Source of the DNA: Flavobacterium okayamense
GTDB taxonomy: Bacteria; Bacteroidota; Bacteroidia; Flavobacteriales; Flavobacteriaceae
Direction: 5' to 3'
Assembly: GCF_019702945.1 (NCBI RefSeq)
Contig: NZ_AP024749.1
Coordinates: forward strand, 496,001-560,000
DNA length: 64,000 nucleotides
This document shows positions 1 through 64,000 of the stretch, in pieces. Under the pieces are notes generated by a model. It was not told where the DNA came from, did no database searches, and was given only the letters and a program-made list of their open reading frames with translations. The translations under genes were made by a program, and so were the position numbers. Each line of letters starts with the position of its first letter. The first letter of the stretch is position 1.

Positions 1-1
1 A

Positions 2-205
2 ACGGAAGAAATGGATAATAACCTTAGTTCTTTTTCAAAGCAATTAGCTAGTTTTAATCCAGAAGCTTTATATGAAATGAAAAAAGTAATTTGGGAAGGA
101 ACCGAAGATTGGGATCATCTACTTTATGAAAGAGCTGCAATATCTGGTCGACTTGTTTTATCAGAATTTACTAGAAACGCTTTAAATGAATTCAAAAAAT
201 CATGA
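2..205 (+). CDS. C-terminal fragment of an enoyl-CoA hydratase/isomerase family protein (possibly methylglutaconyl-CoA hydratase)
   Basis: The reading frame is open at the left edge of the window (Thr-Glu-Glu precede the first visible Met), so only the last 67 residues are present. The tail with YEMKKVIWEGTEDWDHLL, ERAAISGRLVLSEF and a final Lys-rich stretch resembles the C-terminal trimerisation helices of crotonase-fold enzymes, particularly the methylglutaconyl-CoA hydratases of leucine breakdown in flavobacteria. The catalytic part lies outside the window, so the substrate cannot be read here. The stop overlaps the start of the next gene by four bases (ATGA), suggesting translational coupling. 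Family assignment is from recall of the C-terminal pattern only. Confidence 0.6.
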   Translation, partial: TEEMDNNLSSFSKQLASFNPEALYEMKKVIWEGTEDWDHLLYERAAISGRLVLSEFTRNALNEFKKS

Positions 206-390
206 TTCCAACTTTAATAAGTTTACTTCAAAAAGTAAACATAGAAGAGAAGATTAAAAATGCTCCTGATCAAGGGTATGAAATAGGTGTAGTTATTGGA
301 ACTTATTTACCTTTCATTGTCTTAATCATCATTGCGTATTCTACCTATTTTTATTTTAAGAAAAAAGAAAAAAACAAACCCGAGAACTAA
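202..390 (+). CDS. Small single-pass membrane protein, unknown function
   Basis: 62 residues. A short N-terminal amphipathic part (about 1-25) is followed by one strongly hydrophobic segment (about 29-51, GVVIGTYLPFIVLIIIAYS) and a Lys-rich tail (KKKEKNKPEN), so by the positive-inside rule the C terminus should be cytoplasmic. It starts inside the stop of the crotonase-family gene (ATGA overlap) and is probably co-transcribed with it. It ends four bases into the convergent oxygenase gene. No known domain recognised. Confidence 0.6.
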   Translation: MIPTLISLLQKVNIEEKIKNAPDQGYEIGVVIGTYLPFIVLIIIAYSTYFYFKKKEKNKPEN

Positions 391-1007
391 TTCAACTTTC
401 GGGTTTTTAACCAGCCTGTAATACTTAATCGCATTTGCTCAACCTGACTAACTTCGTGTTCTAAAACCTGACTTTCAAAGATCACTACTCTCCCTTTTAA
501 TGGGTATACTTTAATTTCTTCTAGAGGCTTAAATATAACTAACTCACCTCCGTATTCAGGTTTCCAATCCTCATCATTTAAATAACAAACAATTGATAAT
601 TTTCTAGAATCATCGTTCTGAAATGTATCTAAGTGTTTTTTATAAAAAGTTCCCTTAGGATAAACTGCATAATGAAACTCCTTTTCTTGAATTCCAAGAA
701 AACAAGTTCGGTTCATGTAATTAGTAAAATCATCAATTTTATTGAAAAAAACTTTTTCTTCAGGTAATAAATTGTTTTCGTCTATCCAAGAAATAAAATC
801 TCCTCTTATAGATTTGATAATTTGTTCTGAGAATTGATTACCAATTGCTGCTTTTCTAAATTCATCTTCATTATATTTCTCTAACAAAAGTGCTCTTAAA
901 TCTTCAATCTCTTTAAAATTAAAGAAATCATCAACAATAGAAAATTGTTGCTCTAAAAGGTCAATAATAACCTTTTCATACATTGGATTCAATTCAAATT
1001 CACTCAT
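387..1007 (-). CDS. 2OG-Fe(II) oxygenase (prolyl 4-hydroxylase-like)
   Basis: 206 residues with the double-stranded beta-helix signature of 2-oxoglutarate/Fe(II) dioxygenases. The iron facial triad is visible as His125-x-Asp127 (KKHLDTF) and His184 (LEHEVSQV), and Arg193 (QMRLSITGW) is placed to bind the 2-oxoglutarate carboxylate. The N-terminal 90 residues are helical and typical of the bacterial prolyl-4-hydroxylase-like branch. Substrate cannot be inferred; family members hydroxylate proteins or small molecules. It stands alone, convergent with the small membrane protein (4-base overlap of ends) and divergent from queD. Confidence 0.85.
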   Translation of the reverse strand: MSEFELNPMYEKVIIDLLEQQFSIVDDFFNFKEIEDLRALLLEKYNEDEFRKAAIGNQFSEQIIKSIRGDFISWIDENNLLPEEKVFFNKIDDFTNYMNRTCFLGIQEKEFHYAVYPKGTFYKKHLDTFQNDDSRKLSIVCYLNDEDWKPEYGGELVIFKPLEEIKVYPLKGRVVIFESQVLEHEVSQVEQMRLSITGWLKTRKLN

Positions 1008-1077
1008 AAAAATTAAGCGATAAAAGTGCGCAAATATACATTGAAATTGAATACAAAAAACAAGTGCATTAATTTAT

Positions 1078-1085
1078 TAACTTTG
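1078..1085 (+). promoter_or_regulatory. -7 element upstream of queD
   Basis: TAACTTTG matches the Bacteroidota -7 consensus TAnnTTTG, 18 bases before the queD start used here. It lies inside the longer frame that opens at 1026, so that upstream Met cannot be part of the mRNA. No convincing TTG was found at the expected -33 distance. Confidence 0.55.
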
Positions 1086-1103
1086 CAAAATATTTTTATT
1101 AGA

Positions 1104-1556
1104 ATGAGTACAATCAGAATTACAAAACAATTCAATTTTGAAACTGGCCATGCACTTTATGGCTACGATGGTAAATGTAAAAATGTTCATGGGCATAGCT
1201 ATAAACTTTCTGTAACAGTTATTGGCAAACCTATAACTGATACTAAAAACGTAAAGTATGGAATGGTCATTGATTTTTCTGATTTAAAAAAAATTGTAAA
1301 AGAAGAAATCGTTGACTTATTTGATCATGCAACAGTCTTTAACAAGAATACACCTCATATAGAATTAGCTGAAGAGTTAAAATCAAGAGGACACCATGTA
1401 ATCTTAGTAGATTATCAGCCAACAAGTGAAAATATGGTTATTGATTTTGCTTTAAAAATAAAAGCAAGACTTCCAGAAGACATTAAATTGTTTTCATTAC
1501 GATTACAAGAAACAGAGAGTTCGTATGCCGAATGGTTTCAAAGTGATAACATATAA
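1104..1556 (+). CDS. queD: 6-carboxytetrahydropterin synthase (QueD), queuosine/7-deazaguanine pathway
   Basis: 150 residues with start at MSTIRITKQF. Converts 7,8-dihydroneopterin triphosphate to 6-carboxy-5,6,7,8-tetrahydropterin in the cytoplasm, the second step towards preQ1 and queuosine in tRNA. Zinc ligands are His16 (FETGHAL), His29 and His31 (NVHGHSY); the catalytic Cys25 precedes them (GKCKNVHGH); Asp74-His75 and Glu136 (LQETESSYAEW) complete the active site, and PTSEN (106-110) is a family signature. The frame is open back to 1026, but a -7 element at 1078-1085 lies within that extension and the family starts at the shorter Met. No other queuosine genes are adjacent. Confidence 0.93.
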   Translation: MSTIRITKQFNFETGHALYGYDGKCKNVHGHSYKLSVTVIGKPITDTKNVKYGMVIDFSDLKKIVKEEIVDLFDHATVFNKNTPHIELAEELKSRGHHVILVDYQPTSENMVIDFALKIKARLPEDIKLFSLRLQETESSYAEWFQSDNI

Positions 1557-1587
1557 AAAAAGCCACTCAAATGAGTGGCTTTTTTTA
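1555..1587. terminator. Bidirectional intrinsic terminator between queD and the OmpA gene
   Basis: Perfect 9-bp stem AGCCACTCA/TGAGTGGCT (1561-1569 and 1572-1580) with a two-base loop, an A-run on the left and a T-run on the right. It can end the plus-strand queD transcript and the minus-strand adhesin/SprF/OmpA transcript. Confidence 0.9.
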
Positions 1588-1597
1588 TTTAGAAATA

Positions 1598-3463
1598 TTA
1601 TTTCTTAACAATTAAGAATTCACTTCTTCTGTTTTGCGCATGTTCCTCTTCAGTACATTTTTTACAATCTACTTTTGGTTCAGTTTCACCAAAACCTTGT
1701 CCAGAGATTCTCTCTTTATCTATACCTTTTGAAATAATGTATTGAACAGTAGCTTTAGCTCTACGGTCAGATAAATTTAAATTGTACTTATCACCACCTC
1801 TACTATCTGTATGAGATTTAGCAAATATTACCATTTCAGGATGCTCATTCATTACATCAACTAAACGATCTAACTCTTCAGCTCCTTGTTTAGTTATATT
1901 ACTTCTATTAAATTCAAAGAAAATAGGGTTTAGAATAACTTCTGTTTCTGTGATAATAGGCTTGATAGGATCCATTAAAATTTCAATAATTTCTTCTCCA
2001 CCTTCTGATTTACTCATTGATGCTACAGCGTTTTCAAAACCTGAACGTGAAGCATTAAAGTTATAATCTTTCTCACAAGCTAATCCAAATTTAGCATTAC
2101 CTTGGTCGTTAGTTGTGTTTGTTGAAACTACATTATTTTGATCATCTAAAACTGACACTAATACTCCTTCAATAACTGTTCCAGTTTTAGAATTTTTAAC
2201 CAAAACTAAACCATTTACACCGCAAATAGGTGTTGCCATATAAATGTTATCAACACCAGCTCTATTACTAGAGAAAAAAGCTACCTTTTTATCGGTATTG
2301 AAAGCAAAAGAGAAATCGTCTTTTTCCGTGTTTACAGGTTCTCCAACATTTAATGGTTCATTATCTTTAGCTAAATCAATTTTAAAAATATCAAAACCTC
2401 CGAAACCTTCTCTAGCGTTAGATGCAAAATATAAGACATCTTTATTTGTAATAAAAGGAAAACTTTCATCTCCTTCAGTATTTACTTTATTACCTAAATT
2501 TTCAGGCGTGCCATAAGTATCTCCATCTACACTTACTTTATAAATATCTTCACCTCCAATTCCTCCAGGCATATCAGAAGAGAAGTATAATGTTTTACCA
2601 TCAGCACTTAAAGCAGGGTTTCGTAATGAATACGCCTCATTGTTAAATGGAAGTGGCTTAATGTTTGACCATTTGTCTCCATTTTTTGTCGCTTTATAAA
2701 GATATATTTTACCGTATTTTAATCGTTTATCTTTATCTTTTACAAATTCACTTTCGTTAAAACTTTCACTACCAAAGAACATAGTATTTCCATCTGCTGA
2801 AATAGCTACTGGACCATCATGCCATTTAGTATTAATCTCAGAAACTAATGTTGGTTCACTCAAAGTACCATCTTCATTATAAATTGCTTTATAAACGTCT
2901 AAAAATGGCTCTTCGTTGAAACTAGCATTTTTTCTAGAACCATTTCTAGCACTTGAAAAATATACTTCGTTTGTATTTGACATTACTGCTCCAAAATCAG
3001 ATTTGTCACTACTAATTGTTGCTGGAGTAATCTCAAATAATTTAGATTGATTTTTTAAATCTTGTAGGTAATTTGGATTACTCTTAAATTCAATTGCTCT
3101 TTGGTCTTTAGGAGCTAAAGCAGCAAACTTATTCATTTGCTTATCAGATTCCGTATAATTTCCTTGAGCTTTTAACATTTGAGCATATCTATAGTATGTT
3201 TCTGCATCGTTCTTTTGTTCAGCGATCTTACCATACCATTTTACAGCTTCACTTGTGTTAAAAACATTGTAGTAGCATTCTGCCAATTGACTTTCGATAT
3301 ATAAATCATCGTCATTTTCATCTACAATTTTTAAATATGCTTCAGCAGCTTCAACATATTCGTAGCGATCAAATAATTTATCTGCCGCTTTTGTTTTATT
3401 GTTTTGTGCGCTTATTAATCCTGAAGCGATTACAAAACTTAAAGTAAAAAATATTTTTTTCAT
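1598..3463 (-). CDS. OmpA family protein with TPR and PD40 beta-propeller repeats (SprF-associated)
   Basis: 621 residues. Signal peptide 1-19 (ends ISAQ). Then TPR-like helices (about 25-130), WD40-like PD40 beta-propeller repeats (about 155-410) with recurrent ADGKTLYFSS-type blades, a carboxypeptidase-regulatory-like beta sandwich (about 413-495), and a C-terminal OmpA peptidoglycan-binding domain (about 508-621) with the NLSDRRA and QNRRSEF motifs whose Asp and Arg hold diaminopimelate. This architecture is the usual third gene after a type B T9SS adhesin and a PorP/SprF protein. Likely role (inference): periplasmic or outer-membrane anchor tying the adhesin export or anchoring complex to peptidoglycan. 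Starts 18 bases after the SprF-like gene; last gene of the operon. Confidence 0.9.
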   Translation of the reverse strand: MKKIFFTLSFVIASGLISAQNNKTKAADKLFDRYEYVEAAEAYLKIVDENDDDLYIESQLAECYYNVFNTSEAVKWYGKIAEQKNDAETYYRYAQMLKAQGNYTESDKQMNKFAALAPKDQRAIEFKSNPNYLQDLKNQSKLFEITPATISSDKSDFGAVMSNTNEVYFSSARNGSRKNASFNEEPFLDVYKAIYNEDGTLSEPTLVSEINTKWHDGPVAISADGNTMFFGSESFNESEFVKDKDKRLKYGKIYLYKATKNGDKWSNIKPLPFNNEAYSLRNPALSADGKTLYFSSDMPGGIGGEDIYKVSVDGDTYGTPENLGNKVNTEGDESFPFITNKDVLYFASNAREGFGGFDIFKIDLAKDNEPLNVGEPVNTEKDDFSFAFNTDKKVAFFSSNRAGVDNIYMATPICGVNGLVLVKNSKTGTVIEGVLVSVLDDQNNVVSTNTTNDQGNAKFGLACEKDYNFNASRSGFENAVASMSKSEGGEEIIEILMDPIKPIITETEVILNPIFFEFNRSNITKQGAEELDRLVDVMNEHPEMVIFAKSHTDSRGGDKYNLNLSDRRAKATVQYIISKGIDKERISGQGFGETEPKVDCKKCTEEEHAQNRRSEFLIVKK

Positions 3464-3481
3464 TTCTTTATCGCTTTTAGG

Positions 3482-4417
3482 TTAGAAAAATCTTGGTGAA
3501 CTTGAAACCTTCTTAGAGAAGTTAACATCCCACAATAAAATAATCTCGTGTGAAGATGGAGTTGTAACTTTTAAGTCAGAAACAATATGATCATAAGCAT
3601 AACCTATTCTTAAATTAGGTAAAACAGCATAATTAGCCATTGCACCGAAACTATCATCAAGACGATAAGTTGCTCCTACTTCAAATTTATCATTAAATAA
3701 GAAATTAGTCGATAAATCTAAAGATGTAGGCGCACTAAATGCAGACTTCAACATAAAGAAAGGCTTGAATTTAACTTTTTCATTTAAATCAAAAACATAT
3801 CCTCCAGTAAAGAAATAATGAGAAGTTTCTGAACCAAACTCATATTGATCTCCATTTACTGACAAATCTAAATGTTTAGATTTTAACATATTAGGCACTG
3901 AAAATCCAAGGTAATATTTATTTGTATAATAAAACAATCCTGAACCAATGTTAAAGTATGTATTACTGATATTTTCTGAAAATGCTGGATCATCAACATC
4001 CGGAACATAACCATTTCCAATTTCGCTGAATAAACCAACTTTATGTAATGTTAGCCCAGTTTTAATACCAAAAGCTAACTTATGCTCTCCTCCTAAACTT
4101 AGAGTGTAAGAAAAATCACCGTAAATGTTATTTTCTTCTACAGGCCCAATTTTATCAGAAATAACAGACAAACCCAATCCAACATTTTTCCCAACTGGAC
4201 TGTGTCCAAAAAAAGTAGCTGTTGTTGGCGCATCTTCAATTTCTACCCATTGTTTTCGGTAAAGTATACCCAAAGATAAACTTTCTTTAGAACCAGCATA
4301 AGCTGGATTCATTACACTCATATTATACATATATTGAGTATAATGCGGATCTTGTTGAGCGTAACCTTCAAAAAGGGCTCCTGAGGCTAAAAATATAACT
4401 AATAATAGTTTTCTCAT
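3482..4417 (-). CDS. PorP/SprF family type IX secretion membrane protein
   Basis: 311 residues. Signal peptide 1-20 (ends GYAQ) followed by the family opening QQDPHYTQYMYNMSVMNPAYAGS and the block SLGILYRKQWV, then alternating amphipathic strands of an outer-membrane beta-barrel. In Flavobacterium johnsoniae SprF is needed for export and surface attachment of the adhesin SprB, and type B sorting-domain cargo generally needs a partner SprF-like protein encoded next to it. Here the 2020-aa type B adhesin lies immediately upstream and the OmpA protein immediately downstream, so this is predicted to be that adhesin's dedicated partner. A hairpin lies between it and the adhesin gene. Confidence 0.9.
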   Translation of the reverse strand: MRKLLLVIFLASGALFEGYAQQDPHYTQYMYNMSVMNPAYAGSKESLSLGILYRKQWVEIEDAPTTATFFGHSPVGKNVGLGLSVISDKIGPVEENNIYGDFSYTLSLGGEHKLAFGIKTGLTLHKVGLFSEIGNGYVPDVDDPAFSENISNTYFNIGSGLFYYTNKYYLGFSVPNMLKSKHLDLSVNGDQYEFGSETSHYFFTGGYVFDLNEKVKFKPFFMLKSAFSAPTSLDLSTNFLFNDKFEVGATYRLDDSFGAMANYAVLPNLRIGYAYDHIVSDLKVTTPSSHEIILLWDVNFSKKVSSSPRFF

Positions 4418-4441
4418 TTTTTTTATAATAATTGTTTAAAT

Positions 4442-4466
4442 AACTCCGTCAAAAAAAAACGGAGTT
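4442..4466 (-). other. Hairpin between adhesin and SprF-like gene
   Basis: 8-bp stem AACTCCGT/ACGGAGTT with a 9-base loop rich in T on the transcribed strand. No U-run follows the stem, so it is a poor terminator; it could instead stabilise or separate the long adhesin mRNA from the downstream SprF/OmpA message. Function is inference. Confidence 0.45.
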
Positions 4467-4483
4467 ATTTTGTTGTGTCTTTA

Positions 4484-7400
4484 TTATTCTTGTCTGTTTA
4501 TATAAACCCAACCAGTTTTTGAAGGTTGATCATTAAACTCTAAAACATAAAAATAAGTCCCTGTTGGTAATTCAGAACCAGAATCTGATTGTCCATGCCA
4601 TTCATCAAGGTAATTAGTTTTAGAATAAACTTTTCTTCCATAACGATTAAAAATTTCTGCCTTTTTAACATTAAACCCTGTTAAATCCCATTCATCATTT
4701 TTATCATCACCGTTTGGAGAAATCCCTCTAGGAATTTCACAAACTTTAGTATCTACTTGGAATACTGCTTGAGCATAACACACATCATCTGGTGTAAAAA
4801 TATAATCAAAAGGTCCTACTGATGTTGTCGTAACAACACTTGGACTCCATGTTCCTGACAATGTATAACCTTCAACTGATATAGTTGGGAAATCAACAAT
4901 TGAACCTAAACATGCTTCTACACTATTAAATGTTACGATATCTTTAGCAATTATTTCTACATCTAATGTCCCTACAGTAGCACATTGGCCAGGATCTGGA
5001 GTAAATGTGTAAACTTGACTACCAATAATAGAGGTGTCAATATTAACCGCATCCCAAGTTCCAGTAAATCCTTCCAAAGAATTCATTGGTAAAGAATTAT
5101 TTATATCTCCTTGACATAAAGTTATATTATTGAAAGTAGCTGGTGTACCAGCTGTTATTGTAACTTCAAATGTTGAACTTCCAGCATTTAAACAGATTGA
5201 ATTATCTGCCAAAACTAAATAGGTAACTGTATAAACTCCAGGAGTACTTGCTACTACATTTATTTCACCTGTTACTGAATCAATTACTAAGCCCACAGGC
5301 GTAGCAGTATATTCACCTCCAGTTGTAAATCCAGGAGTAGTTGTATCAGGTAAAAGATTTGCACTTCCTTCACAAACAGGAGTATTATAACTAATTGTAG
5401 TAATTGGGTCGTTAAAAATAACAGGATTAATTACTATATCTAATGCCTCAGAATAACATCCAGTAGCTGTATCATGTACAACTAGCGTATAAGTTCCAGG
5501 TACTACTCCTGTGTAAGTTGTAGTCGTTTGAGTAGTTGATGTAGTACCATCACTCAAAGTATACTCATAATTTGCTGCATATAAAGTGTAAAAACCTACA
5601 TCACTGTAATCACCAGTTGTAGCTGTTGGGTTACCCCAATCTGTAGCAGTCCAATCTGCAGGATTCCATGTAGTTGATGGAAGAGTTGTACCAGTAGTTA
5701 TTCTTTGATAGTTGTATCCAATTCCACTTGCAGGTGTAAAGACAGAACCATCAGGAGTACCCCAAACATCTATATCAACGTTAGATAGATTTGATAAAGC
5801 AATTCTATCGTTATTATTAACTCCTGTACATGTTGTAAATGCTAAGTCAGCTACAATACCACCTTCATCTGCACTTGAACTTAATTTTACAACAAGTACA
5901 TCATCATTTACTAAAACACCACTTAAAGGTAAATCACACGATAATGTAGTACCATTTGTTGTAACTCTAATTTTATAATTACTTAAATCAACATCTGATC
6001 CAGTTCCATTGTAAATTTCAACATATGTTAAAGATCCTGGTTGAGCATCAGTAATTTCAGATATAAATAAATCACCAGGGAAATTAACTTGTGATATTAA
6101 AGGTGAAGTAACTTCTACTGTACCTGTAGTAACTGAACAAGTTGGCTGAGTTATATTGGCTGTAGGCACAGGAACAACAACTATTGCAACATTTGCAACT
6201 TCGCCTAAAATTGTGTTAACACATCCAGTTGTCGGATTAGTCACATCAACTAATGTAACTTGAACATCAACATTAGAAGTAACATTTAAAGTATAACTTC
6301 CAGTTGCATCTAAAGTTATTGGTGAACCCGGTGCTCCTGTAAATGATACAATAGCTCCAGGTGTTCCAGTAATTGTAAATACTGCATCTGAACCAATACA
6401 TGCGAATGTACTTGGAGCAGAAATAGTTGCAGTTGGCAATGGATTAACAATTACTGAAGAAGTGTTATTAACCACTATATTACAAACTGAATTATAAATA
6501 TTCAATAACGCTAAATCAACGGTACCAGGTGCAGGGTTTGTCACTGTTACAGTAGCAAATCCTGAAGCATCTAAAGTTACCGCAGGCATTGGTGTACCAT
6601 TAATAGTGTAATCTACATCAAAGTTTGGTGTACCTTCAATTACAAATACTGCATCATTTCCAAAACAAATAGGTGAATTATTTGTCACATTTGTTATAGA
6701 CGGTGAAAAATCAGTAATAATAATTGGAGTAGCTTCAAAAATTGAACATCCATTAATTACAAAATCAAAATTATCATAAGTTCCTGCGTCTAAACCTGTA
6801 ATTATAATTTGTCCATTAAAATCAGCTTGATAATCAACTGGACCAACAGGGATAGTATCGTCATTATACGTTAATGTATAAACATCTCCAGGATTAAATC
6901 CAGAAACAATTATAGTACCATTAGAACTTCCACACTCTTCATTTGTTTGTGTAAATGTAATTGCACTTTGGATTGTGAAATTTGAAATAAAATTATTTCC
7001 ACCATTATTAACTAGGATTGTATCATCACATTGATTAGGAGCGTCATTATCTCCATTTACATCATAATAAACTTCCAAGATATAATCACCCGGAACAAAA
7101 GTTGTTAAATCAATAGCTTGAGATGAATTACCCCAAATTTGATCACCAGGAACACATGGAGCTCCTGAAGTAAAAGTTCCTGCTCCACAATCTTCTAAAA
7201 AAGTTAAAGGTATAGCAGTAAATGCACTAGGAACTGAAGAAACTTCATAAACTCTATAATACATGTTTGCTCCGCATACATTAGAAGTAGCATTTTTAAA
7301 GGTTTTAATTGCAGCACCTTGTAACATAAAGTTACCTGAATTTTGTACATAAGTACCAAAATCATTACCGCTAAAACTATTTGTAGCAGCTCCGAAAGCA

Positions 7401-10400
7401 TTTGTTGAAGAACCAGTAGTATTAAAATATTCTCCTGGATCTGTTGTTTCGCAATTATCTACATAAACTGCAGAAGCAAAAGCGTTAAAAGTACATGTAG
7501 ATAATATTTCTACCTGCATTGTTATTGCTGGTGAACATGGGAATGCAACAGGATCTGGTGTAAAAATATAATCATAAACACCTGCAGTTGAAGCATCTAC
7601 CTCAGTTACTGGATTACCACCTAAAGTCCATGAACCAGTAATACCATTAGAATCAGTAGTATCTAATGTCACGTTTGGAGATCCAGAACATAATGGTCCT
7701 GGATTTGAGAAAGAAGGTGTTGTATTATCTAAAACTGTAACTTCTATAAAGTCAGCTGTTGCACATAATGAATTAGTATCAGTTGTTTGAACATTGATGA
7801 TGTAAACTCCCGGTGCCGGTGGAGTAAATACCACAGAAGGACCTGTTGTTGTATCTAATCCAGTTGCTGGATCCCAGTTGTAAACTCCATTACCACCAGT
7901 AACATCAATAGTTAAAGTATCATCAATACATATCGTTTGGTCTTCTTGAGTGATAGTTACGTCTGTTGTAAATGAACCTCCAGAAGTTACTGTAACTGAA
8001 TAGTCACAAATTGCACCTGCAAAACCATCAATCATTAAAAAATAAGTTTGTCCAGGCACTAAACCATTAAAAGTTAGAGCATTTGTTCCTGGATTCATAG
8101 GTGAATTACATCCTATTGAAGTAACAGCTCCACCACATGAACCAGAGAATATCATAAATTGTATACCTGAACCATTAGTACAGTTTCCAACTTCAACATT
8201 CATTGAAATTGAAGTTGAAGCGGCTTCAAATGTCAAGAATGAGTTATTTTCAATAGACCCACAGAATGCAGTATCTAAAGCTGGCCAAGAAGCATCAGTA
8301 TAGGTTCCTGATGTATTTCCACAATATCCGTCTAGTGAACATACTGGTGTTGCATCAACACAAACATCCGAAGCAGGTGCAGAACCACCACAACCAGGGA
8401 ATAAAGTATTAAATGAGAAAGGACCTCCCCAATAACTTACTCCATCAGCTGCGCCACAATCAGATAAAACATAAAATTCATATGTTGAATTTGGGTTTAA
8501 ACCAGTAACAGTAAATGGGTTTGTTGTAGCATTAAATAAAATTGTAGAAGCTGTTGGTGGATAACCAGAACCCGCAGGTTGTACTGCAATTTGCCAACCC
8601 GTAGCTGGTGGTGTATTAGTATCTGTCCAACTTAAAGTCGCTCCATCAGAAGTGATACTACTTACAGACAATCCTGTTGGCATACTACATGTTGGTGGCG
8701 GACCACATACAACATTAGCAGTCCAACCAGGATTATTAACTGATCCATCACTTCTAAATCTGAAAGTCAAACATCCTGAAGGATGAGTTGAAACAAACGG
8801 ACCAGGAATTGTAGTTCCCCAGAAACTTCCAGGAACACCACCAGGAACATTTCCAGCCCCATTACCACTAGCTATTTGAGGTGCAGTAATATCTGGACCA
8901 TCAAAAACATATAAACCATCCCAGTTTGCCTCAGTATTAAAAGTATTAAAAAATACTGTTACAGCATCACCTGGAGTATCTGGACAAATAGTCCATGTGA
9001 TATCTTCACCATTTGAATAGTTTGCTCCAGCTCCTCCAGAATCAGTAAAAATATCACCTCCACAGTAGTTTTTTGAAGTTGTGAAAAGTGTCGGACCTTC
9101 ATAAAAACTTGGATCAGGTGTGCCAGATGCATCACATATTGCACTTATAAAAACTTCATATTGAGTATCTGAATTTAAACCAGAAAAAGAATAACTTGTT
9201 GAAGAAACAGTTGTATTTATAATTTCAGCACCAGATGGCGGATATCCTGACCCAGCCGGCTGAATTATAACTTGCCATTGTGTGGCAGGAACTGCTACTC
9301 CACCTGTGTTATCTGACCATGTAATTGTTCCTGAAGAAGTATTAACTCCTGAAATTAGAACATTACTTGGCTGTGGACATGTAGGCGGTGTACAAGCAGC
9401 AACACCAGAAAATATAGTTGTACCTGCCTGGCTACCACTACCTGAAGGCATAGTAAATATTGTTGCACCAAGTGGATCAACTATTGAAACACCTACCTCA
9501 TTAGGGAATGTTCCTCCAGTAGTCCATACTAAATCAAATGGTTGACTACTACACAAAGGAACAGTAACAGTAATTGGACCACTTCCTCCAGTAAAAGTTG
9601 ATCCTATTGTAGCAACAGGAACCCCAAATTGAGATATAGTCATAGAGGCCCCATTCCATCCATCTCCAAAACTATCTGTCATTACAAAATCAAAATCACA
9701 TTGCTGTGTAATTGCACAGACTGCTGTTGTAAATGTTTCAGGACCAGCCCAAATTCCATAATTATCGTTAGGACAAATTGGTCTTACATAAAAATCATAA
9801 GTAGTAGCCGCTACTAAACCTCCTAAATTAAAAGGATTTGTATTAACAGGAGTTACTAATGTTCCTGTACCAGGTGTAAATCCAGTAGGACCCCATTCAA
9901 TTTCCCACTGTGTAGCACCACTTGGATTATCCCAGTTTAAGTCAACTGAAGTATCGTTTACACTAGTAACAAATAAATTTGTAGACTCCAAACATCTCTG
10001 ATCAACGTAAACATTGTCAACCAACCAACGATTACCATTGTCATTTGTCATAACAAATGCCAAGTAAACATTTTGTCCTGTGTAAGCAGATAAATCTATA
10101 ACTTTCTGCTCATAAAACGGAGCTGTTTGATTGGTATTAATATTAGAGTCATCCCATGTTTGCAAAACTGTAAAGTCTGCTGGATTAGTTTGAGAAACAG
10201 TCGCAATCCTAACAGTATATTGCGTACCATTATTTGTTCCTACTGCTTTTCTAGTTTGAAACCTTAATTGTCCGTCAGTTGGAACTAAAACTTGAGGAGT
10301 AACTAACCAATCTTCTGCAAAAGTTCCATCTGTTACATTCTCACGAATTACATAAGCAGAACCAAGCGAAGCATTGTAAGTTAAACTCGAAATGGTTGTT

Positions 10401-10546
10401 CGTTGCCAACTTTGAACAGTACCAATTCCGTTGTCAAACTCAACCCATCCTGTCGGTGGAAAGGTGGGGTTTTCAAAATCTTCTGCCAATTGAGAAAATC
10501 CTAAAAACGAGAAAAACAACATAATTAGAAGTAAAAATTTTTTCAT
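4484..10546 (-). CDS. Giant multidomain adhesin with T9SS type B (gliding motility-associated) sorting domain
   Basis: 2020 residues. Signal peptide 1-18; choice-of-anchor-J/cleaved-adhesin-like domain (about 20-185, EDFENPTFPPTGW); fibronectin III modules (about 187-275, 390-490 and 615-710); a Cys-containing module with DSFGDGWNGA (about 280-385); a CUB domain (about 493-612, YCGGDIFTDSG and WDGLYVFDGPD); further Ig-like/PKD-like repeats; a lamin-tail domain (about 1487-1610, FISEITDAQPG and YVEIYNGTGSDVDLSNY); and a C-terminal type B sorting domain (about 1939-2020, PRGISPNGDDKNDEWDL to the TGTYFYVLEF block). It should be exported by the T9SS and displayed on the surface for adhesion or gliding. 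First gene of the adhesin-SprF-OmpA operon. Confidence 0.92.
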   Translation of the reverse strand: MKKFLLLIMLFFSFLGFSQLAEDFENPTFPPTGWVEFDNGIGTVQSWQRTTISSLTYNASLGSAYVIRENVTDGTFAEDWLVTPQVLVPTDGQLRFQTRKAVGTNNGTQYTVRIATVSQTNPADFTVLQTWDDSNINTNQTAPFYEQKVIDLSAYTGQNVYLAFVMTNDNGNRWLVDNVYVDQRCLESTNLFVTSVNDTSVDLNWDNPSGATQWEIEWGPTGFTPGTGTLVTPVNTNPFNLGGLVAATTYDFYVRPICPNDNYGIWAGPETFTTAVCAITQQCDFDFVMTDSFGDGWNGASMTISQFGVPVATIGSTFTGGSGPITVTVPLCSSQPFDLVWTTGGTFPNEVGVSIVDPLGATIFTMPSGSGSQAGTTIFSGVAACTPPTCPQPSNVLISGVNTSSGTITWSDNTGGVAVPATQWQVIIQPAGSGYPPSGAEIINTTVSSTSYSFSGLNSDTQYEVFISAICDASGTPDPSFYEGPTLFTTSKNYCGGDIFTDSGGAGANYSNGEDITWTICPDTPGDAVTVFFNTFNTEANWDGLYVFDGPDITAPQIASGNGAGNVPGGVPGSFWGTTIPGPFVSTHPSGCLTFRFRSDGSVNNPGWTANVVCGPPPTCSMPTGLSVSSITSDGATLSWTDTNTPPATGWQIAVQPAGSGYPPTASTILFNATTNPFTVTGLNPNSTYEFYVLSDCGAADGVSYWGGPFSFNTLFPGCGGSAPASDVCVDATPVCSLDGYCGNTSGTYTDASWPALDTAFCGSIENNSFLTFEAASTSISMNVEVGNCTNGSGIQFMIFSGSCGGAVTSIGCNSPMNPGTNALTFNGLVPGQTYFLMIDGFAGAICDYSVTVTSGGSFTTDVTITQEDQTICIDDTLTIDVTGGNGVYNWDPATGLDTTTGPSVVFTPPAPGVYIINVQTTDTNSLCATADFIEVTVLDNTTPSFSNPGPLCSGSPNVTLDTTDSNGITGSWTLGGNPVTEVDASTAGVYDYIFTPDPVAFPCSPAITMQVEILSTCTFNAFASAVYVDNCETTDPGEYFNTTGSSTNAFGAATNSFSGNDFGTYVQNSGNFMLQGAAIKTFKNATSNVCGANMYYRVYEVSSVPSAFTAIPLTFLEDCGAGTFTSGAPCVPGDQIWGNSSQAIDLTTFVPGDYILEVYYDVNGDNDAPNQCDDTILVNNGGNNFISNFTIQSAITFTQTNEECGSSNGTIIVSGFNPGDVYTLTYNDDTIPVGPVDYQADFNGQIIITGLDAGTYDNFDFVINGCSIFEATPIIITDFSPSITNVTNNSPICFGNDAVFVIEGTPNFDVDYTINGTPMPAVTLDASGFATVTVTNPAPGTVDLALLNIYNSVCNIVVNNTSSVIVNPLPTATISAPSTFACIGSDAVFTITGTPGAIVSFTGAPGSPITLDATGSYTLNVTSNVDVQVTLVDVTNPTTGCVNTILGEVANVAIVVVPVPTANITQPTCSVTTGTVEVTSPLISQVNFPGDLFISEITDAQPGSLTYVEIYNGTGSDVDLSNYKIRVTTNGTTLSCDLPLSGVLVNDDVLVVKLSSSADEGGIVADLAFTTCTGVNNNDRIALSNLSNVDIDVWGTPDGSVFTPASGIGYNYQRITTGTTLPSTTWNPADWTATDWGNPTATTGDYSDVGFYTLYAANYEYTLSDGTTSTTQTTTTYTGVVPGTYTLVVHDTATGCYSEALDIVINPVIFNDPITTISYNTPVCEGSANLLPDTTTPGFTTGGEYTATPVGLVIDSVTGEINVVASTPGVYTVTYLVLADNSICLNAGSSTFEVTITAGTPATFNNITLCQGDINNSLPMNSLEGFTGTWDAVNIDTSIIGSQVYTFTPDPGQCATVGTLDVEIIAKDIVTFNSVEACLGSIVDFPTISVEGYTLSGTWSPSVVTTTSVGPFDYIFTPDDVCYAQAVFQVDTKVCEIPRGISPNGDDKNDEWDLTGFNVKKAEIFNRYGRKVYSKTNYLDEWHGQSDSGSELPTGTYFYVLEFNDQPSKTGWVYINRQE

Positions 10547-10585
10547 CAGTGTTGTTATTAATAAGTTATGGTTTGATTAATTTTT

Positions 10586-10593
10586 CAAAGATA
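10586..10593 (-). promoter_or_regulatory. -7 element of the adhesin operon
   Basis: On the minus strand this reads TATCTTTG, a full match to TAnnTTTG, 39 bases upstream of the adhesin ATG. A CAA (TTG on the minus strand) is 25 bp further upstream, slightly beyond the usual spacer. Confidence 0.5.
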
Positions 10594-10658
10594 ATAATTT
10601 AATTTGCTAGACATACATCAATCGTTCAATTGTAACATTTCTCCGACAAAATGTTATT

Positions 10659-10687
10659 TTTGACTTTACAAATAATTATTACATTTG
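10659..10687 (+). promoter_or_regulatory. Canonical Bacteroidota promoter of lpxH
   Basis: TTTG (10659-10662), a 17-bp spacer and TACATTTG (10680-10687) give an exact TTTG-N17-TAnnTTTG promoter. Transcription should begin near 10693, leaving a leader of about 25 bases before the TTG start of lpxH. Confidence 0.75.
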
Positions 10688-10717
10688 TAACAACAAATAA
10701 TTTTAATAAAATTCCTT

Positions 10718-11458
10718 TTGAAAATATATTTTGCCTCTGACCAACATTTTGGTGCTCCAACTTCAGAATTGAGTTTTCCTCGGGAGCAAAAATTCGTTCA
10801 ATGGTTGGATGAAATTAAAAAAGATGCAGATGTAATCTTTCTATTAGGGGATTTATTTGATTTTTGGTTTGAATACAAAACAGTTGTACCTAAAGGTTTT
10901 GTTAGAGTACTTGGAAAATTAGCTGAAATAAGGGATTCTGGAACTCCAATCTATTTTTTTGTGGGCAATCATGATTTGTGGATGCACGATTATTTTGAAA
11001 AGGAATTGAATATTCCTGTTTATCACGATAACAAAGAATTTACTTTTAATGGCAAAACATTCTTAATTGGCCATGGAGACGGAAAAGGCCCCGGCGACAA
11101 AGGCTACAAAAGAATGAAAAAAGTCTTTACCAATCCTTTTTCAAAATGCTTGTTCCGATGGTTACATCCCGATTTAGGTGTTAAATTAGCACAATATCTT
11201 TCTGTTAAAAATAAATTGATTTCTGGTGAAGAAGATGTTAAATTTTTAGGGGAAGAAAATGAATGGCTAGTTCAATATGCAAAACGAAAATTAGAAACTA
11301 AGCATTATGATTATTTTGTTTTTGGTCATAGACATTTACCTATGATTATTGATGTTTCTGAGAAATCAAAATATGTAAATCTTGGCGATTGGATTGGCTA
11401 TTTTACTTACGGAGTTTTCGATGGTGAAAAATTCGAGTTAAAAGAATTCAAAGATTAA
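10718..11458 (+). CDS. lpxH: UDP-2,3-diacylglucosamine diphosphatase (LpxH), lipid A synthesis
   Basis: 246 residues, calcineurin-like metallophosphoesterase that hydrolyses UDP-2,3-diacylglucosamine to lipid X at the inner membrane. Metal ligands visible: Asp8 and His10 (ASDQHFG), Asp45 (LLGDLFDFW), Asn84-His85 (VGNHDLW), His119 (IGHGDG), His204 and His206 (FGHRH). Length matches the family. The start is TTG: an in-frame TAA lies at 10688-10690, there is no upstream ATG, and the first metal motif sits only eight residues in, so this non-ATG start is well supported. The end overlaps the convergent MFS gene by four bases. Confidence 0.93.
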   Translation: MKIYFASDQHFGAPTSELSFPREQKFVQWLDEIKKDADVIFLLGDLFDFWFEYKTVVPKGFVRVLGKLAEIRDSGTPIYFFVGNHDLWMHDYFEKELNIPVYHDNKEFTFNGKTFLIGHGDGKGPGDKGYKRMKKVFTNPFSKCLFRWLHPDLGVKLAQYLSVKNKLISGEEDVKFLGEENEWLVQYAKRKLETKHYDYFVFGHRHLPMIIDVSEKSKYVNLGDWIGYFTYGVFDGEKFELKEFKD

Positions 11459-12723
11459 TCCTCTTTACTTAATTCTTCCAAATCTTTTTCTAAATCTAAT
11501 TGTCTAAACGAAGGCGAAACAATAGCAGTTCCAAAAACTGTTGCAATAGTCATACAACCACCAAAAACAACTGCCGGAACAACTCCCATCAATTTTGCCG
11601 TCAATCCGCTTTCAAAAGCGCCTAATTCATTAGAAGACCCAACAAATATTGAATTAACGGATGAAACGCGACCTCGCATATTATCTGGTGTGTGCAATTG
11701 CAATATAGTGCTTCTAATAACAACTGATACACCATCGGCTACACCACTTAAAAATAGTGCAACTACTGAAACCCAAAAAATGGTTGACAATCCGAAAACA
11801 ATTATACATGCTCCAAATATAAAGATGGCTATTAAAAGTTTTTTTCCAGCGTTTCTTGTTAAAGAAATATGAGCTGCGGCTAGCATAGTTATTATTGAAC
11901 CAACTGCTGGTGCAGCACGTAAAATTCCAAAACCTTCTGAACCTACTTTTAAAATATCTTGAGCAAAAATTGGTAATAAAGCAACAGCACCACCAAATAA
12001 AACCGCAAACATATCTAAAGATATAGCTCCTAAAATTGTTTTATTATTGAAAACAAATTTTACACCTTCTTTTAAACTTTGCATTATTGGCTCACCAATC
12101 TTAGGGTTTAAAATTGGCTTCTTTTCTATTTTAATTAACCAAAGTAATGCTATTAACGTACAAGCAAATACAAAACACATAGACCAGTGTACGCCAATCC
12201 AACTGATTAAAAATCCAGCCGAGGCAGGACCAAACATGGATGCTAATTGCCACGTTGAACTACTCCAAGTGGCTGCGTTAGGATAATCTTTCTTTGGCAC
12301 AATTAGGGCTAATAATGAAAAGACAGTTGGACTAATGAATGATCGTACAATTCCACCCAGAAAAACCAATCCATAAATAGTAAAAAGAATTGTATTTTTA
12401 GACAATGAAGCAACTAAACTTGGCACAGTAATTAGAAACAAACCTAAACTAATTACTGAAAAACCTAACATAATTTTTAACAGCAAGCCTTTCTTTTCAT
12501 TTTGATCCACAATATGTCCTGCAAAAAGCGACATTGCAACTGCTGGAATAATTTCCATTAAGCCAATAATCCCTAATGAAAGTGGATTTTTAGTTAAACT
12601 ATACACTTCCCATTCGATGATTACAAATTGCATTGACCAAGCGAAAACTAATGCGAATCGCATAGCAAGAAAAAAACGAAATTCTTTAAAACGAAGTGCT
12701 GCGTAAGGATCTTTCTTAGTCAT
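11455..12723 (-). CDS. MFS transporter (EntS/DHA3-like drug or siderophore exporter)
   Basis: 422 residues with about 12 membrane segments. The opening KDPYAALRFKEFRFFLAMRF, the GHIVDQNEKKGLLL loop after TM2 and the DNMRGRVSSVNSIFVGSSN loop place it in the MFS_3 (DHA3) exporter group with EntS-like proteins. Substrate cannot be read from sequence. Its start overlaps the recJ stop by eight bases on the same strand, so it is probably translated from the recJ mRNA. Ends convergent with lpxH. Confidence 0.85.
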   Translation of the reverse strand: MTKKDPYAALRFKEFRFFLAMRFALVFAWSMQFVIIEWEVYSLTKNPLSLGIIGLMEIIPAVAMSLFAGHIVDQNEKKGLLLKIMLGFSVISLGLFLITVPSLVASLSKNTILFTIYGLVFLGGIVRSFISPTVFSLLALIVPKKDYPNAATWSSSTWQLASMFGPASAGFLISWIGVHWSMCFVFACTLIALLWLIKIEKKPILNPKIGEPIMQSLKEGVKFVFNNKTILGAISLDMFAVLFGGAVALLPIFAQDILKVGSEGFGILRAAPAVGSIITMLAAAHISLTRNAGKKLLIAIFIFGACIIVFGLSTIFWVSVVALFLSGVADGVSVVIRSTILQLHTPDNMRGRVSSVNSIFVGSSNELGAFESGLTAKLMGVVPAVVFGGCMTIATVFGTAIVSPSFRQLDLEKDLEELSKED

Positions 12724-14416
12724 TCAAAGATTTAATGTCACGTAATTGCAATTGCAAAGTTACAACATCTCGCCATTCATTTTCTTCAATTGAAACGATA
12801 GCATCAAATTTTGAGAAATTTTTAACTATGTCTATTTTATTTCCTAAACCAAAACCAATTGCACCAAAAGAATCCGAATCATTTTGCTTTACATACGCTT
12901 TTAGATGTTCTCCCTCTGAACCTAAGGTTTTAGCATAACCAGAATCAGTTAAATCTTTTACTAAAAAAAGCGGTGTCATATTTTGTGGACCATATGGCTC
13001 AAATTGTTTTAAAATTCGAACTAATTTCGGATTAATGTCGGTTAATTGAATTTCTGCATCGAATTCTATCTCTGGAGTTTGCAAATCGGGATGCAAAGTT
13101 TGTTGGACTACTTCTTCAAAAGCTTGTTTGAAATTTTGATAATTTTCTTCCAAAAGTGTCATTCCAGCCGCATACATATGTCCGCCAAATTGTTCCAAAT
13201 GTTCTGAACACGCTTCTAAGGCATTATAAATATCAAAATCTTTTACCGATCGAGCCGAAGCTGACAATTTATCGCCACTTTTTGTAAAAACAATCGTTGG
13301 ACGATAATAATTTTCAACTAAGCGAGAAGCTACAATTCCAATTACGCCTTTGTGCCAATTTTCATTATAAACTACAGTTGAAAAAGACTTTTCTTCTTGA
13401 TTTTCTTGTATTTGAAGTAAGGCTTCTTTAGTGATTTGTTTATCCAAATCTTTCCTGTCCGAATTGAATTGTTCAATTTCTTTCGCCACTTCTTCCGCTT
13501 GTTCCAAATTAAATTCGGTTAACAAGCGAACCGCATAATCACCATGATGAATTCTTCCCGCCGCATTAATTCGTGGTGCAACAGTAAAAACAACATCAGT
13601 AATCGTTAATTCCTTCTTTTTTACATTTTGGATGAGTGCTTTTATTCCTGCTCTTGGATTTGAATTGATAACTTCTAAACCAAATTTTGCCAACACTCTA
13701 TTTTCTCCAGTAATTGGAACTATATCCGCAGCAATTGCTGTTGCTACTAAATCTAAATACGGAACTAAATTTTCAATAGTTTGATTTCTATTTTTCCCTA
13801 ACGCTTGAATCAGTTTGAATCCGACACCACAACCGCATAATTCATCATAAGGATAGGAACAATCTTCTCTTTTTGGATCTAAAATAGCTACAGCATCGGG
13901 TAAAAATTCTCCTGGACGATGGTGATCACAAATGATAAAATCGATTCCTTTTTCCTTCGCATACTTTACATGGTCAATCGATTTAATTCCGCAATCTAAA
14001 GCAATGATTAGCGAAAATCCATTGTCGTCAGCAAAATCAATCCCTTTGTAGGAAACTCCGTAACCTTCAGCATATCTATCCGGAATATATGTTGCAATAT
14101 TTGGTGTAATGGTTTTTAAATAAGAAGAAACAAGTGAAACAGCAGTGGTTCCGTCGACATCATAATCACCAAAAACTAAAATTCGTTCGTTATTGGTAAT
14201 TGCCAATTCGATACGATTTACCGCTTTATCCATATCCATCATCAAATACGGATCGTATAAATCTTCTAAGGTAGGACGGAAAAATTGTTTAGCTTGTTCA
14301 AAGGTTTCAATTCCTCTTTGAACTAATAAAGTAGCGACGATTTCATCTACTTGAAGTGCATTTTGTAAGGCTTGTACTTTTTCTTTTTGAGGCTTCGATT
14401 TTAAATTCCAACGCAT
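12716..14416 (-). CDS. recJ: Single-stranded-DNA-specific exonuclease RecJ
   Basis: 566 residues, full length for the family. 5'-3' ssDNA exonuclease acting in recombination repair and mismatch repair. DHH-family motifs: motif I FGDYDVDGT with Asp84, Asp86 and Asp88; motif III CDHHRPGE with Asp164, His165 and His166; the DHHA1 domain carries the GGHMYAAGMTL motif near 420; an OB-like RecJ C-terminal domain follows. Start MRWNLKSKPQ is typical. A -7 element lies at 14469-14476. Overlaps the MFS gene downstream by eight bases. Confidence 0.95.
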   Translation of the reverse strand: MRWNLKSKPQKEKVQALQNALQVDEIVATLLVQRGIETFEQAKQFFRPTLEDLYDPYLMMDMDKAVNRIELAITNNERILVFGDYDVDGTTAVSLVSSYLKTITPNIATYIPDRYAEGYGVSYKGIDFADDNGFSLIIALDCGIKSIDHVKYAKEKGIDFIICDHHRPGEFLPDAVAILDPKREDCSYPYDELCGCGVGFKLIQALGKNRNQTIENLVPYLDLVATAIAADIVPITGENRVLAKFGLEVINSNPRAGIKALIQNVKKKELTITDVVFTVAPRINAAGRIHHGDYAVRLLTEFNLEQAEEVAKEIEQFNSDRKDLDKQITKEALLQIQENQEEKSFSTVVYNENWHKGVIGIVASRLVENYYRPTIVFTKSGDKLSASARSVKDFDIYNALEACSEHLEQFGGHMYAAGMTLLEENYQNFKQAFEEVVQQTLHPDLQTPEIEFDAEIQLTDINPKLVRILKQFEPYGPQNMTPLFLVKDLTDSGYAKTLGSEGEHLKAYVKQNDSDSFGAIGFGLGNKIDIVKNFSKFDAIVSIEENEWRDVVTLQLQLRDIKSLND

Positions 14417-14468
14417 AATTAATTACGAATTATGATTTTACAATATTTTATTTTGGCTTATACAAATG

Positions 14469-14476
14469 CAAATGTA
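14469..14476 (-). promoter_or_regulatory. -7 element of recJ
   Basis: Reads TACATTTG on the minus strand (TAnnTTTG), about 52 bases before the recJ ATG. No clear -33 TTG at 17-23 bp. Confidence 0.45.
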
Positions 14477-14528
14477 TATAGAAAAACTTTAAATTGATTA
14501 ATCTTTTTAACCTTCAGTCTAATTTAGT

Positions 14529-14536
14529 TACTTTTG
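14529..14536 (+). promoter_or_regulatory. -7 element of ade
   Basis: TACTTTTG, a full TAnnTTTG match, 19 bases before the ade ATG, giving a short leader. No -33 TTG at the usual distance. Confidence 0.5.
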
Positions 14537-14555
14537 AATTTACAAATTCAAGAAA

Positions 14556-16178
14556 ATGCAAATTCAAGGACAAATTGTTGACATACAAAATAAACGAATT
14601 TTTTCAGGTGAAATTACTGTTGAAAACGGTAAAATAAAATCGATTATAGAAAAGGAACATGATGTACATCATTACATCATGCCTGGTTTTATTGATGCGC
14701 ACATTCACATTGAAAGTTCGATGTTAGTCCCTTCTGAATTTGCAAAATTGGCGGTTTTACACGGAACAGTTGGAACGATTTCCGATCCACATGAAATTGC
14801 GAATGTTTTAGGAAAAGACGGTGTGTATTACATGATTGAAAACAGTAAAAAAGTGCCGTTGAAATTTCATTTTGGAGCGCCTTCGTGTGTACCGGCAACT
14901 TCTTTTGAAACAGCAGGAGCTGTTATCGATTCTGAAGGAATTAAAGAACTTTTGGCTACGCCAGATATTCACTATTTAGCGGAAATGATGAATTATCCTG
15001 GTGTTTTGTTTGACGATGAAGAAGTAATGAAGAAAATTGCTTGGGCTAAACATTTTAACAAACCTATTGACGGTCACGCCCCTGGTTTAAGAGGCGATGC
15101 GGTGAAAAAATATATTTCTGCTGGAATTACAACCGATCATGAGTGTTTTACTTATGAAGAAGCAGCCGAAAAATTATCTTTAGGCATGAAAGTCATCATT
15201 CGTGAAGGTAGTGCTGCAAAGAATTTTGAAGCCTTAATTGATTTATTGCCTGAACATTTTGAAAATATGATGTTTTGTTCGGATGATAAGCATCCTGATG
15301 ATTTAATTATTAGTCATATTAACACGCTTTGTGCTCGAGCGGTTGCCAAAGGAATGGATGTTTTTAAAGTGTTGCAAGCCGCTTGTATCAATCCGGTACA
15401 TCATTATAATATGAATGTTGGAATTTTACACGAAGGCGATTTTGCCGATTTTATTATTGTAGAAGATTTAGTCGATTTTAAAGTCCAACAAACGTACATT
15501 AATGGTGAATTAGTTGCCGAAAATGGGTTTTCAAAAGTTACACAAGTTGACTTTGAAACACCAAATAATTTCAACACTTCTTTCAAGAATACTGAAGATT
15601 TTGAAGTTAAAAGCTCAGCTTCTAAAATTAGAGTAATTGAAGCTTTAGAAGGACAATTGATTACGAATGAAATTCATCACACATCTTTAGTTCAAGATGG
15701 AAATTTGGTTTCCAATACTAATGATGATATTTTAAAAATGACGGTTGTGAATCGCTATCAAGAGGCACAACCTGCAATTGCTTTTATTAAAAATTTCGGA
15801 TTAAAAAAAGGCGCCATTGCGAGTTCAGTAGCGCACGATTGTCATAATATTGTTGCGGTTGGGACTTCGGATGAAGAAATTTGCAAAGCAGTTAATTTAT
15901 TAATCGAAAACAAAGGAGGCGTTTGTGCCGTAAATGGTGCCGAACAAAAAGTTTTACCCCTTCCTGTAGCAGGAATTATGAGTGATAAAGACGGCTGGAC
16001 TGCTGGAAAATTGTATCAAGAAATAGATGAAATGGCAAAAGAACTAGGAAGCAATTTAAAAGCGCCATTTATGACACTTTCGTTTATGGCTTTATTAGTA
16101 ATTCCCGATTTAAAACTTTCTGATAAAGGATTGTTTAGTGGGAATACTTTTTCTTTTGTAGATTTAGAAATGGAATAA
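14556..16178 (+). CDS. ade: Adenine deaminase (amidohydrolase family)
   Basis: 540 residues, slightly shorter than the E. coli enzyme. Deaminates adenine to hypoxanthine for purine salvage. Amidohydrolase metal motif [12 protein letters not shown] near 44-55 with the His-x-His pair, the family-specific THGTVG-like block ([17 protein letters not shown]), IDGHAPGL with the metal His, [11 protein letters not shown] with the catalytic Asp pair, and the C-terminal adenine-deaminase domain with [14 protein letters not shown]. Own promoter; a small lipoprotein-like gene begins at the base directly after the stop. Confidence 0.95.
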
Positions 16179-16628
16179 ATGAAAAAAATTTCTATTCTTA
16201 TTTTTTTGATTTTTGCCATCCTTTGCAACTGTAAATCGAGCAAAGAAAATATATATTATCTATTTCCTACTAAAATGAAAAAAATCACTTCTAAAGAAAT
16301 AGATACTTTCTATAATAAGACTTTTTATGTTCAAGGCAGCACTTTTGATGACAAAAATTTAAAAAAAATAAAATTCGATTCTATAAACTTTAAAAAAGAT
16401 GGAAGTATTTATTCTTTTAACAACAAAGTTGGGACTTGGAAAAAAGATAGAACAATTTATTTATCAAATTACAAAAGAAAGTTCTTTTTCAACCATATAT
16501 CAAATAATACTTTAAGAATTAATTCTAGATATTCTAGTAAAAAAGATACTCTTATAAAACAAATAAAAATTATATTGGTAAATAAAGAATTTAAAAAAGA
16601 TAGTGTAGCTACTTTTATTGACTTTTAA
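16179..16628 (+). CDS. Hypothetical secreted protein, possible lipoprotein
   Basis: 149 residues. The N terminus MKKISILIFLIFAILCNCKSSKE is a signal peptide with Cys16 and Cys18 near the expected cleavage region; the lipobox is imperfect. The mature part is very Lys- and Ile-rich with KKDGSIYSF and GTWKKDRTIYLSN, the pattern of a small beta-rich lipocalin-like or copy-repeat lipoprotein, but no domain is recognised. Begins directly after the ade stop codon with no gap, so likely expressed by coupling, although a functional link to adenine deaminase is not evident. Confidence 0.6.
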   Translation: MKKISILIFLIFAILCNCKSSKENIYYLFPTKMKKITSKEIDTFYNKTFYVQGSTFDDKNLKKIKFDSINFKKDGSIYSFNNKVGTWKKDRTIYLSNYKRKFFFNHISNNTLRINSRYSSKKDTLIKQIKIILVNKEFKKDSVATFIDF

Positions 16629-16651
16629 TAAAGTGAAGTATTTGTATTGTA

Positions 16652-17077
16652 CTATTCTTTATGAAATAAAACCTTAATGTCAATTTTCGCAAACTGACGG
16701 AACATTTCCATTACACCACAATATTTTTCTACTGATAAATCTACGGCGCGTTGCAATTTGGCTTCGTTTAAATTATTTCCGTAAAAATGATATTCTACAG
16801 TAACAGCGTCATACACTTTTGGATGTTCTTCGGTTAAATTGGCAATGGTTTCAATTTTGAAATCGGTTACTTCCAACTTCATTTTCTCGATTAAAGAAGC
16901 TACATCTAAACCGGAACAACCTGCTAAAGCTGACAACATCATCGCTTTTGGACGCAAACCAGCACCTTCGCCACCATGCTCTGCCGCAGCATTTATTAAA
17001 AATGTTTCTCCACTTGGGTTAGTAGATTCAAATTGCATTTTGCCTTTCCAAGTTGTGGTTACTTCGTGTGTTGCCAT
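16652..17077 (-). CDS. OsmC family peroxiredoxin-like protein
   Basis: 141 residues, full length. OsmC/Ohr-fold thiol peroxidase. Both conserved cysteines are present: Cys54 in LSALAGCSGLDV and Cys120 in VEKYCGVMEM. Flavobacterial members begin MATHEVTTTWKGKMQFES as here. Likely detoxifies organic hydroperoxides in the cytoplasm. Single-gene unit with a clear promoter at 17097-17125. Confidence 0.9.
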   Translation of the reverse strand: MATHEVTTTWKGKMQFESTNPSGETFLINAAAEHGGEGAGLRPKAMMLSALAGCSGLDVASLIEKMKLEVTDFKIETIANLTEEHPKVYDAVTVEYHFYGNNLNEAKLQRAVDLSVEKYCGVMEMFRQFAKIDIKVLFHKE

Positions 17078-17096
17078 GATATTTTTTAATTTTTTA

Positions 17097-17125
17097 CAAA
17101 TTTAATTGATAAAAATTGAAACAAA
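17097..17125 (-). promoter_or_regulatory. Canonical promoter of the OsmC gene
   Basis: On the minus strand TTTG (17122-17125), a 17-bp spacer, then TAAATTTG (17097-17104): exact TTTG-N17-TAnnTTTG, 19 bases before the ATG. Confidence 0.7.
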
Positions 17126-17185
17126 AATGATTGTTTCTGGTTTTAATTATAGTTAGTTAATTATTAATATAAAAAACAATTTAAA

Positions 17186-17428
17186 ATGGTAAAAATTATT
17201 GATAAAGTAAAATTACTTGAAGTAAACGAAGATGATTTGTTAAATGAAATTATAAATGAAAGTTTTATTGGTTTAAAGAAACTTTTAAAAGCTGAAATTT
17301 CAAAAATTGACTCTAACGGAATTATTATAATTGAAGGGACACCTGAAAATTATGATTTTAAAATAAAATCAGAAGATGAAAGTTCTATTTTCACTATAGA
17401 GACAATCATTAATAGATTGATTGATTAA
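17186..17428 (+). CDS. Hypothetical 80-aa acidic protein
   Basis: 80 residues, soluble, acidic, with alternating helix and strand (KVKLLEVNEDDLLNEI, then KIDSNGIIIIEGTP). No signal peptide, membrane segment or recognised domain. It stands alone between the OsmC gene (divergent) and the PLDc_N gene (convergent). Codon use resembles its neighbours. Called a gene because it is the only long frame in the gap and lacks a better competing frame. Confidence 0.5.
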   Translation: MVKIIDKVKLLEVNEDDLLNEIINESFIGLKKLLKAEISKIDSNGIIIIEGTPENYDFKIKSEDESSIFTIETIINRLID

Positions 17429-17457
17429 TGTTTTAATTAAAAGTGGATAGAGTAGTT

Positions 17458-17682
17458 CTATTCACTTTTATTCAATCTTTTCTTTCGTCCAATTAATAAA
17501 TACAAAAACGGTCCAAGAAATGGAACAAATAATAAAACTAAAATCCAAATCAATTTATCATTACCATTAAATGAATTTCTTAAAACATCAATTATACAAA
17601 ACACCCAAAAAACTAAGTTAATAAAAACAATAATTTGCCAAATCATTAATCCAATTGAAAAGTTATCAACTTGAAATTCCAT
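17458..17682 (-). CDS. PLDc_N-domain two-pass membrane protein
   Basis: 74 residues with two membrane segments (about 11-34 and 43-66). The pattern WVFCIIDVLRNSFNGNDKLIWIL...PFLGPFLYLLIGRKKR matches the phospholipase-D N-terminal-like (PLDc_N) mini domain found as a free-standing membrane protein in many Bacteroidota. Function unknown. Lies downstream of the 55-aa membrane protein and rsmI, probably in the same transcript. Confidence 0.75.
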   Translation of the reverse strand: MEFQVDNFSIGLMIWQIIVFINLVFWVFCIIDVLRNSFNGNDKLIWILVLLFVPFLGPFLYLLIGRKKRLNKSE

Positions 17683-17717
17683 GTATAAATAATTTTATTT
17701 TTTAATTAAATATTAAT

Positions 17718-17885
17718 TCAATCATTATAAAGTTTAACTGCTCCTACTATGCCAATTGAAAATATAACAACTCCAATTATTATTAAATATGACTTCATTT
17801 TCTCAAAGCCTAAGTTAATAAGTGCTATTCCAAGGAAAGTTGAAATTACAATTATCAAAAGTAGAATTATTGATTTTTTACTCAT
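17718..17885 (-). CDS. Small two-pass membrane protein (55 aa)
   Basis: Reading the minus strand from the ATG at 17885 gives 55 residues beginning MSKKSIILLLIIVIS and ending VGAVKLYND. Two hydrophobic segments (about 5-24 and 33-51) are separated by a short NLGFEKMKS loop; no cysteines or known motif. It starts four bases after the rsmI stop and ends 35 bases before the PLDc_N gene, so it fits into a minus-strand operon. The tight spacing and clean hydrophobic pattern support it as real. Confidence 0.5.
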   Translation of the reverse strand: MSKKSIILLLIIVISTFLGIALINLGFEKMKSYLIIIGVVIFSIGIVGAVKLYND

Positions 17886-17889
17886 CTAG

Positions 17890-18567
17890 TTATTTTAAAT
17901 TCTTCCCTCCAACACAAACCACAATTTCGCCTTTTGCGGGTTTGGCTTCAAAATGTTTTAATACTTCTTCAGCTGTTCCGCGAACGGTTTCTTCATGTAG
18001 TTTTGACAATTCTCTTGAAACAGAAACAGGTCTATCGGCACCGAAGTATTGCACGTATTCAGCTAAGGTTTTATTCAATTTATGTGGGGAAACATAAAAA
18101 ATCATGGTTCTGGTTTCTTCAGCTAGCGCTAAAAAGCGTGTTTGACGACCTTTTTTATCGGGCAAAAAACCTTCGAATACAAATTTATCGTTTGGCAAAC
18201 CACTATTCACTAAAGCAGGAACGAAAGCCGTTGCTCCAGGCAAACATTCCACATCAATACCATTTTCAACACAAGCACGCGTTAATAAAAACCCAGGATC
18301 GGAAATAGCTGGTGTTCCTGCATCGCTAATTAAAGCAATGGTTTCGCCGGCTTGCATGCGTTTTACCAAATTTTCAACGGTTTTATGTTCGTTGTGCATG
18401 TGGTGGCTTTGCATAGGTGTACCAATTTCAAAATGCTTCATTAATTTTCCGCTGGTACGCGTATCTTCGGCAAGAACACAATCGGCTTCTTTTAGAACGG
18501 TAATCGCTCTAAACGTCATGTCTTCTAAGTTGCCTATTGGTGTTGGTACAATATATAGTTTACCCAT
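17890..18567 (-). CDS. rsmI: 16S rRNA (cytidine1402-2'-O)-methyltransferase RsmI
   Basis: 225 residues, SAM-dependent TP-methylase (tetrapyrrole methylase fold). Signatures: MGKLYIVPTPIGNLEDMTFR at the N terminus, AEDTRTSGKLM, HNEH near 58-61, the SAM loop LISDAGTPAISDPG, and LPGATAFVPALVNSGLP. Modifies C1402 in the ribosomal P site. Shorter than the E. coli protein because the C-terminal accessory domain is absent, usual in this phylum. Overlaps the HEAT-repeat gene by eight bases. Confidence 0.95.
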   Translation of the reverse strand: MGKLYIVPTPIGNLEDMTFRAITVLKEADCVLAEDTRTSGKLMKHFEIGTPMQSHHMHNEHKTVENLVKRMQAGETIALISDAGTPAISDPGFLLTRACVENGIDVECLPGATAFVPALVNSGLPNDKFVFEGFLPDKKGRQTRFLALAEETRTMIFYVSPHKLNKTLAEYVQYFGADRPVSVSRELSKLHEETVRGTAEEVLKHFEAKPAKGEIVVCVGGKNLK

Positions 18568-19342
18568 TATTTTTACTAATTTGTAAATGCTCGTCTATAT
18601 AACGAATAACTTCTTGTTGTGTTAATGCTGTGAACTTTGCATATCTTTTTTCGCTATGCACATCTACTATTTCATCGATTGCATCTTGAACTAACGCTTT
18701 GTTTTTCCAAGTATTTAAATGCGAAACAACTTTTTGCAAACAGCCTTTTTTATAACTAATCTGTCCTAAAACATGAACCAAAGTTGTTCTTACCCGTTTT
18801 GTTTCATCAAATTGTAGTTCTTTCAACAATGGTAAAATATCTTCAGGATGTTTTCTTCCTCTTAGTTCAATTCCATGGCATATTTCTCTTCGAACTTCTT
18901 TATCTTCATGATGCAAATAGTTCTTTGCCCATTCCAAAACAGGTTTGGGGTTTTTCTCTCCCATTTTTTTAACGGAACCTATAACTGCATTTCTTATGGA
19001 ATGGTGATCGTCAAACAAACCGATATCGAAAAAGGAAATAACATCTTCAAAATAATACATTCCTATTTCACCTGCCGAATTTATTGTTGTTTGACGAACT
19101 TTTTCATTTTCGTTTTCTAACAATTCCTTTAAATATACAAGGATATCTTTTTGCAATCGAAAATTAGAATTATAAATTTTACCTACCGATTGATATGCAG
19201 TTTTTCTAATGTAAGTATCTTCATTAGAAAAATGAACCAATAACTTTTCAAGATTTTTTCTTTCAAAAGAGGTTAAACAATCTTCGTAAATATTATTTAC
19301 AACAAGCTGCCTTTCTTCTTTGTTTAAATCATAAAAAGCCAT
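18560..19342 (-). CDS. HEAT-repeat protein
   Basis: 260 residues made of about five HEAT/armadillo-like helical pairs, with recurrent motifs such as DTYIRKTAYQSVGKI, NEKVRQTTINSAGEIG, HHSIRNAVIGSVKKMG, DKEVRREICHGIELRG and TKRVRTTLVHVLGQIS. No signal peptide, so cytoplasmic. Resembles DNA-alkylation-repair-like or general HEAT scaffolds; the substrate is unknown. Overlaps rsmI by eight bases and follows the Glu-rich protein by eight bases, a conserved-looking arrangement that hints at ribosome or RNA work (inference). Confidence 0.8.
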   Translation of the reverse strand: MAFYDLNKEERQLVVNNIYEDCLTSFERKNLEKLLVHFSNEDTYIRKTAYQSVGKIYNSNFRLQKDILVYLKELLENENEKVRQTTINSAGEIGMYYFEDVISFFDIGLFDDHHSIRNAVIGSVKKMGEKNPKPVLEWAKNYLHHEDKEVRREICHGIELRGRKHPEDILPLLKELQFDETKRVRTTLVHVLGQISYKKGCLQKVVSHLNTWKNKALVQDAIDEIVDVHSEKRYAKFTALTQQEVIRYIDEHLQISKNNG

Positions 19343-19350
19343 AAAGAAAT

Positions 19351-20172
19351 TTAAGAAAACTTACGTTCTACAAATTCTAAGAAACGATTTTCAAACTCCT
19401 CTTTTCCGTCCCAATTATTGTAATCAGGTTTTACAAAATCTTCAATAAAACCTTTAGCTTCATCAAATGATTCAAACGTATTCAATTGTGACAGAACGCG
19501 ATTGAAGTCATCAGCACTTCCTCCAAATAATTTTTTTTCAAAAGCAATTCTATCATTTAGTCCAATGTTGATTCCGTTGTTTAGTCTATCGTTAAGCGAT
19601 TTTACTTTTGGCTCTTCAAAAACAACTTCAGGAACTTTTTCTATTACAATTTCCTCTTTTATTTCTTCTTTAGTTTCTTCAATTGTTTCAACTACTTCTT
19701 CAATAATTGGTTCTTCTTCAACTTTTTCAAAAGTAATTTCAGCAACTTTCTCTACTTCCTGCGGAACATCTTCTACTTTGACAAAATCTAACTCTTTGAA
19801 ATCATCAATTGAAACCGTATCAAATAATGCAGGTTGTTCTTGTTTTATATCTTCTTCGTGTTGAATGTTTTCAACTTCTTCTTCAATAATTTCTTCTTCT
19901 ATTTCAGGCTCAAAAGTTGATACTTCTTTAAGAACTGGCTCTTCTTGAACATCTAAATCAACAGCCGCTTCTTCTTGTAGTTTTGCTTCTAAAGCTTCAA
20001 CCGGAATTTCTTCTTTTACCGCTTCAAAATTTTCCTCATAAAAACGCAAAATGGTTAATTGCTCGTATAGCTTTTTAGCTTCTTCTTGTAATTGCTTTGT
20101 TTCGGAACGATTTTTTAATTTTAAAACTCTGTGTGCAATGCTAATTAACTCGGCTTCTAACTTTTTCTTCAT
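19351..20172 (-). CDS. Glu-rich protein of unknown function with a conserved C-terminal domain
   Basis: 273 residues from the start MKKKLEAELISIAHRVL. The frame extends 24 residues further upstream, but a -7 element at 20231-20238 and the basic helical start favour this Met. Three parts: an N-terminal coiled-coil region (1-60), a long low-complexity acidic middle (about 65-200, many EE/VEE runs), and a conserved-looking C-terminal helical region (about 205-273) with SLNDRLN, LNDRIAFEKKLFGGSADDFN and FEDFVKPDYNNWDGKEEF. This organisation is common in flavobacteria, with no assigned function. First gene of the HEAT-rsmI unit, divergent from tdk. Confidence 0.75.
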   Translation of the reverse strand: MKKKLEAELISIAHRVLKLKNRSETKQLQEEAKKLYEQLTILRFYEENFEAVKEEIPVEALEAKLQEEAAVDLDVQEEPVLKEVSTFEPEIEEEIIEEEVENIQHEEDIKQEQPALFDTVSIDDFKELDFVKVEDVPQEVEKVAEITFEKVEEEPIIEEVVETIEETKEEIKEEIVIEKVPEVVFEEPKVKSLNDRLNNGINIGLNDRIAFEKKLFGGSADDFNRVLSQLNTFESFDEAKGFIEDFVKPDYNNWDGKEEFENRFLEFVERKFS

Positions 20173-20213
20173 AACTTTATTTCTTGCAGTTGAAATTATG
20201 GTTGGTTTTTCAC

Positions 20214-20221
20214 TATTTTTG
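20214..20221 (+). promoter_or_regulatory. -7 element of tdk
   Basis: TATTTTTG (TAnnTTTG), 52 bases before the tdk ATG and 9 bp from an oppositely oriented -7 element (20231-20238). The two divergent transcripts would overlap at their 5' regions. Confidence 0.4.
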
Positions 20222-20230
20222 TTTTGCTTA

Positions 20231-20238
20231 CAAAAGTA
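20231..20238 (-). promoter_or_regulatory. -7 element of the Glu-rich/HEAT/rsmI operon
   Basis: Reads TACTTTTG on the minus strand, 58 bases upstream of the start used for the Glu-rich protein. Its position is inside or adjacent to the longer open frame, arguing against the upstream Met. Confidence 0.45.
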
Positions 20239-20273
20239 AAGCAAATTACAAATAAACGTCCGAAAGATACAAA

Positions 20274-20870
20274 ATGTTTCTCGAAAATACAGTAAATCAG
20301 CAAGAACAATTTGGGTGGATTGAAGTCATTTGTGGCTCTATGTTTTCTGGTAAAACGGAAGAGTTAATTCGCCGACTAAAACGTGCCCAATTTGCCAAAC
20401 AAAGAGTTGAAATTTTCAAACCTGCAATTGATACGCGTTATCATGATGAAATGGTGGTTTCTCATGATGCGAATGAAATTCGTTCTACACCAGTTCCTGC
20501 AGCAGAAAGCATTAGAATTTTAGCGCAAACCTGTGATGTCGTTGGGATTGATGAAGCACAGTTTTTTGATGATGAAATTGTAGCGGTTTGTAATGATTTA
20601 GCTAATTCTGGAATTCGGGTAATTGTGGCTGGTTTAGATATGGATTTTAAAGGAAATCCCTTCGGACCAATGCCTGCTTTAATGGCAACTGCCGAATACG
20701 TAACTAAAGTTCATGCGGTTTGTACGCGAACTGGAAATTTAGCTAATTATAGTTTTAGAAAAGCGCAAAATGATAAATTGGTTTTATTAGGAGAAACCGA
20801 AGAATATGAGCCATTAAGTCGTGCTGCTTTTTACAAGGCTTTGAAAGAACAGAAAGAAGAAAACAAATAA
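20274..20870 (+). CDS. tdk: Thymidine kinase (type II), zinc ligands replaced
   Basis: 198 residues. Phosphorylates thymidine with ATP in pyrimidine salvage. P-loop [11 protein letters not shown] (21-31), the Walker-B-like GIDEAQFF (92-98) with catalytic Glu94, and the lasso-region block [11 protein letters not shown]. The usual zinc ribbon of bacterial type II kinases is missing: Cys150 is present, but its CxxC partner is Thr153 (CTRTG) and the second pair is replaced by EPLSRAAF near 179-186. Followed one base after the stop by murF-alr. Confidence 0.93.
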
Positions 20871-20871
20871 T

Positions 20872-23301
20872 TTGACGTTTTCCATACAAAATATTATACA
20901 ACACCTAAACGCCAAAACTTCAGGTTCGTTTAGCGATTTTATAGTTGAAAATGTTTCTATCGATAGTCGTTCGCTTCAAAATAGTAACGGCACACTTTTT
21001 TTTGCACTGAAAGGTTCAAACCATGACGGTCATGATTATATTGAAAGTCTAATTACAAAAGGTGTTCGAAGTTTCGTAGTTGAATATATTCCAAATAACT
21101 TAGAAGAAAAAGCTAATTTTATAATTGTTGAAAACACTAAAAAAGCACTTCAAGAAACCGCAAAATATTACCGCAATTTATTTCAATTTCCAATAATTGG
21201 AATTACAGGAAGCAACGGAAAAACTATTGTAAAAGAATGGTTGAATTTTCTATTAAGCCCTGATTTTTCAGTCGTTAGAAGTCCCAAAAGTTATAATTCA
21301 CAAGTGGGTGTTCCGTTATCAATTTTCGGAATTAATGAACATCACAACTTAGGTCTTTTTGAAGCTGGAATTTCCCAAAATGGTGAAATGGATATTTTGG
21401 AAGAAATTATCCAACCTTCCATTGGAGTTTTTACGTATTTGGGAAGTGCTCACGACGAAGGATTTAGTTCGCCATCAGAAAAATTACTTGAAAAAGTAAA
21501 GCTTTTTAAGAATTGTAAAGTTGTTGTTTTAGAACAAAATGATGAAATTGAAAATCACATCGCTTGTAAAAAAATTACTTGGAGTTTTACCAATAAAATT
21601 GCAACTGTTTTTGTAGAGAAACTTCTGGAAAATCAATTAAAAGTTAATTACAATAGCGATTCTTTTGTAGTAACTATTCCCTTTTCTGATGAAATAAGTA
21701 TTAAAAATTGTGTGACTTGCATTGCTACACTTTTACATTTAGGAATTAGTCTTGAAAAAATCCAAGAACGCGTTGCCAATTTATATCCAGTTGAGATTCG
21801 TTTACAAGCAAAAAAAGGAATTAACAATTGTGTTTTAATTGACGATTCATATTCTTCCGATTATCAATCGCTAAAAATTGCGCTTGATTTTCTGGAACAA
21901 CAAAAATTACACCAAAAGAAAACGATTATACTTTCTGACATCTTTCAAAGTGGTTTACCTACAGAAAGATTATATGAGAAAGTTACTTCTGTTCTACAAC
22001 GAAATAATATCGATAGAATTATTGTAATTGGCGAAACTATTTCAAAATATTTAAGTGAATTGAATAATGTAATCGGATTTCAATCAACTTCTGATTTTTT
22101 AAAACAATTCAACACACAATCGTTTCAAAATGAAACCATATTAATTAAGGGTGCTCGTAGTTTTAATTTCGATGAAATTGTAGTACTTCTCGAAGAGAAA
22201 AACCACGAAACTGTTTTAGAAATTAACTTAGATGCTATCAGTCATAACTTAAATTTTTACAAATCGAAACTAAAACCAACAACCAATATTATGGTTATGG
22301 TGAAAGCTTTTGGTTATGGAAATGGCGGATTTGAAATTGCAAAATTACTCGAACACCATAAAGTTGATTATTTAGGCGTTGCATTTGCTGATGAAGGAAT
22401 TGAACTGCGTAAAGCAGGAATTACATTGCCCATCATGGTTTTAAATCCGGAAAATAGTAGTTTTTCGGCAATGATTGCCTATGATTTAGAACCTGAAATT
22501 TATTCACTTTCAGGTTTACAAGAATTTATAAAAGTTGCCCAACAGAAAAATGTAAATTCTTATCCAATTCATTTGAAATTAGATACCGGAATGCATCGTT
22601 TAGGTTTTGAAAACCACCAAATTCAAGATGTAATTTCCATTTTAAAAGAAACTAATTTAGTTACCATAAAATCGATTTTTTCACATTTAGCAACTTCAGA
22701 TGATACTTCATTTAGAGAGTTTACTTTGGAACAATTTTCAAGATTTGAAAAAGCAACTTCTACAATATGTAAAAGTTTGAAAATTTCTCCAATCCAACAT
22801 ATTTTGAACACATCAGGAATTTTTAATTATTCAGAAATGCAACTTGATATGGTTCGTTTAGGGATTGGTTTATACGGAATTGGTAATTCTGAAGAAGAAA
22901 ATAAAAAACTACAGCAAGTTGGCACTTTAAAAAGTATTATCTCTCAAATACGAACTTTGAAAAAAGGCGAAAGTGTTGGTTATAGTAGAAAATTTATGAT
23001 TTCTAAAGAAACCAAAGTTGCTACAATTCCAATTGGTTATGCTGACGGAATTCGACGATCTTGGGGTAATGAAAAGGGCTATGTTTTTATCAATAATCAA
23101 AAAGCTACAATTCTAGGTAATGTTTGCATGGATATGCTAATGGTTGATGTAACCAACATTGAATGTTATGAAGGTGATGAAGTAATTATTTTTGGCGAAC
23201 ACCCATCAGTAATTGAAATAGCAAACGTTGTAAACACTATTCCATATGAAATTCTTACAGGAATTTCGCAACGTGTTAAAAGAATTTTCTTTAAAAACTA
23301 A
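20872..23301 (+). CDS. murF-alr: Bifunctional MurF / alanine racemase
   Basis: 809 residues. Residues about 1-440 are UDP-N-acetylmuramoyl-tripeptide:D-Ala-D-Ala ligase (ATP motif ITGSNGKTIVKEW near 113-125; IDDSYSSDYQSLK with the usual NPxS-type block altered). Residues about 448-809 are a PLP alanine racemase: VKAFGYGNGG with the Schiff-base Lys478, KLDTGMHRLGF, LNTSGIF, MVRLGIGLYG, VGYSRKF with the second catalytic Tyr, and the CMDMLMVDVT motif. The fusion supplies D-Ala and joins it to the muropeptide in one polypeptide and is typical of Bacteroidota. Start is TTG, one base after the tdk stop; no in-frame ATG precedes the first MurF strand. Confidence 0.93.
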   Translation: MTFSIQNIIQHLNAKTSGSFSDFIVENVSIDSRSLQNSNGTLFFALKGSNHDGHDYIESLITKGVRSFVVEYIPNNLEEKANFIIVENTKKALQETAKYYRNLFQFPIIGITGSNGKTIVKEWLNFLLSPDFSVVRSPKSYNSQVGVPLSIFGINEHHNLGLFEAGISQNGEMDILEEIIQPSIGVFTYLGSAHDEGFSSPSEKLLEKVKLFKNCKVVVLEQNDEIENHIACKKITWSFTNKIATVFVEKLLENQLKVNYNSDSFVVTIPFSDEISIKNCVTCIATLLHLGISLEKIQERVANLYPVEIRLQAKKGINNCVLIDDSYSSDYQSLKIALDFLEQQKLHQKKTIILSDIFQSGLPTERLYEKVTSVLQRNNIDRIIVIGETISKYLSELNNVIGFQSTSDFLKQFNTQSFQNETILIKGARSFNFDEIVVLLEEKNHETVLEINLDAISHNLNFYKSKLKPTTNIMVMVKAFGYGNGGFEIAKLLEHHKVDYLGVAFADEGIELRKAGITLPIMVLNPENSSFSAMIAYDLEPEIYSLSGLQEFIKVAQQKNVNSYPIHLKLDTGMHRLGFENHQIQDVISILKETNLVTIKSIFSHLATSDDTSFREFTLEQFSRFEKATSTICKSLKISPIQHILNTSGIFNYSEMQLDMVRLGIGLYGIGNSEEENKKLQQVGTLKSIISQIRTLKKGESVGYSRKFMISKETKVATIPIGYADGIRRSWGNEKGYVFINNQKATILGNVCMDMLMVDVTNIECYEGDEVIIFGEHPSVIEIANVVNTIPYEILTGISQRVKRIFFKN

Positions 23302-23355
23302 CTAACTGTTAAAATATTTTATAAATTCGTAATAAATTAACTAACACTAATCATT

Positions 23356-23763
23356 ATGCTAAAAGAATTTAAGAATTTTATTATGACTGGAAACGTTGTT
23401 GAGTTTGCAGTTGCAGTAATTATGGCAGGCGCAGTAGGTGCTGTTGTAAATGGTTTTGTTAACGATATTGTTATGCCTTTTGTAGGTTATTTTACAGGTG
23501 GTGTAGATTTCGCTGACAAAAAAATTGTTTTAACCGAAGCCATTGCTGCTTCTGAAGGAGTAGCTGAAGTAGCTGAAGTAGCTATTCGTTATGGCTCTTG
23601 GGTAAACACTTTAGTAAACTTAGTAATTGTTGGATTCGTAATGTTCATGATTGTTAAAGCTTATAACAAAACAAAAAAACCAGTATTTGAAGAAGCTCCG
23701 GCACCAGCAGGACCAACTCAAGAAGAATTGTTAGCAGAAATTAGAGATTTACTAAAAAAATAA
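23356..23763 (+). CDS. mscL: Large-conductance mechanosensitive channel MscL
   Basis: 135 residues, family length. Homopentameric emergency-release channel in the inner membrane. N-terminal amphipathic helix MLKEFKNFIMTGNVVEFAVA, TM1 with the pore-lining AVIMAGAVGAVVNGFVNDIVMP, periplasmic loop (about 45-80), TM2 near 81-103, and a C-terminal cytoplasmic helix ending EELLAEIRDLLKK. Single gene with its own terminator. Confidence 0.95.
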   Translation: MLKEFKNFIMTGNVVEFAVAVIMAGAVGAVVNGFVNDIVMPFVGYFTGGVDFADKKIVLTEAIAASEGVAEVAEVAIRYGSWVNTLVNLVIVGFVMFMIVKAYNKTKKPVFEEAPAPAGPTQEELLAEIRDLLKK

Positions 23764-23799
23764 TTTAGTTACATAACGCTACACTATATATTCTAACAA

Positions 23800-23831
23800 A
23801 ACCCCGACAATAAATGTCGGGGTATTTTTTT
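23800..23831 (+). terminator. Terminator of mscL
   Basis: Perfect 9-bp stem ACCCCGACA/TGTCGGGGT (23801-23809 and 23815-23823), five-base loop and an AT-rich tail with T7. Confidence 0.88.
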
Positions 23832-23900
23832 ATAAAAATTTATAAAGTATAATCTTTTGTGAAATTTTGAATCCGCTTACGTGGTAATTCAAATAATATC

Positions 23901-23908
23901 TACTTTTG
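23901..23908 (+). promoter_or_regulatory. -7 element of asd
   Basis: TACTTTTG (TAnnTTTG), 19 bases before the asd ATG. Confidence 0.5.
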
Positions 23909-23927
23909 CATATCAAATTTAATCTTT

Positions 23928-24917
23928 ATGAAAATAGCAGTTGTTGGTGCTACCGGAATGGTAGGCGAAGTAATGCTTAAAGTTTTAAGCGAAAGTTCTT
24001 TACCCGTTACAGAATTAATCCCTGTTGCTTCTGAGAAGTCTGTTGGAAAACAAATTGAATGGAGAGGTAAGACATATAGTGTTGTAGGATTGGTGACTGC
24101 TGTTGAAATGAAACCTGATGTTGCATTATTTTCTGCAGGTGGACAAACCTCTTTAGATTGGGCACCAAAATTTGCAGCTGTTGGAACAACTGTTATCGAT
24201 AACTCTTCAGCTTGGCGAATGGATGAAACAAAAAAGTTAGTGGTTCCAGAAATCAATGCGAATGTTCTAACTAAGGAAGATAAAATTATTGCTAACCCTA
24301 ATTGTTCAACTATACAAATGGTTATGGCTTTAGCTCCACTTCATAAAAAATACAAAGCAAAACGTGTCATTGTTTCAACCTATCAATCTATAACAGGAAC
24401 TGGTGTAAAAGCGGTTGAACAATTAGAAAACGAATATAAAGGAACTCAAGGTGAAATGGCTTACAAATACCAAATTCACCGTAATGCAATTCCCCAATGT
24501 GACGTTTTTGAAGAAAATGGCTACACTAAAGAAGAAATGAAATTAGTTCGCGAAACTAAAAAAATATTAAACGATAATACCATTGCTGTCACAGCTACTG
24601 CAGTTAGAATTCCTGTAGTAGGTGGTCATAGTGAAGCTGTTAATATCGAATTTGAAAATGATTTTGACGTAAATGAAGTGCGTACATTATTAAGCGAAAC
24701 TCCTGGAGTTACTGTCCAAGACAATTTAGAGGCGTTTTCCTACCCTATGCCTTTATACGCAGAAGGGAAAAATGATGTTTTTGTAGGAAGAATTAGAAGA
24801 GACGAAAGCCAGCCCAACACTTTAAATATGTGGATTGTAGCCGATAATCTAAGAAAAGGAGCAGCAACAAATACCATTCAAATTGCAGAATATTTAGTTA
24901 AAAATAACTTACTATAA
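23928..24917 (+). CDS. asd: Aspartate-semialdehyde dehydrogenase
   Basis: 329 residues. Reduces aspartyl phosphate with NADPH to aspartate semialdehyde, the branch point to lysine/diaminopimelate, threonine and methionine. NADP loop VVGATGMVGEVML (5-17), SAGGQTS, NSSAWRMD, catalytic Cys126 in ANPNCSTIQM, STYQSITGTG, and the substrate-binding VPVVGGHSEAVN-type block (IPVVGGHSEAVNIEF) with the catalytic His. Monocistronic, with its own -7 element and terminator. Confidence 0.96.
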   Translation: MKIAVVGATGMVGEVMLKVLSESSLPVTELIPVASEKSVGKQIEWRGKTYSVVGLVTAVEMKPDVALFSAGGQTSLDWAPKFAAVGTTVIDNSSAWRMDETKKLVVPEINANVLTKEDKIIANPNCSTIQMVMALAPLHKKYKAKRVIVSTYQSITGTGVKAVEQLENEYKGTQGEMAYKYQIHRNAIPQCDVFEENGYTKEEMKLVRETKKILNDNTIAVTATAVRIPVVGGHSEAVNIEFENDFDVNEVRTLLSETPGVTVQDNLEAFSYPMPLYAEGKNDVFVGRIRRDESQPNTLNMWIVADNLRKGAATNTIQIAEYLVKNNLL

Positions 24918-24949
24918 AAAAAGAGTCTCAATTGAGGCTCTTTTTTTTA
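24914..24949 (+). terminator. Terminator of asd
   Basis: Hairpin GAGTCTC/GAGGCTC with an AATT loop, containing one U-G pair, framed by an A-run and T8 (24941-24948). Confidence 0.88.
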
Positions 24950-24973
24950 ACAAATTTTTTAATTTATACTTTC

Positions 24974-24981
24974 TATCTTTG
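24974..24981 (+). promoter_or_regulatory. -7 element of the metal-uptake cassette; likely leaderless mRNA
   Basis: TATCTTTG (TAnnTTTG) ends only five bases before the ATG at 24987. With transcription normally starting a few bases after this box, the mRNA would have almost no 5' leader. Confidence 0.5.
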
Positions 24982-24986
24982 TAAAA

Positions 24987-25325
24987 ATGATGAGAAAGTA
25001 TCTATTAGTAAACCTATTTTTAATGTTCGCTGTATTATTTGCAGTGAGCTATCAATCGGTGCATGCATTTTCACATCATGAACACAATTTTCCTTCTTGT
25101 CATCATGAAGGAGATAAAAACAAAAATACTTTTGAAAAAACAATTTCAGAAAAAGAAGATTGTCCCATTTGTGAATTCAAGTTTGCAACCTTCTTAAAAA
25201 CTGAAATTTTTACCTTTAACTTTTATGCTCCATTTAAAGAAAGTCCGTATTCTTTTAGCGTAAAAGAAGCTACATCGTTCTTTTGTGGCAGTTTATTTTC
25301 TCATCGCGGTCCGCCAATTAATTAA
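24987..25325 (+). CDS. Small His/Cys-rich secreted protein upstream of a TonB receptor
   Basis: 112 residues. Signal peptide about 1-27 (ends SVHAFS), followed by a histidine cluster HHEHNFPSCHHEGD, then CPICEFKFATF and a C-terminal FSHRGPP. The combination of signal peptide, CPxC motif and terminal RGPP recalls DUF2946-type proteins that accompany TonB-dependent metal receptors, so a periplasmic metal-handling role is plausible, but this is inference. Two adjacent ATG codons (24987, 24990) can serve as start. Directly precedes the ZnuD-like receptor. Confidence 0.7.
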   Translation: MMRKYLLVNLFLMFAVLFAVSYQSVHAFSHHEHNFPSCHHEGDKNKNTFEKTISEKEDCPICEFKFATFLKTEIFTFNFYAPFKESPYSFSVKEATSFFCGSLFSHRGPPIN

Positions 25326-25371
25326 TTTATTCTAAAAATAAAATTAGAGTTTAATTAATTATAAATTGTAA

Positions 25372-27750
25372 ATGCAACGTTTATTGCTTTGTGTTTTCTT
25401 ATTGTCGCATATTATAGTAAGTGCTCAATATTCTTTAAAAGGTACAATTACAAATGAAAATAATGTACCCATTAACGATGTGCATATTCACTTAGGCAAT
25501 AAGATTACAACAACAAATAGTGAAGGAAAGTATTCGATTGAAAATCTTATAGAAGGAAATTATAAACTATACATTTCCTACATTGGTTATGAATCTATCT
25601 CTAAAACTATTTTAATTACTGAAAATACTGAATTTAGCATTCAATTATTTCCAAGTGTTACTAATTTAGAATCTGTTGTGGTTAGCGAACGTATTATGAA
25701 AAATAGTACAATTGATAACGAGCAAAAAATAAATTCTGAAACTATTGAAAATTATAGCAATGTAACTTTAGGTGATGCTTTGAAAGAGATTTCGGGTGTA
25801 AGTACATTAAAATCTGGAACAACTATTGTAAAACCAGTTGTTAACGGCTTACATAGTTTTAGAGTACCCGTTATTAGTGACAATGTTCGACTAGAAGATC
25901 AACAATGGGGCGTAGAACATGCTCCCAATTTTGATGTAAATGCCGCTAATTCACTTTCCGTATTAAAAGGAGCGTCAACACTTCAATATGGAGGAAACGC
26001 TATTGGCGGAATTGTTGTAATCGAACCAATTTCTTTAAAAAAAGACACAATAATAGGAAAAACCATTATTACTGGAGCTTCAAACGGAAGAGGTGGAAGT
26101 ATCAGTTCGAGCTTAACAAAAGGAACTCGAAAGGGTTGGGCATGGAACATTGTTGGTACTGCTAAATATTTTGGCGACCGAGAAGCTCAAAATTACGTCT
26201 TATCTAACACTGGCAATCGTGAACAAAACTTTTCGGGAAACTTAAAATATGTTCAAGATAATTATAGTATTTCTGGTTCTTATAATTTCTATAATGCGCA
26301 AATGGGTATTTTAAAAGCTTCTCATATTGGTAATGTAACCGATTTGTATAATGCGATTACAAACCAAGAGCCATATATAGTAGAGCCGTTTAGTTACAAT
26401 ATAAATCGCCCTAAACAAGAAGTGCAACATCATTTGGCAAAATTATTTTACGAACAAAAGTTAAATGATTTTTCAAAAATCGATTTCCAATATGCTTTTC
26501 AATTTAACAATAGAAAGGAATTTGATGTTCGTAGAAATAGTGAAGATGAAAGACCCGCTTTAGATTTAAATTTAGCTTCGCATAACTTTCAAACGAACTA
26601 CAAATATTCTAAAGAAAGTTGGAAATTTACAAATGGTATTAATTTTGGTTACCAAAACAATGTTGCAAATCCTAATACAGGTGTCAGACCATTAATTCCA
26701 AATTTTGACAAATTTGATTTTGGTATCTATTCAATTACGAATTATAAAATTGACAATTCGCTTAAAATTGAAGGTGGAATTCGTTATGATTTTTCAAGGA
26801 TTATGGCTTCGAAATATTATTTGAAATCGAGATGGGATGAACGTGGTTACGATGAAGATTTTTCGCAATTCATTGTTGAAGACTATGGAACACAATGGCT
26901 AACAAAACCAACTTTTGATTATCACAATTTTGCTGGAAGTATTGGTTTTAACAAACAGTTTCATCATGAAATTAATTGGCTGTTTAGTATTGGTTTAGCA
27001 ACAAGAAATCCAAATGTTTCTGAACTTTTTAGTGATGGTTTACATCATGCTATTGGTCAAATAGAATTAGGTGATTTACGTTTGCAACAAGAAAAAGCTT
27101 TGAAAATCAATTCAACTATTCGAAAAGAATGGAAAAAAGTAACACTTGAAGCTAATCCTTTTATCAGTCGTATAGCCGATTTTATTTATTTACAGCCAAC
27201 TGGATTTGAAACAACAATTCGTGGAGCATTTCCTGTTTGGGAATACAATCAAACCGATGCTTTGTTAACCGGAATTGACGTTAGCGGAAGTTGGATTATC
27301 AATAAACATTTTAGTTATAGTGGAAACTTAGCTTATATAATAGGTCGCGATATAAAAACAGATGATTATTTAATCGACATGCCTCCATTTAACACAACGC
27401 ATAGTATTCAATACAAAAATGAAAAATGGAATAATTTATTGTTAGGATTAAAGTCAGAAACGGTTTTAAAACAAACTAATTATCCAAATTTTAATTTTGA
27501 AACGAACATAGTTGTTGATGGAAATTTAACTCCTGTTACTGTTGATATTAGTTCGCCAACAAAAACTTATAGTCTTTTACATTTTCAAGCCGAATATCAA
27601 TTTTCAATATTTAAAAACAAAACACTAGCGACTGCTTTTTCTGTTCAAAATTTATTAAACACTAATTATAGAGACTACCTAAATCGCCAAAGATTTTATG
27701 CCGAAGAAATGGGTAGAAATTTTCAAATTCAATTAAAATTTAATTATTAA
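25372..27750 (+). CDS. TonB-dependent receptor, ZnuD-like (probable metal uptake)
   Basis: 792 residues. Signal peptide 1-18 (ends VSAQ); carboxypeptidase-regulatory-like domain about 20-100 (YSLKGTITNENNVPINDV); plug about 115-225 (LGDALKEISGVSTL, VLKGASTLQYGGNAIGG); 22-strand barrel to the C-terminal NFQIQLKFNY. The block RNPNVSELFSDGLHHAIGQIELGD resembles the ZnuD-type family signature with its Glu-Leu-x-x-x-Gly-x-His core, known for zinc receptors. With the His/Cys-rich protein in front, import of zinc or another divalent metal is the best guess. Specificity is inference. Confidence 0.82.
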   Translation: MQRLLLCVFLLSHIIVSAQYSLKGTITNENNVPINDVHIHLGNKITTTNSEGKYSIENLIEGNYKLYISYIGYESISKTILITENTEFSIQLFPSVTNLESVVVSERIMKNSTIDNEQKINSETIENYSNVTLGDALKEISGVSTLKSGTTIVKPVVNGLHSFRVPVISDNVRLEDQQWGVEHAPNFDVNAANSLSVLKGASTLQYGGNAIGGIVVIEPISLKKDTIIGKTIITGASNGRGGSISSSLTKGTRKGWAWNIVGTAKYFGDREAQNYVLSNTGNREQNFSGNLKYVQDNYSISGSYNFYNAQMGILKASHIGNVTDLYNAITNQEPYIVEPFSYNINRPKQEVQHHLAKLFYEQKLNDFSKIDFQYAFQFNNRKEFDVRRNSEDERPALDLNLASHNFQTNYKYSKESWKFTNGINFGYQNNVANPNTGVRPLIPNFDKFDFGIYSITNYKIDNSLKIEGGIRYDFSRIMASKYYLKSRWDERGYDEDFSQFIVEDYGTQWLTKPTFDYHNFAGSIGFNKQFHHEINWLFSIGLATRNPNVSELFSDGLHHAIGQIELGDLRLQQEKALKINSTIRKEWKKVTLEANPFISRIADFIYLQPTGFETTIRGAFPVWEYNQTDALLTGIDVSGSWIINKHFSYSGNLAYIIGRDIKTDDYLIDMPPFNTTHSIQYKNEKWNNLLLGLKSETVLKQTNYPNFNFETNIVVDGNLTPVTVDISSPTKTYSLLHFQAEYQFSIFKNKTLATAFSVQNLLNTNYRDYLNRQRFYAEEMGRNFQIQLKFNY

Positions 27751-27762
27751 AAATTTAAAAAA

Positions 27763-28317
27763 ATGAAACATTTAAAATTAACATCATTCGCATTATTAGC
27801 ATTTACATTATTTTCTTGTTCAAACGATGATTCTGGGCCAGTAAACGAAGAAGAAGTAATCACTACAATTAGGGTTACTTTAACAAACGGTGGAAATACT
27901 ATTACTTTACAATCTCAAGATTTAGATGGAGACGGGCCAAACGCTCCTGTAGTTACAGTTTCTGGAAATTTAGATACGAGTACAACTTATTTAGGTTCTG
28001 TAGAATTTCTAAACGAATTAGAAAATCCTGCTGAAGACATTACAGCAGAAGTTGAAGAAGAGGGCGTAGATCACCAGTTATTTTTTGACTTAACAAATTC
28101 TTTAGGAACAATTACTTATGACGATGTAGATGATAATGGTAACCCAATTGGTTTAGAGTTCAATTTAGTAACTGGTAGCTCAGGCTCTGGCACTTTAACT
28201 GTTACTTTACGTCACGAACCAAACAAAGAAGCTTCTGGTGTTAGTGATGGAGACATTACAAATGCAGGAGGCTCAACAGATGCCGAAGTTAGTTTCCCAA
28301 TAACAGTTTCGTTATAA
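27763..28317 (+). CDS. Lipoprotein of the receptor cassette
   Basis: 184 residues. Lipoprotein signal peptide with LFSC at 16-19 followed by SNDDSGP, so acylated at Cys19. The mature part is Asp/Glu-rich and beta-structured with EEEVITTIRVTLT, DLDGDGPNAPVV, GSGTLTVTLRHEPNKEA and SDGDITNAGGSTD. Similar proteins follow TonB receptors of this type in many flavobacteria and are sometimes named type 1 periplasmic-binding-fold proteins. Starts 12 bases after the receptor. A partner that captures the ligand at the surface is plausible but unproven. Confidence 0.75.
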   Translation: MKHLKLTSFALLAFTLFSCSNDDSGPVNEEEVITTIRVTLTNGGNTITLQSQDLDGDGPNAPVVTVSGNLDTSTTYLGSVEFLNELENPAEDITAEVEEEGVDHQLFFDLTNSLGTITYDDVDDNGNPIGLEFNLVTGSSGSGTLTVTLRHEPNKEASGVSDGDITNAGGSTDAEVSFPITVSL

Positions 28318-28323
28318 ATTTTT

Positions 28324-28356
28324 AAAACCCTTTGAAATTTCAAAGGGTTTTATTTT
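28324..28356 (+). terminator. Terminator of the receptor cassette
   Basis: Fully palindromic AAAACCCTTTGAAA/TTTCAAAGGGTTTT (28324-28337 and 28338-28351) followed by an AT-rich T tail. Confidence 0.85.
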
Positions 28357-28381
28357 AACAAAACTTAACAAATCTATTTAG

Positions 28382-28389
28382 TATTTTTG
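28382..28389 (+). promoter_or_regulatory. -7 element of the prolyl oligopeptidase gene
   Basis: TATTTTTG (TAnnTTTG), 109 bases before the ATG. The long leader contains a possible 20-codon ORF (28417-28479, MPNYKFLNIS...) and complementary AATGCCT/AGGCATT arms; both may be chance. Confidence 0.4.
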
Positions 28390-28498
28390 TTTTCAACCAA
28401 AAATTTTTAGAACGAAATGCCTAACTACAAATTTTTAAACATATCAAAGATTTTAATAAAGGCATTACATCTTCATTAATCTAAAATATTTTATAAAG

Positions 28499-30625
28499 AT
28501 GAAAAAAACAATAACACTTCTTTTTGCTGCTACCGCAATTATTGCATGTAAAAAAGAAGAAACTAAAACAGAAGAATTAGACATGAGTGTGGTTTATCCG
28601 CAAACAAAAAAAGTTGATACAATTGATGTATACTTTGGTGATTCCATTAATGATCCTTACCGTTGGTTAGAAGACGACAGAAGTGCAGAAACTGAGGCTT
28701 GGGTTAAAGCTGAAAACGAAGTAACATTTGGTTATTTAAACAAAATTCCATTTCGTAATCAAATTAAAGAACGTTTAGAAAAACTTTGGAATTACGAAAA
28801 GATTTCTGCACCATTTAAAGAAGGAAATTATACTTATTTCTATAAAAATGATGGTTTACAAAATCAATCTGTTTTATACAGAAAAGACGCAAGTGGTAAA
28901 GAAGAAGTTTTCTTAGACCCAAATACTTTTTCAAAAGATGGTACAACTTCACTAGGTGGTTTAAGTTTTACAAAAGATGGAACAATGGCTGCCTATGCTA
29001 TATCTGAAGGAGGAAGCGATTGGAGAAAAGTAATCGTAGTAGACACACAGACTAAAGAACAAATTGGCGACACAATTGTTGATGTAAAGTTCAGTGGAAT
29101 GTCTTGGTATAAAAATGATGGTTTTTATTATTCAAGCTATGACAAGCCAAAGGGAAGCGAGCTTTCGGCTAAAACAGACCAACACAAACTATACTATCAT
29201 AAACTTGGCACAAAACAAAGTGAAGACAAAGTTGTTTTTGGTTTAAAAGAAAAAAGAAGATATGTAGGTGGTTATGTTACTGAAGATGAGAACTATTTAA
29301 TTATTTCGGGCGCAAATGCCACAAACGGAAACGAATTGTATATTAAAGATTTATCAAACAATGGTCCTATTGTTAACATTATCAACAACTTTGATAGCAA
29401 TAGCGATGTGATTGATAATATTGGCACAAAATTCTATGTTGTAACCGATTATCAAGCGCCAAACAAAAAAATTGTAACTTTTGATTTAGCAAAACCTCAA
29501 CAAGAAAATTGGGTTGATTTTATTGCAGAAACAGAAAATGTATTATCACCATCAACTGGTGGCGGTTACATCTTTACAAAATATATGAAAGATGCTGTTT
29601 CTCAAATCAAACAATACGATTATGAAGGAAAACTAGTTCGTGAAATCGAACTTCCCGGAGTTGGTTCTGCAGGTGGATTTGGAGGTAAAAAAGAAGAAAC
29701 AACTTTGTATTATTCGTTTACTAACTATGTTACTCCAGGGACAATATATGAGTTTGATCCAAAACCTGGAGCTTCAAAAGTTTACAACAAACCAAATGTA
29801 GATTTCAAATCAGAAGATTACGAGTCAAAACAAGTATTTTACACTTCTAAAGATGGTGCTAAAGTTCCAATGATTATAACTTATAAAAAAGGAACTGAAT
29901 TAAATGGTAAAAACCCAACTATCTTATATGGTTATGGCGGATTTAATGTTAGTCTTACGCCAAGTTTTAGTATTGCTAATGCTGTTTGGATGGAAAATGG
30001 TGGAGTTTATGCCGTAGCTAACTTACGTGGAGGTGGTGAATATGGTAAAAAATGGCACGATGCAGGAACTCAAATGCAAAAACAAAACGTATTTGACGAT
30101 TTCATTGCTGCTGCAGAATATTTAATAAAAGAGAAATATACTTCATCAGATTATTTAGCAATTAAAGGTGGTTCAAACGGAGGTTTATTAGTTGGTGCAA
30201 CGATGACGCAACGTCCTGATTTAATGAAAGTAGCGATTCCACAAGTTGGTGTTTTAGATATGTTACGTTATCATACATTTACAGCAGGAGCTGGTTGGGC
30301 TTACGATTATGGAACAAGCGAGCAAAGCAAAGAAATGTTTGAATACTTAAAGGGTTATTCTCCGGTTCACAATGTAAAAGAAGGAACGCAATACCCTGCA
30401 ACTTTAGTTACTACTGGTGATCATGATGATAGAGTAGTTCCTGCACACAGTTTCAAATTCGCTGCTGAATTACAAGCGAAACAAACGGGACCAAACCCAG
30501 TTCTTATTAGAATTGATACCAATGCTGGACATGGTGCTGGTAAATCTACTGAAGCCATTATTAATGAGCAAGTAGATATTCAAGCATTTGCTTTGTATAA
30601 TATGGGGATTAGAGAATTGAAATAA
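28499..30625 (+). CDS. Prolyl oligopeptidase (S9A) lipoprotein
   Basis: 708 residues, close to the length of mammalian prolyl oligopeptidase. Signal peptide with a lipobox-like AIIAC (Cys17), so probably an envelope lipoprotein. N-terminal beta-propeller (about 70-420) opening with [20 protein letters not shown]-terminal alpha/beta hydrolase with nucleophile Ser559 ([11 protein letters not shown]), acid in [11 protein letters not shown] (641-651) and His678 (NAGHGAGKS). Cleaves after proline in short peptides. Monocistronic, followed by a strong terminator. Confidence 0.95.
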
Positions 30626-30640
30626 TTTGATTTATAAAAT

Positions 30641-30668
30641 AAAAAAACCGCTCATATGAGCGGTTTTT
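30641..30668 (+). terminator. Terminator of prolyl oligopeptidase gene (copy 1 of a duplicated terminator)
   Basis: Stem ACCGCTCAT/ATGAGCGGT (30647-30664) with A and T runs. Identical to the terminator at 32356-32387. Confidence 0.92.
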
Positions 30669-30699
30669 TTTATAACTTGCCATAACTAATAAAATTGTT

Positions 30700-31389
30700 A
30701 TGAGTAATAAATTCTATTTAAATATTGACTCTCCTTGTTCAGAAGATTTTAATTCATTTACTCCTACTAAAGAAGGTGGCTTTTGTAGTTCATGTACAAA
30801 AAATGTTGTTGATTTCACAAAATTATCTCATGAAGAAATTAACACTTATTTCAACAACAAACGAAACAATAATATTTGTGGACGCTTTAAAACGGAGCAA
30901 TTAAATACTATTCGTGACCCACAATATAAAAGAAGTAACTTTTTTGGATATCTAAGTGGAATTGCAATAGCCTGTCTTACATTTTTTAATAGTTCAAATT
31001 TACAAGCACAAGAAATTAAAAATCAAAATGAAACCAACGATAAAACTAAAATAAAAACCGAAGACACAAAAGAACAAAAACTAATTACTGCTAAAGGAAT
31101 AGTGTCAGATGATTTAGGGCCAATTGCTGGAGCAAGTGTTACATTAGAAGGAACTAATATAACAACAACAACGGACTTTGATGGTAATTTCGAATTCCCT
31201 AAAAAGCTTAAAGTTGGTGATGTCTTAATCTTTAGTTATGTGGGTAATACCTCCAAAAAAGTAATAATGAATGAAAATTCTGCTTCTAATGTAGAATTAA
31301 AAGTAGATTTAATTGAGTGCGGTGTTATGATAATGGGTAAAGTAGCCAAAAAGGGAGTTTACTCTTCAAAAAAACAACTTTATAGGTGA
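30700..31389 (+). CDS. Membrane protein with N-terminal Cys motif and carboxypeptidase-regulatory-like domain
   Basis: 229 residues. An N-terminal cytoplasmic-looking module has four cysteines in the order Cys13, Cys29, Cys32, Cys60 (SPCSEDF, GGFCSSCTKNVVDFT, NNICGRF), suggestive of a metal site. One membrane segment (about 83-98) is followed by LQAQ, a charged linker and a CarbopepD_reg_2 beta sandwich (about 131-205, TAKGIVSDDLGPIAGASV, FDGNFEFP, FSYVGNTSKKV). The Cys module recurs in Bacteroidota proteins of unknown function. Its stop overlaps the GTG start of the transglutaminase-like gene. Lies inside the cassette bracketed by two identical terminators. Confidence 0.7.
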   Translation: MSNKFYLNIDSPCSEDFNSFTPTKEGGFCSSCTKNVVDFTKLSHEEINTYFNNKRNNNICGRFKTEQLNTIRDPQYKRSNFFGYLSGIAIACLTFFNSSNLQAQEIKNQNETNDKTKIKTEDTKEQKLITAKGIVSDDLGPIAGASVTLEGTNITTTTDFDGNFEFPKKLKVGDVLIFSYVGNTSKKVIMNENSASNVELKVDLIECGVMIMGKVAKKGVYSSKKQLYR

Positions 31390-32357
31390 GAAGATTATTT
31401 ATCATTTTATTTTTTTTTACAACTTTATCACCTAAAGCTCAGGTATCAGATTTTGATTCAATAAATTTTACAAGAGCAGATAATATTGCAAAACTCAATG
31501 AAGGTGAAAGTTTAGATAATTTGCCAATTCTTGCTTATAATCTTACTCACAAACTCAACACTGATATTGAGAAATTTAGAGCAATTTTTTATTGGGTAAG
31601 TAATAATATTAATGCTGATGATGCACTTAATTCAAAAGTCTTACATAAAAGAAGAAAATTTAAGAACGATAGCTTAGCTTTTATTAGTTGGGATAAAAAA
31701 AATAAAAAAAAATTCTTTAAAAAACTTATAACCCAAAAACGAACTGTTTGTACTGGTTATGCTTATTTAATAAAAGAACTTTGTTTTTTTTCAAATATCG
31801 AATGCGAAATAATTAATGGTTATGGAAGAACATTTGAAAGCAATGTTGAATCATTAGACTTAGTTAACCACTCATGGAATACTGTAAAATTAAACAACAA
31901 ATGGTATTTATGTGATGCTACTTGGGCAAGTGGGTATTTAGCAGAAAAAGGAAAGTTTATAAAGGAATATAATGATGGTTATTTCTTGACTGAACCTCAC
32001 TTATTTGAAAAAAATCACATTCCTGAAAATAAAAAAAAGGAAATAAATCAAATCTTTCCTCTTGTTTATGGTGAAACTTTTAAATTAAACATTGACCCAA
32101 TTTTACCTAGTACTTTAAAATTAAATTGTAAAATAGGAGAAGTAATTACTTTTAGTTATAAAAGTTTAAACAATGAATATATACCATCACTCATTCAACT
32201 AAAGGGAGTTAAAGAAATTCCATTTAAAATTTTTGATGTTCAAAAAAAGAATAATATAACTTCTTTTAAATATTCTTTTACAAATAAAGGAAATTATGAT
32301 GTACATCTTAAAGCAAATAATGATATAGTTGCTACTTATATTATTAATGTAGAATAA
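31386..32357 (+). CDS. Secreted transglutaminase-like cysteine protease-fold protein
   Basis: 323 residues with a GTG start overlapping the previous stop by four bases (GTGA). Signal peptide 1-19 (ends SPKAQ). Transglutaminase-like core at about 60-200 with the full triad: Cys122 (KRTVCTGYAYL), His162 (NHSWNTV), Asp177 (YLCDATWASG). The rest is a beta-rich C-terminal domain (about 235-323). Such proteins act as periplasmic peptidases or cross-linkers; the partner is likely the preceding Cys-motif membrane protein (inference). Followed by the second copy of the duplicated terminator. Confidence 0.82.
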   Translation: MRRLFIILFFFTTLSPKAQVSDFDSINFTRADNIAKLNEGESLDNLPILAYNLTHKLNTDIEKFRAIFYWVSNNINADDALNSKVLHKRRKFKNDSLAFISWDKKNKKKFFKKLITQKRTVCTGYAYLIKELCFFSNIECEIINGYGRTFESNVESLDLVNHSWNTVKLNNKWYLCDATWASGYLAEKGKFIKEYNDGYFLTEPHLFEKNHIPENKKKEINQIFPLVYGETFKLNIDPILPSTLKLNCKIGEVITFSYKSLNNEYIPSLIQLKGVKEIPFKIFDVQKKNNITSFKYSFTNKGNYDVHLKANNDIVATYIINVE

Positions 32358-32387
32358 AAAAAACCGCTCATATGAGCGGTTTTTTTA
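32356..32387. terminator. Shared terminator (copy 2 of the duplicated terminator)
   Basis: Stem ACCGCTCAT/ATGAGCGGT (32363-32380) with A8 before and T7 after, working for both the transglutaminase-like gene and the convergent AIM24 gene. The core is identical to copy 1 at 30641-30668. Confidence 0.92.
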
Positions 32388-32393
32388 TTATGA

Positions 32394-33194
32394 TTAAAAC
32401 CTATTATCTCCATCTAAAAGATTTCCAAGTCCGCCAAGTAAACTTCCTTCTCCTTTATCCTTTCCTCCCATTTGTGGTGCCGCCTGAATTACTCTATCAG
32501 CTAAACGGCTAAACGGTAAGGATTGTATATATGCCACTCCAGGTCCGCGAAGTGTTGCGAAGAAAACACCTTCGCCTCCAAAAATGGTATTTTTAATTCC
32601 GCCTACAAATTCAATATCGTAATGTACGTCTTTAGTAAATCCAACAATACAACCCGTATCTACTTTTAAAACTTCACCTGGTTGAAGTTCTTTACGTGCT
32701 AATGTTCCACCTGCATGTACAAATGCCATTCCATCTCCTTCTAATTTCTGCATGATAAATCCTTCTCCACCGAACAATCCTCTACCTAACTTTCTTGAAA
32801 AGTCAATTCCTACCGAAACTCCTTTTGCCGCACATAGAAAAGCGTCTTTTTGGCAAACAAATTTACCACCATATTTCATTAAATCTATCGCCACAATTTT
32901 CCCAGGATAAGGCGATGCAAAAGATACTTTGCGCTTGCCCATATCTATATTTTGGTAAGCCGTCATAAACAAACTTTCGCCTGTTAAAACACGTTTCCCT
33001 GCCGATAACAACTTACCGAAAATTCCACCTTCTTGTTTGCTTCCGTCTCCAAAAATAGTTTCCATTTTGATACCGTTTTCCATCATCATAAAACTTCCTG
33101 CTTCGGCAACAACAACTTCTTGCGGATCAAGTTCTATCTCAACATATTGCATTTCTTCACCATAAATATGGTAATCTATTTCATGTGCTTGCAT
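32394..33194 (-). CDS. AIM24/TIGR00266 family protein
   Basis: 266 residues, beta-strand-rich, no signal peptide. Family hallmarks: [20 protein letters not shown] near 16-35, a middle [11 protein letters not shown], Gly-rich turns ([19 protein letters not shown]), [22 protein letters not shown] and the C-terminal [20 protein letters not shown]. The C-terminal tail [13 protein letters not shown] is typical of bacterial members. Function of the family is unknown; the fold is a triple beta-prism as in tryptophan-attenuator-like proteins. Monocistronic. Confidence 0.9.
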
Positions 33195-33253
33195 AATTTT
33201 AAGTTTTTGTTTTATTAGTCGGGAAACGAAATAAATTGTTACTTTTTGAAACT

Positions 33254-33280
33254 AAAAAATCCCGAACAAGTCGGGATTTT
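33254..33280 (-). terminator. Terminator downstream of the 104-aa secreted protein
   Basis: Stem AAAATCCCGA/TCGGGATTTT (33256-33265 and 33271-33280) with a five-base loop; on the minus strand it is followed by T6. Confidence 0.85.
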
Positions 33281-33282
33281 AA

Positions 33283-33597
33283 TTATTTAACAAACTTTGA
33301 AAGTTTTATTGTTTCGCCACACATATCGCTGGTTATTTTAAAAACAACATCTCCTTTCTTACCTTCATTTGCCCAACGAACTTCTTTACCTACATTACAA
33401 CCAATACTTGTTTTACCACTTTTATTTATACTTACAAAACCTGTACCTGTATGAATGCTTACTTTTTCTTTTGTATCGTTTATCAGTGTGAAGCTTTTTT
33501 CTAATGTAACTTCTTTCAAAAAAGATTCAGTTTCATTAATATTAAAAACATTTAAACCAATAACTACAAAATAGAACGAGATTAATAGTGTTTTCAT
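33283..33597 (-). CDS. Hypothetical small secreted protein
   Basis: 104 residues. Hydrophobic signal-like N terminus (about 1-17, MKTLLISFYFVVIGLNVF), then a beta-rich domain with two cysteines, Cys67 (TSIGCNVG) and Cys92 (SDMCGETI), that could form a disulfide. TLINDTKEKVSIHTGTGFVSI and EVRWANEGKKGDVVF recur in small Bacteroidota periplasmic proteins. No function recognised. Single-gene unit with its own terminator. Confidence 0.65.
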   Translation of the reverse strand: MKTLLISFYFVVIGLNVFNINETESFLKEVTLEKSFTLINDTKEKVSIHTGTGFVSINKSGKTSIGCNVGKEVRWANEGKKGDVVFKITSDMCGETIKLSKFVK

Positions 33598-33700
33598 AAA
33601 TTATAGATTAACATAAATAGACGAAACTAAAGTAGATTAAAAAAAATTAAAAAAGTGGGTGGATTTGTGAAATGGCATTTTGAGTTTCTAAAAACATTAT

Positions 33701-34441
33701 TTAATATGTTAAATCTACATACCCAATATATTTGGTAATAGTAGCTTTTCTACGATTAATATAGGGCCCAGAATTTACAGGTTTATATTTTCTGGGATTA
33801 GGTAAAATTACTGCAATTCCAGCTGCTTCATATTTCGATAAATTTCGCGCCTCTTTATGGTACCAATGTTTTGAAGCTGCTTCGGCGCCATAAACACCAT
33901 CACCCATTTCAATGCTGTTTAAATAAACTTCCATAATACGTTCTTTACTCCACAAGAGTTCAATTAAAACTGTAAAGTAAGCTTCAAAACCTTTACGAAT
34001 GTAGCTACGTCCTGGCCAAAGAAAAACGTTTTTAGCCGTTTGTTGTGAAATGGTACTTCCCCCTCTAATTTTTTTCCCTTTTTGATTTTTCTCAAACGCC
34101 TTTTGCATAGAATCAAAATCGAAACCATTATGCTCTAAAAACTTGCCATCTTCGCTAGCAATAACCGCTTTTTGAAGATTGGGAGAAATATATTCAATAT
34201 CAACCCAATCGTGTGAGCAAGTCATTTCTTTCCCGGCTTCCTTTTGCTCTAAAGCTCTTATCGCCATCAACGGTGTATAAGGTACAGGTACAAATTTGTA
34301 TAATAAAACAAAGAAAACACTAATGATATTAAACCATAGAAAAGTTTTCCAAACAAAACGGAAAATTTTCTGACCCATGCTTCTTTTTAAAGGTTTTTTT
34401 GTAGGTGTAGTTTTCTTTTTTAATGTAGTTTTTTTTGCCAT
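33701..34441 (-). CDS. mtgA: Monofunctional peptidoglycan glycosyltransferase MtgA
   Basis: 246 residues. Lys-rich cytoplasmic N terminus, one membrane anchor (about 27-49), then a GT51 domain. Motifs: catalytic Glu in ASEDGKFLEHNGFDF, RGGSTISQQTAKN, RKGFEAYFTVLIELLWSKERIMEVYLN, and SIEMGDGVYGAEAAS. Polymerises lipid II into glycan strands without a transpeptidase domain. Starts three bases after the DAO-type oxidoreductase stop, so co-transcribed with it. Confidence 0.95.
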   Translation of the reverse strand: MAKKTTLKKKTTPTKKPLKRSMGQKIFRFVWKTFLWFNIISVFFVLLYKFVPVPYTPLMAIRALEQKEAGKEMTCSHDWVDIEYISPNLQKAVIASEDGKFLEHNGFDFDSMQKAFEKNQKGKKIRGGSTISQQTAKNVFLWPGRSYIRKGFEAYFTVLIELLWSKERIMEVYLNSIEMGDGVYGAEAASKHWYHKEARNLSKYEAAGIAVILPNPRKYKPVNSGPYINRRKATITKYIGYVDLTY

Positions 34442-34444
34442 AAA

Positions 34445-35557
34445 CTAAAGTAAGTCTGCTAATTCTTGTCCTATTAAACTTCCTATTGCAACTCCCATTC
34501 CTCCCATTCTTACACCACAATATACATTTTCAGTAAGTTGTTCTACTATAGGCTTTTTATGATTTCCTACACCCATTATTCCGCTCCAACGATGTTCTAT
34601 TTCGAAATCATATTTTGGCAAAATTACATTTTTAAGCAATTGCTCTAACGAATCTTGAATAATTTTTGTCTGATTCAAATCGGTTGTTGTTTCACCTTCG
34701 AAATCTAAATTTCTTCCGCCACCAAAAAGTATCCTATTTTCAAAATTTCTAAAATAATAATAGCCTTTATCGAGATGAAATGTTCCTTTTATATCTAAAT
34801 TTTCAATTGGCTTAGTAATTAAAACTTGAGCTCTTGCTGGTTGCACTTTACCTTCGGTAAGTTGGGTAGCAAATCCGTTGGTAGCAAAAAGTAATTTATT
34901 GGTAGTAAATGAAATTTCATTGGTAACTACCTCAACTTTATCATTTAAATCTTGATACGAAGAAACATTTTGCTGATTTAAGATTAAAATATCCTTTGAA
35001 GTTGCTTCTTTTAGTAAAGCTTGCATCATATTTCCGGTATCGATTTGACCTTCAAACGGATTGAAAATTAAATAGTCGAAAATATTTTGAAAACCAAATC
35101 GGTCTACTTGTTTTTCGAAAACATCGGTTTTAAAAACAGGTTTTAAAACCTCGTTAATAAATGGAATTTTTTGAATACATTCTTCAAAAAAAGCTTCGTC
35201 GTCTTTAAGGAAAAGCTCGTAACCGCCATATGGTTTAAAATCGATAACTGAATCGCCTAAATTTTTACGAAGTAATTGTAAACCTTTCCAGCGTTTTTCA
35301 ACCAACGCTACAACCTCATCTTCAGAATGTGTTTTTAAATCATCTAAAATTTCCGAAATACTTCCAAAACAAGCAAAACCAGCATTCTTCGTACTTGCTC
35401 CTTGAGGTAAAATTCCTTTTTCGAGAATTAAAATTTTGGAAGTTGGAAATCTCTCACGCAAAGCCAAAGCGCAATGCAAACCGACAATTCCACTACCAAC
35501 AATAGTGTAATCGACATTTGAAAACCAATTTTTTAACTCCCAATAACTAAGTTGCAT
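34445..35557 (-). CDS. FAD-dependent oxidoreductase, DAO family
   Basis: 370 residues from MQLSYWELKNWF. FAD-binding GxGxxG at about 18-30 (YTIVGSGIVGLHCALAL), substrate/FAD motif ASTKNAGFACFGS, and a C-terminal IMGVGNHKKPIVEQL and CGVRMGGMGVAIGS typical of glycine oxidase-like DAO enzymes. Substrate not identifiable. The frame runs 17 residues further upstream, but a TACATTTA -7-like box just upstream of this Met (with TTG 21 bp earlier) and the early dinucleotide fold support the shorter start. First gene of a unit with mtgA. Confidence 0.82.
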   Translation of the reverse strand: MQLSYWELKNWFSNVDYTIVGSGIVGLHCALALRERFPTSKILILEKGILPQGASTKNAGFACFGSISEILDDLKTHSEDEVVALVEKRWKGLQLLRKNLGDSVIDFKPYGGYELFLKDDEAFFEECIQKIPFINEVLKPVFKTDVFEKQVDRFGFQNIFDYLIFNPFEGQIDTGNMMQALLKEATSKDILILNQQNVSSYQDLNDKVEVVTNEISFTTNKLLFATNGFATQLTEGKVQPARAQVLITKPIENLDIKGTFHLDKGYYYFRNFENRILFGGGRNLDFEGETTTDLNQTKIIQDSLEQLLKNVILPKYDFEIEHRWSGIMGVGNHKKPIVEQLTENVYCGVRMGGMGVAIGSLIGQELADLL

Positions 35558-35621
35558 GCTAACTGAATTTAAAAAGTAAATGTAGTAATATTTTAGGTTT
35601 AACTGCAACGTTTAGTTCAAC

Positions 35622-35645
35622 AAAAAAGCCGGCAATAGCCGGCTT
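35622..35645 (-). terminator. Terminator of the 490-aa adhesin / 30-aa membrane protein unit
   Basis: GC-rich stem AAGCCGGC/GCCGGCTT (35626-35633 and 35638-35645), four-base loop and T6 on the minus strand. Confidence 0.9.
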
Positions 35646-35649
35646 GAAA

Positions 35650-35742
35650 TTATTTAAAATAAATAAACATCCCTAAAGAAAACAAAAGAATATACACCAA
35701 TAGTAGTGTAAACTCAAGTCTTTTATCTTCTGGAATTTTCAT
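35650..35742 (-). CDS. 30-aa single-pass membrane microprotein coupled to a T9SS adhesin
   Basis: Reads MKIPEDKRLEF followed by one hydrophobic helix of about 17 residues and the tail IYFK. Its ATG is two bases after the stop of the 490-aa LamG protein and it is followed within 5 bases by a strong terminator, so it occupies the whole remaining transcript. The same arrangement (LamG adhesin then tiny membrane protein within two bases) occurs at 37557/37555. Too short for homology judgement; the position is the main support. Confidence 0.55.
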   Translation of the reverse strand: MKIPEDKRLEFTLLLVYILLFSLGMFIYFK

Positions 35743-35744
35743 TA

Positions 35745-37217
35745 TTATCTTTTGATTAATTTAAAAGTTTTTAAACCTCCGCTTTGGTTAGTCACCGTAA
35801 GTAAATAAATACCATTAGCATAATTAGATAAATCTAAATTGCTTGAACCAATTGACACTTTAGTAGAAAGCACTTTTTTACCAATCATATCGTAGACAGT
35901 AACTAAGCTTTCTTGTTGAGATGTTATACTAAAAACACCATTTGAAGGATTAGGATAAACAGTTAATATATTATCATCATTAATAGCGAAATCGTTATTA
36001 CTTAATGTAGCACAATTATTTCCAGTTGTTACAATAGAACCCGCTAACCAATTAGAAGTTGCACTGTTTAAGGTAAAATTATTTAAAGTTCCATTATTAC
36101 CATTAGAAGATGTATCTGATAAAGTTGTTTCAGTTGAATTATTTGAGCCATCATTCCCTTGATTGAAATTATAATATGCAACCAATCCAGTTTCTGATCC
36201 ATTTAATTCGCAATCTTTCGAATTATTAATTTCAACATTTGATCTAGCTACATTCCAAAATCTTACATCATCAATATCTCCATGAAATGCTCTTACTGGG
36301 ATATAGGAATCTATTTGACTTCCAATTCTTACATTATCATTATTTGTTGCTAATGGAGTACTTACTGTTTGTGTCCCTTGTAACACACCATCTACATACA
36401 AAGATTTAAACCCATTATTACATGTAACAGCAATGTGATGCCAATTTCCATCATTAACGGAAACTGTAGAAGCTAAATCATCTCCAGGACCTGTACCAAA
36501 TGCTATTAAATTTGTTGAACCAAAACGATGAATTCTTGGGCCTTGCTCTCCTTTTGAAATAACGGTTTGCCATTCTTCTGTAAAAGATGTAACACGTACC
36601 CATGCTTCTATAGAAAAACTAGTAGTAAAATCAAAATTTGATTCATTTGCCAATTCAACTCGATCATTAACCCCATCAAAATTTAAATGTGTTGCTGGTG
36701 ATGCTGGCGGAGAAACAAACGTTTTAAACCAAATATCATAAGTATTATATAATCCTGGGTTCCCACTACCAAAATAATAGCCCCCAGGCCCATAACCTCC
36801 AAAATTTGCGCGAAAATTAATACTTGCTGAGCCTAATCCTCTAAAATCAAAAGTATACATGTTTCCAGCGGTTATACTTACAGGTGAAGATAAAACTATA
36901 GCATACTCTTCTGTTAAGCCCGAAGATGTCGAACTAATATTTAATGTTGTAGTATTTAAAACAGCTCCGGCGTAACCATTACCATTATATATTGTTAACT
37001 GAAAGTCTCCAGGAGTAAAAGCTCCAGTATCACCAAGCCTTAAATTAATTTGACTTAAATCACCTGTGACACCTGCTGTAAAGGACTGTCCTTGAGGATT
37101 CGCTGCATTAGCGCCAGAATCTATACCTGAAGATGACACACTTGACTGATCTAGTGTTTGCCCAAAAGAAAACAAACTAATAAAAATTGCAATTAATAAG
37201 TAAAGTTGCTGTTTCAT
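35745..37217 (-). CDS. T9SS-exported LamG-domain surface protein (type A sorting domain)
   Basis: 490 residues from MKQQLYLLIAIF; the frame continues 9 residues upstream, but the -7 element at 37242-37249 lies over that region, so the shorter start is used. Signal peptide 1-20 (ends SFGQ); an N-terminal beta-sandwich module (about 21-165, GQSFTAGVTGDLSQINLRLG); a LamG/concanavalin-like domain (about 175-355, THLNFDGVNDRVEL); and a type A T9SS sorting domain (about 410-490, VYPNPSNGVFSI to GLKTFKLIKR). Likely a secreted glycan- or protein-binding surface protein. Paralogue of the 1675-aa protein upstream, with the same LytTR-type box. Confidence 0.9.
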   Translation of the reverse strand: MKQQLYLLIAIFISLFSFGQTLDQSSVSSSGIDSGANAANPQGQSFTAGVTGDLSQINLRLGDTGAFTPGDFQLTIYNGNGYAGAVLNTTTLNISSTSSGLTEEYAIVLSSPVSITAGNMYTFDFRGLGSASINFRANFGGYGPGGYYFGSGNPGLYNTYDIWFKTFVSPPASPATHLNFDGVNDRVELANESNFDFTTSFSIEAWVRVTSFTEEWQTVISKGEQGPRIHRFGSTNLIAFGTGPGDDLASTVSVNDGNWHHIAVTCNNGFKSLYVDGVLQGTQTVSTPLATNNDNVRIGSQIDSYIPVRAFHGDIDDVRFWNVARSNVEINNSKDCELNGSETGLVAYYNFNQGNDGSNNSTETTLSDTSSNGNNGTLNNFTLNSATSNWLAGSIVTTGNNCATLSNNDFAINDDNILTVYPNPSNGVFSITSQQESLVTVYDMIGKKVLSTKVSIGSSNLDLSNYANGIYLLTVTNQSGGLKTFKLIKR

Positions 37218-37241
37218 AAATTTATTTTTAAGTTTATGAAA

Positions 37242-37249
37242 CAAACCTA
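37242..37249 (-). promoter_or_regulatory. -7 element of the 490-aa LamG gene
   Basis: TAGGTTTG on the minus strand, 24 bases before the ATG, with only T-rich sequence and no TTG in the -33 region, as expected for an activator-dependent promoter. Confidence 0.65.
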
Positions 37250-37277
37250 TTAACTATATTTTTTTTTTGTAAAAAAA

Positions 37278-37308
37278 TGGTGTGAAAGCACGCAAATTTG
37301 TATGTGAA
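37278..37308 (-). promoter_or_regulatory. Predicted LytTR-regulator binding site, copy C
   Basis: Minus strand: TTCACATAC, 13 bp, TTCACACCA (TTCACA repeated at exactly 22-bp period). It ends 28 bp upstream of the -7 element. Same element as 42645-42675 and 45101-45131. Confidence 0.65.
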
Positions 37309-37316
37309 TGATATTT

Positions 37317-37356
37317 AAAAAAAATACCTCAAAAATAAATTTACTTCTGAGGTATT
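37317..37356 (-). terminator. Terminator downstream of the 64-aa membrane protein
   Basis: 8-bp stem AATACCTC/GAGGTATT (37323-37330 and 37349-37356) with an 18-base loop, followed on the minus strand by T8. Confidence 0.65.
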
Positions 37357-37360
37357 AAAA

Positions 37361-37555
37361 TTATTTTGATATGGAAATCTTATTTTTTAAAATATAAAAA
37401 GCATATAGAGCAGCAAATAAAAACAAAACAAACAACCATTGATTAATTGGTGCTGGTGGTGGATCATCATCTGCCGGTGGATCTACAGGTTGTGCTATAA
37501 CAGTTTGGCATATAAAAAAAAGGCCAAGTAAAATTTTTAAACTTATGTTTTTCAT
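37361..37555 (-). CDS. 64-aa mini membrane protein: signal peptide, Pro/Asp-rich linker, C-terminal helix and basic tail
   Basis: Signal peptide about 1-21 (ends VIAQ), linker PVDPPADDDPPPAPINQW, a hydrophobic helix (about 40-57) and tail KNKISISK. The tripartite end (short motif, helix, basic residues) resembles PEP-CTERM/PID-CTERM-like sorting signals and the 67-aa protein at 60997-61200, although here the PID motif reads PIN. Its ATG is one base after the stop of the 1675-aa LamG/RCC1 adhesin, so it is translationally coupled to it. Role is unknown; possibilities are an export or anchoring accessory. Confidence 0.7.
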   Translation of the reverse strand: MKNISLKILLGLFFICQTVIAQPVDPPADDDPPPAPINQWLFVLFLFAALYAFYILKNKISISK

Positions 37556-37556
37556 T

Positions 37557-40500
37557 TTATTTCAATATTTTTTTAGTGAAAACTGAGCCATTTTCATTTG
37601 CAACTCTTACTAATAATACTTGATTCCCAAAGGTATTAGCAATAGAAAATTGATTCGCATTTATTTCATTTTGAGTAAATAATTGTCTTCCTGAAATATC
37701 AAAAATCTCAACTTTACTCAATTCAATTTTCATGTTTTGAATTTGAATTTGATTTGTTCCATCAATAAAAACTTTAAGATTATTCTCCAAATCAATATTA
37801 TCACTAGAAAGAACTGAATTATTAGTATAAACTACTGAAAATCTGTCATTATAAGTTCCGGCAGTTGCATTAAAGATATAGTCTGCTTGTTTAATATTAA
37901 ATCTAATATTTAAAATTTTATCCCAAATAAAAATATCTTGATTGACAAATAATCCATCAAATGAATCTAATGAAATTCTATAATCTCCATCTTGATTGAC
38001 TGTAAAACTTAATGCAACTTCATCACTATCAACAAAGTTTTCACTTCTACCTTGAATTACATATTTTTTATTATCAAAAATTGATGATAAATGAGTAGAC
38101 GAATTTGTGAATAATTCACCATCTATACCTTGATCAAATCCAATAGTAGCTCCGGTCATATAAGCAATCATCATTTGATTATAGTCTTTAGTATCATCAG
38201 ATAAATTTAACCATAAACGATGTCTTTCAATTGTGTTTACTGTTCTAAAGAATTGTCCAAAACTTTCTACTTGTCTTAAACTATTTTTAAATTCTACATT
38301 ACCTACAGAATTTATATTTGTAATAAATCCTTGTCCTACCTGAGTTAACCCGTCAGGCTGTAAGCCACCAGCTGCTGCAGCAACTCCACCCGCTATTGTG
38401 TAAGAAGCGTAGTTATTTAAAGGATAAACACCACCACTTGCAGGAACTGTATGAGTCCAATAATACAGCACATTAACTCCAACATCTTGATTTTCAGATA
38501 TAAATTGAAGATTATCTATTGGTGAAGGATATGGGTTTCCTAATAAATTATAACCTACCGTTACTGGAATTGTAATATCACCATTATTTGGAACTCCTTC
38601 AAAAAGACCACTGAATGGTGATGCTAAAGTTGCATTCCAATTATTTGCCGCTCTTATTAAATATCCTTTACCAGGTGTAAATATTGTAGTACTTGGATCT
38701 GCAACTGAAATCCATGCAGAAGCTGTAGTTGTTCCTGACGGATCATAAGTATAAAAACGATTAGTAAGTGTTAGCGGAGAAAATCCTAATAAATTTTGAT
38801 TAGCAACTGGCGATGACCAAGCTGTGTAATCTAATCTTATAATTGGTGCACTATCACGAATCATTTTTACATTTCCAATATTTGGTATATTACTTACTTG
38901 AACTAAATATGCATTGTTTTGAAATTCTAAATTAGCAGTTGCAGCAACTATAACAGTTCCTTGCACATGTAAAGTTTCATTAGAATTAATTATTACTTCA
39001 GCTGTTCCATTAACCTGAAGAGAACATGCGCTAAAACCAATACCAGTATAATTACCATTAAAAACAACTTGTTTAGTTTCATCTGGAAATCCATTTGACC
39101 ATGAAGAACCGCTCCAAACAGTTGTTGAAGTACACGGACAAGCAATCTGCACAGGAGAATTTCTATTAGTAAAATCTCCTAAACCTAATTGTCCAGCCCA
39201 ATTATTTCCTGTTGACCAAATTTCTCCAACAATATTTAATGCTATTAAAAATCCTTCACCACCATCAACATCATACCAATTTGTAGCTGTTCCAACTTGT
39301 GTTGGCACTAATCTATTAGAATTATCACCTAAACCTAATTGCCCCGAATTATTTCTTCCCCAAGTATATAAAGTTCCATCGCTCTTAATAGCCATACTAT
39401 GAGAATTTGCGCTTATAAATTTATACCAATCTGTAGCTGTTCCTATTTGAGTAAATTCATTTAAATTGGCAGTATTATTCTGTCCTAATTGTCCAAATTG
39501 ATTGTTTCCTGTCCCCCAAAGCGATCCATCAATTTTTTGTGCTAAAGCAAAAGCACCTAATCCTACTTGTACTTTAGACCAATTAGTATCTGTTCCAATT
39601 TGTACAAAACTTAATCTTTGAATATTATCACCTAAACCTAATTGCCCATCAGCATTAGCTCCTGTTCCCCAAAGAGTTCCATTTGATTTAATTGCATAGG
39701 TACTTTGACCTGCACCATTAATGGCAATCCAGTCTGTATCAGTACCTATTTGTGTTGGCACTAGTCTTTGAGTTAAATCTCCCAAACCAAGTTGTCCTTC
39801 ATTATTTCCGCCCCAAACCCATAAAGTTCCATCTGTTTTAATAGCCAAAGAAGTGTTAGATCCACAATCAATTTTATCCCAATCGGTTGCAGTACCAAGT
39901 TGAGTTGGTACATTCCTTTGTGAAGTATCTCCTAAACCTAAATGTCCTTGTGTATTTCTACCCCAAACCCAAAGCGTACCATCTTCTCTTAGGGCTAGAA
40001 CGTGTCTGTCTCCACTAGAAAGTGTTTTCCAATTTGTTGCAGTTCCTATCTGAGTTGGTACTAATCTATTCGAAGTATCCCCTAATCCTAATTGAGCTTC
40101 GGCATTAAAACCCCAAGCCCAAAGCGTACCATCATTTGCAATTGCATACGTTTGGTTTACTCCTGTATAAATATTTTTCCAACAGCCAGAAATTGAAGCA
40201 ATAACTGTAACCACAATCTCGACTCTTTCACTTTCACAACCATTTGTATTTACACTAGATACCCAATATGACATATTACCAGCAGTTGACGTACTTGGTG
40301 TTGGCGCTGTTGTTGAACCTGTTCCTCCTGTTGCTGATGTATACCATAATAAATCTGTGCCGTTTGCTCCAACTGTTGCTGTTAAAGGTGTTGCAGTATC
40401 TCCTTGATTGTAAACCACTGGAGTTGTTACGCCTGGATTACTTGGCATAATTGAACCTGATACAACTGGCGAACCTGCTAACCAATTTGATGTTGCTCCG

Positions 40501-42584
40501 TTTAAGGCAAAATTATTTAAAGTTCCGTTATTACCATTAGAAGACGAATCTAATAAAATTGTTTCTGTTGAATTATTTGAGGCATCATTCCCTTGATTAA
40601 ATTTATAGTAGCTTACTAAACCTGTTTCAGTACCTTCTAGCTCACAATTCATATTATCTTGAATATCCGATTGTGCTCTTGCTATATTCCAAATACGAAC
40701 TTCATCAATTTCTCCATCTAATAATTCTCCCCAAAATGTTGTTCTATAAGTTGAACCAATACCCATTAAGTCACCATTTGTAGCATATGTTTTATTTGTT
40801 GTACCAACATTTACACCATCAACATAAACAGTTAATAAATTACCATCAAAAGTTACTGCTACATGATGCCAATTATTATCATTAATAGATGTAGTAGTGG
40901 TATAATCGTTAAACTCGCCAATTACAAGCACTCTTCCAGAACCATCTAATAAAACACCAAATCTTTGATTAGTAGATTGATTTCCATAATTAACTATTGT
41001 TCCAACATTTGATGTACTTGTCTTAACCCACGCCTCTACTGTTCTAGCACTATTTCCAAAAGGTAATAAATTATTATTAGCAGAAACATAATCATTTACG
41101 CCATCAAAATCTAAATGTGTTGCTGGTGTAACTGAATTTACAGTTACCACAATCTCTACTCTTTCACTTTCACAACCATTTGCGTTAGTTGAAGAAACCC
41201 AGTAAGAAGTAGTGCCTACTGTTGCAGTGCTTGGCGTAGGAGCAGTTGTAGAACCAGTACCACCTGTTGCACTTGTATACCATACTAAGCCTGTTCCATT
41301 TGTGCCAATTGTAGCTGTTAAAGCAGAAGCAGAATCGCCTTGGTCATAAACTATTGGAGTTGTTACTAAGGCATTTGAAGGAACAATAGAGCCAGTAATT
41401 ACAGGAGAACCTGCTAACCAATTTGAAGTTGCTCCGTTTAAGGCAAAATTATTTAAAGTTCCGTTATTACCATTAGAAGACGAATCTAATAAAATTGTTT
41501 CTGTTGAATTATTTGATGCATCATTCCCTTGATTGAAATTATAATAAGACACTAAACCTGTCTCATTACCTTGCAATTCACAGTTCCTAGAGCCATTTAT
41601 TTGGTTTATAGTTCTAGCTATATTCCAAATACGAACTTCATCAATATTTCCTGTATAAAAACGAACGGTGTAATCTGAATTATTACCAATAAATACAGGA
41701 AAATTTGAATTTACAATACTTCCTGTTGCTAGAACTTGATTTTCTAAAACTCCATCAATATATATTTTTATTGAAGTCCCATCATAAACACCTGCCACAT
41801 GATGCCAGTTCCCATCTGTTATTGAAGTAGTAGATACAGCTCCAACTCCTGATGTTCCAGAACAAGTAAAATCTACAGTTCCTGTATTATTTAAATGCAA
41901 CCTCCAACTGTTATCCCCTTTTGTAATTAATGGATCCCATTGTTCTGGCATTACATTTGAATTCATCCAAACTTCGACAGTCATAGCGGTTGTAAAATCA
42001 TATAATGATTCATTTGGCAGCTCTACTCTATCATTTACACCATCAAAATTTAAATGTGTGGCTGGTGATGCTGGCGGAGATACAAACGTTTTAAACCAAA
42101 TATCATAAGTATTATAAAGTCCTGTGTTTCCACTAGCAAAATAATAGCCTCCAGGTCCATAATTTGAAAAATTTAAGCGAAAATTAATACTTGCTGAGCC
42201 TAATCCTCTAAAATCAAAAGTATACATGTTTCCTGCGGTTATACTAACAGGTGAAGAGAGAACAATAGCAAACTCCTCTGTTAATCCCGAAGATGTAGAA
42301 CTAATATTTAATGTTGTAGTATTTAAAACAGCTCCGGCGTAACCATTACCATTATATATTGTTAACTGAAAGTCTCCAGGAGTAAAATTTCCATTATTAC
42401 CAAGCCTTAAACTAATTTGACTTAAATTACCTGTGACACCTGCTGTAAAGGACTGTCCTTGAGGATTTGCTGCATTAGCGCCAGAATCAAAACCTGAAGA
42501 TGATTCACTTGACTGATCTAGTGTTTGCCCAAAAGAAAACAAACTAATAAAAATTGCAATTAACAAGTAAAGCTGTTGTTTCAT
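37557..42584 (-). CDS. Giant T9SS surface protein with LamG, Ig-like and RCC1 repeats (type A sorting domain)
   Basis: 1675 residues from MKQQLYLLIAIF (63 further in-frame residues upstream are rejected because the -7 element and regulatory box lie there). Signal peptide 1-20; N-terminal beta module shared with the 490-aa paralogue (about 21-165); LamG 1 (about 175-385); Ig-like module (about 400-480); LamG 2 (about 490-650); second Ig-like module (about 715-795); about seven RCC1 repeats (about 800-1150; WAWGFNAEAQLGLGD, WVWGRNTQGHLGLGD) that should form a propeller; a long beta-rich adhesin region (about 1155-1560); and a type A T9SS sorting domain (about 1600-1675). Lies directly downstream of the LytTR regulator gene and has its own box and promoter. 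Confidence 0.92.
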   Translation of the reverse strand: MKQQLYLLIAIFISLFSFGQTLDQSSESSSGFDSGANAANPQGQSFTAGVTGNLSQISLRLGNNGNFTPGDFQLTIYNGNGYAGAVLNTTTLNISSTSSGLTEEFAIVLSSPVSITAGNMYTFDFRGLGSASINFRLNFSNYGPGGYYFASGNTGLYNTYDIWFKTFVSPPASPATHLNFDGVNDRVELPNESLYDFTTAMTVEVWMNSNVMPEQWDPLITKGDNSWRLHLNNTGTVDFTCSGTSGVGAVSTTSITDGNWHHVAGVYDGTSIKIYIDGVLENQVLATGSIVNSNFPVFIGNNSDYTVRFYTGNIDEVRIWNIARTINQINGSRNCELQGNETGLVSYYNFNQGNDASNNSTETILLDSSSNGNNGTLNNFALNGATSNWLAGSPVITGSIVPSNALVTTPIVYDQGDSASALTATIGTNGTGLVWYTSATGGTGSTTAPTPSTATVGTTSYWVSSTNANGCESERVEIVVTVNSVTPATHLDFDGVNDYVSANNNLLPFGNSARTVEAWVKTSTSNVGTIVNYGNQSTNQRFGVLLDGSGRVLVIGEFNDYTTTTSINDNNWHHVAVTFDGNLLTVYVDGVNVGTTNKTYATNGDLMGIGSTYRTTFWGELLDGEIDEVRIWNIARAQSDIQDNMNCELEGTETGLVSYYKFNQGNDASNNSTETILLDSSSNGNNGTLNNFALNGATSNWLAGSPVVSGSIMPSNPGVTTPVVYNQGDTATPLTATVGANGTDLLWYTSATGGTGSTTAPTPSTSTAGNMSYWVSSVNTNGCESERVEIVVTVIASISGCWKNIYTGVNQTYAIANDGTLWAWGFNAEAQLGLGDTSNRLVPTQIGTATNWKTLSSGDRHVLALREDGTLWVWGRNTQGHLGLGDTSQRNVPTQLGTATDWDKIDCGSNTSLAIKTDGTLWVWGGNNEGQLGLGDLTQRLVPTQIGTDTDWIAINGAGQSTYAIKSNGTLWGTGANADGQLGLGDNIQRLSFVQIGTDTNWSKVQVGLGAFALAQKIDGSLWGTGNNQFGQLGQNNTANLNEFTQIGTATDWYKFISANSHSMAIKSDGTLYTWGRNNSGQLGLGDNSNRLVPTQVGTATNWYDVDGGEGFLIALNIVGEIWSTGNNWAGQLGLGDFTNRNSPVQIACPCTSTTVWSGSSWSNGFPDETKQVVFNGNYTGIGFSACSLQVNGTAEVIINSNETLHVQGTVIVAATANLEFQNNAYLVQVSNIPNIGNVKMIRDSAPIIRLDYTAWSSPVANQNLLGFSPLTLTNRFYTYDPSGTTTASAWISVADPSTTIFTPGKGYLIRAANNWNATLASPFSGLFEGVPNNGDITIPVTVGYNLLGNPYPSPIDNLQFISENQDVGVNVLYYWTHTVPASGGVYPLNNYASYTIAGGVAAAAGGLQPDGLTQVGQGFITNINSVGNVEFKNSLRQVESFGQFFRTVNTIERHRLWLNLSDDTKDYNQMMIAYMTGATIGFDQGIDGELFTNSSTHLSSIFDNKKYVIQGRSENFVDSDEVALSFTVNQDGDYRISLDSFDGLFVNQDIFIWDKILNIRFNIKQADYIFNATAGTYNDRFSVVYTNNSVLSSDNIDLENNLKVFIDGTNQIQIQNMKIELSKVEIFDISGRQLFTQNEINANQFSIANTFGNQVLLVRVANENGSVFTKKILK
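40471..40598. repeat. 128-bp intragenic direct repeat, copy 1
   Basis: Matches 41407-41534 at about 126 of 128 positions, offset 936 bp (312 codons). It encodes the linker at the end of each LamG unit, showing recent in-frame duplication of a LamG plus Ig-like block. A diverged third copy lies at 36030-36157 in the paralogous gene. Confidence 0.85.
41407..41534. repeat. 128-bp intragenic direct repeat, copy 2
   Basis: Partner of 40471-40598; recombination between the two would remove or add one 312-residue unit in frame. Confidence 0.85.
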
Positions 42585-42607
42585 AAATTTATTTTTAAGT
42601 TTTGAAA

Positions 42608-42615
42608 CAAACCTA
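42608..42615 (-). promoter_or_regulatory. -7 element of the 1675-aa adhesin gene
   Basis: TAGGTTTG on the minus strand, 23 bases before the ATG; no -33 TTG, only an A/T tract. Confidence 0.65.
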
Positions 42616-42644
42616 TTAACTATATTATATTTTTTGAAAAAAAA

Positions 42645-42675
42645 TGGTGTGAAAGCACCCAAGTTTGTATGTGAA
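42645..42675 (-). promoter_or_regulatory. Predicted LytTR-regulator binding site, copy B
   Basis: Minus strand TTCACATAC-N13-TTCACACCA, 22-bp period, 29 bp upstream of the -7 element. It lies six bases after the stop of the LytTR regulator gene. Confidence 0.65.
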
Positions 42676-42681
42676 TAAAAT

Positions 42682-43341
42682 TTAAAAAGAAAAATCGTAT
42701 TTTTTTGAAAATGGAATTTCATGATTTTCAATAAATAAACTTGATTTTGTTTTTTTCTGAATTTTAGAACCATTTACAATGTAAGAACGATGTACTCTAA
42801 AAAAATTTGAATTTGCTATTTCTTCTAAAAAACCTTCTAATGATTGACGAATAGAATATTTTTTTGATGTAGTTTGAATATCTATGTAGTTGTTGTCACT
42901 TTTTATAAATAAAATATCATCATGATTGATTTTTATATAATCGTATCCATCTTTAATTGAAATAATATTCAGTTGTTTCTTTAAAAGCACCAACTTTATT
43001 GCCGCCATTAAATCATCTTCTTTTATTGGCTTAGTTAAATATGTTTCTGGATTAGTTGCTAATGCTTTATTCATTAAAACCTCATCATTTTGTCCTGTAA
43101 GAAAAATAATTGAGGCGTTTTTATTCGTGTTTTTTGCCAATTCAATCCCAGCATTTTCTCCATTTAAATTAATATCCATTAATACAATTTCGGGCTCAAA
43201 GCTTTGAAAAAATTTGACTGCAACTTCGGGCTTATGAGCCATTTCTATATCAGAAAAACCTTTCATTTTTAGAAAGTCTGCAATAAAATCTGCAATTAAT
43301 ATTTCATCTTCAACAATTAGTATTTTAGTATTTAAACTCAT
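42682..43341 (-). CDS. LytTR-family response regulator
   Basis: 219 residues. Receiver domain (1-120) with acidic pocket Glu11/Asp12, phospho-acceptor Asp56 (VLMDINLNGENAG), Thr82 and Lys104 (YLTKPI). LytTR DNA-binding domain (about 125-219) with DDILFIKSDNNYIDI, FFRVHRSYIVN and the C-terminal IPFSKKYDF. Members bind pairs of direct repeats spaced by about two helical turns. Starts ten bases after the histidine kinase stop, so both are made from one mRNA. The next genes on the strand carry the predicted binding sites. Confidence 0.93.
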   Translation of the reverse strand: MSLNTKILIVEDEILIADFIADFLKMKGFSDIEMAHKPEVAVKFFQSFEPEIVLMDINLNGENAGIELAKNTNKNASIIFLTGQNDEVLMNKALATNPETYLTKPIKEDDLMAAIKLVLLKKQLNIISIKDGYDYIKINHDDILFIKSDNNYIDIQTTSKKYSIRQSLEGFLEEIANSNFFRVHRSYIVNGSKIQKKTKSSLFIENHEIPFSKKYDFSF

Positions 43342-43351
43342 TATTTTAAGT

Positions 43352-45049
43352 TTATAGTGATTTAGTAAATGTAAACTGAAACCCGCTTTTATTTTCTATA
43401 CAACAATCTACTTCTAATTGCCTGCATAGTTGATGAATTAGTTTGGGCTTAGGAATTGTTTTAGTTAAAATTGAATTTCCATTGTCTTTGTAATAAAATT
43501 GGATTTGATTCTCTTCAACTTTTAAGATAAAATTAATTTCTTTTTTTTCTTGATCAGTAAAAGCGTGTTTGATTGAATTTATATATAATTCAGTTAGAAT
43601 TAGTCCAAAATATAAAGCATAATCGATTTTTACAAGTATTGAAACCGCACTTATATTTGATTGAATTTTATTTTCATTAAATATATCTGAAAAGCTAAAA
43701 TGCACATCAAAAAGATAATTTCTTAAATCTATTTGCTGCTTATTTTTAGATTTATATAGCTGTTTGTGCAAGGTAGCAATTGAATTGATTTTTTTTAATA
43801 TTTTTTCAAATTCAATTTTCTCAGTATTATTTAATTTTTCTTGTTGATTTTTAATTAAAATCAGAATTAACTGTAAATTATTATTAATTCTATGACTTGC
43901 CTCACTTAATAAAAACTCATTTTCTGCAGACAAAATTCGAAGTTCATTATTAGATTTTTTCTCTCTTTTGAAAAAATATGTCAATGTAAGAATTCCGATA
44001 GTTACTAAAATAAAAATGATAAAAACCAACCAAAACTTTTTTGAACTATTTTCAATTTCAAGATTTTGAATTTTGATCTTGTTTTCATTTTCTTGAATTT
44101 GTTTTTCTTTTTCCGCTAAATCATATTTTTTTTCGAGCTTATTAAGTTTAAAATAGACTTCTTGATTATTAATGTCTTGAGTATATTTGTAAACTTTATC
44201 GGCTGCATATAATGCTTTTTTAATTTGGTTTGTTTCTTTATAGTATCCCTTTATTTGTAGATAAAAACTACATTTTTGTCTTATGTTTGATCCACTGTCA
44301 ACTTTTTCAATTAATTTTTCTAATATTTCAACTGCTTTTTTATTATCATTTCTATATCGCGCATAAAGTGCTGCCAAATTATAGGAAATATCAATTTCTG
44401 CATTTAATAATTTGTGTTTTTGAGCATACTTTAAAGCTATCTTATATTTAGCAAACGCCTTATTTCTATCACCTTTATAATCTTCAATTTGAGCAACTTC
44501 ATTTAAGGTATAAGCAATAATTTCTTTGTTGTTAATTTGCTTTTCTAAACTAATAATTTGCTTCGCTATTTGTTTTATAATTTCTAAAGTATCTTTGCTT
44601 CCATGATGATAACCATTAAAAATTGCCATTTTTCTGTTTAAAGCATAGGCAACAATATCTTTATTCTTAATTTTATCAAGATTGAATTTTTCAATATTTA
44701 AAAGACAAGTGTCTGCTTTTTTTCTTTCACCAAAGTATCGATAAAACTCAGTTTTAAGTGTATATGTGTAAAGTAAACTATCATCAATTTTTCTGTTTCG
44801 GTAATCATTTTCTGCTTTAGTAATATAATAAAAACTTGAATCTGATATATTTTGATATTTCAAAATAGTTGAATATAAAAGATGGTATTTAGATTTATTA
44901 CTTTTGGCTTTACGAATTGCAATTTGAATAGATGATGTAGCCTCTTCTATTTGATTGTTTTGTAAATAAACAACAGCGTTATTGTATTCAGTTTTTTGAG
45001 AGAAAATTGAAAAAGATAAAAACAAGAAAAGTAAAACTACTCTCTTCAT
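43352..45049 (-). CDS. TPR-containing sensor histidine kinase (HisKA_2 type)
   Basis: 565 residues. Signal peptide 1-18 (ends IFSQ); periplasmic TPR-like helical region (about 20-300); coiled coil (about 300-335); membrane helix 338-360; kinase core. Phospho-acceptor His386 in LSEASHRINNNLQL (HisKA_2 motif), N box with Asn491 (LTELYINSIKHAF) and a short G box KDNGNS (521-526). The TPR sensor plus HisKA_2 plus LytTR partner is a recurring Bacteroidota arrangement; the stimulus is unknown. First gene of the regulator operon, preceded by a copy of the repeat box, so probably autoregulated. Confidence 0.92.
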   Translation of the reverse strand: MKRVVLLFLFLSFSIFSQKTEYNNAVVYLQNNQIEEATSSIQIAIRKAKSNKSKYHLLYSTILKYQNISDSSFYYITKAENDYRNRKIDDSLLYTYTLKTEFYRYFGERKKADTCLLNIEKFNLDKIKNKDIVAYALNRKMAIFNGYHHGSKDTLEIIKQIAKQIISLEKQINNKEIIAYTLNEVAQIEDYKGDRNKAFAKYKIALKYAQKHKLLNAEIDISYNLAALYARYRNDNKKAVEILEKLIEKVDSGSNIRQKCSFYLQIKGYYKETNQIKKALYAADKVYKYTQDINNQEVYFKLNKLEKKYDLAEKEKQIQENENKIKIQNLEIENSSKKFWLVFIIFILVTIGILTLTYFFKREKKSNNELRILSAENEFLLSEASHRINNNLQLILILIKNQQEKLNNTEKIEFEKILKKINSIATLHKQLYKSKNKQQIDLRNYLFDVHFSFSDIFNENKIQSNISAVSILVKIDYALYFGLILTELYINSIKHAFTDQEKKEINFILKVEENQIQFYYKDNGNSILTKTIPKPKLIHQLCRQLEVDCCIENKSGFQFTFTKSL

Positions 45050-45065
45050 AATTTAAATTAAACTA

Positions 45066-45073
45066 TAAAATTA
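45066..45073 (-). promoter_or_regulatory. Probable -7 element of the kinase-regulator operon
   Basis: TAATTTTA on the minus strand, matching TAnnTTTG at all but the last position; located 27 bp downstream of the direct-repeat box and 16 bases before the kinase ATG. Confidence 0.45.
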
Positions 45074-45100
45074 ATTCATTTTACTTTACAAATAAAAAAA

Positions 45101-45131
45101 TGATGTAAAAGCAGTTAAGTTTGTATGTAAA
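45101..45131 (-). promoter_or_regulatory. Predicted LytTR-regulator binding site, copy A
   Basis: Minus strand TTTACATAC-N13-TTTACATCA. The 8-mer TTTTACAT is repeated exactly with a 22-bp period. The spacer shares AAACTT and TGCT with the other two copies, although surrounding sequence has diverged. Confidence 0.65.
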
Positions 45132-45167
45132 ACTAAGCGAGTCGTTCTATTAAGCGTAATTATAAAA

Positions 45168-45863
45168 TTATAATTCTTCATTATTCTTAGTTTTCCTTCT
45201 CGATTTAATAGCTTTCATAGCTAAAGGAAAAGTAGTAACAGCAATTAAAATCAAGATTATTTTTTCAATGTGTTCCTTTAAGTCTAATCCAAATTCATCT
45301 TGGAAAAAGCCATATAAATAATGTCCAGCAAAAACTAATGCAAAAGACCATAAAATTGAACTCAAAACATTATAAAACATAAATCTCGGTTTGTCCATAT
45401 GAACAATTCCAGCAATTATAGGAACAAACGTTCTAACAATAGGAAGAAAACGAGCAAAAATTATTGCTTTACCGCCATGTCTTTCAAAAAAAACTTGAGA
45501 CTCAATTAAGTACTTTTTCTTAAAAAAGAAGCTATCTTCCTTTTCATATAAGAATTGACCACTTCTTGCACCAAACCAGTAACCAAAAATATTACCTAAA
45601 GTTGCAGCAGCAGCAATTAAAAGTGACAAAATAGTTACATTAGAAAAATCACTTGGAATATAAAAAAAGGTTTCAACAAGTTCGCGCGAATAAATTCCAG
45701 ACAAAAAAAGTAAGCTATCTCCAGGCAAGAAAAAGCCAGCAAACAAACCAGTCTCAGCAAATACAATAAATAAAACCATGTAAATTCCAATAGGAACTCC
45801 ATTAATTTCCATTGTTATATAAAACTCTGGATTAAATAATTTGGTCCAATGAAAATCTTCCAT
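45168..45863 (-). CDS. DedA family membrane protein
   Basis: 231 residues with about five membrane segments. Family motifs: FAETGLFAGFFLPGDSLLF near the N terminus, GNIFGYWFGARSG, and FARFLPIVRTFVPIIAGIVHM with the conserved Arg residues. DedA/Tvp38-related proteins act as lipid scramblases or flippases, including undecaprenyl phosphate recycling; which lipid this one moves is unknown. Starts two bases after the symporter stop, so co-transcribed with it. Confidence 0.92.
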   Translation of the reverse strand: MEDFHWTKLFNPEFYITMEINGVPIGIYMVLFIVFAETGLFAGFFLPGDSLLFLSGIYSRELVETFFYIPSDFSNVTILSLLIAAAATLGNIFGYWFGARSGQFLYEKEDSFFFKKKYLIESQVFFERHGGKAIIFARFLPIVRTFVPIIAGIVHMDKPRFMFYNVLSSILWSFALVFAGHYLYGFFQDEFGLDLKEHIEKIILILIAVTTFPLAMKAIKSRRKTKNNEEL

Positions 45864-45865
45864 TT

Positions 45866-47128
45866 CTATTCTAATTTATCTACTGATTTTGCAACAACCA
45901 TTGAAACAGCAGCGTCACCAGTAACATTTACAGTTGTTCTGCACATATCTAATGGTCTATCGATTGCAAAAATTAAAGCTAAACCTGCTTCAGGAATTCC
46001 TGCTTGCGCTAATACAATTACTAACATTACCATACCAGCACCCGGAACAGCAGCACTACCAATAGATGCTAAAGTTGCTGTTGCTATTATTCCAAGTTGA
46101 GCGCCAAGACTTAAATCCATACCGAATGCTTGTGCAATAAAAACTGCAGCAACTGCTTGATACAAACTTGTTCCATCCATATTTATCGTAGCGCCAATTG
46201 GCAATACAAAACTCGCTACTTCATCGTCTACACCTAAATTATCAACTACTCGTTCCATAGTTACAGGTAAAGTAGCTGCACTTGAACTTGTTGAAAATGC
46301 TAAAAGTTGAGCTGGCGAAATCCCATTAAAGAAGAATTTTGGACTCTTCTTAGCTAATAGTCTAACTAAAAGCATATAAACGCCAATCATTAATACTAGA
46401 CCAATAATAACTGAAAGTCCATACATTCCAAGAGCTTTAAATAAATCTAAACTTGGAGATTCAGCAATTAGAGAAGCTAAAAGTGCAAAAACACCATACG
46501 GAGCTGCTAGCATTATGATGTCAATCATTTTGAGAATAACTTCGTTAAATCCATCAAAAAAGGCTTTAACTGGCTGTGCTTGTTCTTGTGGAATAAGTAT
46601 TAAGGCAATACCAAAAAATATTGCAAAAAAGATCACTTGAAGCATATTACCATTATCTGAAGCTGCTTTTACAATATTGCTAGGAACAATATCTTCTAAT
46701 GCTTGTAAAGGACCTGCTTGTTTTTGATTTTCTGCCGCTGCAATTTTAGAGTTTGCATCATTAGCATAGCTTCCCACTAATTCAGTTCGAGTGTCTTCTG
46801 AAATATAACTTCCTGGTTTTACAATATTTACAATTACCAACCCAATTGAAACAGCAAATACTGTTGTTAAAATATATAAACCAATAGTTCTTCCTCCCAT
46901 TTGAGAAAGCTTCGAAATATCTTTCAAATCAGAAACACCTTTTATTAACGAAGCTAAAATTAAAGGAACCGCAATTAATTTTAACAAATTAATAAAAATG
47001 TTTCCAAAAGGTTTTATCCAATCAACAATGAATTCTTTTCCCCAATCAAATTGTATCAATAAAACTGCAAATAATACCCCAAATAGCATTCCTAATAATA
47101 TTTGCCAGTGTAAAGCTAATTTCTTCAT
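45866..47128 (-). CDS. Dicarboxylate/amino acid:cation symporter (DAACS family)
   Basis: 420 residues, about eight membrane segments plus two re-entrant loops. Signatures: serine-rich hairpin AFSTSSSAATLPVTME, NMDGTSLYQAVAAVFIAQ, and VPGAGMVMLVIVLAQAGIP followed by DRPLDMCRTTVNVTGD with the substrate-binding Asp, Arg and Asn. Takes up glutamate, aspartate or C4-dicarboxylates with H+ or Na+; Arg in MCRTTVNV rather than a Thr pattern leaves both amino-acid and dicarboxylate use possible. First gene of a pair with dedA. Confidence 0.93.
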   Translation of the reverse strand: MKKLALHWQILLGMLFGVLFAVLLIQFDWGKEFIVDWIKPFGNIFINLLKLIAVPLILASLIKGVSDLKDISKLSQMGGRTIGLYILTTVFAVSIGLVIVNIVKPGSYISEDTRTELVGSYANDANSKIAAAENQKQAGPLQALEDIVPSNIVKAASDNGNMLQVIFFAIFFGIALILIPQEQAQPVKAFFDGFNEVILKMIDIIMLAAPYGVFALLASLIAESPSLDLFKALGMYGLSVIIGLVLMIGVYMLLVRLLAKKSPKFFFNGISPAQLLAFSTSSSAATLPVTMERVVDNLGVDDEVASFVLPIGATINMDGTSLYQAVAAVFIAQAFGMDLSLGAQLGIIATATLASIGSAAVPGAGMVMLVIVLAQAGIPEAGLALIFAIDRPLDMCRTTVNVTGDAAVSMVVAKSVDKLE

Positions 47129-47248
47129 TCGTGTAAACCTTTTTGAAAACGTGAAAATACGGATATTTTTCTAAAACTGAAGCCTAAAAACTAGAATATT
47201 CAAAAGCAATTAATCCTTTGCAATTATTAGGGAACTCTAAATTTTACA

Positions 47249-47273
47249 ATAACAAAAAAGTGATTTTTGTTAT
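47249..47273. promoter_or_regulatory. Perfect 10-bp inverted repeat upstream of the metalloprotease gene
   Basis: ATAACAAAAA, five-base loop, TTTTTGTTAT, in the 232-bp divergent gap between the symporter and protease starts. No upstream transcript needs terminating here, so an operator or RNA structure is more likely than a terminator. Confidence 0.4.
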
Positions 47274-47286
47274 ATTTTAACATTTT

Positions 47287-47303
47287 TTACAGAAAATCTG
47301 TAA
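47287..47303. promoter_or_regulatory. Short inverted repeat near the protease promoter
   Basis: TTACAG-N5-CTGTAA, 21 bp upstream of the -7 element at 47325-47332, overlapping the place where a -33 element would lie; a plausible operator. Confidence 0.4.
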
Positions 47304-47324
47304 TTAATGTAACAAAAATATATA

Positions 47325-47332
47325 TACATTTG
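47325..47332 (+). promoter_or_regulatory. -7 element of the T9SS metalloprotease gene
   Basis: TACATTTG (TAnnTTTG), 28 bases before the ATG at 47361. Confidence 0.5.
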
Positions 47333-47360
47333 AATTCAACAAACCTTATACTATATTATT

Positions 47361-50300
47361 ATGAAACAAAAACTATTAGCTATTCTATTAATAGCTGTTA
47401 CGAGTTTTTCGTTTGGACAAAATGGAGATTCATTTTGGCGAACGACCTCAAAAAAAAGCAACGCTAAAGTTGTAGCCAATAAAAACGTTATTGGTAATCC
47501 AAAACTTTTTGAATTAGACATTCAAAAACTTCAACAAAAATTGGTAAATCTACCTGAAAGGAATTCCAATTTAAAAACTTCTAAAACAATTATTTCATTT
47601 CCAAACGCAGAAGGTAAAATGGAAAATTTTCAAGTTTGGGAACAATCTAATATGGATCCAGACTTAGCCGCAAGATATCCAGAAATTAAATCGTATGTTG
47701 GTCAAGGAATTGAAAATCCTTCTGCTACAATTTATTTTAGTATTTCTCCACTTGGAATCCAAACAATGACTTTATATGGAGATAAAGAGGCTACATTTAT
47801 TGAGCCTTATACAACAGATTTATCTTCTTATACAGTTTATAGAAAATCAGACAAAAGACAAGCTTTTACAAAATTTGATTGTTTAGTTGATGATAATTTA
47901 TCAAGTCAAATTCCAACTGGGGCAAACTTAAGACCAAATGCAGACGATTCTAAGTTAAGAACATTCCGTTTAGCGATGTCGGTTACAGGAGAGTATACAG
48001 CTTATTTCGGAGGAACAAAAGCAAATGCTCTAGCGGCAATTAACAACACTATGACAAGAGTTAATGGTGTATTCGAAAAAGACTTTGGCGTACGTATGGT
48101 TTTAATTTCAAATACTGACGCTGTTATTTATACAAGCGCTTCATCTGATCCTTATTCTCCATCAAGTTCAATGTCTAATTGGAATTCTCAATTACAATCA
48201 ACTTTAACATCTGTAATTGGTGAGTCTAACTATGATGTCGGACACCTTTTTGGAAGAGATGGTGGTGGTGGAAATGCTGGTTGTATTGGTTGCGTTTGCG
48301 TTAACGGTCAAAAAGGATCTGGATATACTTCACCAGCAGATGGCGTTCCACAAGGTGATAATTTTGATATAGATTATGTAGCCCATGAATTAGGACACCA
48401 ATTTGGAGCAAACCATACTTTCTCTATGAGTAATGAAGGAACTGGAGCAAATATGGAACCTGGTTCTGGATCAACAATTATGGGATATGCTGGAATTACT
48501 TCTCAAGATATCCAAGCGCATTCAGATGCTTACTTTCACGCAGTTAGTATTCAACAAGTGACCAATAATATTAAAGGAAAAACTTGTCCAACGGTAACAA
48601 ATACAGGAAATAGTGTTCCAACTGCAAATGCTGGTTCAAATTATACAATTCCAAAAAGCACTCCTTTCATGTTAACTGGTACAGGTACAGATGCAAATGG
48701 CGATGCTTTAACTTATGTTTGGGAACAATTTGACAATGCCTCAAGTTCACAAACTGGAGCAAGTTCAGCAGCTAGTGCAACAAAAACATCTGGACCAAAC
48801 TTTAGATCATATTCTCCTTCTACATCACCTACAAGATATTTTCCACAAATGTCGAGAGTTTTGGCTGGTGCAACTACAACTTCAGGGTCTGAAATTACTG
48901 TAGAGGCATTATCATCTGTTGCAAGAACTTTAAACTTTAGATTTACGGTTCGTGATAATAGAGCTGGAGGTTCAGCAAATAATAGTGATGATATGGTAGT
49001 AACGGTAAACGGGACTGCTGGACCTTTTAGTGTAACCGCACCAAACACTTCAGTTTCTTACGTGGGCGGAAGCTCACAAACTGTTACTTGGAACGTTGCT
49101 GGAACAACAGCAAATGGAGTAAACTGTGCTAATGTTGATATCCTATTGTCTACAAATGGAGGTTCAACTTGGACAACAATTTTAGCTTCAACACCAAATG
49201 ATGGTTCTCAAGCTGTAACAATTCCTAACACACCATCTTCTCAATGTAGAATAATGGTAAAAGGAACTAATCATATTTTCTTTGATGTTTCAAATTCAAA
49301 CTTCACCATTACAGCTGGAACAGGTGCTGATAATACTGCACCTTCTACTCCACTTAATTTAACTGCGTCTGGAACAACACAAACAACTACATACTTATCT
49401 TGGTCTGCTTCAACAGACAATGTTGGTGTAACAGGATATAATATTTACAGAGGTACAACCCAAATTGGAACTTCAACTTCGACAAATTATAATGTTACTG
49501 GCTTATCGGCTGCTACAAATTATAGTTTTACTGTTAGAGCTAAAGATGCTGCTGGAAATTTATCAGCTCAAAGTAATACTGCATCAGTAACAACATTATC
49601 AAGTGGAGGAACCGGACCAACTTACTGTACATCTCAAGGAAATAGCGTTGCAGATGAATATATTAGCCGTGTTCAGTTAAACACAATTAATAATAGTTCT
49701 AATGGAGGAAATGGTTACACTGACTTTACAAGTATTTCAACAGGATTAACTAAAGGAAATTCATACACGATTACAGTAACACCAACATGGACAGGTTCAA
49801 CTTATAGTGAAGGCTACGCTGTTTGGATTGATTATAATCAAAATGGCAGTTTCGATGATTCTGGTGAATTAGTATGGAGTAAGGCAGCTTCAACAACAAC
49901 TCCAGTTAGCGGAAGTTTTTCTGTGCCAGCTACAGCTACAAATGGAGCTACAAGAATGCGTGTTTCTATGAAATATAACGGAATCCCAACCTCTTGTGAA
50001 ACATTCTCATACGGAGAAGTTGAAGATTACACAGTAAATATTTCGGGTGCAACAGCAGACACAACTGCTCCAACTGCTCCAACAAGTTTATCAGCTTCAG
50101 GTACAACTCAAACCACAACAAATTTAAGTTGGAATGCTTCAACTGACAATGTGGGTGTAACAGGTTATAATGTTTACCAAGGCGCAACTCAAATTGGAAC
50201 AGCTACAACTACATCTTACAATGTTACAGGTTTAACAGCAGCTACAACATATAGCTTTACGGTTAGAGCTAAAGATGCGGCTGGAAATATTTCAAATTCA

Positions 50301-51554
50301 AGTAATACAGTTTCAGTTACAACTTTACCAAATGCAAGTACAGGATGTACTTCTACAATAACTTCTTTCCCTTATAATGAAGGATTTGAAAGCGGCTTAG
50401 GTGCTTGGACGCAAAGTTCTTCTGATGATATGGATTGGACAAGAGATGCATCTGGAACGCCATCAAGTGGAACCGGACCATCTTCAGCGGCAGAAGGTTC
50501 ATATTACATGTATATTGAAGCTTCAAGTCCTAACTATCCATCTAAAGTTGGTATTTTAGAAGGGCCTTGTTTCAACTTAAGCGGTTTATCTAATCCTACA
50601 GTTTCTTTCCAATACCACATGTATGGTGCTGCTATGGGAACTTTAAAATTAGAGGCGAGAGCTAATGGTTCTTCAACTTGGACAACAATTTGGACAAAAT
50701 CTGGTGATCAAGGAAATGCTTGGCAAACAGCCACAGTTAGTTTAGCAAGTTATTCTACAGTTCAATTGCGTTTTAATAATACCACTGGAACAAACTATAC
50801 TGGTGATGCAACTATAGATGATATTTCAGTAAGCGCTACAGTTACAAATCCTAATCCTGTTTCATATTGTACTTCTCAAGGAAATAATACAAATGATGAG
50901 AGAATCTCAAGAGTAGTTTACGGAAGTATTAATAATTCTTCAACTGGAACTGCTGGATATGAAGATTTTACTTCAGTTTCAACAAATGTATCAAGAGGAA
51001 GTTCTCAAACGATAACGATTACACCATTATGGACAGGAACTGTTTATAGCGAAGGATATGCAGTTTGGATTGACTTTAATCAAGATGGTGATTTTACTGA
51101 TGCAGGTGAGCAAGTGATTTCAATTGCAGCAACTAAATCAACACCTGTAAGTGGAAATATTACAATTCCTACATCTGCAAGTTTAGGAGCTACAAGAATG
51201 CGTGTTTCTATGAAATATAATGGAATTCCTACTTCTTGTGAAGCTTTCTCTTACGGACAAGTTGAAGATTATACAGTAAATATTCAAGCTGGAGGTAAAG
51301 AAATTGAAGATAATTCAACAATTACTTCTACTCCAGAAATTAGAATTTATCCTAATCCTGCGGTTGATATTTTAAACGTAACTTCAGTTTCAGAAAATGC
51401 AACATTTAGAGTGTTCAACTTGATGGGACAAGTTGTTTTAAATGGAAAAATTTCAAACGAAATGATTAATGTAAGTAACTTACAAGAAGGAAATTACATT
51501 TTAGAAATTTCAAACAACGACAAAATAACAACAAAACGTTTCTTAAAAAAATAA
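47361..51554 (+). CDS. T9SS-secreted reprolysin-type (M12) zinc metalloprotease with FnIII and GEVED domains
   Basis: 1397 residues. Signal peptide 1-20 (ends SFGQ); propeptide (about 21-195); catalytic domain (about 198-410) with the metzincin motif HELGHQFGANH, zinc ligands His342, His346 and His352, and catalytic Glu343; a Cys-rich insert (GCIGCVCVNG); Ig-like module; two FnIII domains (about 660-750 and 905-990); two GEVED domains (GYAVWIDYNQNGSFDD, VSMKYNGIPTSCE...GEVEDYTV); a MAM-like/anchor region (about 1000-1160); and a type A sorting domain (IRIYPNPAVDIL to TTKRFLKK). An extracellular protease for polymer degradation. Monocistronic with terminator. Confidence 0.94.
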   Translation: MKQKLLAILLIAVTSFSFGQNGDSFWRTTSKKSNAKVVANKNVIGNPKLFELDIQKLQQKLVNLPERNSNLKTSKTIISFPNAEGKMENFQVWEQSNMDPDLAARYPEIKSYVGQGIENPSATIYFSISPLGIQTMTLYGDKEATFIEPYTTDLSSYTVYRKSDKRQAFTKFDCLVDDNLSSQIPTGANLRPNADDSKLRTFRLAMSVTGEYTAYFGGTKANALAAINNTMTRVNGVFEKDFGVRMVLISNTDAVIYTSASSDPYSPSSSMSNWNSQLQSTLTSVIGESNYDVGHLFGRDGGGGNAGCIGCVCVNGQKGSGYTSPADGVPQGDNFDIDYVAHELGHQFGANHTFSMSNEGTGANMEPGSGSTIMGYAGITSQDIQAHSDAYFHAVSIQQVTNNIKGKTCPTVTNTGNSVPTANAGSNYTIPKSTPFMLTGTGTDANGDALTYVWEQFDNASSSQTGASSAASATKTSGPNFRSYSPSTSPTRYFPQMSRVLAGATTTSGSEITVEALSSVARTLNFRFTVRDNRAGGSANNSDDMVVTVNGTAGPFSVTAPNTSVSYVGGSSQTVTWNVAGTTANGVNCANVDILLSTNGGSTWTTILASTPNDGSQAVTIPNTPSSQCRIMVKGTNHIFFDVSNSNFTITAGTGADNTAPSTPLNLTASGTTQTTTYLSWSASTDNVGVTGYNIYRGTTQIGTSTSTNYNVTGLSAATNYSFTVRAKDAAGNLSAQSNTASVTTLSSGGTGPTYCTSQGNSVADEYISRVQLNTINNSSNGGNGYTDFTSISTGLTKGNSYTITVTPTWTGSTYSEGYAVWIDYNQNGSFDDSGELVWSKAASTTTPVSGSFSVPATATNGATRMRVSMKYNGIPTSCETFSYGEVEDYTVNISGATADTTAPTAPTSLSASGTTQTTTNLSWNASTDNVGVTGYNVYQGATQIGTATTTSYNVTGLTAATTYSFTVRAKDAAGNISNSSNTVSVTTLPNASTGCTSTITSFPYNEGFESGLGAWTQSSSDDMDWTRDASGTPSSGTGPSSAAEGSYYMYIEASSPNYPSKVGILEGPCFNLSGLSNPTVSFQYHMYGAAMGTLKLEARANGSSTWTTIWTKSGDQGNAWQTATVSLASYSTVQLRFNNTTGTNYTGDATIDDISVSATVTNPNPVSYCTSQGNNTNDERISRVVYGSINNSSTGTAGYEDFTSVSTNVSRGSSQTITITPLWTGTVYSEGYAVWIDFNQDGDFTDAGEQVISIAATKSTPVSGNITIPTSASLGATRMRVSMKYNGIPTSCEAFSYGQVEDYTVNIQAGGKEIEDNSTITSTPEIRIYPNPAVDILNVTSVSENATFRVFNLMGQVVLNGKISNEMINVSNLQEGNYILEISNNDKITTKRFLKK

Positions 51555-51573
51555 GAAATTAGAGTTAAACTTT

Positions 51574-51605
51574 GAAAAGCCTTCCAATATGGAAGGCTTT
51601 TTTTA
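51574..51605 (+). terminator. Terminator of the metalloprotease gene
   Basis: 10-bp stem AAAGCCTTCC/GGAAGGCTTT (51576-51585 and 51591-51600), five-base loop, T8 tail. Confidence 0.9.
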
Positions 51606-51646
51606 TTCTATTTAAATGAGTAATTTTAACTCAAATTTTTATTAAG

Positions 51647-53548
51647 ATGAAAAAACAGTTTTTACTTATAGTATTGATTATGGCAGGACTTTCAGCTTCA
51701 GCTCAAAATATAATGACACCAGAGTTATTATGGAAATTAGGGCGCGTTTCGGTTTTAGGTATTTCTAAAGATGGAAAAAACATTGTTTACAAGGTAAGCA
51801 CTCCTTCGGTTGAAGAAAATAAATCGCACTCGAAGTATTATACCATTTCAGTAAATGGCGGTAATGCAACTGAAATCGAAAAAGACAAAGCCTCAACTTT
51901 AGTTCACGATAAAAATGTAAGCGCTACGGGTTCCATTTTATCCAACAAAGAAGTAAAAACAGAAAAAGTTTTAGGAAGCGATTTCTATCCAGAATTAGAT
52001 AAAAGTCAAGCACAAGTATATGATAATCTTGATTATCGTCATTGGGACACTTGGAATGAAGGCAATCATAACCACGTTTTTGTCACCAATAATAAAGGAA
52101 TAGAAATTGATATTTTAGCTAACGAACCTTATGATTGTCCGCAAAAACCATTTGGCGGCGATGAAGATTATATTTGGTCTCCTGATGGTTCGAAAGTAAT
52201 TTACGTTAGTAAAAAGAAATTCGGAACGGAATATGCAATTAGTACAAATACTGATTTATATGAATACGATATTGCTTCAAAAACAACCAAAAATCTAACT
52301 GAAGGTAATTTGGGTTACGATGTTGCACCACAATTTTCACCAAACGGAGATTTGTCATGGTTACAAATGAAACGCGATGGTTATGAAGCTGACAAAAACG
52401 ATATCATTGTTCATCATAAAGGAATGGACATTAATTTAACTGCTGCTTGGGACGGAACTGTAGATAGTTTTACTTGGAGCAAAGACGGCAAAAAAGTATA
52501 TTTCTTAGCACCAGTTGATGGAACCAAACAATTATTTGAAGTTAATTTTCCAGGTTTAACCAAAATTGCTGTTCATGTTAATCAAATTACAAAAGGACAA
52601 TTTGATGTGAATCAAATTATTGGTTTCAACGGAAATACCATTTTAGTTACTCGTAGCGATATGAATCATGCAAACGAAATTTTTAGCTACGACTTAAAGA
52701 AAAAATCGTGGAATCAAATTACGAATATCAATACCGAAACCTATTCGAAATTAGCGTTGCCAACTGTTGAAAAGCGCATGGTAAAAACAACTGACGGAAA
52801 AGACATGTTGGTTTGGGTAATTCTACCCCCAAACTTCGATAAAACTAAAAAATATCCAACATTATTATATTGTCAAGGTGGTCCACAAGGAGCACTTTCA
52901 CAATTCTATTCGTTCCGTTGGAATTTCCAAGTTATGGCATCACAAGGTTATGTTGTTGTAGCTCCAAATCGTAGAGGAATGCCTGGCCATGGTGTAAAAT
53001 GGAATGAAAATATTAGTAAAGATTGGGGCGGACAAGCGATTGATGATTATTTAAGCGCTATAGACGATGTTGCTAAAGAATCGTATGTAGATAAATCGAG
53101 ATTAGGGGCTGTTGGCGCAAGCTATGGTGGCTATTCGGTATTTCAGTTGGCTGGAATTCACAACAATCGTTTTAAATCATTTATTGCTCACGATGGAATT
53201 TTCAATTTGCAAAGCATGTATGGTACAACCGAAGAAGTTTTCTTTACCAATTGGGATATGGGTGGTGCTTATTGGGAAACTGAAAACAAAGCCGCACAAA
53301 AAACCTACAAAGAATTTAACCCAATTAACTTAGTAAACAATTGGAATACACCAATTCTTATTGTTCAAGGTGGAAAAGATTACCGCGTACCAATTGGACA
53401 AGCTTTAGAAGCTTTTCAAGCGGCACAACTAAAAGGGATTAAAAGTCGATTACTATATTTTCCAGAAGAAAACCATTGGGTTTTACAACCACAAAACGGA
53501 ATCGTATGGCAACGTGAATTTTTTAAATGGTTGAAAGAGACTTTATAA
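51647..53548 (+). CDS. S9 family serine peptidase (acylaminoacyl/dipeptidyl peptidase-like)
   Basis: 633 residues. Signal peptide 1-19 (ends ASAQ); beta-propeller with PD40-like blades (about 30-370; YIWSPDGSKVIYVS, QFSPNGDLSWLQM); alpha/beta hydrolase (about 380-633) with Ser492 in GAVGASYGGYSVF, Asp578 in GGKDYRVPIG and His610 in EENHWV. QGGPQGALSQFYSFRWN is typical of S9C-type enzymes. Likely periplasmic, trimming peptides released by secreted proteases such as the one upstream (inference). Own transcription unit. Confidence 0.94.
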   Translation: MKKQFLLIVLIMAGLSASAQNIMTPELLWKLGRVSVLGISKDGKNIVYKVSTPSVEENKSHSKYYTISVNGGNATEIEKDKASTLVHDKNVSATGSILSNKEVKTEKVLGSDFYPELDKSQAQVYDNLDYRHWDTWNEGNHNHVFVTNNKGIEIDILANEPYDCPQKPFGGDEDYIWSPDGSKVIYVSKKKFGTEYAISTNTDLYEYDIASKTTKNLTEGNLGYDVAPQFSPNGDLSWLQMKRDGYEADKNDIIVHHKGMDINLTAAWDGTVDSFTWSKDGKKVYFLAPVDGTKQLFEVNFPGLTKIAVHVNQITKGQFDVNQIIGFNGNTILVTRSDMNHANEIFSYDLKKKSWNQITNINTETYSKLALPTVEKRMVKTTDGKDMLVWVILPPNFDKTKKYPTLLYCQGGPQGALSQFYSFRWNFQVMASQGYVVVAPNRRGMPGHGVKWNENISKDWGGQAIDDYLSAIDDVAKESYVDKSRLGAVGASYGGYSVFQLAGIHNNRFKSFIAHDGIFNLQSMYGTTEEVFFTNWDMGGAYWETENKAAQKTYKEFNPINLVNNWNTPILIVQGGKDYRVPIGQALEAFQAAQLKGIKSRLLYFPEENHWVLQPQNGIVWQREFFKWLKETL

Positions 53549-53583
53549 TTTTTAGAAGCAGAAAATTCAAGATAGAAGATAAG

Positions 53584-53730
53584 TAGTCCCGCTTTCGGTA
53601 GTCGCTTTAAACGTCAGTTCGAGTGTTTTGTTTCACTTCTCGATACTTTCGCATAGCGAAAACTCGAAGTGACGAAACAAAATGTATCGAGAACCGTTTA
53701 AGAGCTCCAACAAAACCTCAATCGGGGCTA
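53584..53730. repeat. MITE/REP-like intergenic element, copy A
   Basis: Begins TAGTCCCGCT and ends ATCGGGGCTA, imperfect inverted termini, with CGCTTTAA near the left end as in the copy at 62001-62129 (opposite orientation). The interior contains a large hairpin (TTTTGTTT...AAACAAAA arms, 53636-53682) and complementary TCTCGATAC/GTATCGAGA. No flanking direct repeat was found here, so this copy may be older. No coding frame inside. Confidence 0.6.
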
Positions 53731-53756
53731 TAAAACAAAATTTGTAGTTTTAATAC

Positions 53757-54275
53757 ATGATTGCACTTTCCGAAATAGAAAAAACAATAAAAGGTTTTGC
53801 TCAATTGGGTTTAACCATTGAAGCGGCGCATTGGTTAGTAAAAGTATATGAATTAGAACAAGAAAACTTTTCCCATTTTGAATTAACCGAAAAAGCGGAA
53901 CCAAGTTTTATTCTGTTAACTACAAATGGAGTAATCGGAAGCAAACAACTAATTAAATTACCTGCAAATGCTTTTGAGTTTCCATTGTTCTTGATGCTGA
54001 ATTTATTAGCGCATGAAATGTTGCATGTAAAACAGAAATCGGAGAAATGTAAAGTTGAAGATAAAAACGAACGCGAGTTTCAAGCGTATTATGAGAACTT
54101 GTTTCACAAAGAATTTCCTTTAATTCCAGAATTATCAACATTTCAACAAAAAGCTTTTGGCAATAAAGCCATAGAATATTACAACCGAATGAAAGAAGGT
54201 TCTGATGTACAAAAAAAATATGCTAAGCAGAAAGAGGAAGTTGAGAAATTATTAGTTAAACTTACTATAATGTAA
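53757..54275 (+). CDS. Putative zinc metalloprotease-like protein with HEMLH motif
   Basis: 172 residues, no signal peptide. Contains LLAHEMLHVKQ (HExxH at about 83-87) and, about 15 residues later, KNEREFQAYYENL whose Glu could be the third metal ligand, the pattern of gluzincin-like cytoplasmic peptidases. Residues 1-80 are helical plus strands; the C-terminal third is a charged helix rich in Lys/Glu. Not assigned to a named family. It follows intergenic element A by 26 bases and is followed by a small membrane protein 7 bases later. Confidence 0.65.
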   Translation: MIALSEIEKTIKGFAQLGLTIEAAHWLVKVYELEQENFSHFELTEKAEPSFILLTTNGVIGSKQLIKLPANAFEFPLFLMLNLLAHEMLHVKQKSEKCKVEDKNEREFQAYYENLFHKEFPLIPELSTFQQKAFGNKAIEYYNRMKEGSDVQKKYAKQKEEVEKLLVKLTIM

Positions 54276-54282
54276 ATTTTAA

Positions 54283-54795
54283 ATGAAAAATTTTTTTAAC
54301 AAAATTGCTCCGTGGTTTGATAGAGATAAGTATGGAATTGTTTCACTTTCTTTTTTTTTAAGCATGACCTCGTTTTTATTTTTTATAACAAAAAACAATG
54401 TTAAAAGTGAAAATGATTTAATTACCCTAAGAAATAAAGTTGAATATTATTCTTTCAAAAATGAATCAAGAGGACGAAGATTATATTATATCAAATTAGT
54501 TGATTATTCTTGTCACTTTATAATAAAAGCTGATTTTATAGACGATTTTAAAGCAGGAGCGTTTTATTCTATACAAAAAGGAGATATTATAAATATTTCA
54601 ATACCAAAAAAGAGTGATGTTTTTAAACAGAAAGATATTTTAGTTTTTGGAATACGAAATAAAGATTTTGTTTTTTTAAATGAAATTGATACAATAAAAA
54701 AACACAACAATAAAATTGATTTATATGCAGGCTTGATATTCTTATCAATCTCCATTATTTCTTACATTTATAAAAGACAAAATATTAATACTTAA
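54283..54795 (+). CDS. Hypothetical two-pass membrane protein
   Basis: 170 residues. Two membrane segments (about 17-36 and 147-163) frame a soluble central domain of about 105 residues, Lys- and Ile-rich with several strands (YYIKLVDYSCHFIIKADF, GDIINISIPKK). The domain would lie outside the cytoplasm. No recognised family. Very AT-rich, more than the flanking housekeeping genes, which fits an accessory origin. Starts 7 bases after the HEMLH protein. Confidence 0.55.
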   Translation: MKNFFNKIAPWFDRDKYGIVSLSFFLSMTSFLFFITKNNVKSENDLITLRNKVEYYSFKNESRGRRLYYIKLVDYSCHFIIKADFIDDFKAGAFYSIQKGDIINISIPKKSDVFKQKDILVFGIRNKDFVFLNEIDTIKKHNNKIDLYAGLIFLSISIISYIYKRQNINT

Positions 54796-54824
54796 ATAAT
54801 CCGATAACGCGTAAATGTTTATCG

Positions 54825-54885
54825 TGCAAACAAAAAGAATCGAAAAGATTGCTTCGCTTCGCTCGCAATGACAAAAAAACACAAC
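54825..54885. repeat. Degenerate intergenic repeat fragment
   Basis: Contains GATTGCTTCGCTTCGCTCGCAATGAC, here described as GATTGC and GCAATGAC flanking the CTTCGCTTCGCTC tract, a kind of repeated sequence also recalled from other flavobacterial intergenic regions. It shares the TGACAAAA end with elements at 53.6 and 62.0 kb but lacks their termini. Assignment as a repeat rests on resemblance only. Confidence 0.35.
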
Positions 54886-54924
54886 ACCCCTGAATTCAGT
54901 TGTATAAATCATTTTAAGTCAGCA

Positions 54925-54932
54925 TAATTTTG
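54925..54932 (+). promoter_or_regulatory. -7 element of the XRE regulator gene
   Basis: TAATTTTG (TAnnTTTG), 17 bases before the ATG at 54950. Confidence 0.5.
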
Positions 54933-54949
54933 GATAAAACAACAGAATT

Positions 54950-55288
54950 ATGAATATTGACAAATTTAATTTTAAAAAGCTAAGACTGTTACGAAAGTTT
55001 AACGGTTACACGCAAGAAGATTTTTCAAATCTACTCGGAATCTCTCAATCTGCTTATGCTAGATTAGAATCAGGCTATACGCATTCATGGGAATCGCATT
55101 TGAAAAGAATAACCGAATTGTTGAACGTAAGTCCAGATTACTTTTTTACTATTGATGAACCTATGAACGATAGAAGGATTAGTAAATATGAGCGAGAATT
55201 ACGTGAAAAAGAGAACTTAATTCAGGAACTTAGACAACATATTAAATTTCTTGAAGGATATAAAAACAAAAACCTACACTTTGTTTAA
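54950..55288 (+). CDS. XRE-family HTH regulator with C-terminal coiled coil
   Basis: 112 residues. HTH_3 domain at about 8-65: LRLLRKFNGYTQEDFSNLLGISQSAYARLESG, with helix 3 ISQSAYARLE and LLNVSPDYFF closing the domain. Residues about 75-105 form a leucine-containing coiled coil (ERELREKENLIQELRQHIKFLEG), probably for dimerisation. Regulated genes unknown; no toxin-like partner is adjacent. Own -7 element and a terminator shared with accC. Confidence 0.85.
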   Translation: MNIDKFNFKKLRLLRKFNGYTQEDFSNLLGISQSAYARLESGYTHSWESHLKRITELLNVSPDYFFTIDEPMNDRRISKYERELREKENLIQELRQHIKFLEGYKNKNLHFV

Positions 55289-55289
55289 A

Positions 55290-55322
55290 ACAAAAATCCC
55301 GAGAAAAACTCGGGATTTTATA
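55290..55322. terminator. Bidirectional terminator between XRE regulator and accC
   Basis: 11-bp stem AAAATCCCGAG/CTCGGGATTTT (55293-55303 and 55309-55319) with A5 loop; works for both converging genes. Confidence 0.9.
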
Positions 55323-55326
55323 TTTT

Positions 55327-56670
55327 TTAAATTTCTTTCATTTTAAAAGTTTCCATAAACTTAGTGGTATAATTACCAGCTACATAATCTGGTTCATCCA
55401 TTAACTGTCTGTGGAAAGGAATGGTAGTTTTAATACCTTCAATTACGAATTCATCTAAAGCACGTTTCATTTTGTTAATTGCTTCTTCACGTGTTTGTGC
55501 AGTCGTAATCAACTTCGCAATCATAGAATCATAATTTGGTGGAATAGTATATCCAGCATACACATGTGTATCTAAACGAACTCCGTGTCCTCCTGGCGCG
55601 TGTAAAACGGTAATTTTACCTGGCGAAGGTCGGAAATCATTATACGGATCTTCCGCATTAATACGACATTCTATTGAGTGTAATTGTGGGAAATAATTTT
55701 TACCCGAAATTGGCACTCCAGCCGCAACTAATATTTGCTCACGAATTAAATCGTAATCGATAACTTGTTCTGTAATAGGATGTTCTACCTGAATACGCGT
55801 ATTCATTTCCATAAAATAGAAATTTCTATGCTTATCTACTAAGAACTCAACTGTACCAGCGCCTTCATATTTAATATATTCTGCCGCTTTTACTGCTGCG
55901 TCACCCATTGCATTTCTTAAATCATCTGTCATGAACGGAGAAGGAGTTTCTTCCGTTAACTTTTGATGACGACGTTGTACTGAACAATCTCTTTCTGATA
56001 AGTGACATGCTTTACCAAATGAATCACCCACTACTTGAATTTCAATGTGACGTGGTTCTTCAATTAGTTTTTCCATATACATACCATCGTTTCCGAAAGC
56101 AGCAGCAGCTTCTTGACGAGCACTTTCCCATGCTTTTTGAAGCTCTTCTTCTTTCCAAATGGCACGCATACCTTTACCACCACCTCCAGCAGTAGCTTTC
56201 ATCATTACAGGGTAACCAATTTTCTTAGCTGTTTTTTTAGCATCTTCATAAGAAGCTAAAATCCCTTTTGAACCTGGAACACAAGGAACTCCTGCCGCTT
56301 CCATAGTAGCTTTTGCAGTAGCTTTATCTCCCATTTTTTCAATCATTTCTGCAGAAGCTCCGATAAATTTAATTCCGTGCTCTTCACAAATTTTTGAAAA
56401 CTTAGCATTTTCAGATAAGAATCCATATCCTGGATGAATTGCATCAGCATTCGTAATTTCTGCTGCTGCAATGATATTAGACATTTTTAAATACGATAGG
56501 TTACTTGGTGGAGGTCCAATACAAACCGCCTCATCTGCGAAACGCACGTGCAAACTATCTGCATCAGCTGTAGAATATACTGCTACAGTTTTAATGCCCA
56601 TTTCTTTACAAGTTCGAATTACACGAAGTGCAATTTCCCCTCTATTTGCAATTAATATTTTTTTAAACAT
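55327..56670 (-). CDS. accC: Acetyl-CoA carboxylase biotin carboxylase subunit
   Basis: 447 residues, full length. Carboxylates the biotin of AccB with bicarbonate and ATP, first half-reaction of malonyl-CoA synthesis. ATP-grasp motifs: [42 protein letters not shown] and the C-terminal INAEDP block with FRPSPGKI. Last gene of the fabH-accB-accC group; a 97-bp gap with a hairpin separates it from accB. Confidence 0.97.
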
Positions 56671-56678
56671 AATCTTCT

Positions 56679-56768
56679 AATTTAGATTGTTAGACGTTTA
56701 GATTATAGACAGATAGACTTTTCAGATGTTTCTGAAATCTAAAATCTGGAAATCTAAAATCTAAAATT
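56679..56768. repeat. Large imperfect inverted repeat between accB and accC
   Basis: The left arm is built from TTTAGATT/TAGAC-type units and the right arm from repeated AAATCTAAAATC, complementary over most of about 40 bp; the centre is a perfect TTCAGA-TGTT-TCTGAA hairpin. The transcript would fold into a long stem, which could tune accC relative to accB. Confidence 0.55.
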
Positions 56769-57264
56769 AAGATGGATCAACTAAGAATAATGGTTGATCA
56801 AATTCAACTGGAGAAGAATCGTCAACTAAAACTTTAACAATTTTACCTGAAACTTCTGATTCAATTTCGTTGAACAATTTCATTGCTTCGATAACACAAA
56901 CTACATCTCCTTTTGAAATAGTAGAACCTACTTCAACAAACATTGGTTTGTCTGGAGCTGGTTTTCTATAGAATGTTCCGATGATTGGAGATTTTACAGT
57001 GATATATTTACTATCATCTGAAGCAGATTCTGTAGCAACCGGCGCTGCAGCTGGAGCAGCTGGAGCAGTTGGCGCAACTGGTTGAGGAGCCGCCGCCTGT
57101 GGTAATGCTGCCGAAACTGGAACTTGATGAACATAAGTCGTAGTTGCTTCTCCGTCCGGAGCAGTTTTAATAGTGATTTTAAAATCATCCATTTCTAACT
57201 TCACTTCTGTAGCTCCTGATTTTGCTACGAATTTAATTAGGTTTTGAATTTCTCTAATATCCAT
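56767..57264 (-). CDS. accB: Biotin carboxyl carrier protein of acetyl-CoA carboxylase
   Basis: 165 residues. N-terminal assembly domain (1-40, MDIREIQNLIKFVAKSG), a Pro/Ala-rich flexible linker (about 50-80), and a biotinyl domain (about 86-165) with Lys129 in VIEAMKLFNEIES as biotinylation site (AMKL instead of the more common AMKM) and thumb residues around KPMFVEVGS. Between fabH and accC on the same strand. Confidence 0.96.
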   Translation of the reverse strand: MDIREIQNLIKFVAKSGATEVKLEMDDFKITIKTAPDGEATTTYVHQVPVSAALPQAAAPQPVAPTAPAAPAAAPVATESASDDSKYITVKSPIIGTFYRKPAPDKPMFVEVGSTISKGDVVCVIEAMKLFNEIESEVSGKIVKVLVDDSSPVEFDQPLFLVDPS

Positions 57265-57297
57265 AATATTGAAATTTGGTTTAGTAAAGTTTGTTTG

Positions 57298-58296
57298 TTA
57301 TTTTTTTGTATATGCCCATTTTAAGTAGATAGCTCCCCATGTGAAACCACCACCAAATGCAGCAAAAATTATATTGTCTCCTTTTTTTAATTTGTCTTCA
57401 AAATCAGTTAGTAACAAAGGTAAAGTAGCTGAAGTTGTGTTTCCGTAACGGTGAATGTTTACTAAAACTTTAGACTCGTCTACACCCATTCTACTTGCAG
57501 TAGCATCAATAATACGCTTATTTGCTTGATGAGCTACTAACCAATTTACATCATCGTGAGTTAAATTATTACGTTGCATAATCTTCTCACTTACGTCAGC
57601 CATCCCCGAAACAGCATATTTAAAAACTGTTTTTCCATCTTGAAAAACATAATGTTGCTTGTTTTTTACCGTTTCTTCAGAAGCAGGTAAAATTGAACCT
57701 CCTGCATCAATTTTTAAGAATTCACGACCAATTCCATCACTTCTTAAAAACTCATCTTGTAATCCAAGACCTTCAGTGTTTGGTTCAAATAAAACAGCGC
57801 CTCCTCCATCACCAAAAATGATACAAGTTGCGCGGTCTGTATAATCAATAATTGAAGACATTTTATCAGCTCCAATTAGTAATACTTTCTTATATTTTCC
57901 TGATGCTATATAAGCAGAGGCAGTTGACATTCCATAAAGAAAACTTGAACAAGCGGCATGCAAATCATAAGCAAAAGCATTTGTAGCGCCAATTTGTGTT
58001 GCAACATATACTCCAGTTGAAGCCACAGGCATATCTGGAGTAGCTGTCGCCATAATAATCAAATCAATCTCTTTTGGGTCAAGATTTGCTTTTTCTAATA
58101 AATTTTGGGCTGCTTTTATAGCAAGGAAAGAAGTCCCTTGTCCTTCTTCTTTAAGTAATCGCCTTTCTTTAATTCCTGTTCTTGTGGTAATCCATTCGTC
58201 ATTAGTATCTACCAATGTTTCTAAAACTTGGTTAGACAACACATAATCAGGAACATAAGATCCTATTGCAGTTATTGCGGCAGTTATTTTACTCAT
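57298..58296 (-). CDS. fabH: Beta-ketoacyl-ACP synthase III (FabH)
   Basis: 332 residues. Condenses acetyl-CoA or branched acyl-CoA primers with malonyl-ACP to start fatty acid synthesis. Triad: Cys116 (LHAACSSFLYG), His256 (VAHQANKRI) and Asn286 (HRYGNTTSA). VDTNDEWITTRTGIKERR is the family N-terminal signature. Thirty-three bases before accB; upstream lies the terminator of the rpmF unit, so it probably has its own promoter, which I could not identify. Confidence 0.96.
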   Translation of the reverse strand: MSKITAAITAIGSYVPDYVLSNQVLETLVDTNDEWITTRTGIKERRLLKEEGQGTSFLAIKAAQNLLEKANLDPKEIDLIIMATATPDMPVASTGVYVATQIGATNAFAYDLHAACSSFLYGMSTASAYIASGKYKKVLLIGADKMSSIIDYTDRATCIIFGDGGGAVLFEPNTEGLGLQDEFLRSDGIGREFLKIDAGGSILPASEETVKNKQHYVFQDGKTVFKYAVSGMADVSEKIMQRNNLTHDDVNWLVAHQANKRIIDATASRMGVDESKVLVNIHRYGNTTSATLPLLLTDFEDKLKKGDNIIFAAFGGGFTWGAIYLKWAYTKK

Positions 58297-58403
58297 AAAA
58301 AATAGTTTCTTTTCGACTTATAACATCAAAAAAGTGGTGGAAATTACGAAAAAAAATCCAAATGAGATGAATTAAACATAGATTTTGTAAATCTAAAACA
58401 TAA

Positions 58404-58438
58404 TAAAAAAACCCTCACAATGTGAGAGTTTTATTTAA
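58404..58438 (-). terminator. Terminator of the yceD-rpmF unit
   Basis: Minus-strand stem CTCTCAC/GTGAGGG with a three-base loop, including one U-G pair, followed by T7. Confidence 0.8.
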
Positions 58439-58455
58439 TTCTATCTCTAAAACAA

Positions 58456-58650
58456 TTAAGCAACTGCTTCTGTTTTATCCACAACAACTTGTCCTCTGTA
58501 GTACAATTTACCTTCATGCCAATAAGCTCTGTGGTATAAATGTGCTTCACCAGTTACAGGACATGTTGCAATTTGAGGAGCTGTCGCTTTGTAGTGCGTT
58601 CTTCTCTTATCTCTTCTTGTTGACGATTGTCTTCTCTTAGGATGTGCCAT
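58456..58650 (-). CDS. rpmF: Ribosomal protein bL32
   Basis: 64 residues. [20 protein letters not shown] is the classic L32 start; a middle [20 protein letters not shown] keeps one Cys but not the four-Cys zinc ribbon (C-minus form). Starts two bases after the yceD stop, the widely conserved yceD-rpmF order. Confidence 0.97.
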
Positions 58651-58652
58651 TT

Positions 58653-59204
58653 TTATTTATTTTTATCTTTATCCGTTAATAGTTTTTTTAATTCTGCCCA
58701 TCTAGGGTCTATTTCATCTTCTGGTTCTTTTTCTTCATTAATTTTTGGAGAAAGTTTTTCTAATGCTTCAATAGCTTCTGACTCTAAAGTTCCATCTTCA
58801 ACTCCTGGATGAATTCTTTTAGCAGGTACTGACAACACTATCATTTCATAAACATATTGTGAAATATCAACCTGAAATTCTCCATGAGGCAAAATTAACA
58901 ACTCTTCGTTTTCGTTATTAAATTCTTCTCCAAATTTCACGATTACCTTTAATTTACCTTTAATTGGCAAATCGAAATCCTCACCTGTGATATCGCAAGG
59001 AACATTTACAGTTCCACTATGTTTAAAATACAACTCTAACATTGTACTTTTCTTCTCTAAAACTAAATCTACTTTGATTTCTGCAGAATTAAATTCCACA
59101 TATTCAAAGCATTCAAAGAACGAATTATCTATATGATAATCAAACTGATGCTTCCCAATTTTCAATCCCGTAAAAGGAATTAAAAATGCTTTTAAATTTT
59201 TCAT
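58653..59204 (-). CDS. yceD: YceD/DUF177 family protein (23S rRNA accumulation)
   Basis: 183 residues from [11 protein letters not shown]. The frame continues 11 residues upstream but the -7 element at 59235-59242 overlaps that Met, so it cannot be translated. DUF177 features: strand-rich first half with [20 protein letters not shown] and a C-terminal acidic tail ending [13 protein letters not shown]. coli YceD affects 23S rRNA precursor levels and is always next to rpmF, as here. Confidence 0.9.
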
Positions 59205-59234
59205 AACAACAGTCGACCCCTTTATTTTGGGTTG

Positions 59235-59242
59235 CAAAGATA
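59235..59242 (-). promoter_or_regulatory. -7 element of yceD-rpmF
   Basis: TATCTTTG on the minus strand, 30 bases before the yceD start. Confidence 0.55.
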
Positions 59243-59292
59243 TTAAAATTATTATAAAACAAAACTTGTTATGAACATTTTTTTGTTCAAAA

Positions 59293-60336
59293 CTAATTTT
59301 GGCTCACTTTTAAAGGATTTTCGGTTAACTCCTTGTACTCGTTTCGATTAGCAAAAACATCTAAAGCTAAATACAAAGCCTCTTTAAAAGAATCATGATT
59401 GGCCATTCCTTTTCCAGCAATTTCAAAAGCTGTTCCATGATCTGGAGATGTTCTAATTTTTTCTAAACCTGCTGTATAATTAACCCCTTTGCCAAACGAC
59501 AGTGTTTTAAAAGGTATTAATCCTTGATCGTGATACATTGCTAAAACTGCATCAAAATTTTGATACATATTACTTCCAAAAAAACTATCAGAAGAATAAG
59601 GTCCGAAAACCATTGTTCCATTATCAAAAAGTTTTTTTAATGTAGGCTTTACAACCTCTTCGTCTTCTTTTCCTATAACACCATTATCTCCACTATGAGG
59701 ATTTAATCCTAAAACCGCAATTTTAGGTTTAGCAATTTTAAAATCTTTAATTAAAGTATTCTTTATTGTTTCAACTTTTTCCTCAATCAATTCTTTTGAA
59801 ATCTTAGAAGCAACTTCATTAACAGGAATATGATCGGTTAAAAGGCCTACCCTTAACTTATCATGAACCATTAACATAAGTGCATTACCATCCAACTCTT
59901 TATCTAGATAATCTGTATGACCAGGGAATTTAAATTCGTCAGACTGAATATTGTATTTATTAATAGGAGCTGTTACTAAAACATCAATTAAGCCGTTTTT
60001 CAAAGCTTTGGTAGCCTCAACAAATGATTTAATTGCATATTTACCTACATTGTCGTCCAATTTACCATGCTCCAGATTAACACCTTCTTTCCATACATTT
60101 AACACATTAAACTTACCTGATACAACTTGACTTAAATTATCAATGCCATTAATATGAATCTCTATATTCAAATTTTTTCTTAAAAAAGAAATAATCTTAG
60201 CGTTTGCAAAAACTACAGGCGTACAAAGTTCAAACATTCTAGAATCTTCAAAAGTCTTCAAAATGACCTCTGCACCAATTCCGTTTAAATCACCAACAGA
60301 AATTCCTACAATAATATTTTCTGATTTTTTAACCAT
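59293..60336 (-). CDS. pdxA: 4-hydroxythreonine-4-phosphate dehydrogenase (PdxA)
   Basis: 347 residues. Oxidises 4-phosphohydroxy-L-threonine in pyridoxal phosphate synthesis. Family motifs: ISVGDLNGIGAEVILKT at the N terminus, TAPINKYNIQ, FPGHTDYLDK with the metal His, GLNPHSGDNGVIGKED, YHDQGLIPFKTL with the second metal His, and RTSPDHGTAFEIAGKG. All metal His are present. Divergent from ribE with overlapping promoter region. Confidence 0.96.
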   Translation of the reverse strand: MVKKSENIIVGISVGDLNGIGAEVILKTFEDSRMFELCTPVVFANAKIISFLRKNLNIEIHINGIDNLSQVVSGKFNVLNVWKEGVNLEHGKLDDNVGKYAIKSFVEATKALKNGLIDVLVTAPINKYNIQSDEFKFPGHTDYLDKELDGNALMLMVHDKLRVGLLTDHIPVNEVASKISKELIEEKVETIKNTLIKDFKIAKPKIAVLGLNPHSGDNGVIGKEDEEVVKPTLKKLFDNGTMVFGPYSSDSFFGSNMYQNFDAVLAMYHDQGLIPFKTLSFGKGVNYTAGLEKIRTSPDHGTAFEIAGKGMANHDSFKEALYLALDVFANRNEYKELTENPLKVSQN

Positions 60337-60355
60337 TTTTGGTTTTTTTATTGCT

Positions 60356-60363
60356 TAATTTTG
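60356..60363 (+). promoter_or_regulatory. -7 element of ribE
   Basis: TAATTTTG (TAnnTTTG), 30 bases before the ATG of ribE. The TTG it ends with would otherwise look like an earlier start codon. Confidence 0.45.
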
Positions 60364-60368
60364 AATTG

Positions 60369-60376
60369 CAAATTTA
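60369..60376 (-). promoter_or_regulatory. -7 element of pdxA
   Basis: TAAATTTG on the minus strand, 32 bases before the pdxA ATG. It is only 5 bp from the ribE -7 element, so the two divergent promoters should compete. Confidence 0.45.
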
Positions 60377-60393
60377 GTAATAAAATTCTAGTT

Positions 60394-60984
60394 ATGTTTA
60401 CAGGAATAATAGAGACCTTAGGAAAAATAACCAAAATTGAAAAAGAACAAGATAACTTACACATTACAGTCAATTCTGAAATAACTTCTGAGTTGAAAAT
60501 TGACCAAAGTGTCGCACATAATGGCATATGTTTAACTGTTGTTGCAATTGAGAATGATTTATACACAGTCACAGCTATAAATGAAACCATAAAGAAAACA
60601 AATATTGGAAGCTGGCAAACTGGAGAATTTATTAATTTAGAGAGAGCGATGAAACTTGGCGACCGTTTAGATGGTCATATAGTTCAAGGTCACGTTGATC
60701 AAATCGCTACATGTAAAAAAATAGAAACCGAAAATGGAAGTTGGGTTTTTACTTTTGAATACGACAAAAATTTAAGCAATATTACCATTGAAAAAGGTTC
60801 AATTACTGTAAACGGAACAAGTCTTACCGTTGTAAATTCAAAAGAAAACGAATTTAGTGTTGCTATAATACCTTACACGTTTGAACATACAAACTTTAAA
60901 TATTTTAAGACTGGTACTATAGTTAATCTAGAATTTGACGTTATTGGAAAGTATGTAAAAAGAATTTACGAATTACAGAAATAA
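60394..60984 (+). CDS. ribE: Riboflavin synthase alpha subunit
   Basis: 196 residues from MFTGIIETLGKI; an 11-residue upstream extension with TTG start overlaps the promoter and is rejected. Two tandem lumazine-binding barrels: the first has SVAHNGICLTVV and ERAMKLGDRLDGHIVQGHVDQ, the second SITVNGTSLTVV. Dismutates 6,7-dimethyl-8-ribityllumazine to riboflavin. No FMN riboswitch is seen upstream. Ends in a terminator that overlaps the next gene. Confidence 0.96.
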   Translation: MFTGIIETLGKITKIEKEQDNLHITVNSEITSELKIDQSVAHNGICLTVVAIENDLYTVTAINETIKKTNIGSWQTGEFINLERAMKLGDRLDGHIVQGHVDQIATCKKIETENGSWVFTFEYDKNLSNITIEKGSITVNGTSLTVVNSKENEFSVAIIPYTFEHTNFKYFKTGTIVNLEFDVIGKYVKRIYELQK

Positions 60985-61015
60985 AAAAAAGAGCTCCTAT
61001 AAAGAGCTCTTTTTT
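60985..61015. terminator. Terminator of ribE, overlapping the end of the 67-aa gene
   Basis: 12-bp stem AAAAAAGAGCTC/GAGCTCTTTTTT (60985-60996 and 61004-61015) with a seven-base loop. The right arm encodes the last codons of the converging 67-aa protein (KKSSL), so the hairpin and a protein C terminus share the same bases. Confidence 0.85.
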
Positions 61016-61200
61016 GTAAACAAATATTTTTTTGAAATAAAGTATCCTAAAACTAAGGCCACAAAAAACATGGCAACCAAACCACCGTCAATTGGTAAAC
61101 CAGGTGGCGGCGTTGGTGGCGGAGGCGTTTGAGCCATAGCAAACTGGCTACTTAATACTAACATTACCACAACAACTATTTTTTGTACTGCTATTTTCAT
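60997..61200 (-). CDS. 67-aa proline-rich mini membrane protein (PID-CTERM-like)
   Basis: Signal peptide about 1-23 (ends AMAQ), Pro-rich spacer TPPPPTPPPGLPIDGGL, hydrophobic helix (about 42-57, VAMFFVALVLGYFI) and basic tail SKKYLFTKKSSL. The PIDGG motif before a helix and Lys tail is the pattern of the PID-CTERM mini proteins common in flavobacteria, similar in layout to PEP-CTERM sorting signals. No exosortase gene is in the window. Function unknown. Confidence 0.8.
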   Translation of the reverse strand: MKIAVQKIVVVVMLVLSSQFAMAQTPPPPTPPPGLPIDGGLVAMFFVALVLGYFISKKYLFTKKSSL

Positions 61201-61388
61201 AGGCCGTAAAAGTAAAATTTATTTTTTAATTACAAACTAATTTATGTTTTCTTATTGATTCATTAACAATCTCTAAACATCACAATATTAGTTCTTATTT
61301 GTAAAATACGAAAATATAAATATTTTTATATTAATCAATACTTTTATAAAAAAAACTTAAAAAAAACTTAATTTTTTAAGTTCGCTTC

Positions 61389-61415
61389 GAAAAAAATAGC
61401 CATTCATCGGCTATA
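61389..61415 (-). terminator. Terminator downstream of the tRNA
   Basis: Minus-strand stem ATAGCC/GGCTAT (61396-61401 and 61409-61414) with a seven-base loop followed by T6. Confidence 0.65.
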
Positions 61416-61425
61416 ATTTCCTTTG

Positions 61426-61499
61426 TGGTCCCACCTGGGCTCGAACCAGGGACCACCTGATTATGAGTCAGGTGCTCTAACCAACTGAGCTATAGGACC
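61426..61499 (-). tRNA. tRNA with CAU anticodon (Met or Ile2)
   Basis: 74 bases, no encoded CCA. Acceptor GGTCCTA/TGGGACC, D stem GCTC/GAGC, anticodon arm CCTGA-CTCATAA-TCAGG giving anticodon CAT, T loop TTCGAGC with stem CCTGG/CCAGG. The first mRNA-facing base could be unmodified (Met) or lysidine (Ile, AUA codons). Acceptor pairs C4-G69 and C5-G68 are those known to favour the lysidine enzyme TilS in E. coli, tipping slightly to Ile2, but this is not decisive. Confidence 0.93.
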
Positions 61500-61586
61500 A
61501 GTTTAGCATTTCACTAAATTCAAACAAAACCTTGGTTTCATTTGAGTGTGCAATATTACTACTATTTTTTAATTCAACAAAATTAT

Positions 61587-61991
61587 TTATTTTATTTCCT
61601 GACAAAGTTCAATCAAAACACCATTTGTAGATTTAGGATGTAAAAATGCAACCAACTTGTTATCGGCACCTTTTTTTGGTTTTTCGTTTAAAACAATAAA
61701 CCCTTCTTCTTTTAATCTTGAAATTTCTGCTTCGATATCATCTACATCAAATGCTATATGATGAATTCCTTCGCCTTTTTTGTCGATAAACTTTGCAATT
61801 GGACTATCTTCCTTAGTTGCTTCTAACAATTCAATCTTGTTTGGTCCGTTCATAAAAAATGAAGTTTTAACCCCTTCACTTTCTACTTCTTCTTCTTTAT
61901 AAGCAGGTTGTCCAAATAATTTTTCAAAAACTAAATTTGATTCTTTTAAACTTTTTACAGCAATCCCTATATGTTCAATTTTATTCATCAT
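61587..61991 (-). CDS. mce: Methylmalonyl-CoA epimerase
   Basis: 134 residues, VOC (glyoxalase/bleomycin) fold. Interconverts (R)- and (S)-methylmalonyl-CoA in propionate/branched-chain degradation. IEHIGIAVKSL places the first metal His at about residue 7; GEGIHHIAFDVDDIE carries the second; FLHPKSTNGVLIELCQ with Glu near the end gives the third. MMNK and MNK are both possible starts. Single gene between the tRNA and the mobile element. Confidence 0.94.
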   Translation of the reverse strand: MMNKIEHIGIAVKSLKESNLVFEKLFGQPAYKEEEVESEGVKTSFFMNGPNKIELLEATKEDSPIAKFIDKKGEGIHHIAFDVDDIEAEISRLKEEGFIVLNEKPKKGADNKLVAFLHPKSTNGVLIELCQEIK

Positions 61992-62000
61992 AACTATTTT

Positions 62001-62129
62001 ATGGTTTACAAACTAGCCCCGATGGAAGCGAAAATCATTTTGTTTTGTTTTTTTTAAAAAGATGTTTCGACTAAGCTCAACATGACAAAACAAAATATTA
62101 AAGCGAACAGCGGGAAAATGGTTTACAAA
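62001..62129. mobile_element. MITE-like element (copy B) with 12-bp target duplication
   Basis: Core 62013-62117 (about 105 bp) starts with CTAGCCCCGATGG and ends AACAGCGGGAAA, imperfect inverted termini also found at 53584-53730. Exactly outside the core is the 12-bp direct repeat ATGGTTTACAAA (62001-62012 and 62118-62129), as expected of a target-site duplication. No coding frame, so mobilised in trans if at all. The interior holds AAAACAAAATA and TCGACTAAGCTCAACATGAC-like sequence similar to other flavobacterial intergenic repeats. Confidence 0.65.
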
Positions 62130-62182
62130 AATAAAACAAAGTTTCGCTACTAAAAACTAAATCACCTTATTATATTATTATG

Positions 62183-62190
62183 TACTTTTG
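62183..62190 (+). promoter_or_regulatory. -7 element of rbfA; probable leaderless start
   Basis: TACTTTTG (TAnnTTTG) ends four bases before the ATG at 62195, so the mRNA should begin at or almost at the start codon. It also overlaps the alternative upstream ATG (62180), which is excluded. Confidence 0.6.
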
Positions 62191-62194
62191 CAGT

Positions 62195-62587
62195 ATGGAA
62201 ACAAATAGACAAAAAAAAATAGGTCAGTTATTACAAAATGACTTGGTAGATATATTACAAGGTGAAATTAGAAAGAACGGAATTTCTAATCTTATCATTT
62301 CGGTTTCTAAGGTTAATGTTACAAGTGATTTGTCGATTGCAAAAGTTTACTTAAGTGTTTTTCCATCAGATAAAGGTGGCGAAATTTTAAATGCAGTTAA
62401 AACAAATAACTCTTTAATTAAACACGATTTGGCACAACGTGTTAAAAACCAATTGCGAAAAGTACCCGATTTAATTTTCTATATCGATGACAGTTTAGAT
62501 TATATTGAGAAAATCGACAATGCGCTTTCGGGCAAAGAAAATCCAGTTGAAAATCCTGATTTATTAGCCAAAAGAAAGAAATCGTAA
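62195..62587 (+). CDS. rbfA: 30S ribosome-binding factor RbfA
   Basis: 130 residues from METNRQKKIGQLLQNDL. KH-fold cold-shock factor for 16S rRNA 5' maturation. VNVTSDLSIAKVYLSVFP and the helix-kink region with LRKVPDLIFYIDDSLDYIEKID match the family. An upstream frame of five residues (MYFCS) is not used since the -7 element overlaps it. The next gene starts one base after the stop. Confidence 0.95.
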   Translation: METNRQKKIGQLLQNDLVDILQGEIRKNGISNLIISVSKVNVTSDLSIAKVYLSVFPSDKGGEILNAVKTNNSLIKHDLAQRVKNQLRKVPDLIFYIDDSLDYIEKIDNALSGKENPVENPDLLAKRKKS

Positions 62588-62588
62588 T

Positions 62589-63788
62589 TTGAATTTTCCT
62601 TTCTACATAGCAAAACGTTATGCAATAAGTTTTAGCAAAAATTCGGCAATTAATATTATTACGTTTATTGCTTCTTTTGGAATTATTGCTGGCACTATGG
62701 CTTTGTTTGTGGTTTTGTCGGTTTTTAGTGGTTTACGTGATTTTAGTTTGAGTTTTACAAACGCCACTGATCCCGATTATAAGTTAGAACCTACAAAAGG
62801 AAAATTAATCACACTATCAGAAGACCAACTTCAAAAAATTAATTCTAATTCCTCAATAGCTTCGTATAGTAAAATTGTTGAAGAGCGTGTAATGTTTTCT
62901 TTTAATGATAAAGAGCAAGTTGCGTATCTAAAAGGTGTTGATGAAAACTTTATAAACGTATCTAATTTAAACGAACATTTATATGTTGGCAATTGGTTAA
63001 CCCCAAAATCTAGCGATGTTGTTGTAGGTGCAGAAATTAGCCGAAAACTTGGTTTAGGATTATTCAGTTACACTTCTCCGTTAAAAGTATATGCCCCAAA
63101 AGCAGGAAAAGGATTAATTGAAGATGAAAACGACGCTTTTTTAATTGCGAATTTAAACACTGTTGGCATTTACAACATTAATGAAGATGTAGATAATAAA
63201 TATGTTTATTGCGAATTAGCTTTGGCACAGCAATTATTGCAATTGAAGAAAAATCAAGTTTCTTCAATTGAATTAAAAACAAAACCCGAAACAGAAGAAA
63301 ACACTTTTCGCAGTGAATTACAATCGATTTTCGGAAACAATATTCTTATTAAGAATAAAATTCAGTTGAATGATGCTTTGTATAAAATGTTGAATACTGA
63401 AAATATTGCTACGTATTTAATCTTCACTTTAGTGTTAATTATTGCTCTTTTTAATTTAATTGGTGCATTGATAATGATGATTATTGAAAAGAAAACCAAT
63501 TTAAAAACACTACTTAATTTAGGAACTTCAATTAGTAATATTAGAAAAATATTTCTTTTTCAAGGTTTACTTTTAACTTTTATTGGCGGAATAATTGGAA
63601 TCGCTCTTGGTGCTTTATTAGTTTTTCTTCAACAAAAGTTTGAATTATTAATGATTACTTCAACTTTAGCCTATCCAACAAAGTTTGAATTTGAAAATTT
63701 ACTAATTGTAGCCGTTACTATTTTATTGTTGGGCTATTTAGCTTCGTTTTTAGCAAGTAGAAGTGTTACTAAGAAGTTGTTGGAGTAA
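62589..63788 (+). CDS. ABC transporter permease, FtsX/LolC-E-like
   Basis: 399 residues. TTG start directly after rbfA (no closer ATG and family opening NFPFYIAKRYAISFSKNSAINIITFIASFGI follows). N-terminal membrane helix (about 21-47), large periplasmic MacB-PCD-like domain (about 50-250), then three C-terminal helices with LFNLIGALIMMIIEKKTNLKTLLNLGTS, the coupling motif of FtsX-like permeases, and FQGLLLTFIGGIIGIALGALL. Typical of the LolC/E lipoprotein-release permeases; the ATPase is not in the window. Confidence 0.9.
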   Translation: MNFPFYIAKRYAISFSKNSAINIITFIASFGIIAGTMALFVVLSVFSGLRDFSLSFTNATDPDYKLEPTKGKLITLSEDQLQKINSNSSIASYSKIVEERVMFSFNDKEQVAYLKGVDENFINVSNLNEHLYVGNWLTPKSSDVVVGAEISRKLGLGLFSYTSPLKVYAPKAGKGLIEDENDAFLIANLNTVGIYNINEDVDNKYVYCELALAQQLLQLKKNQVSSIELKTKPETEENTFRSELQSIFGNNILIKNKIQLNDALYKMLNTENIATYLIFTLVLIIALFNLIGALIMMIIEKKTNLKTLLNLGTSISNIRKIFLFQGLLLTFIGGIIGIALGALLVFLQQKFELLMITSTLAYPTKFEFENLLIVAVTILLLGYLASFLASRSVTKKLLE

Positions 63789-64000
63789 GACAAGACCTCA
63801 ACTTTTTAGTAATGCAATGTTATTGTTTTTGTGTAATTCACAAAAAAAATTATTATAACTATATTAATAATAATTGAAAAATAGATTAAAAATCTTATTC
63901 TTAAACTTTGTTCAAATTCTTTCACAGCGTAATATGTTATTTTTTCTAACTTTAGATATAATAAAAAATTAACAGCAATATAAAATATAATAAAATAATA
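63789..64000. other. Right-edge intergenic sequence
   Basis: 212 bases, highly AT-rich. No frame longer than a few codons with coding character, no hairpin with a T-run strong enough to be called a terminator, and no tRNA. The next gene presumably begins outside the window. Confidence 0.6.

Follow-up and report, generated by a model that had tools for sequence, protein, structure and literature searches.

A candidate LytTR operator at promoters of T9SS surface proteins in Flavobacterium

Introduction

How is an individual T9SS surface protein turned on? To our knowledge little is known of this, and the control of T9SS treated in the literature that we found, in so far as it was accessible, concerns the secretion machinery. 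The question is raised by a locus of Flavobacterium okayamense in which one 31-bp element, here called the box, stands before a two-component kinase–regulator operon and before the genes of two secreted proteins. The window is the whole stretch of 64,000 nucleotides that was analysed. An original prediction had assigned the box to the LytTR regulator encoded beside it.

Results

Three copies of the box in the window

Three elements on the minus strand, at 37278–37308, 42645–42675 and 45101–45131, fit TTyACATAC-N13-TTyACAyCA with no mismatch, exactly where they had been reported. With up to three mismatches allowed, the window holds five matches, whereas 100 shuffled versions average 0.90 and never exceed 4. 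A longer consensus extended over the conserved linker, TTYACATACAAAYTTNNNTGCTTTYACAYCA, matches these three sites and no others in the 2,781,077-base genome (up to three mismatches); the reversed-consensus control has none genome-wide.

The copy at 45101–45131 (TTTACATACAAACTTAACTGCTTTTACATCA, from the pattern match) lies upstream of the kinase gene. That at 42645–42675 follows the stop codon of the regulator gene, a position conserved across the family, and precedes the gene of a 1675-aa secreted protein (37557–42584, minus strand) in which domain searches find two LamG domains, Ig_7, RCC1 repeats and a T9SS C-terminal signal. The copy at 37278–37308 precedes the gene of a 490-aa secreted protein (35745–37217, minus strand), which by the same searches has LamG and a T9SS type A tail; the 60 bp downstream of this box are a near copy of those before the 1675-aa gene.

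Pairwise, the three boxes are identical at 24–29 of 31 positions. The two adhesin copies agree in 57 of 61 aligned downstream columns, and their shared flank is confined to the downstream side. The kinase copy agrees with them in 40–42 of 67–68 downstream columns, where random 60-mers reach at most 0.61, and yet its box is 24–25/31 identical to theirs. The claim of a flanking duplication in the adhesin copies but not in the kinase copy is thus borne out.

By eye, the half-sites TTCACATAC and TTCACACCA of the window agree at six of nine positions, and TTCGTCCAC and TTCGTCCCA at seven of nine. The earlier description, two 9-mers with a 13-bp gap, holds for the window as a direct repeat, but it is too narrow for the family: the element is more than its 9-mers, with an ACAAA core that is identical in all 22 boxes used below for training, and the usual spacer is 12 bp, the extra base occurring among those 22 only in the window and in the sister MAG M30B46 (locus L004).

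Past each box on the minus strand lies a -7 element: TAGGTTTG at 42608–42615 before the 1675-aa gene and at 37242–37249 before the 490-aa gene, and putatively TAATTTTA at 45066–45073 before the kinase gene. The intervals of 29, 28 and 27 bp, respectively, are those originally given; the accompanying form TAnnTTTG fails at the kinase promoter, where the element is TAATTTTA. Counted from the ACAAA core, the distances are 53, 52 and 51 nt, the last being the family standard.

The kinase–regulator pair

The sensor histidine kinase (565 aa; 43352–45049, minus strand) has a signal-peptide-like start, one strong TM segment at residues 335–362 and a HisKA_2 domain (PF07568, E 2.9e-13). A weaker second hydropathic stretch, 466–486, lies inside the kinase part, and the TPR label of the N-terminal region comes from the original prediction and one NCBIfam match below cut-off. 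Because of the signal-peptide-like start and the single TM segment, the kinase probably senses in the periplasm.

The response regulator (219 aa; 42682–43341, minus strand) combines a receiver (PF00072, E 9.7e-19) with a LytTR domain (PF04397, E 5.5e-18), the latter at 65.4 bits against a Pfam cut-off of 22.6. The motif FhRhHRS, which contacts DNA in AgrA (PMC4227749, in excerpt), reads FFRVHRS here; F180 and H184 are invariant among 32 regulator sequences and S186 is kept in at least 90%. The AlphaFold model (pLDDT 88.6) has as its best full-length fold match ComE (4cbv; about 236 columns, E 4.4e-12) at a TM-score of 0.47, a low value that is expected if the domain orientation differs.

That this is the sole LytTR protein of the window is correct as a fact. 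As an argument it is weak, since the whole genome has 10 LytTR-domain matches, nine besides this regulator; the strong argument is co-occurrence across genomes.

Co-occurrence of box and regulator in the genus

Among 398 Flavobacterium genomes the regulator is matched in 38 at E ≤ 1e-30 and in 25 at E ≤ 1e-50. The latter was taken as the ortholog line post hoc, after the gap from 3.3e-51 to 4.2e-40 had been seen, and the 13 weaker matches are counted among the 373 genomes without a close ortholog. The exact window consensus proved unfit as a search tool, recovering only the window copies in 60 genomes including its own. As the box diverges, it was replaced by a sequence-only model, R1, built from 22 boxes that directly follow the regulator gene and containing no -7 element; L054 (G300, a poor fit with ACATAAA) and the near duplicates L061 and L062 were omitted from training. 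The scan of the 398 genomes used stricter filters for large sets.

At E ≤ 1e-4, R1 finds the box in 21 of the 25 genomes that have a close ortholog of the regulator and in none of the 373 others. The absence of any enrichment near orthologous genes had been named as grounds for abandoning the prediction, and within the genus the opposite is seen. At E ≤ 1e-3 there are 38 matches, of which G125 has one (9.2e-4) and the 25 regulator genomes the other 37. Eighteen are training sites, and 19 of the other 20 fall in the 25 regulator genomes; these non-training matches include the box of G236, identical to a training box, and near copies such as that of the window's 490-aa gene, and the sites are not independent, the species being related. 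From a wider set of 68 R1 matches 43 were read; the 25 unread all have E ≥ 0.013, and eight of them, all in G255, are alike in score and span and were regarded as a repeat.

The regulator genomes missed at 1e-4 are G113 (E 0.0011), G300, G400 and G353. The post-regulator boxes of the last three were recognised by eye only, that of G300 as an imperfect candidate because of its ACATAAA core. By eye a box follows the regulator gene in 25 of 25 genomes, including G192 and the divergent G155, G400 and G353. In 22 of these 25 loci 7–14 nt separate its core from the preceding regulator stop; in the remaining three the distance is 28, 46 and 62 nt. The DNA upstream of the kinase varies between species groups, yet the box follows the regulator in all 25. 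At a second LytTR locus of G255 (L154), none was recognised by eye.

Promoter spacing was assessed at 48 strong sites, 42 from Flavobacterium and six from other genera; a site in G359, where N follows the box, was excluded, and seven weak hits served separately as a comparison group. At 40 of the 48 strong sites the distance from the ACAAA core to TAnnTTT(G/A) is exactly 51 nt, and at 46 it falls within 48–53 nt, the exceptions being L005 (F. jejuense) and G113a. The strict form TAnnTTTG occurs in the same range at 35. None of the seven weak hits has a -7 element at the right spacing, and these (G125, G126, G312, G397, G281_C14, G222_2716 and G300_1396) were set aside as chance matches. Since R1 holds no -7 information, the spacing is an independent sign of function.

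Genes that follow the box

The survey of targets took in the 41 strong sites of Flavobacterium other than the kinase copy. An ORF of at least 75 aa lies within 300 nt at 36 of these sites; the other five have none. Thirty of the 36 first genes (thus 30/41 sites) match the T9SS tail TIGR04183 at E ≤ 0.01 in their last 120 residues, although not all 30 necessarily exceed the curated cut-off. By their sequences, the remaining six comprise two genes incomplete in the analysed stretch, an 80-aa frame, an 89-aa protein, an Lnt-like gene and an AraC regulator. Tail matches number only 34–102 per whole genome in five genomes, 41 in that of the window. Thus the T9SS class is strongly over-represented at box sites, and the regulator would serve only a small part of the cargo.

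At L044 (9757–9787, in G255) the box precedes the AraC-type regulator gene, which is followed by a 1758-aa secreted-looking protein, an arrangement that could possibly form a regulatory relay.

The kinase-promoter copy

A box before the kinase gene occurs in the window and in L004, where the regulator is 93% identical and a second box lies after the regulator gene, before a LamG–RCC1 adhesin of other architecture. F. jejuense (L005; regulator 67% identical) has a degenerate candidate upstream of its kinase at 3610, TTCAATACAAATTTTACAATTCACAACA, with TACATTTG about 49 nt from the core by eye, which suggests that autoregulation may extend across this subclade. Before other kinases no box was found by eye or by R1. 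This absence is not firm, because R1 is a poor detector of kinase copies, that of the window itself scoring just 10.4 bits, and diverged copies could escape it.

The autoregulated switch originally proposed is therefore kept in part. An operator-like box does precede the pair's own operon in the window and L004, for which autoregulation is predicted, and perhaps in L005, but the kinase copy is not general in the family. Autoregulation looks like a lineage trait.

A 30-aa peptide and other small proteins

Two nucleotides past the stop of the 490-aa gene starts a 30-aa peptide with a single TM segment (MKIPEDKRLEFTLLLVYILLFSLGMFIYFK; 35650–35742, minus strand), with relatives in 15 other loci. 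Such ORFs, of 30 codons (31 in one), follow the T9SS gene in many box operons, encode one TM segment and share the consensus KYKLExxLxxxY, and are present in about half of these genomes. A ten-member profile run on 4262 small ORFs of the analysed loci gave 15 scores of 61–81, from the ten seeds, one sequence identical to a seed and four new ones; the next best score was 7.9. In 13 of 16 cases the offset of the peptide's start from a T9SS-like stop is -1 or +2 nt, and translation of the peptide would usually be coupled to that of the T9SS gene. In L005 and L068 no larger gene separates it from the preceding box, and in L049 a run of N intervenes. Of its codon positions the second changes least (for example 12/4/16 changes at positions 1/2/3 between the window and L005).

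Across the 398 genomes the profile has 14 matches at E ≤ 1e-10, spread over 13 genomes that all have the regulator; each of these matches is a training sequence. Second-tier matches, at about 1e-7 to 1e-4, occur in other genomes too. Sixteen such places were read, with T9SS assignments made by eye except at L148: seven abut a T9SS-like stop within a few nucleotides, two lie 26 and 163 nt after one, three stand just before a T9SS-like gene of about 160 aa, one follows a LytTR regulator, and three are ambiguous. Pfam and NCBIfam offer no convincing family for the peptide, the best matches (E 0.0096 and 0.037) being to single members.

The genome of the window holds two peptides of about 30 aa, that at 35650–35742 (minus strand) and that of L148 (G000:C1:2719612-2719686), each directly after a T9SS-tail gene. 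Elsewhere in Flavobacterium, related peptides of 28–31 aa stand after T9SS-like genes at L145, L146, L147, L151 and L153. Two of the 16 second-tier places, L154 (G255:C1:1096500-1104500) and L157 (G301:C1:377000-385000), adjoin a different kinase and LytTR-like pair together with T9SS-like genes, a similar architecture with another kinase type.

A second class of small proteins also lies beside box genes, marked by a signal-peptide-like start, a PxPI(N/D) or PIK stretch and a C-terminal TM segment. In the window it is represented by a 64-aa protein (37361–37555, minus strand) that starts 1 nt past the adhesin stop, has a PxPIN stretch and matches no Pfam or NCBIfam family at E ≤ 1e-3. Other members are a 74-aa protein in L067, 72 nt downstream of a 2196-aa gene, and an 89-aa protein in L116. 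We take the class to resemble sorting signals of the PID-CTERM type.

Box and regulator outside the genus

A regulator search of 299 family genomes (E ≤ 1e-40) gave, besides the genome of the window, six loci in five other genera. Read by eye, all six have a box, a -7-like element and then a secreted-looking protein. R1 scores 24.8 bits at L176, 13.8 at L179, 11.0 at L178, 8.8 at L175 and a partial 4.7 at L177; the site of L180 has E 0.0029. At E ≤ 0.005 R1 matches four of the six genomes with the regulator, but also six of the 293 without it: G476 (2.0e-5), G595 (4.6e-4), G589 (8.4e-4), G474, G523 and G536. Tight co-occurrence is therefore a genus-level result. Outside Flavobacterium the expected enrichment is seen at 6/6 loci, but there it rests more on reading by eye, and similar boxes may serve other regulators. 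More distant regulators, 31–36% identical, in Roseivirga, a Cytophagales MAG and Dyadobacter (L006–L010) have no R1 match at their loci.

The box-like sites of G476 and G595 precede 107-aa T9SS-tail genes. In both loci (L181 in G476, TTTCACCTACAAAATTCGGTGTTTCACAACA; L182 in G595) a TonB-receptor-like gene is followed by a tandem pair of short T9SS-tail-only proteins, with the element between them; the genera concerned gave no regulator ortholog at E ≤ 1e-40. The element perhaps belongs to another LytTR regulon.

Discussion

Assignment of the box

The box is probably a LytTR operator of the adjoining kinase–regulator pair, one that likely activates a few T9SS surface proteins. This reading is supported by sequence, by co-occurrence, by constant promoter geometry and by the class of target. 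The box is assigned to this regulator because the protein is of the receiver–LytTR type, its model is ComE-like, the FhRhHRS motif is present, and the geometry is that published for LytTR sites. Those comprise two 9-mers, mostly with a 12-bp spacer and in a minority with 11 or 13, upstream of the promoter (PMC6193735, in excerpt); with a spacer of 13 in the window and 12 in most boxes, the LytTR geometry originally proposed lies within that range. Binding by this regulator, activation, the signal and the role of the peptide are what we infer.

A mechanism can be proposed on this basis. The membrane-anchored histidine kinase, probably sensing in the periplasm, would phosphorylate the LytTR regulator, a dimer of which would bind both half-sites on one face of the DNA, some 28 bp before the -7 element, and would then probably recruit RNA polymerase. 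The regulon of each genome would comprise a small number of surface proteins exported by the T9SS, two in the present case, with the coupled 30-aa membrane peptide where it is present. The promoter directly after the regulator gene is the common and probably the ancestral target; in the window lineage the kinase operon also carries the box, hence the predicted autoregulation.

It is conceivable, though unlikely, that the box is the operator of a different regulator, whether of the LytTR type or not, that merely co-occurs with the pair. The 10 LytTR-domain matches in the genome leave room for one, and G476, G595 and, with weaker box-like sites, four more family genomes lack the ortholog, as does G125 with its weak hit. 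Against this stand the 373 Flavobacterium genomes without a close ortholog, in which no match reaches 1e-4, and the presence of the box after this very regulator in all 25 genomes though the DNA upstream of the kinase differs.

The regulator might instead bind the box and repress, or change direction between promoters. Sequence cannot tell direction, and AgrA itself represses bsaA (PMC4227749, in excerpt). The AgrA site at bsaA differs in placement, however, lying downstream of the promoter (PMC4227749, in excerpt), whereas the whole box precedes the -7 element at a fixed distance, as activating LytTR sites do (PMC4227749 and PMC6193735, both in excerpt); repression thus seems quite improbable.

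Two further readings have very little to recommend them. The copies could be left over from a duplication of promoter DNA and regulate nothing, as the duplicated downstream stretch of the adhesin copies might suggest, but this is contradicted by the kinase copy, which shares the box alone, and by the survival of boxes in several genera where the flanks have changed and the -7 spacing has not. That the element acts in RNA, as a terminator or leader after the regulator gene, would fit its usual place just past the stop codon, but it lies upstream of a -7 element at constant spacing and is also found away from the regulator gene.

A possible surface-coat cassette

Under the preferred reading, a LytTR operator of the adjoining pair, the operator is readable, so that the regulon can be listed in flavobacterial genomes that have the pair, and a sensor is tied to defined surface proteins. 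More tentatively, the box may mark a Flavobacteriaceae surface-coat cassette with interchangeable targets, made up of the LytTR pair, changing T9SS proteins and a 30-aa peptide produced only alongside cargo; the peptide might then signal to the kinase, or else to the secretion motor, that cargo is being made. This is a doubtful but possible reading, and if it is true there is a family of T9SS-linked microproteins, none of which is described in the literature searched. The peptide may be an overlooked piece of T9SS biology, since it is very short and has no convincing curated family match. The same literature, a partial search in which subscription titles are thinly covered, yielded no account of the box motif, the peptide or a T9SS cargo gene under LytTR control; LytTR proteins are mentioned without targets in the portions seen of PMC10197871, PMC5395568, PMC10057207 and PMC7440613.

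Comparison with known systems

The pair resembles AgrA, ComE, YpdB and BtsR, and the LRS proteins HdrR and BrsR, in joining a receiver to a LytTR domain with FhRhHRS and in its direct repeats of about 9 bp set 11–13 bp apart. As in other LytTR systems the site is upstream of the promoter, and in the window lineage there is an autoregulatory copy, if the prediction holds; LytTR sites of LRS systems are autoregulatory (PMC6193735, in excerpt). The half-site seems to differ. It is TTCRTMYAC-like with an ACAAA core rather than clearly of the ACCRCTTAY type tabulated for LRS systems, for which working sites that diverge are also described (PMC6193735, in excerpt). By eye, TTCACATAC agrees with the LRS-type ACCACTTAC at 6/9 positions and TTCGTCCAC at 3/9. 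Unlike these systems, the present one has a HisKA_2 kinase with one TM segment, T9SS targets and a site stereotyped after the regulator gene.

Small membrane peptides such as MgrB modulate sensor kinases. The 30-aa peptide is like MgrB, by description, in being short, with one TM segment and predicted two-component control. It is unlike peptides of that type in its coupling to T9SS cargo genes, and its action on the kinase is conjecture.

As in PorXY–SigP of Porphyromonas, so far as the accessible text describes it, two-component control would be linked to T9SS. PorX, as far as we know, has no LytTR domain. The PorXY–SigP cascade is reported to concern expression of the T9SS component proteins (PMC4800418), whereas the targets of the system described here would be individual cargo proteins.
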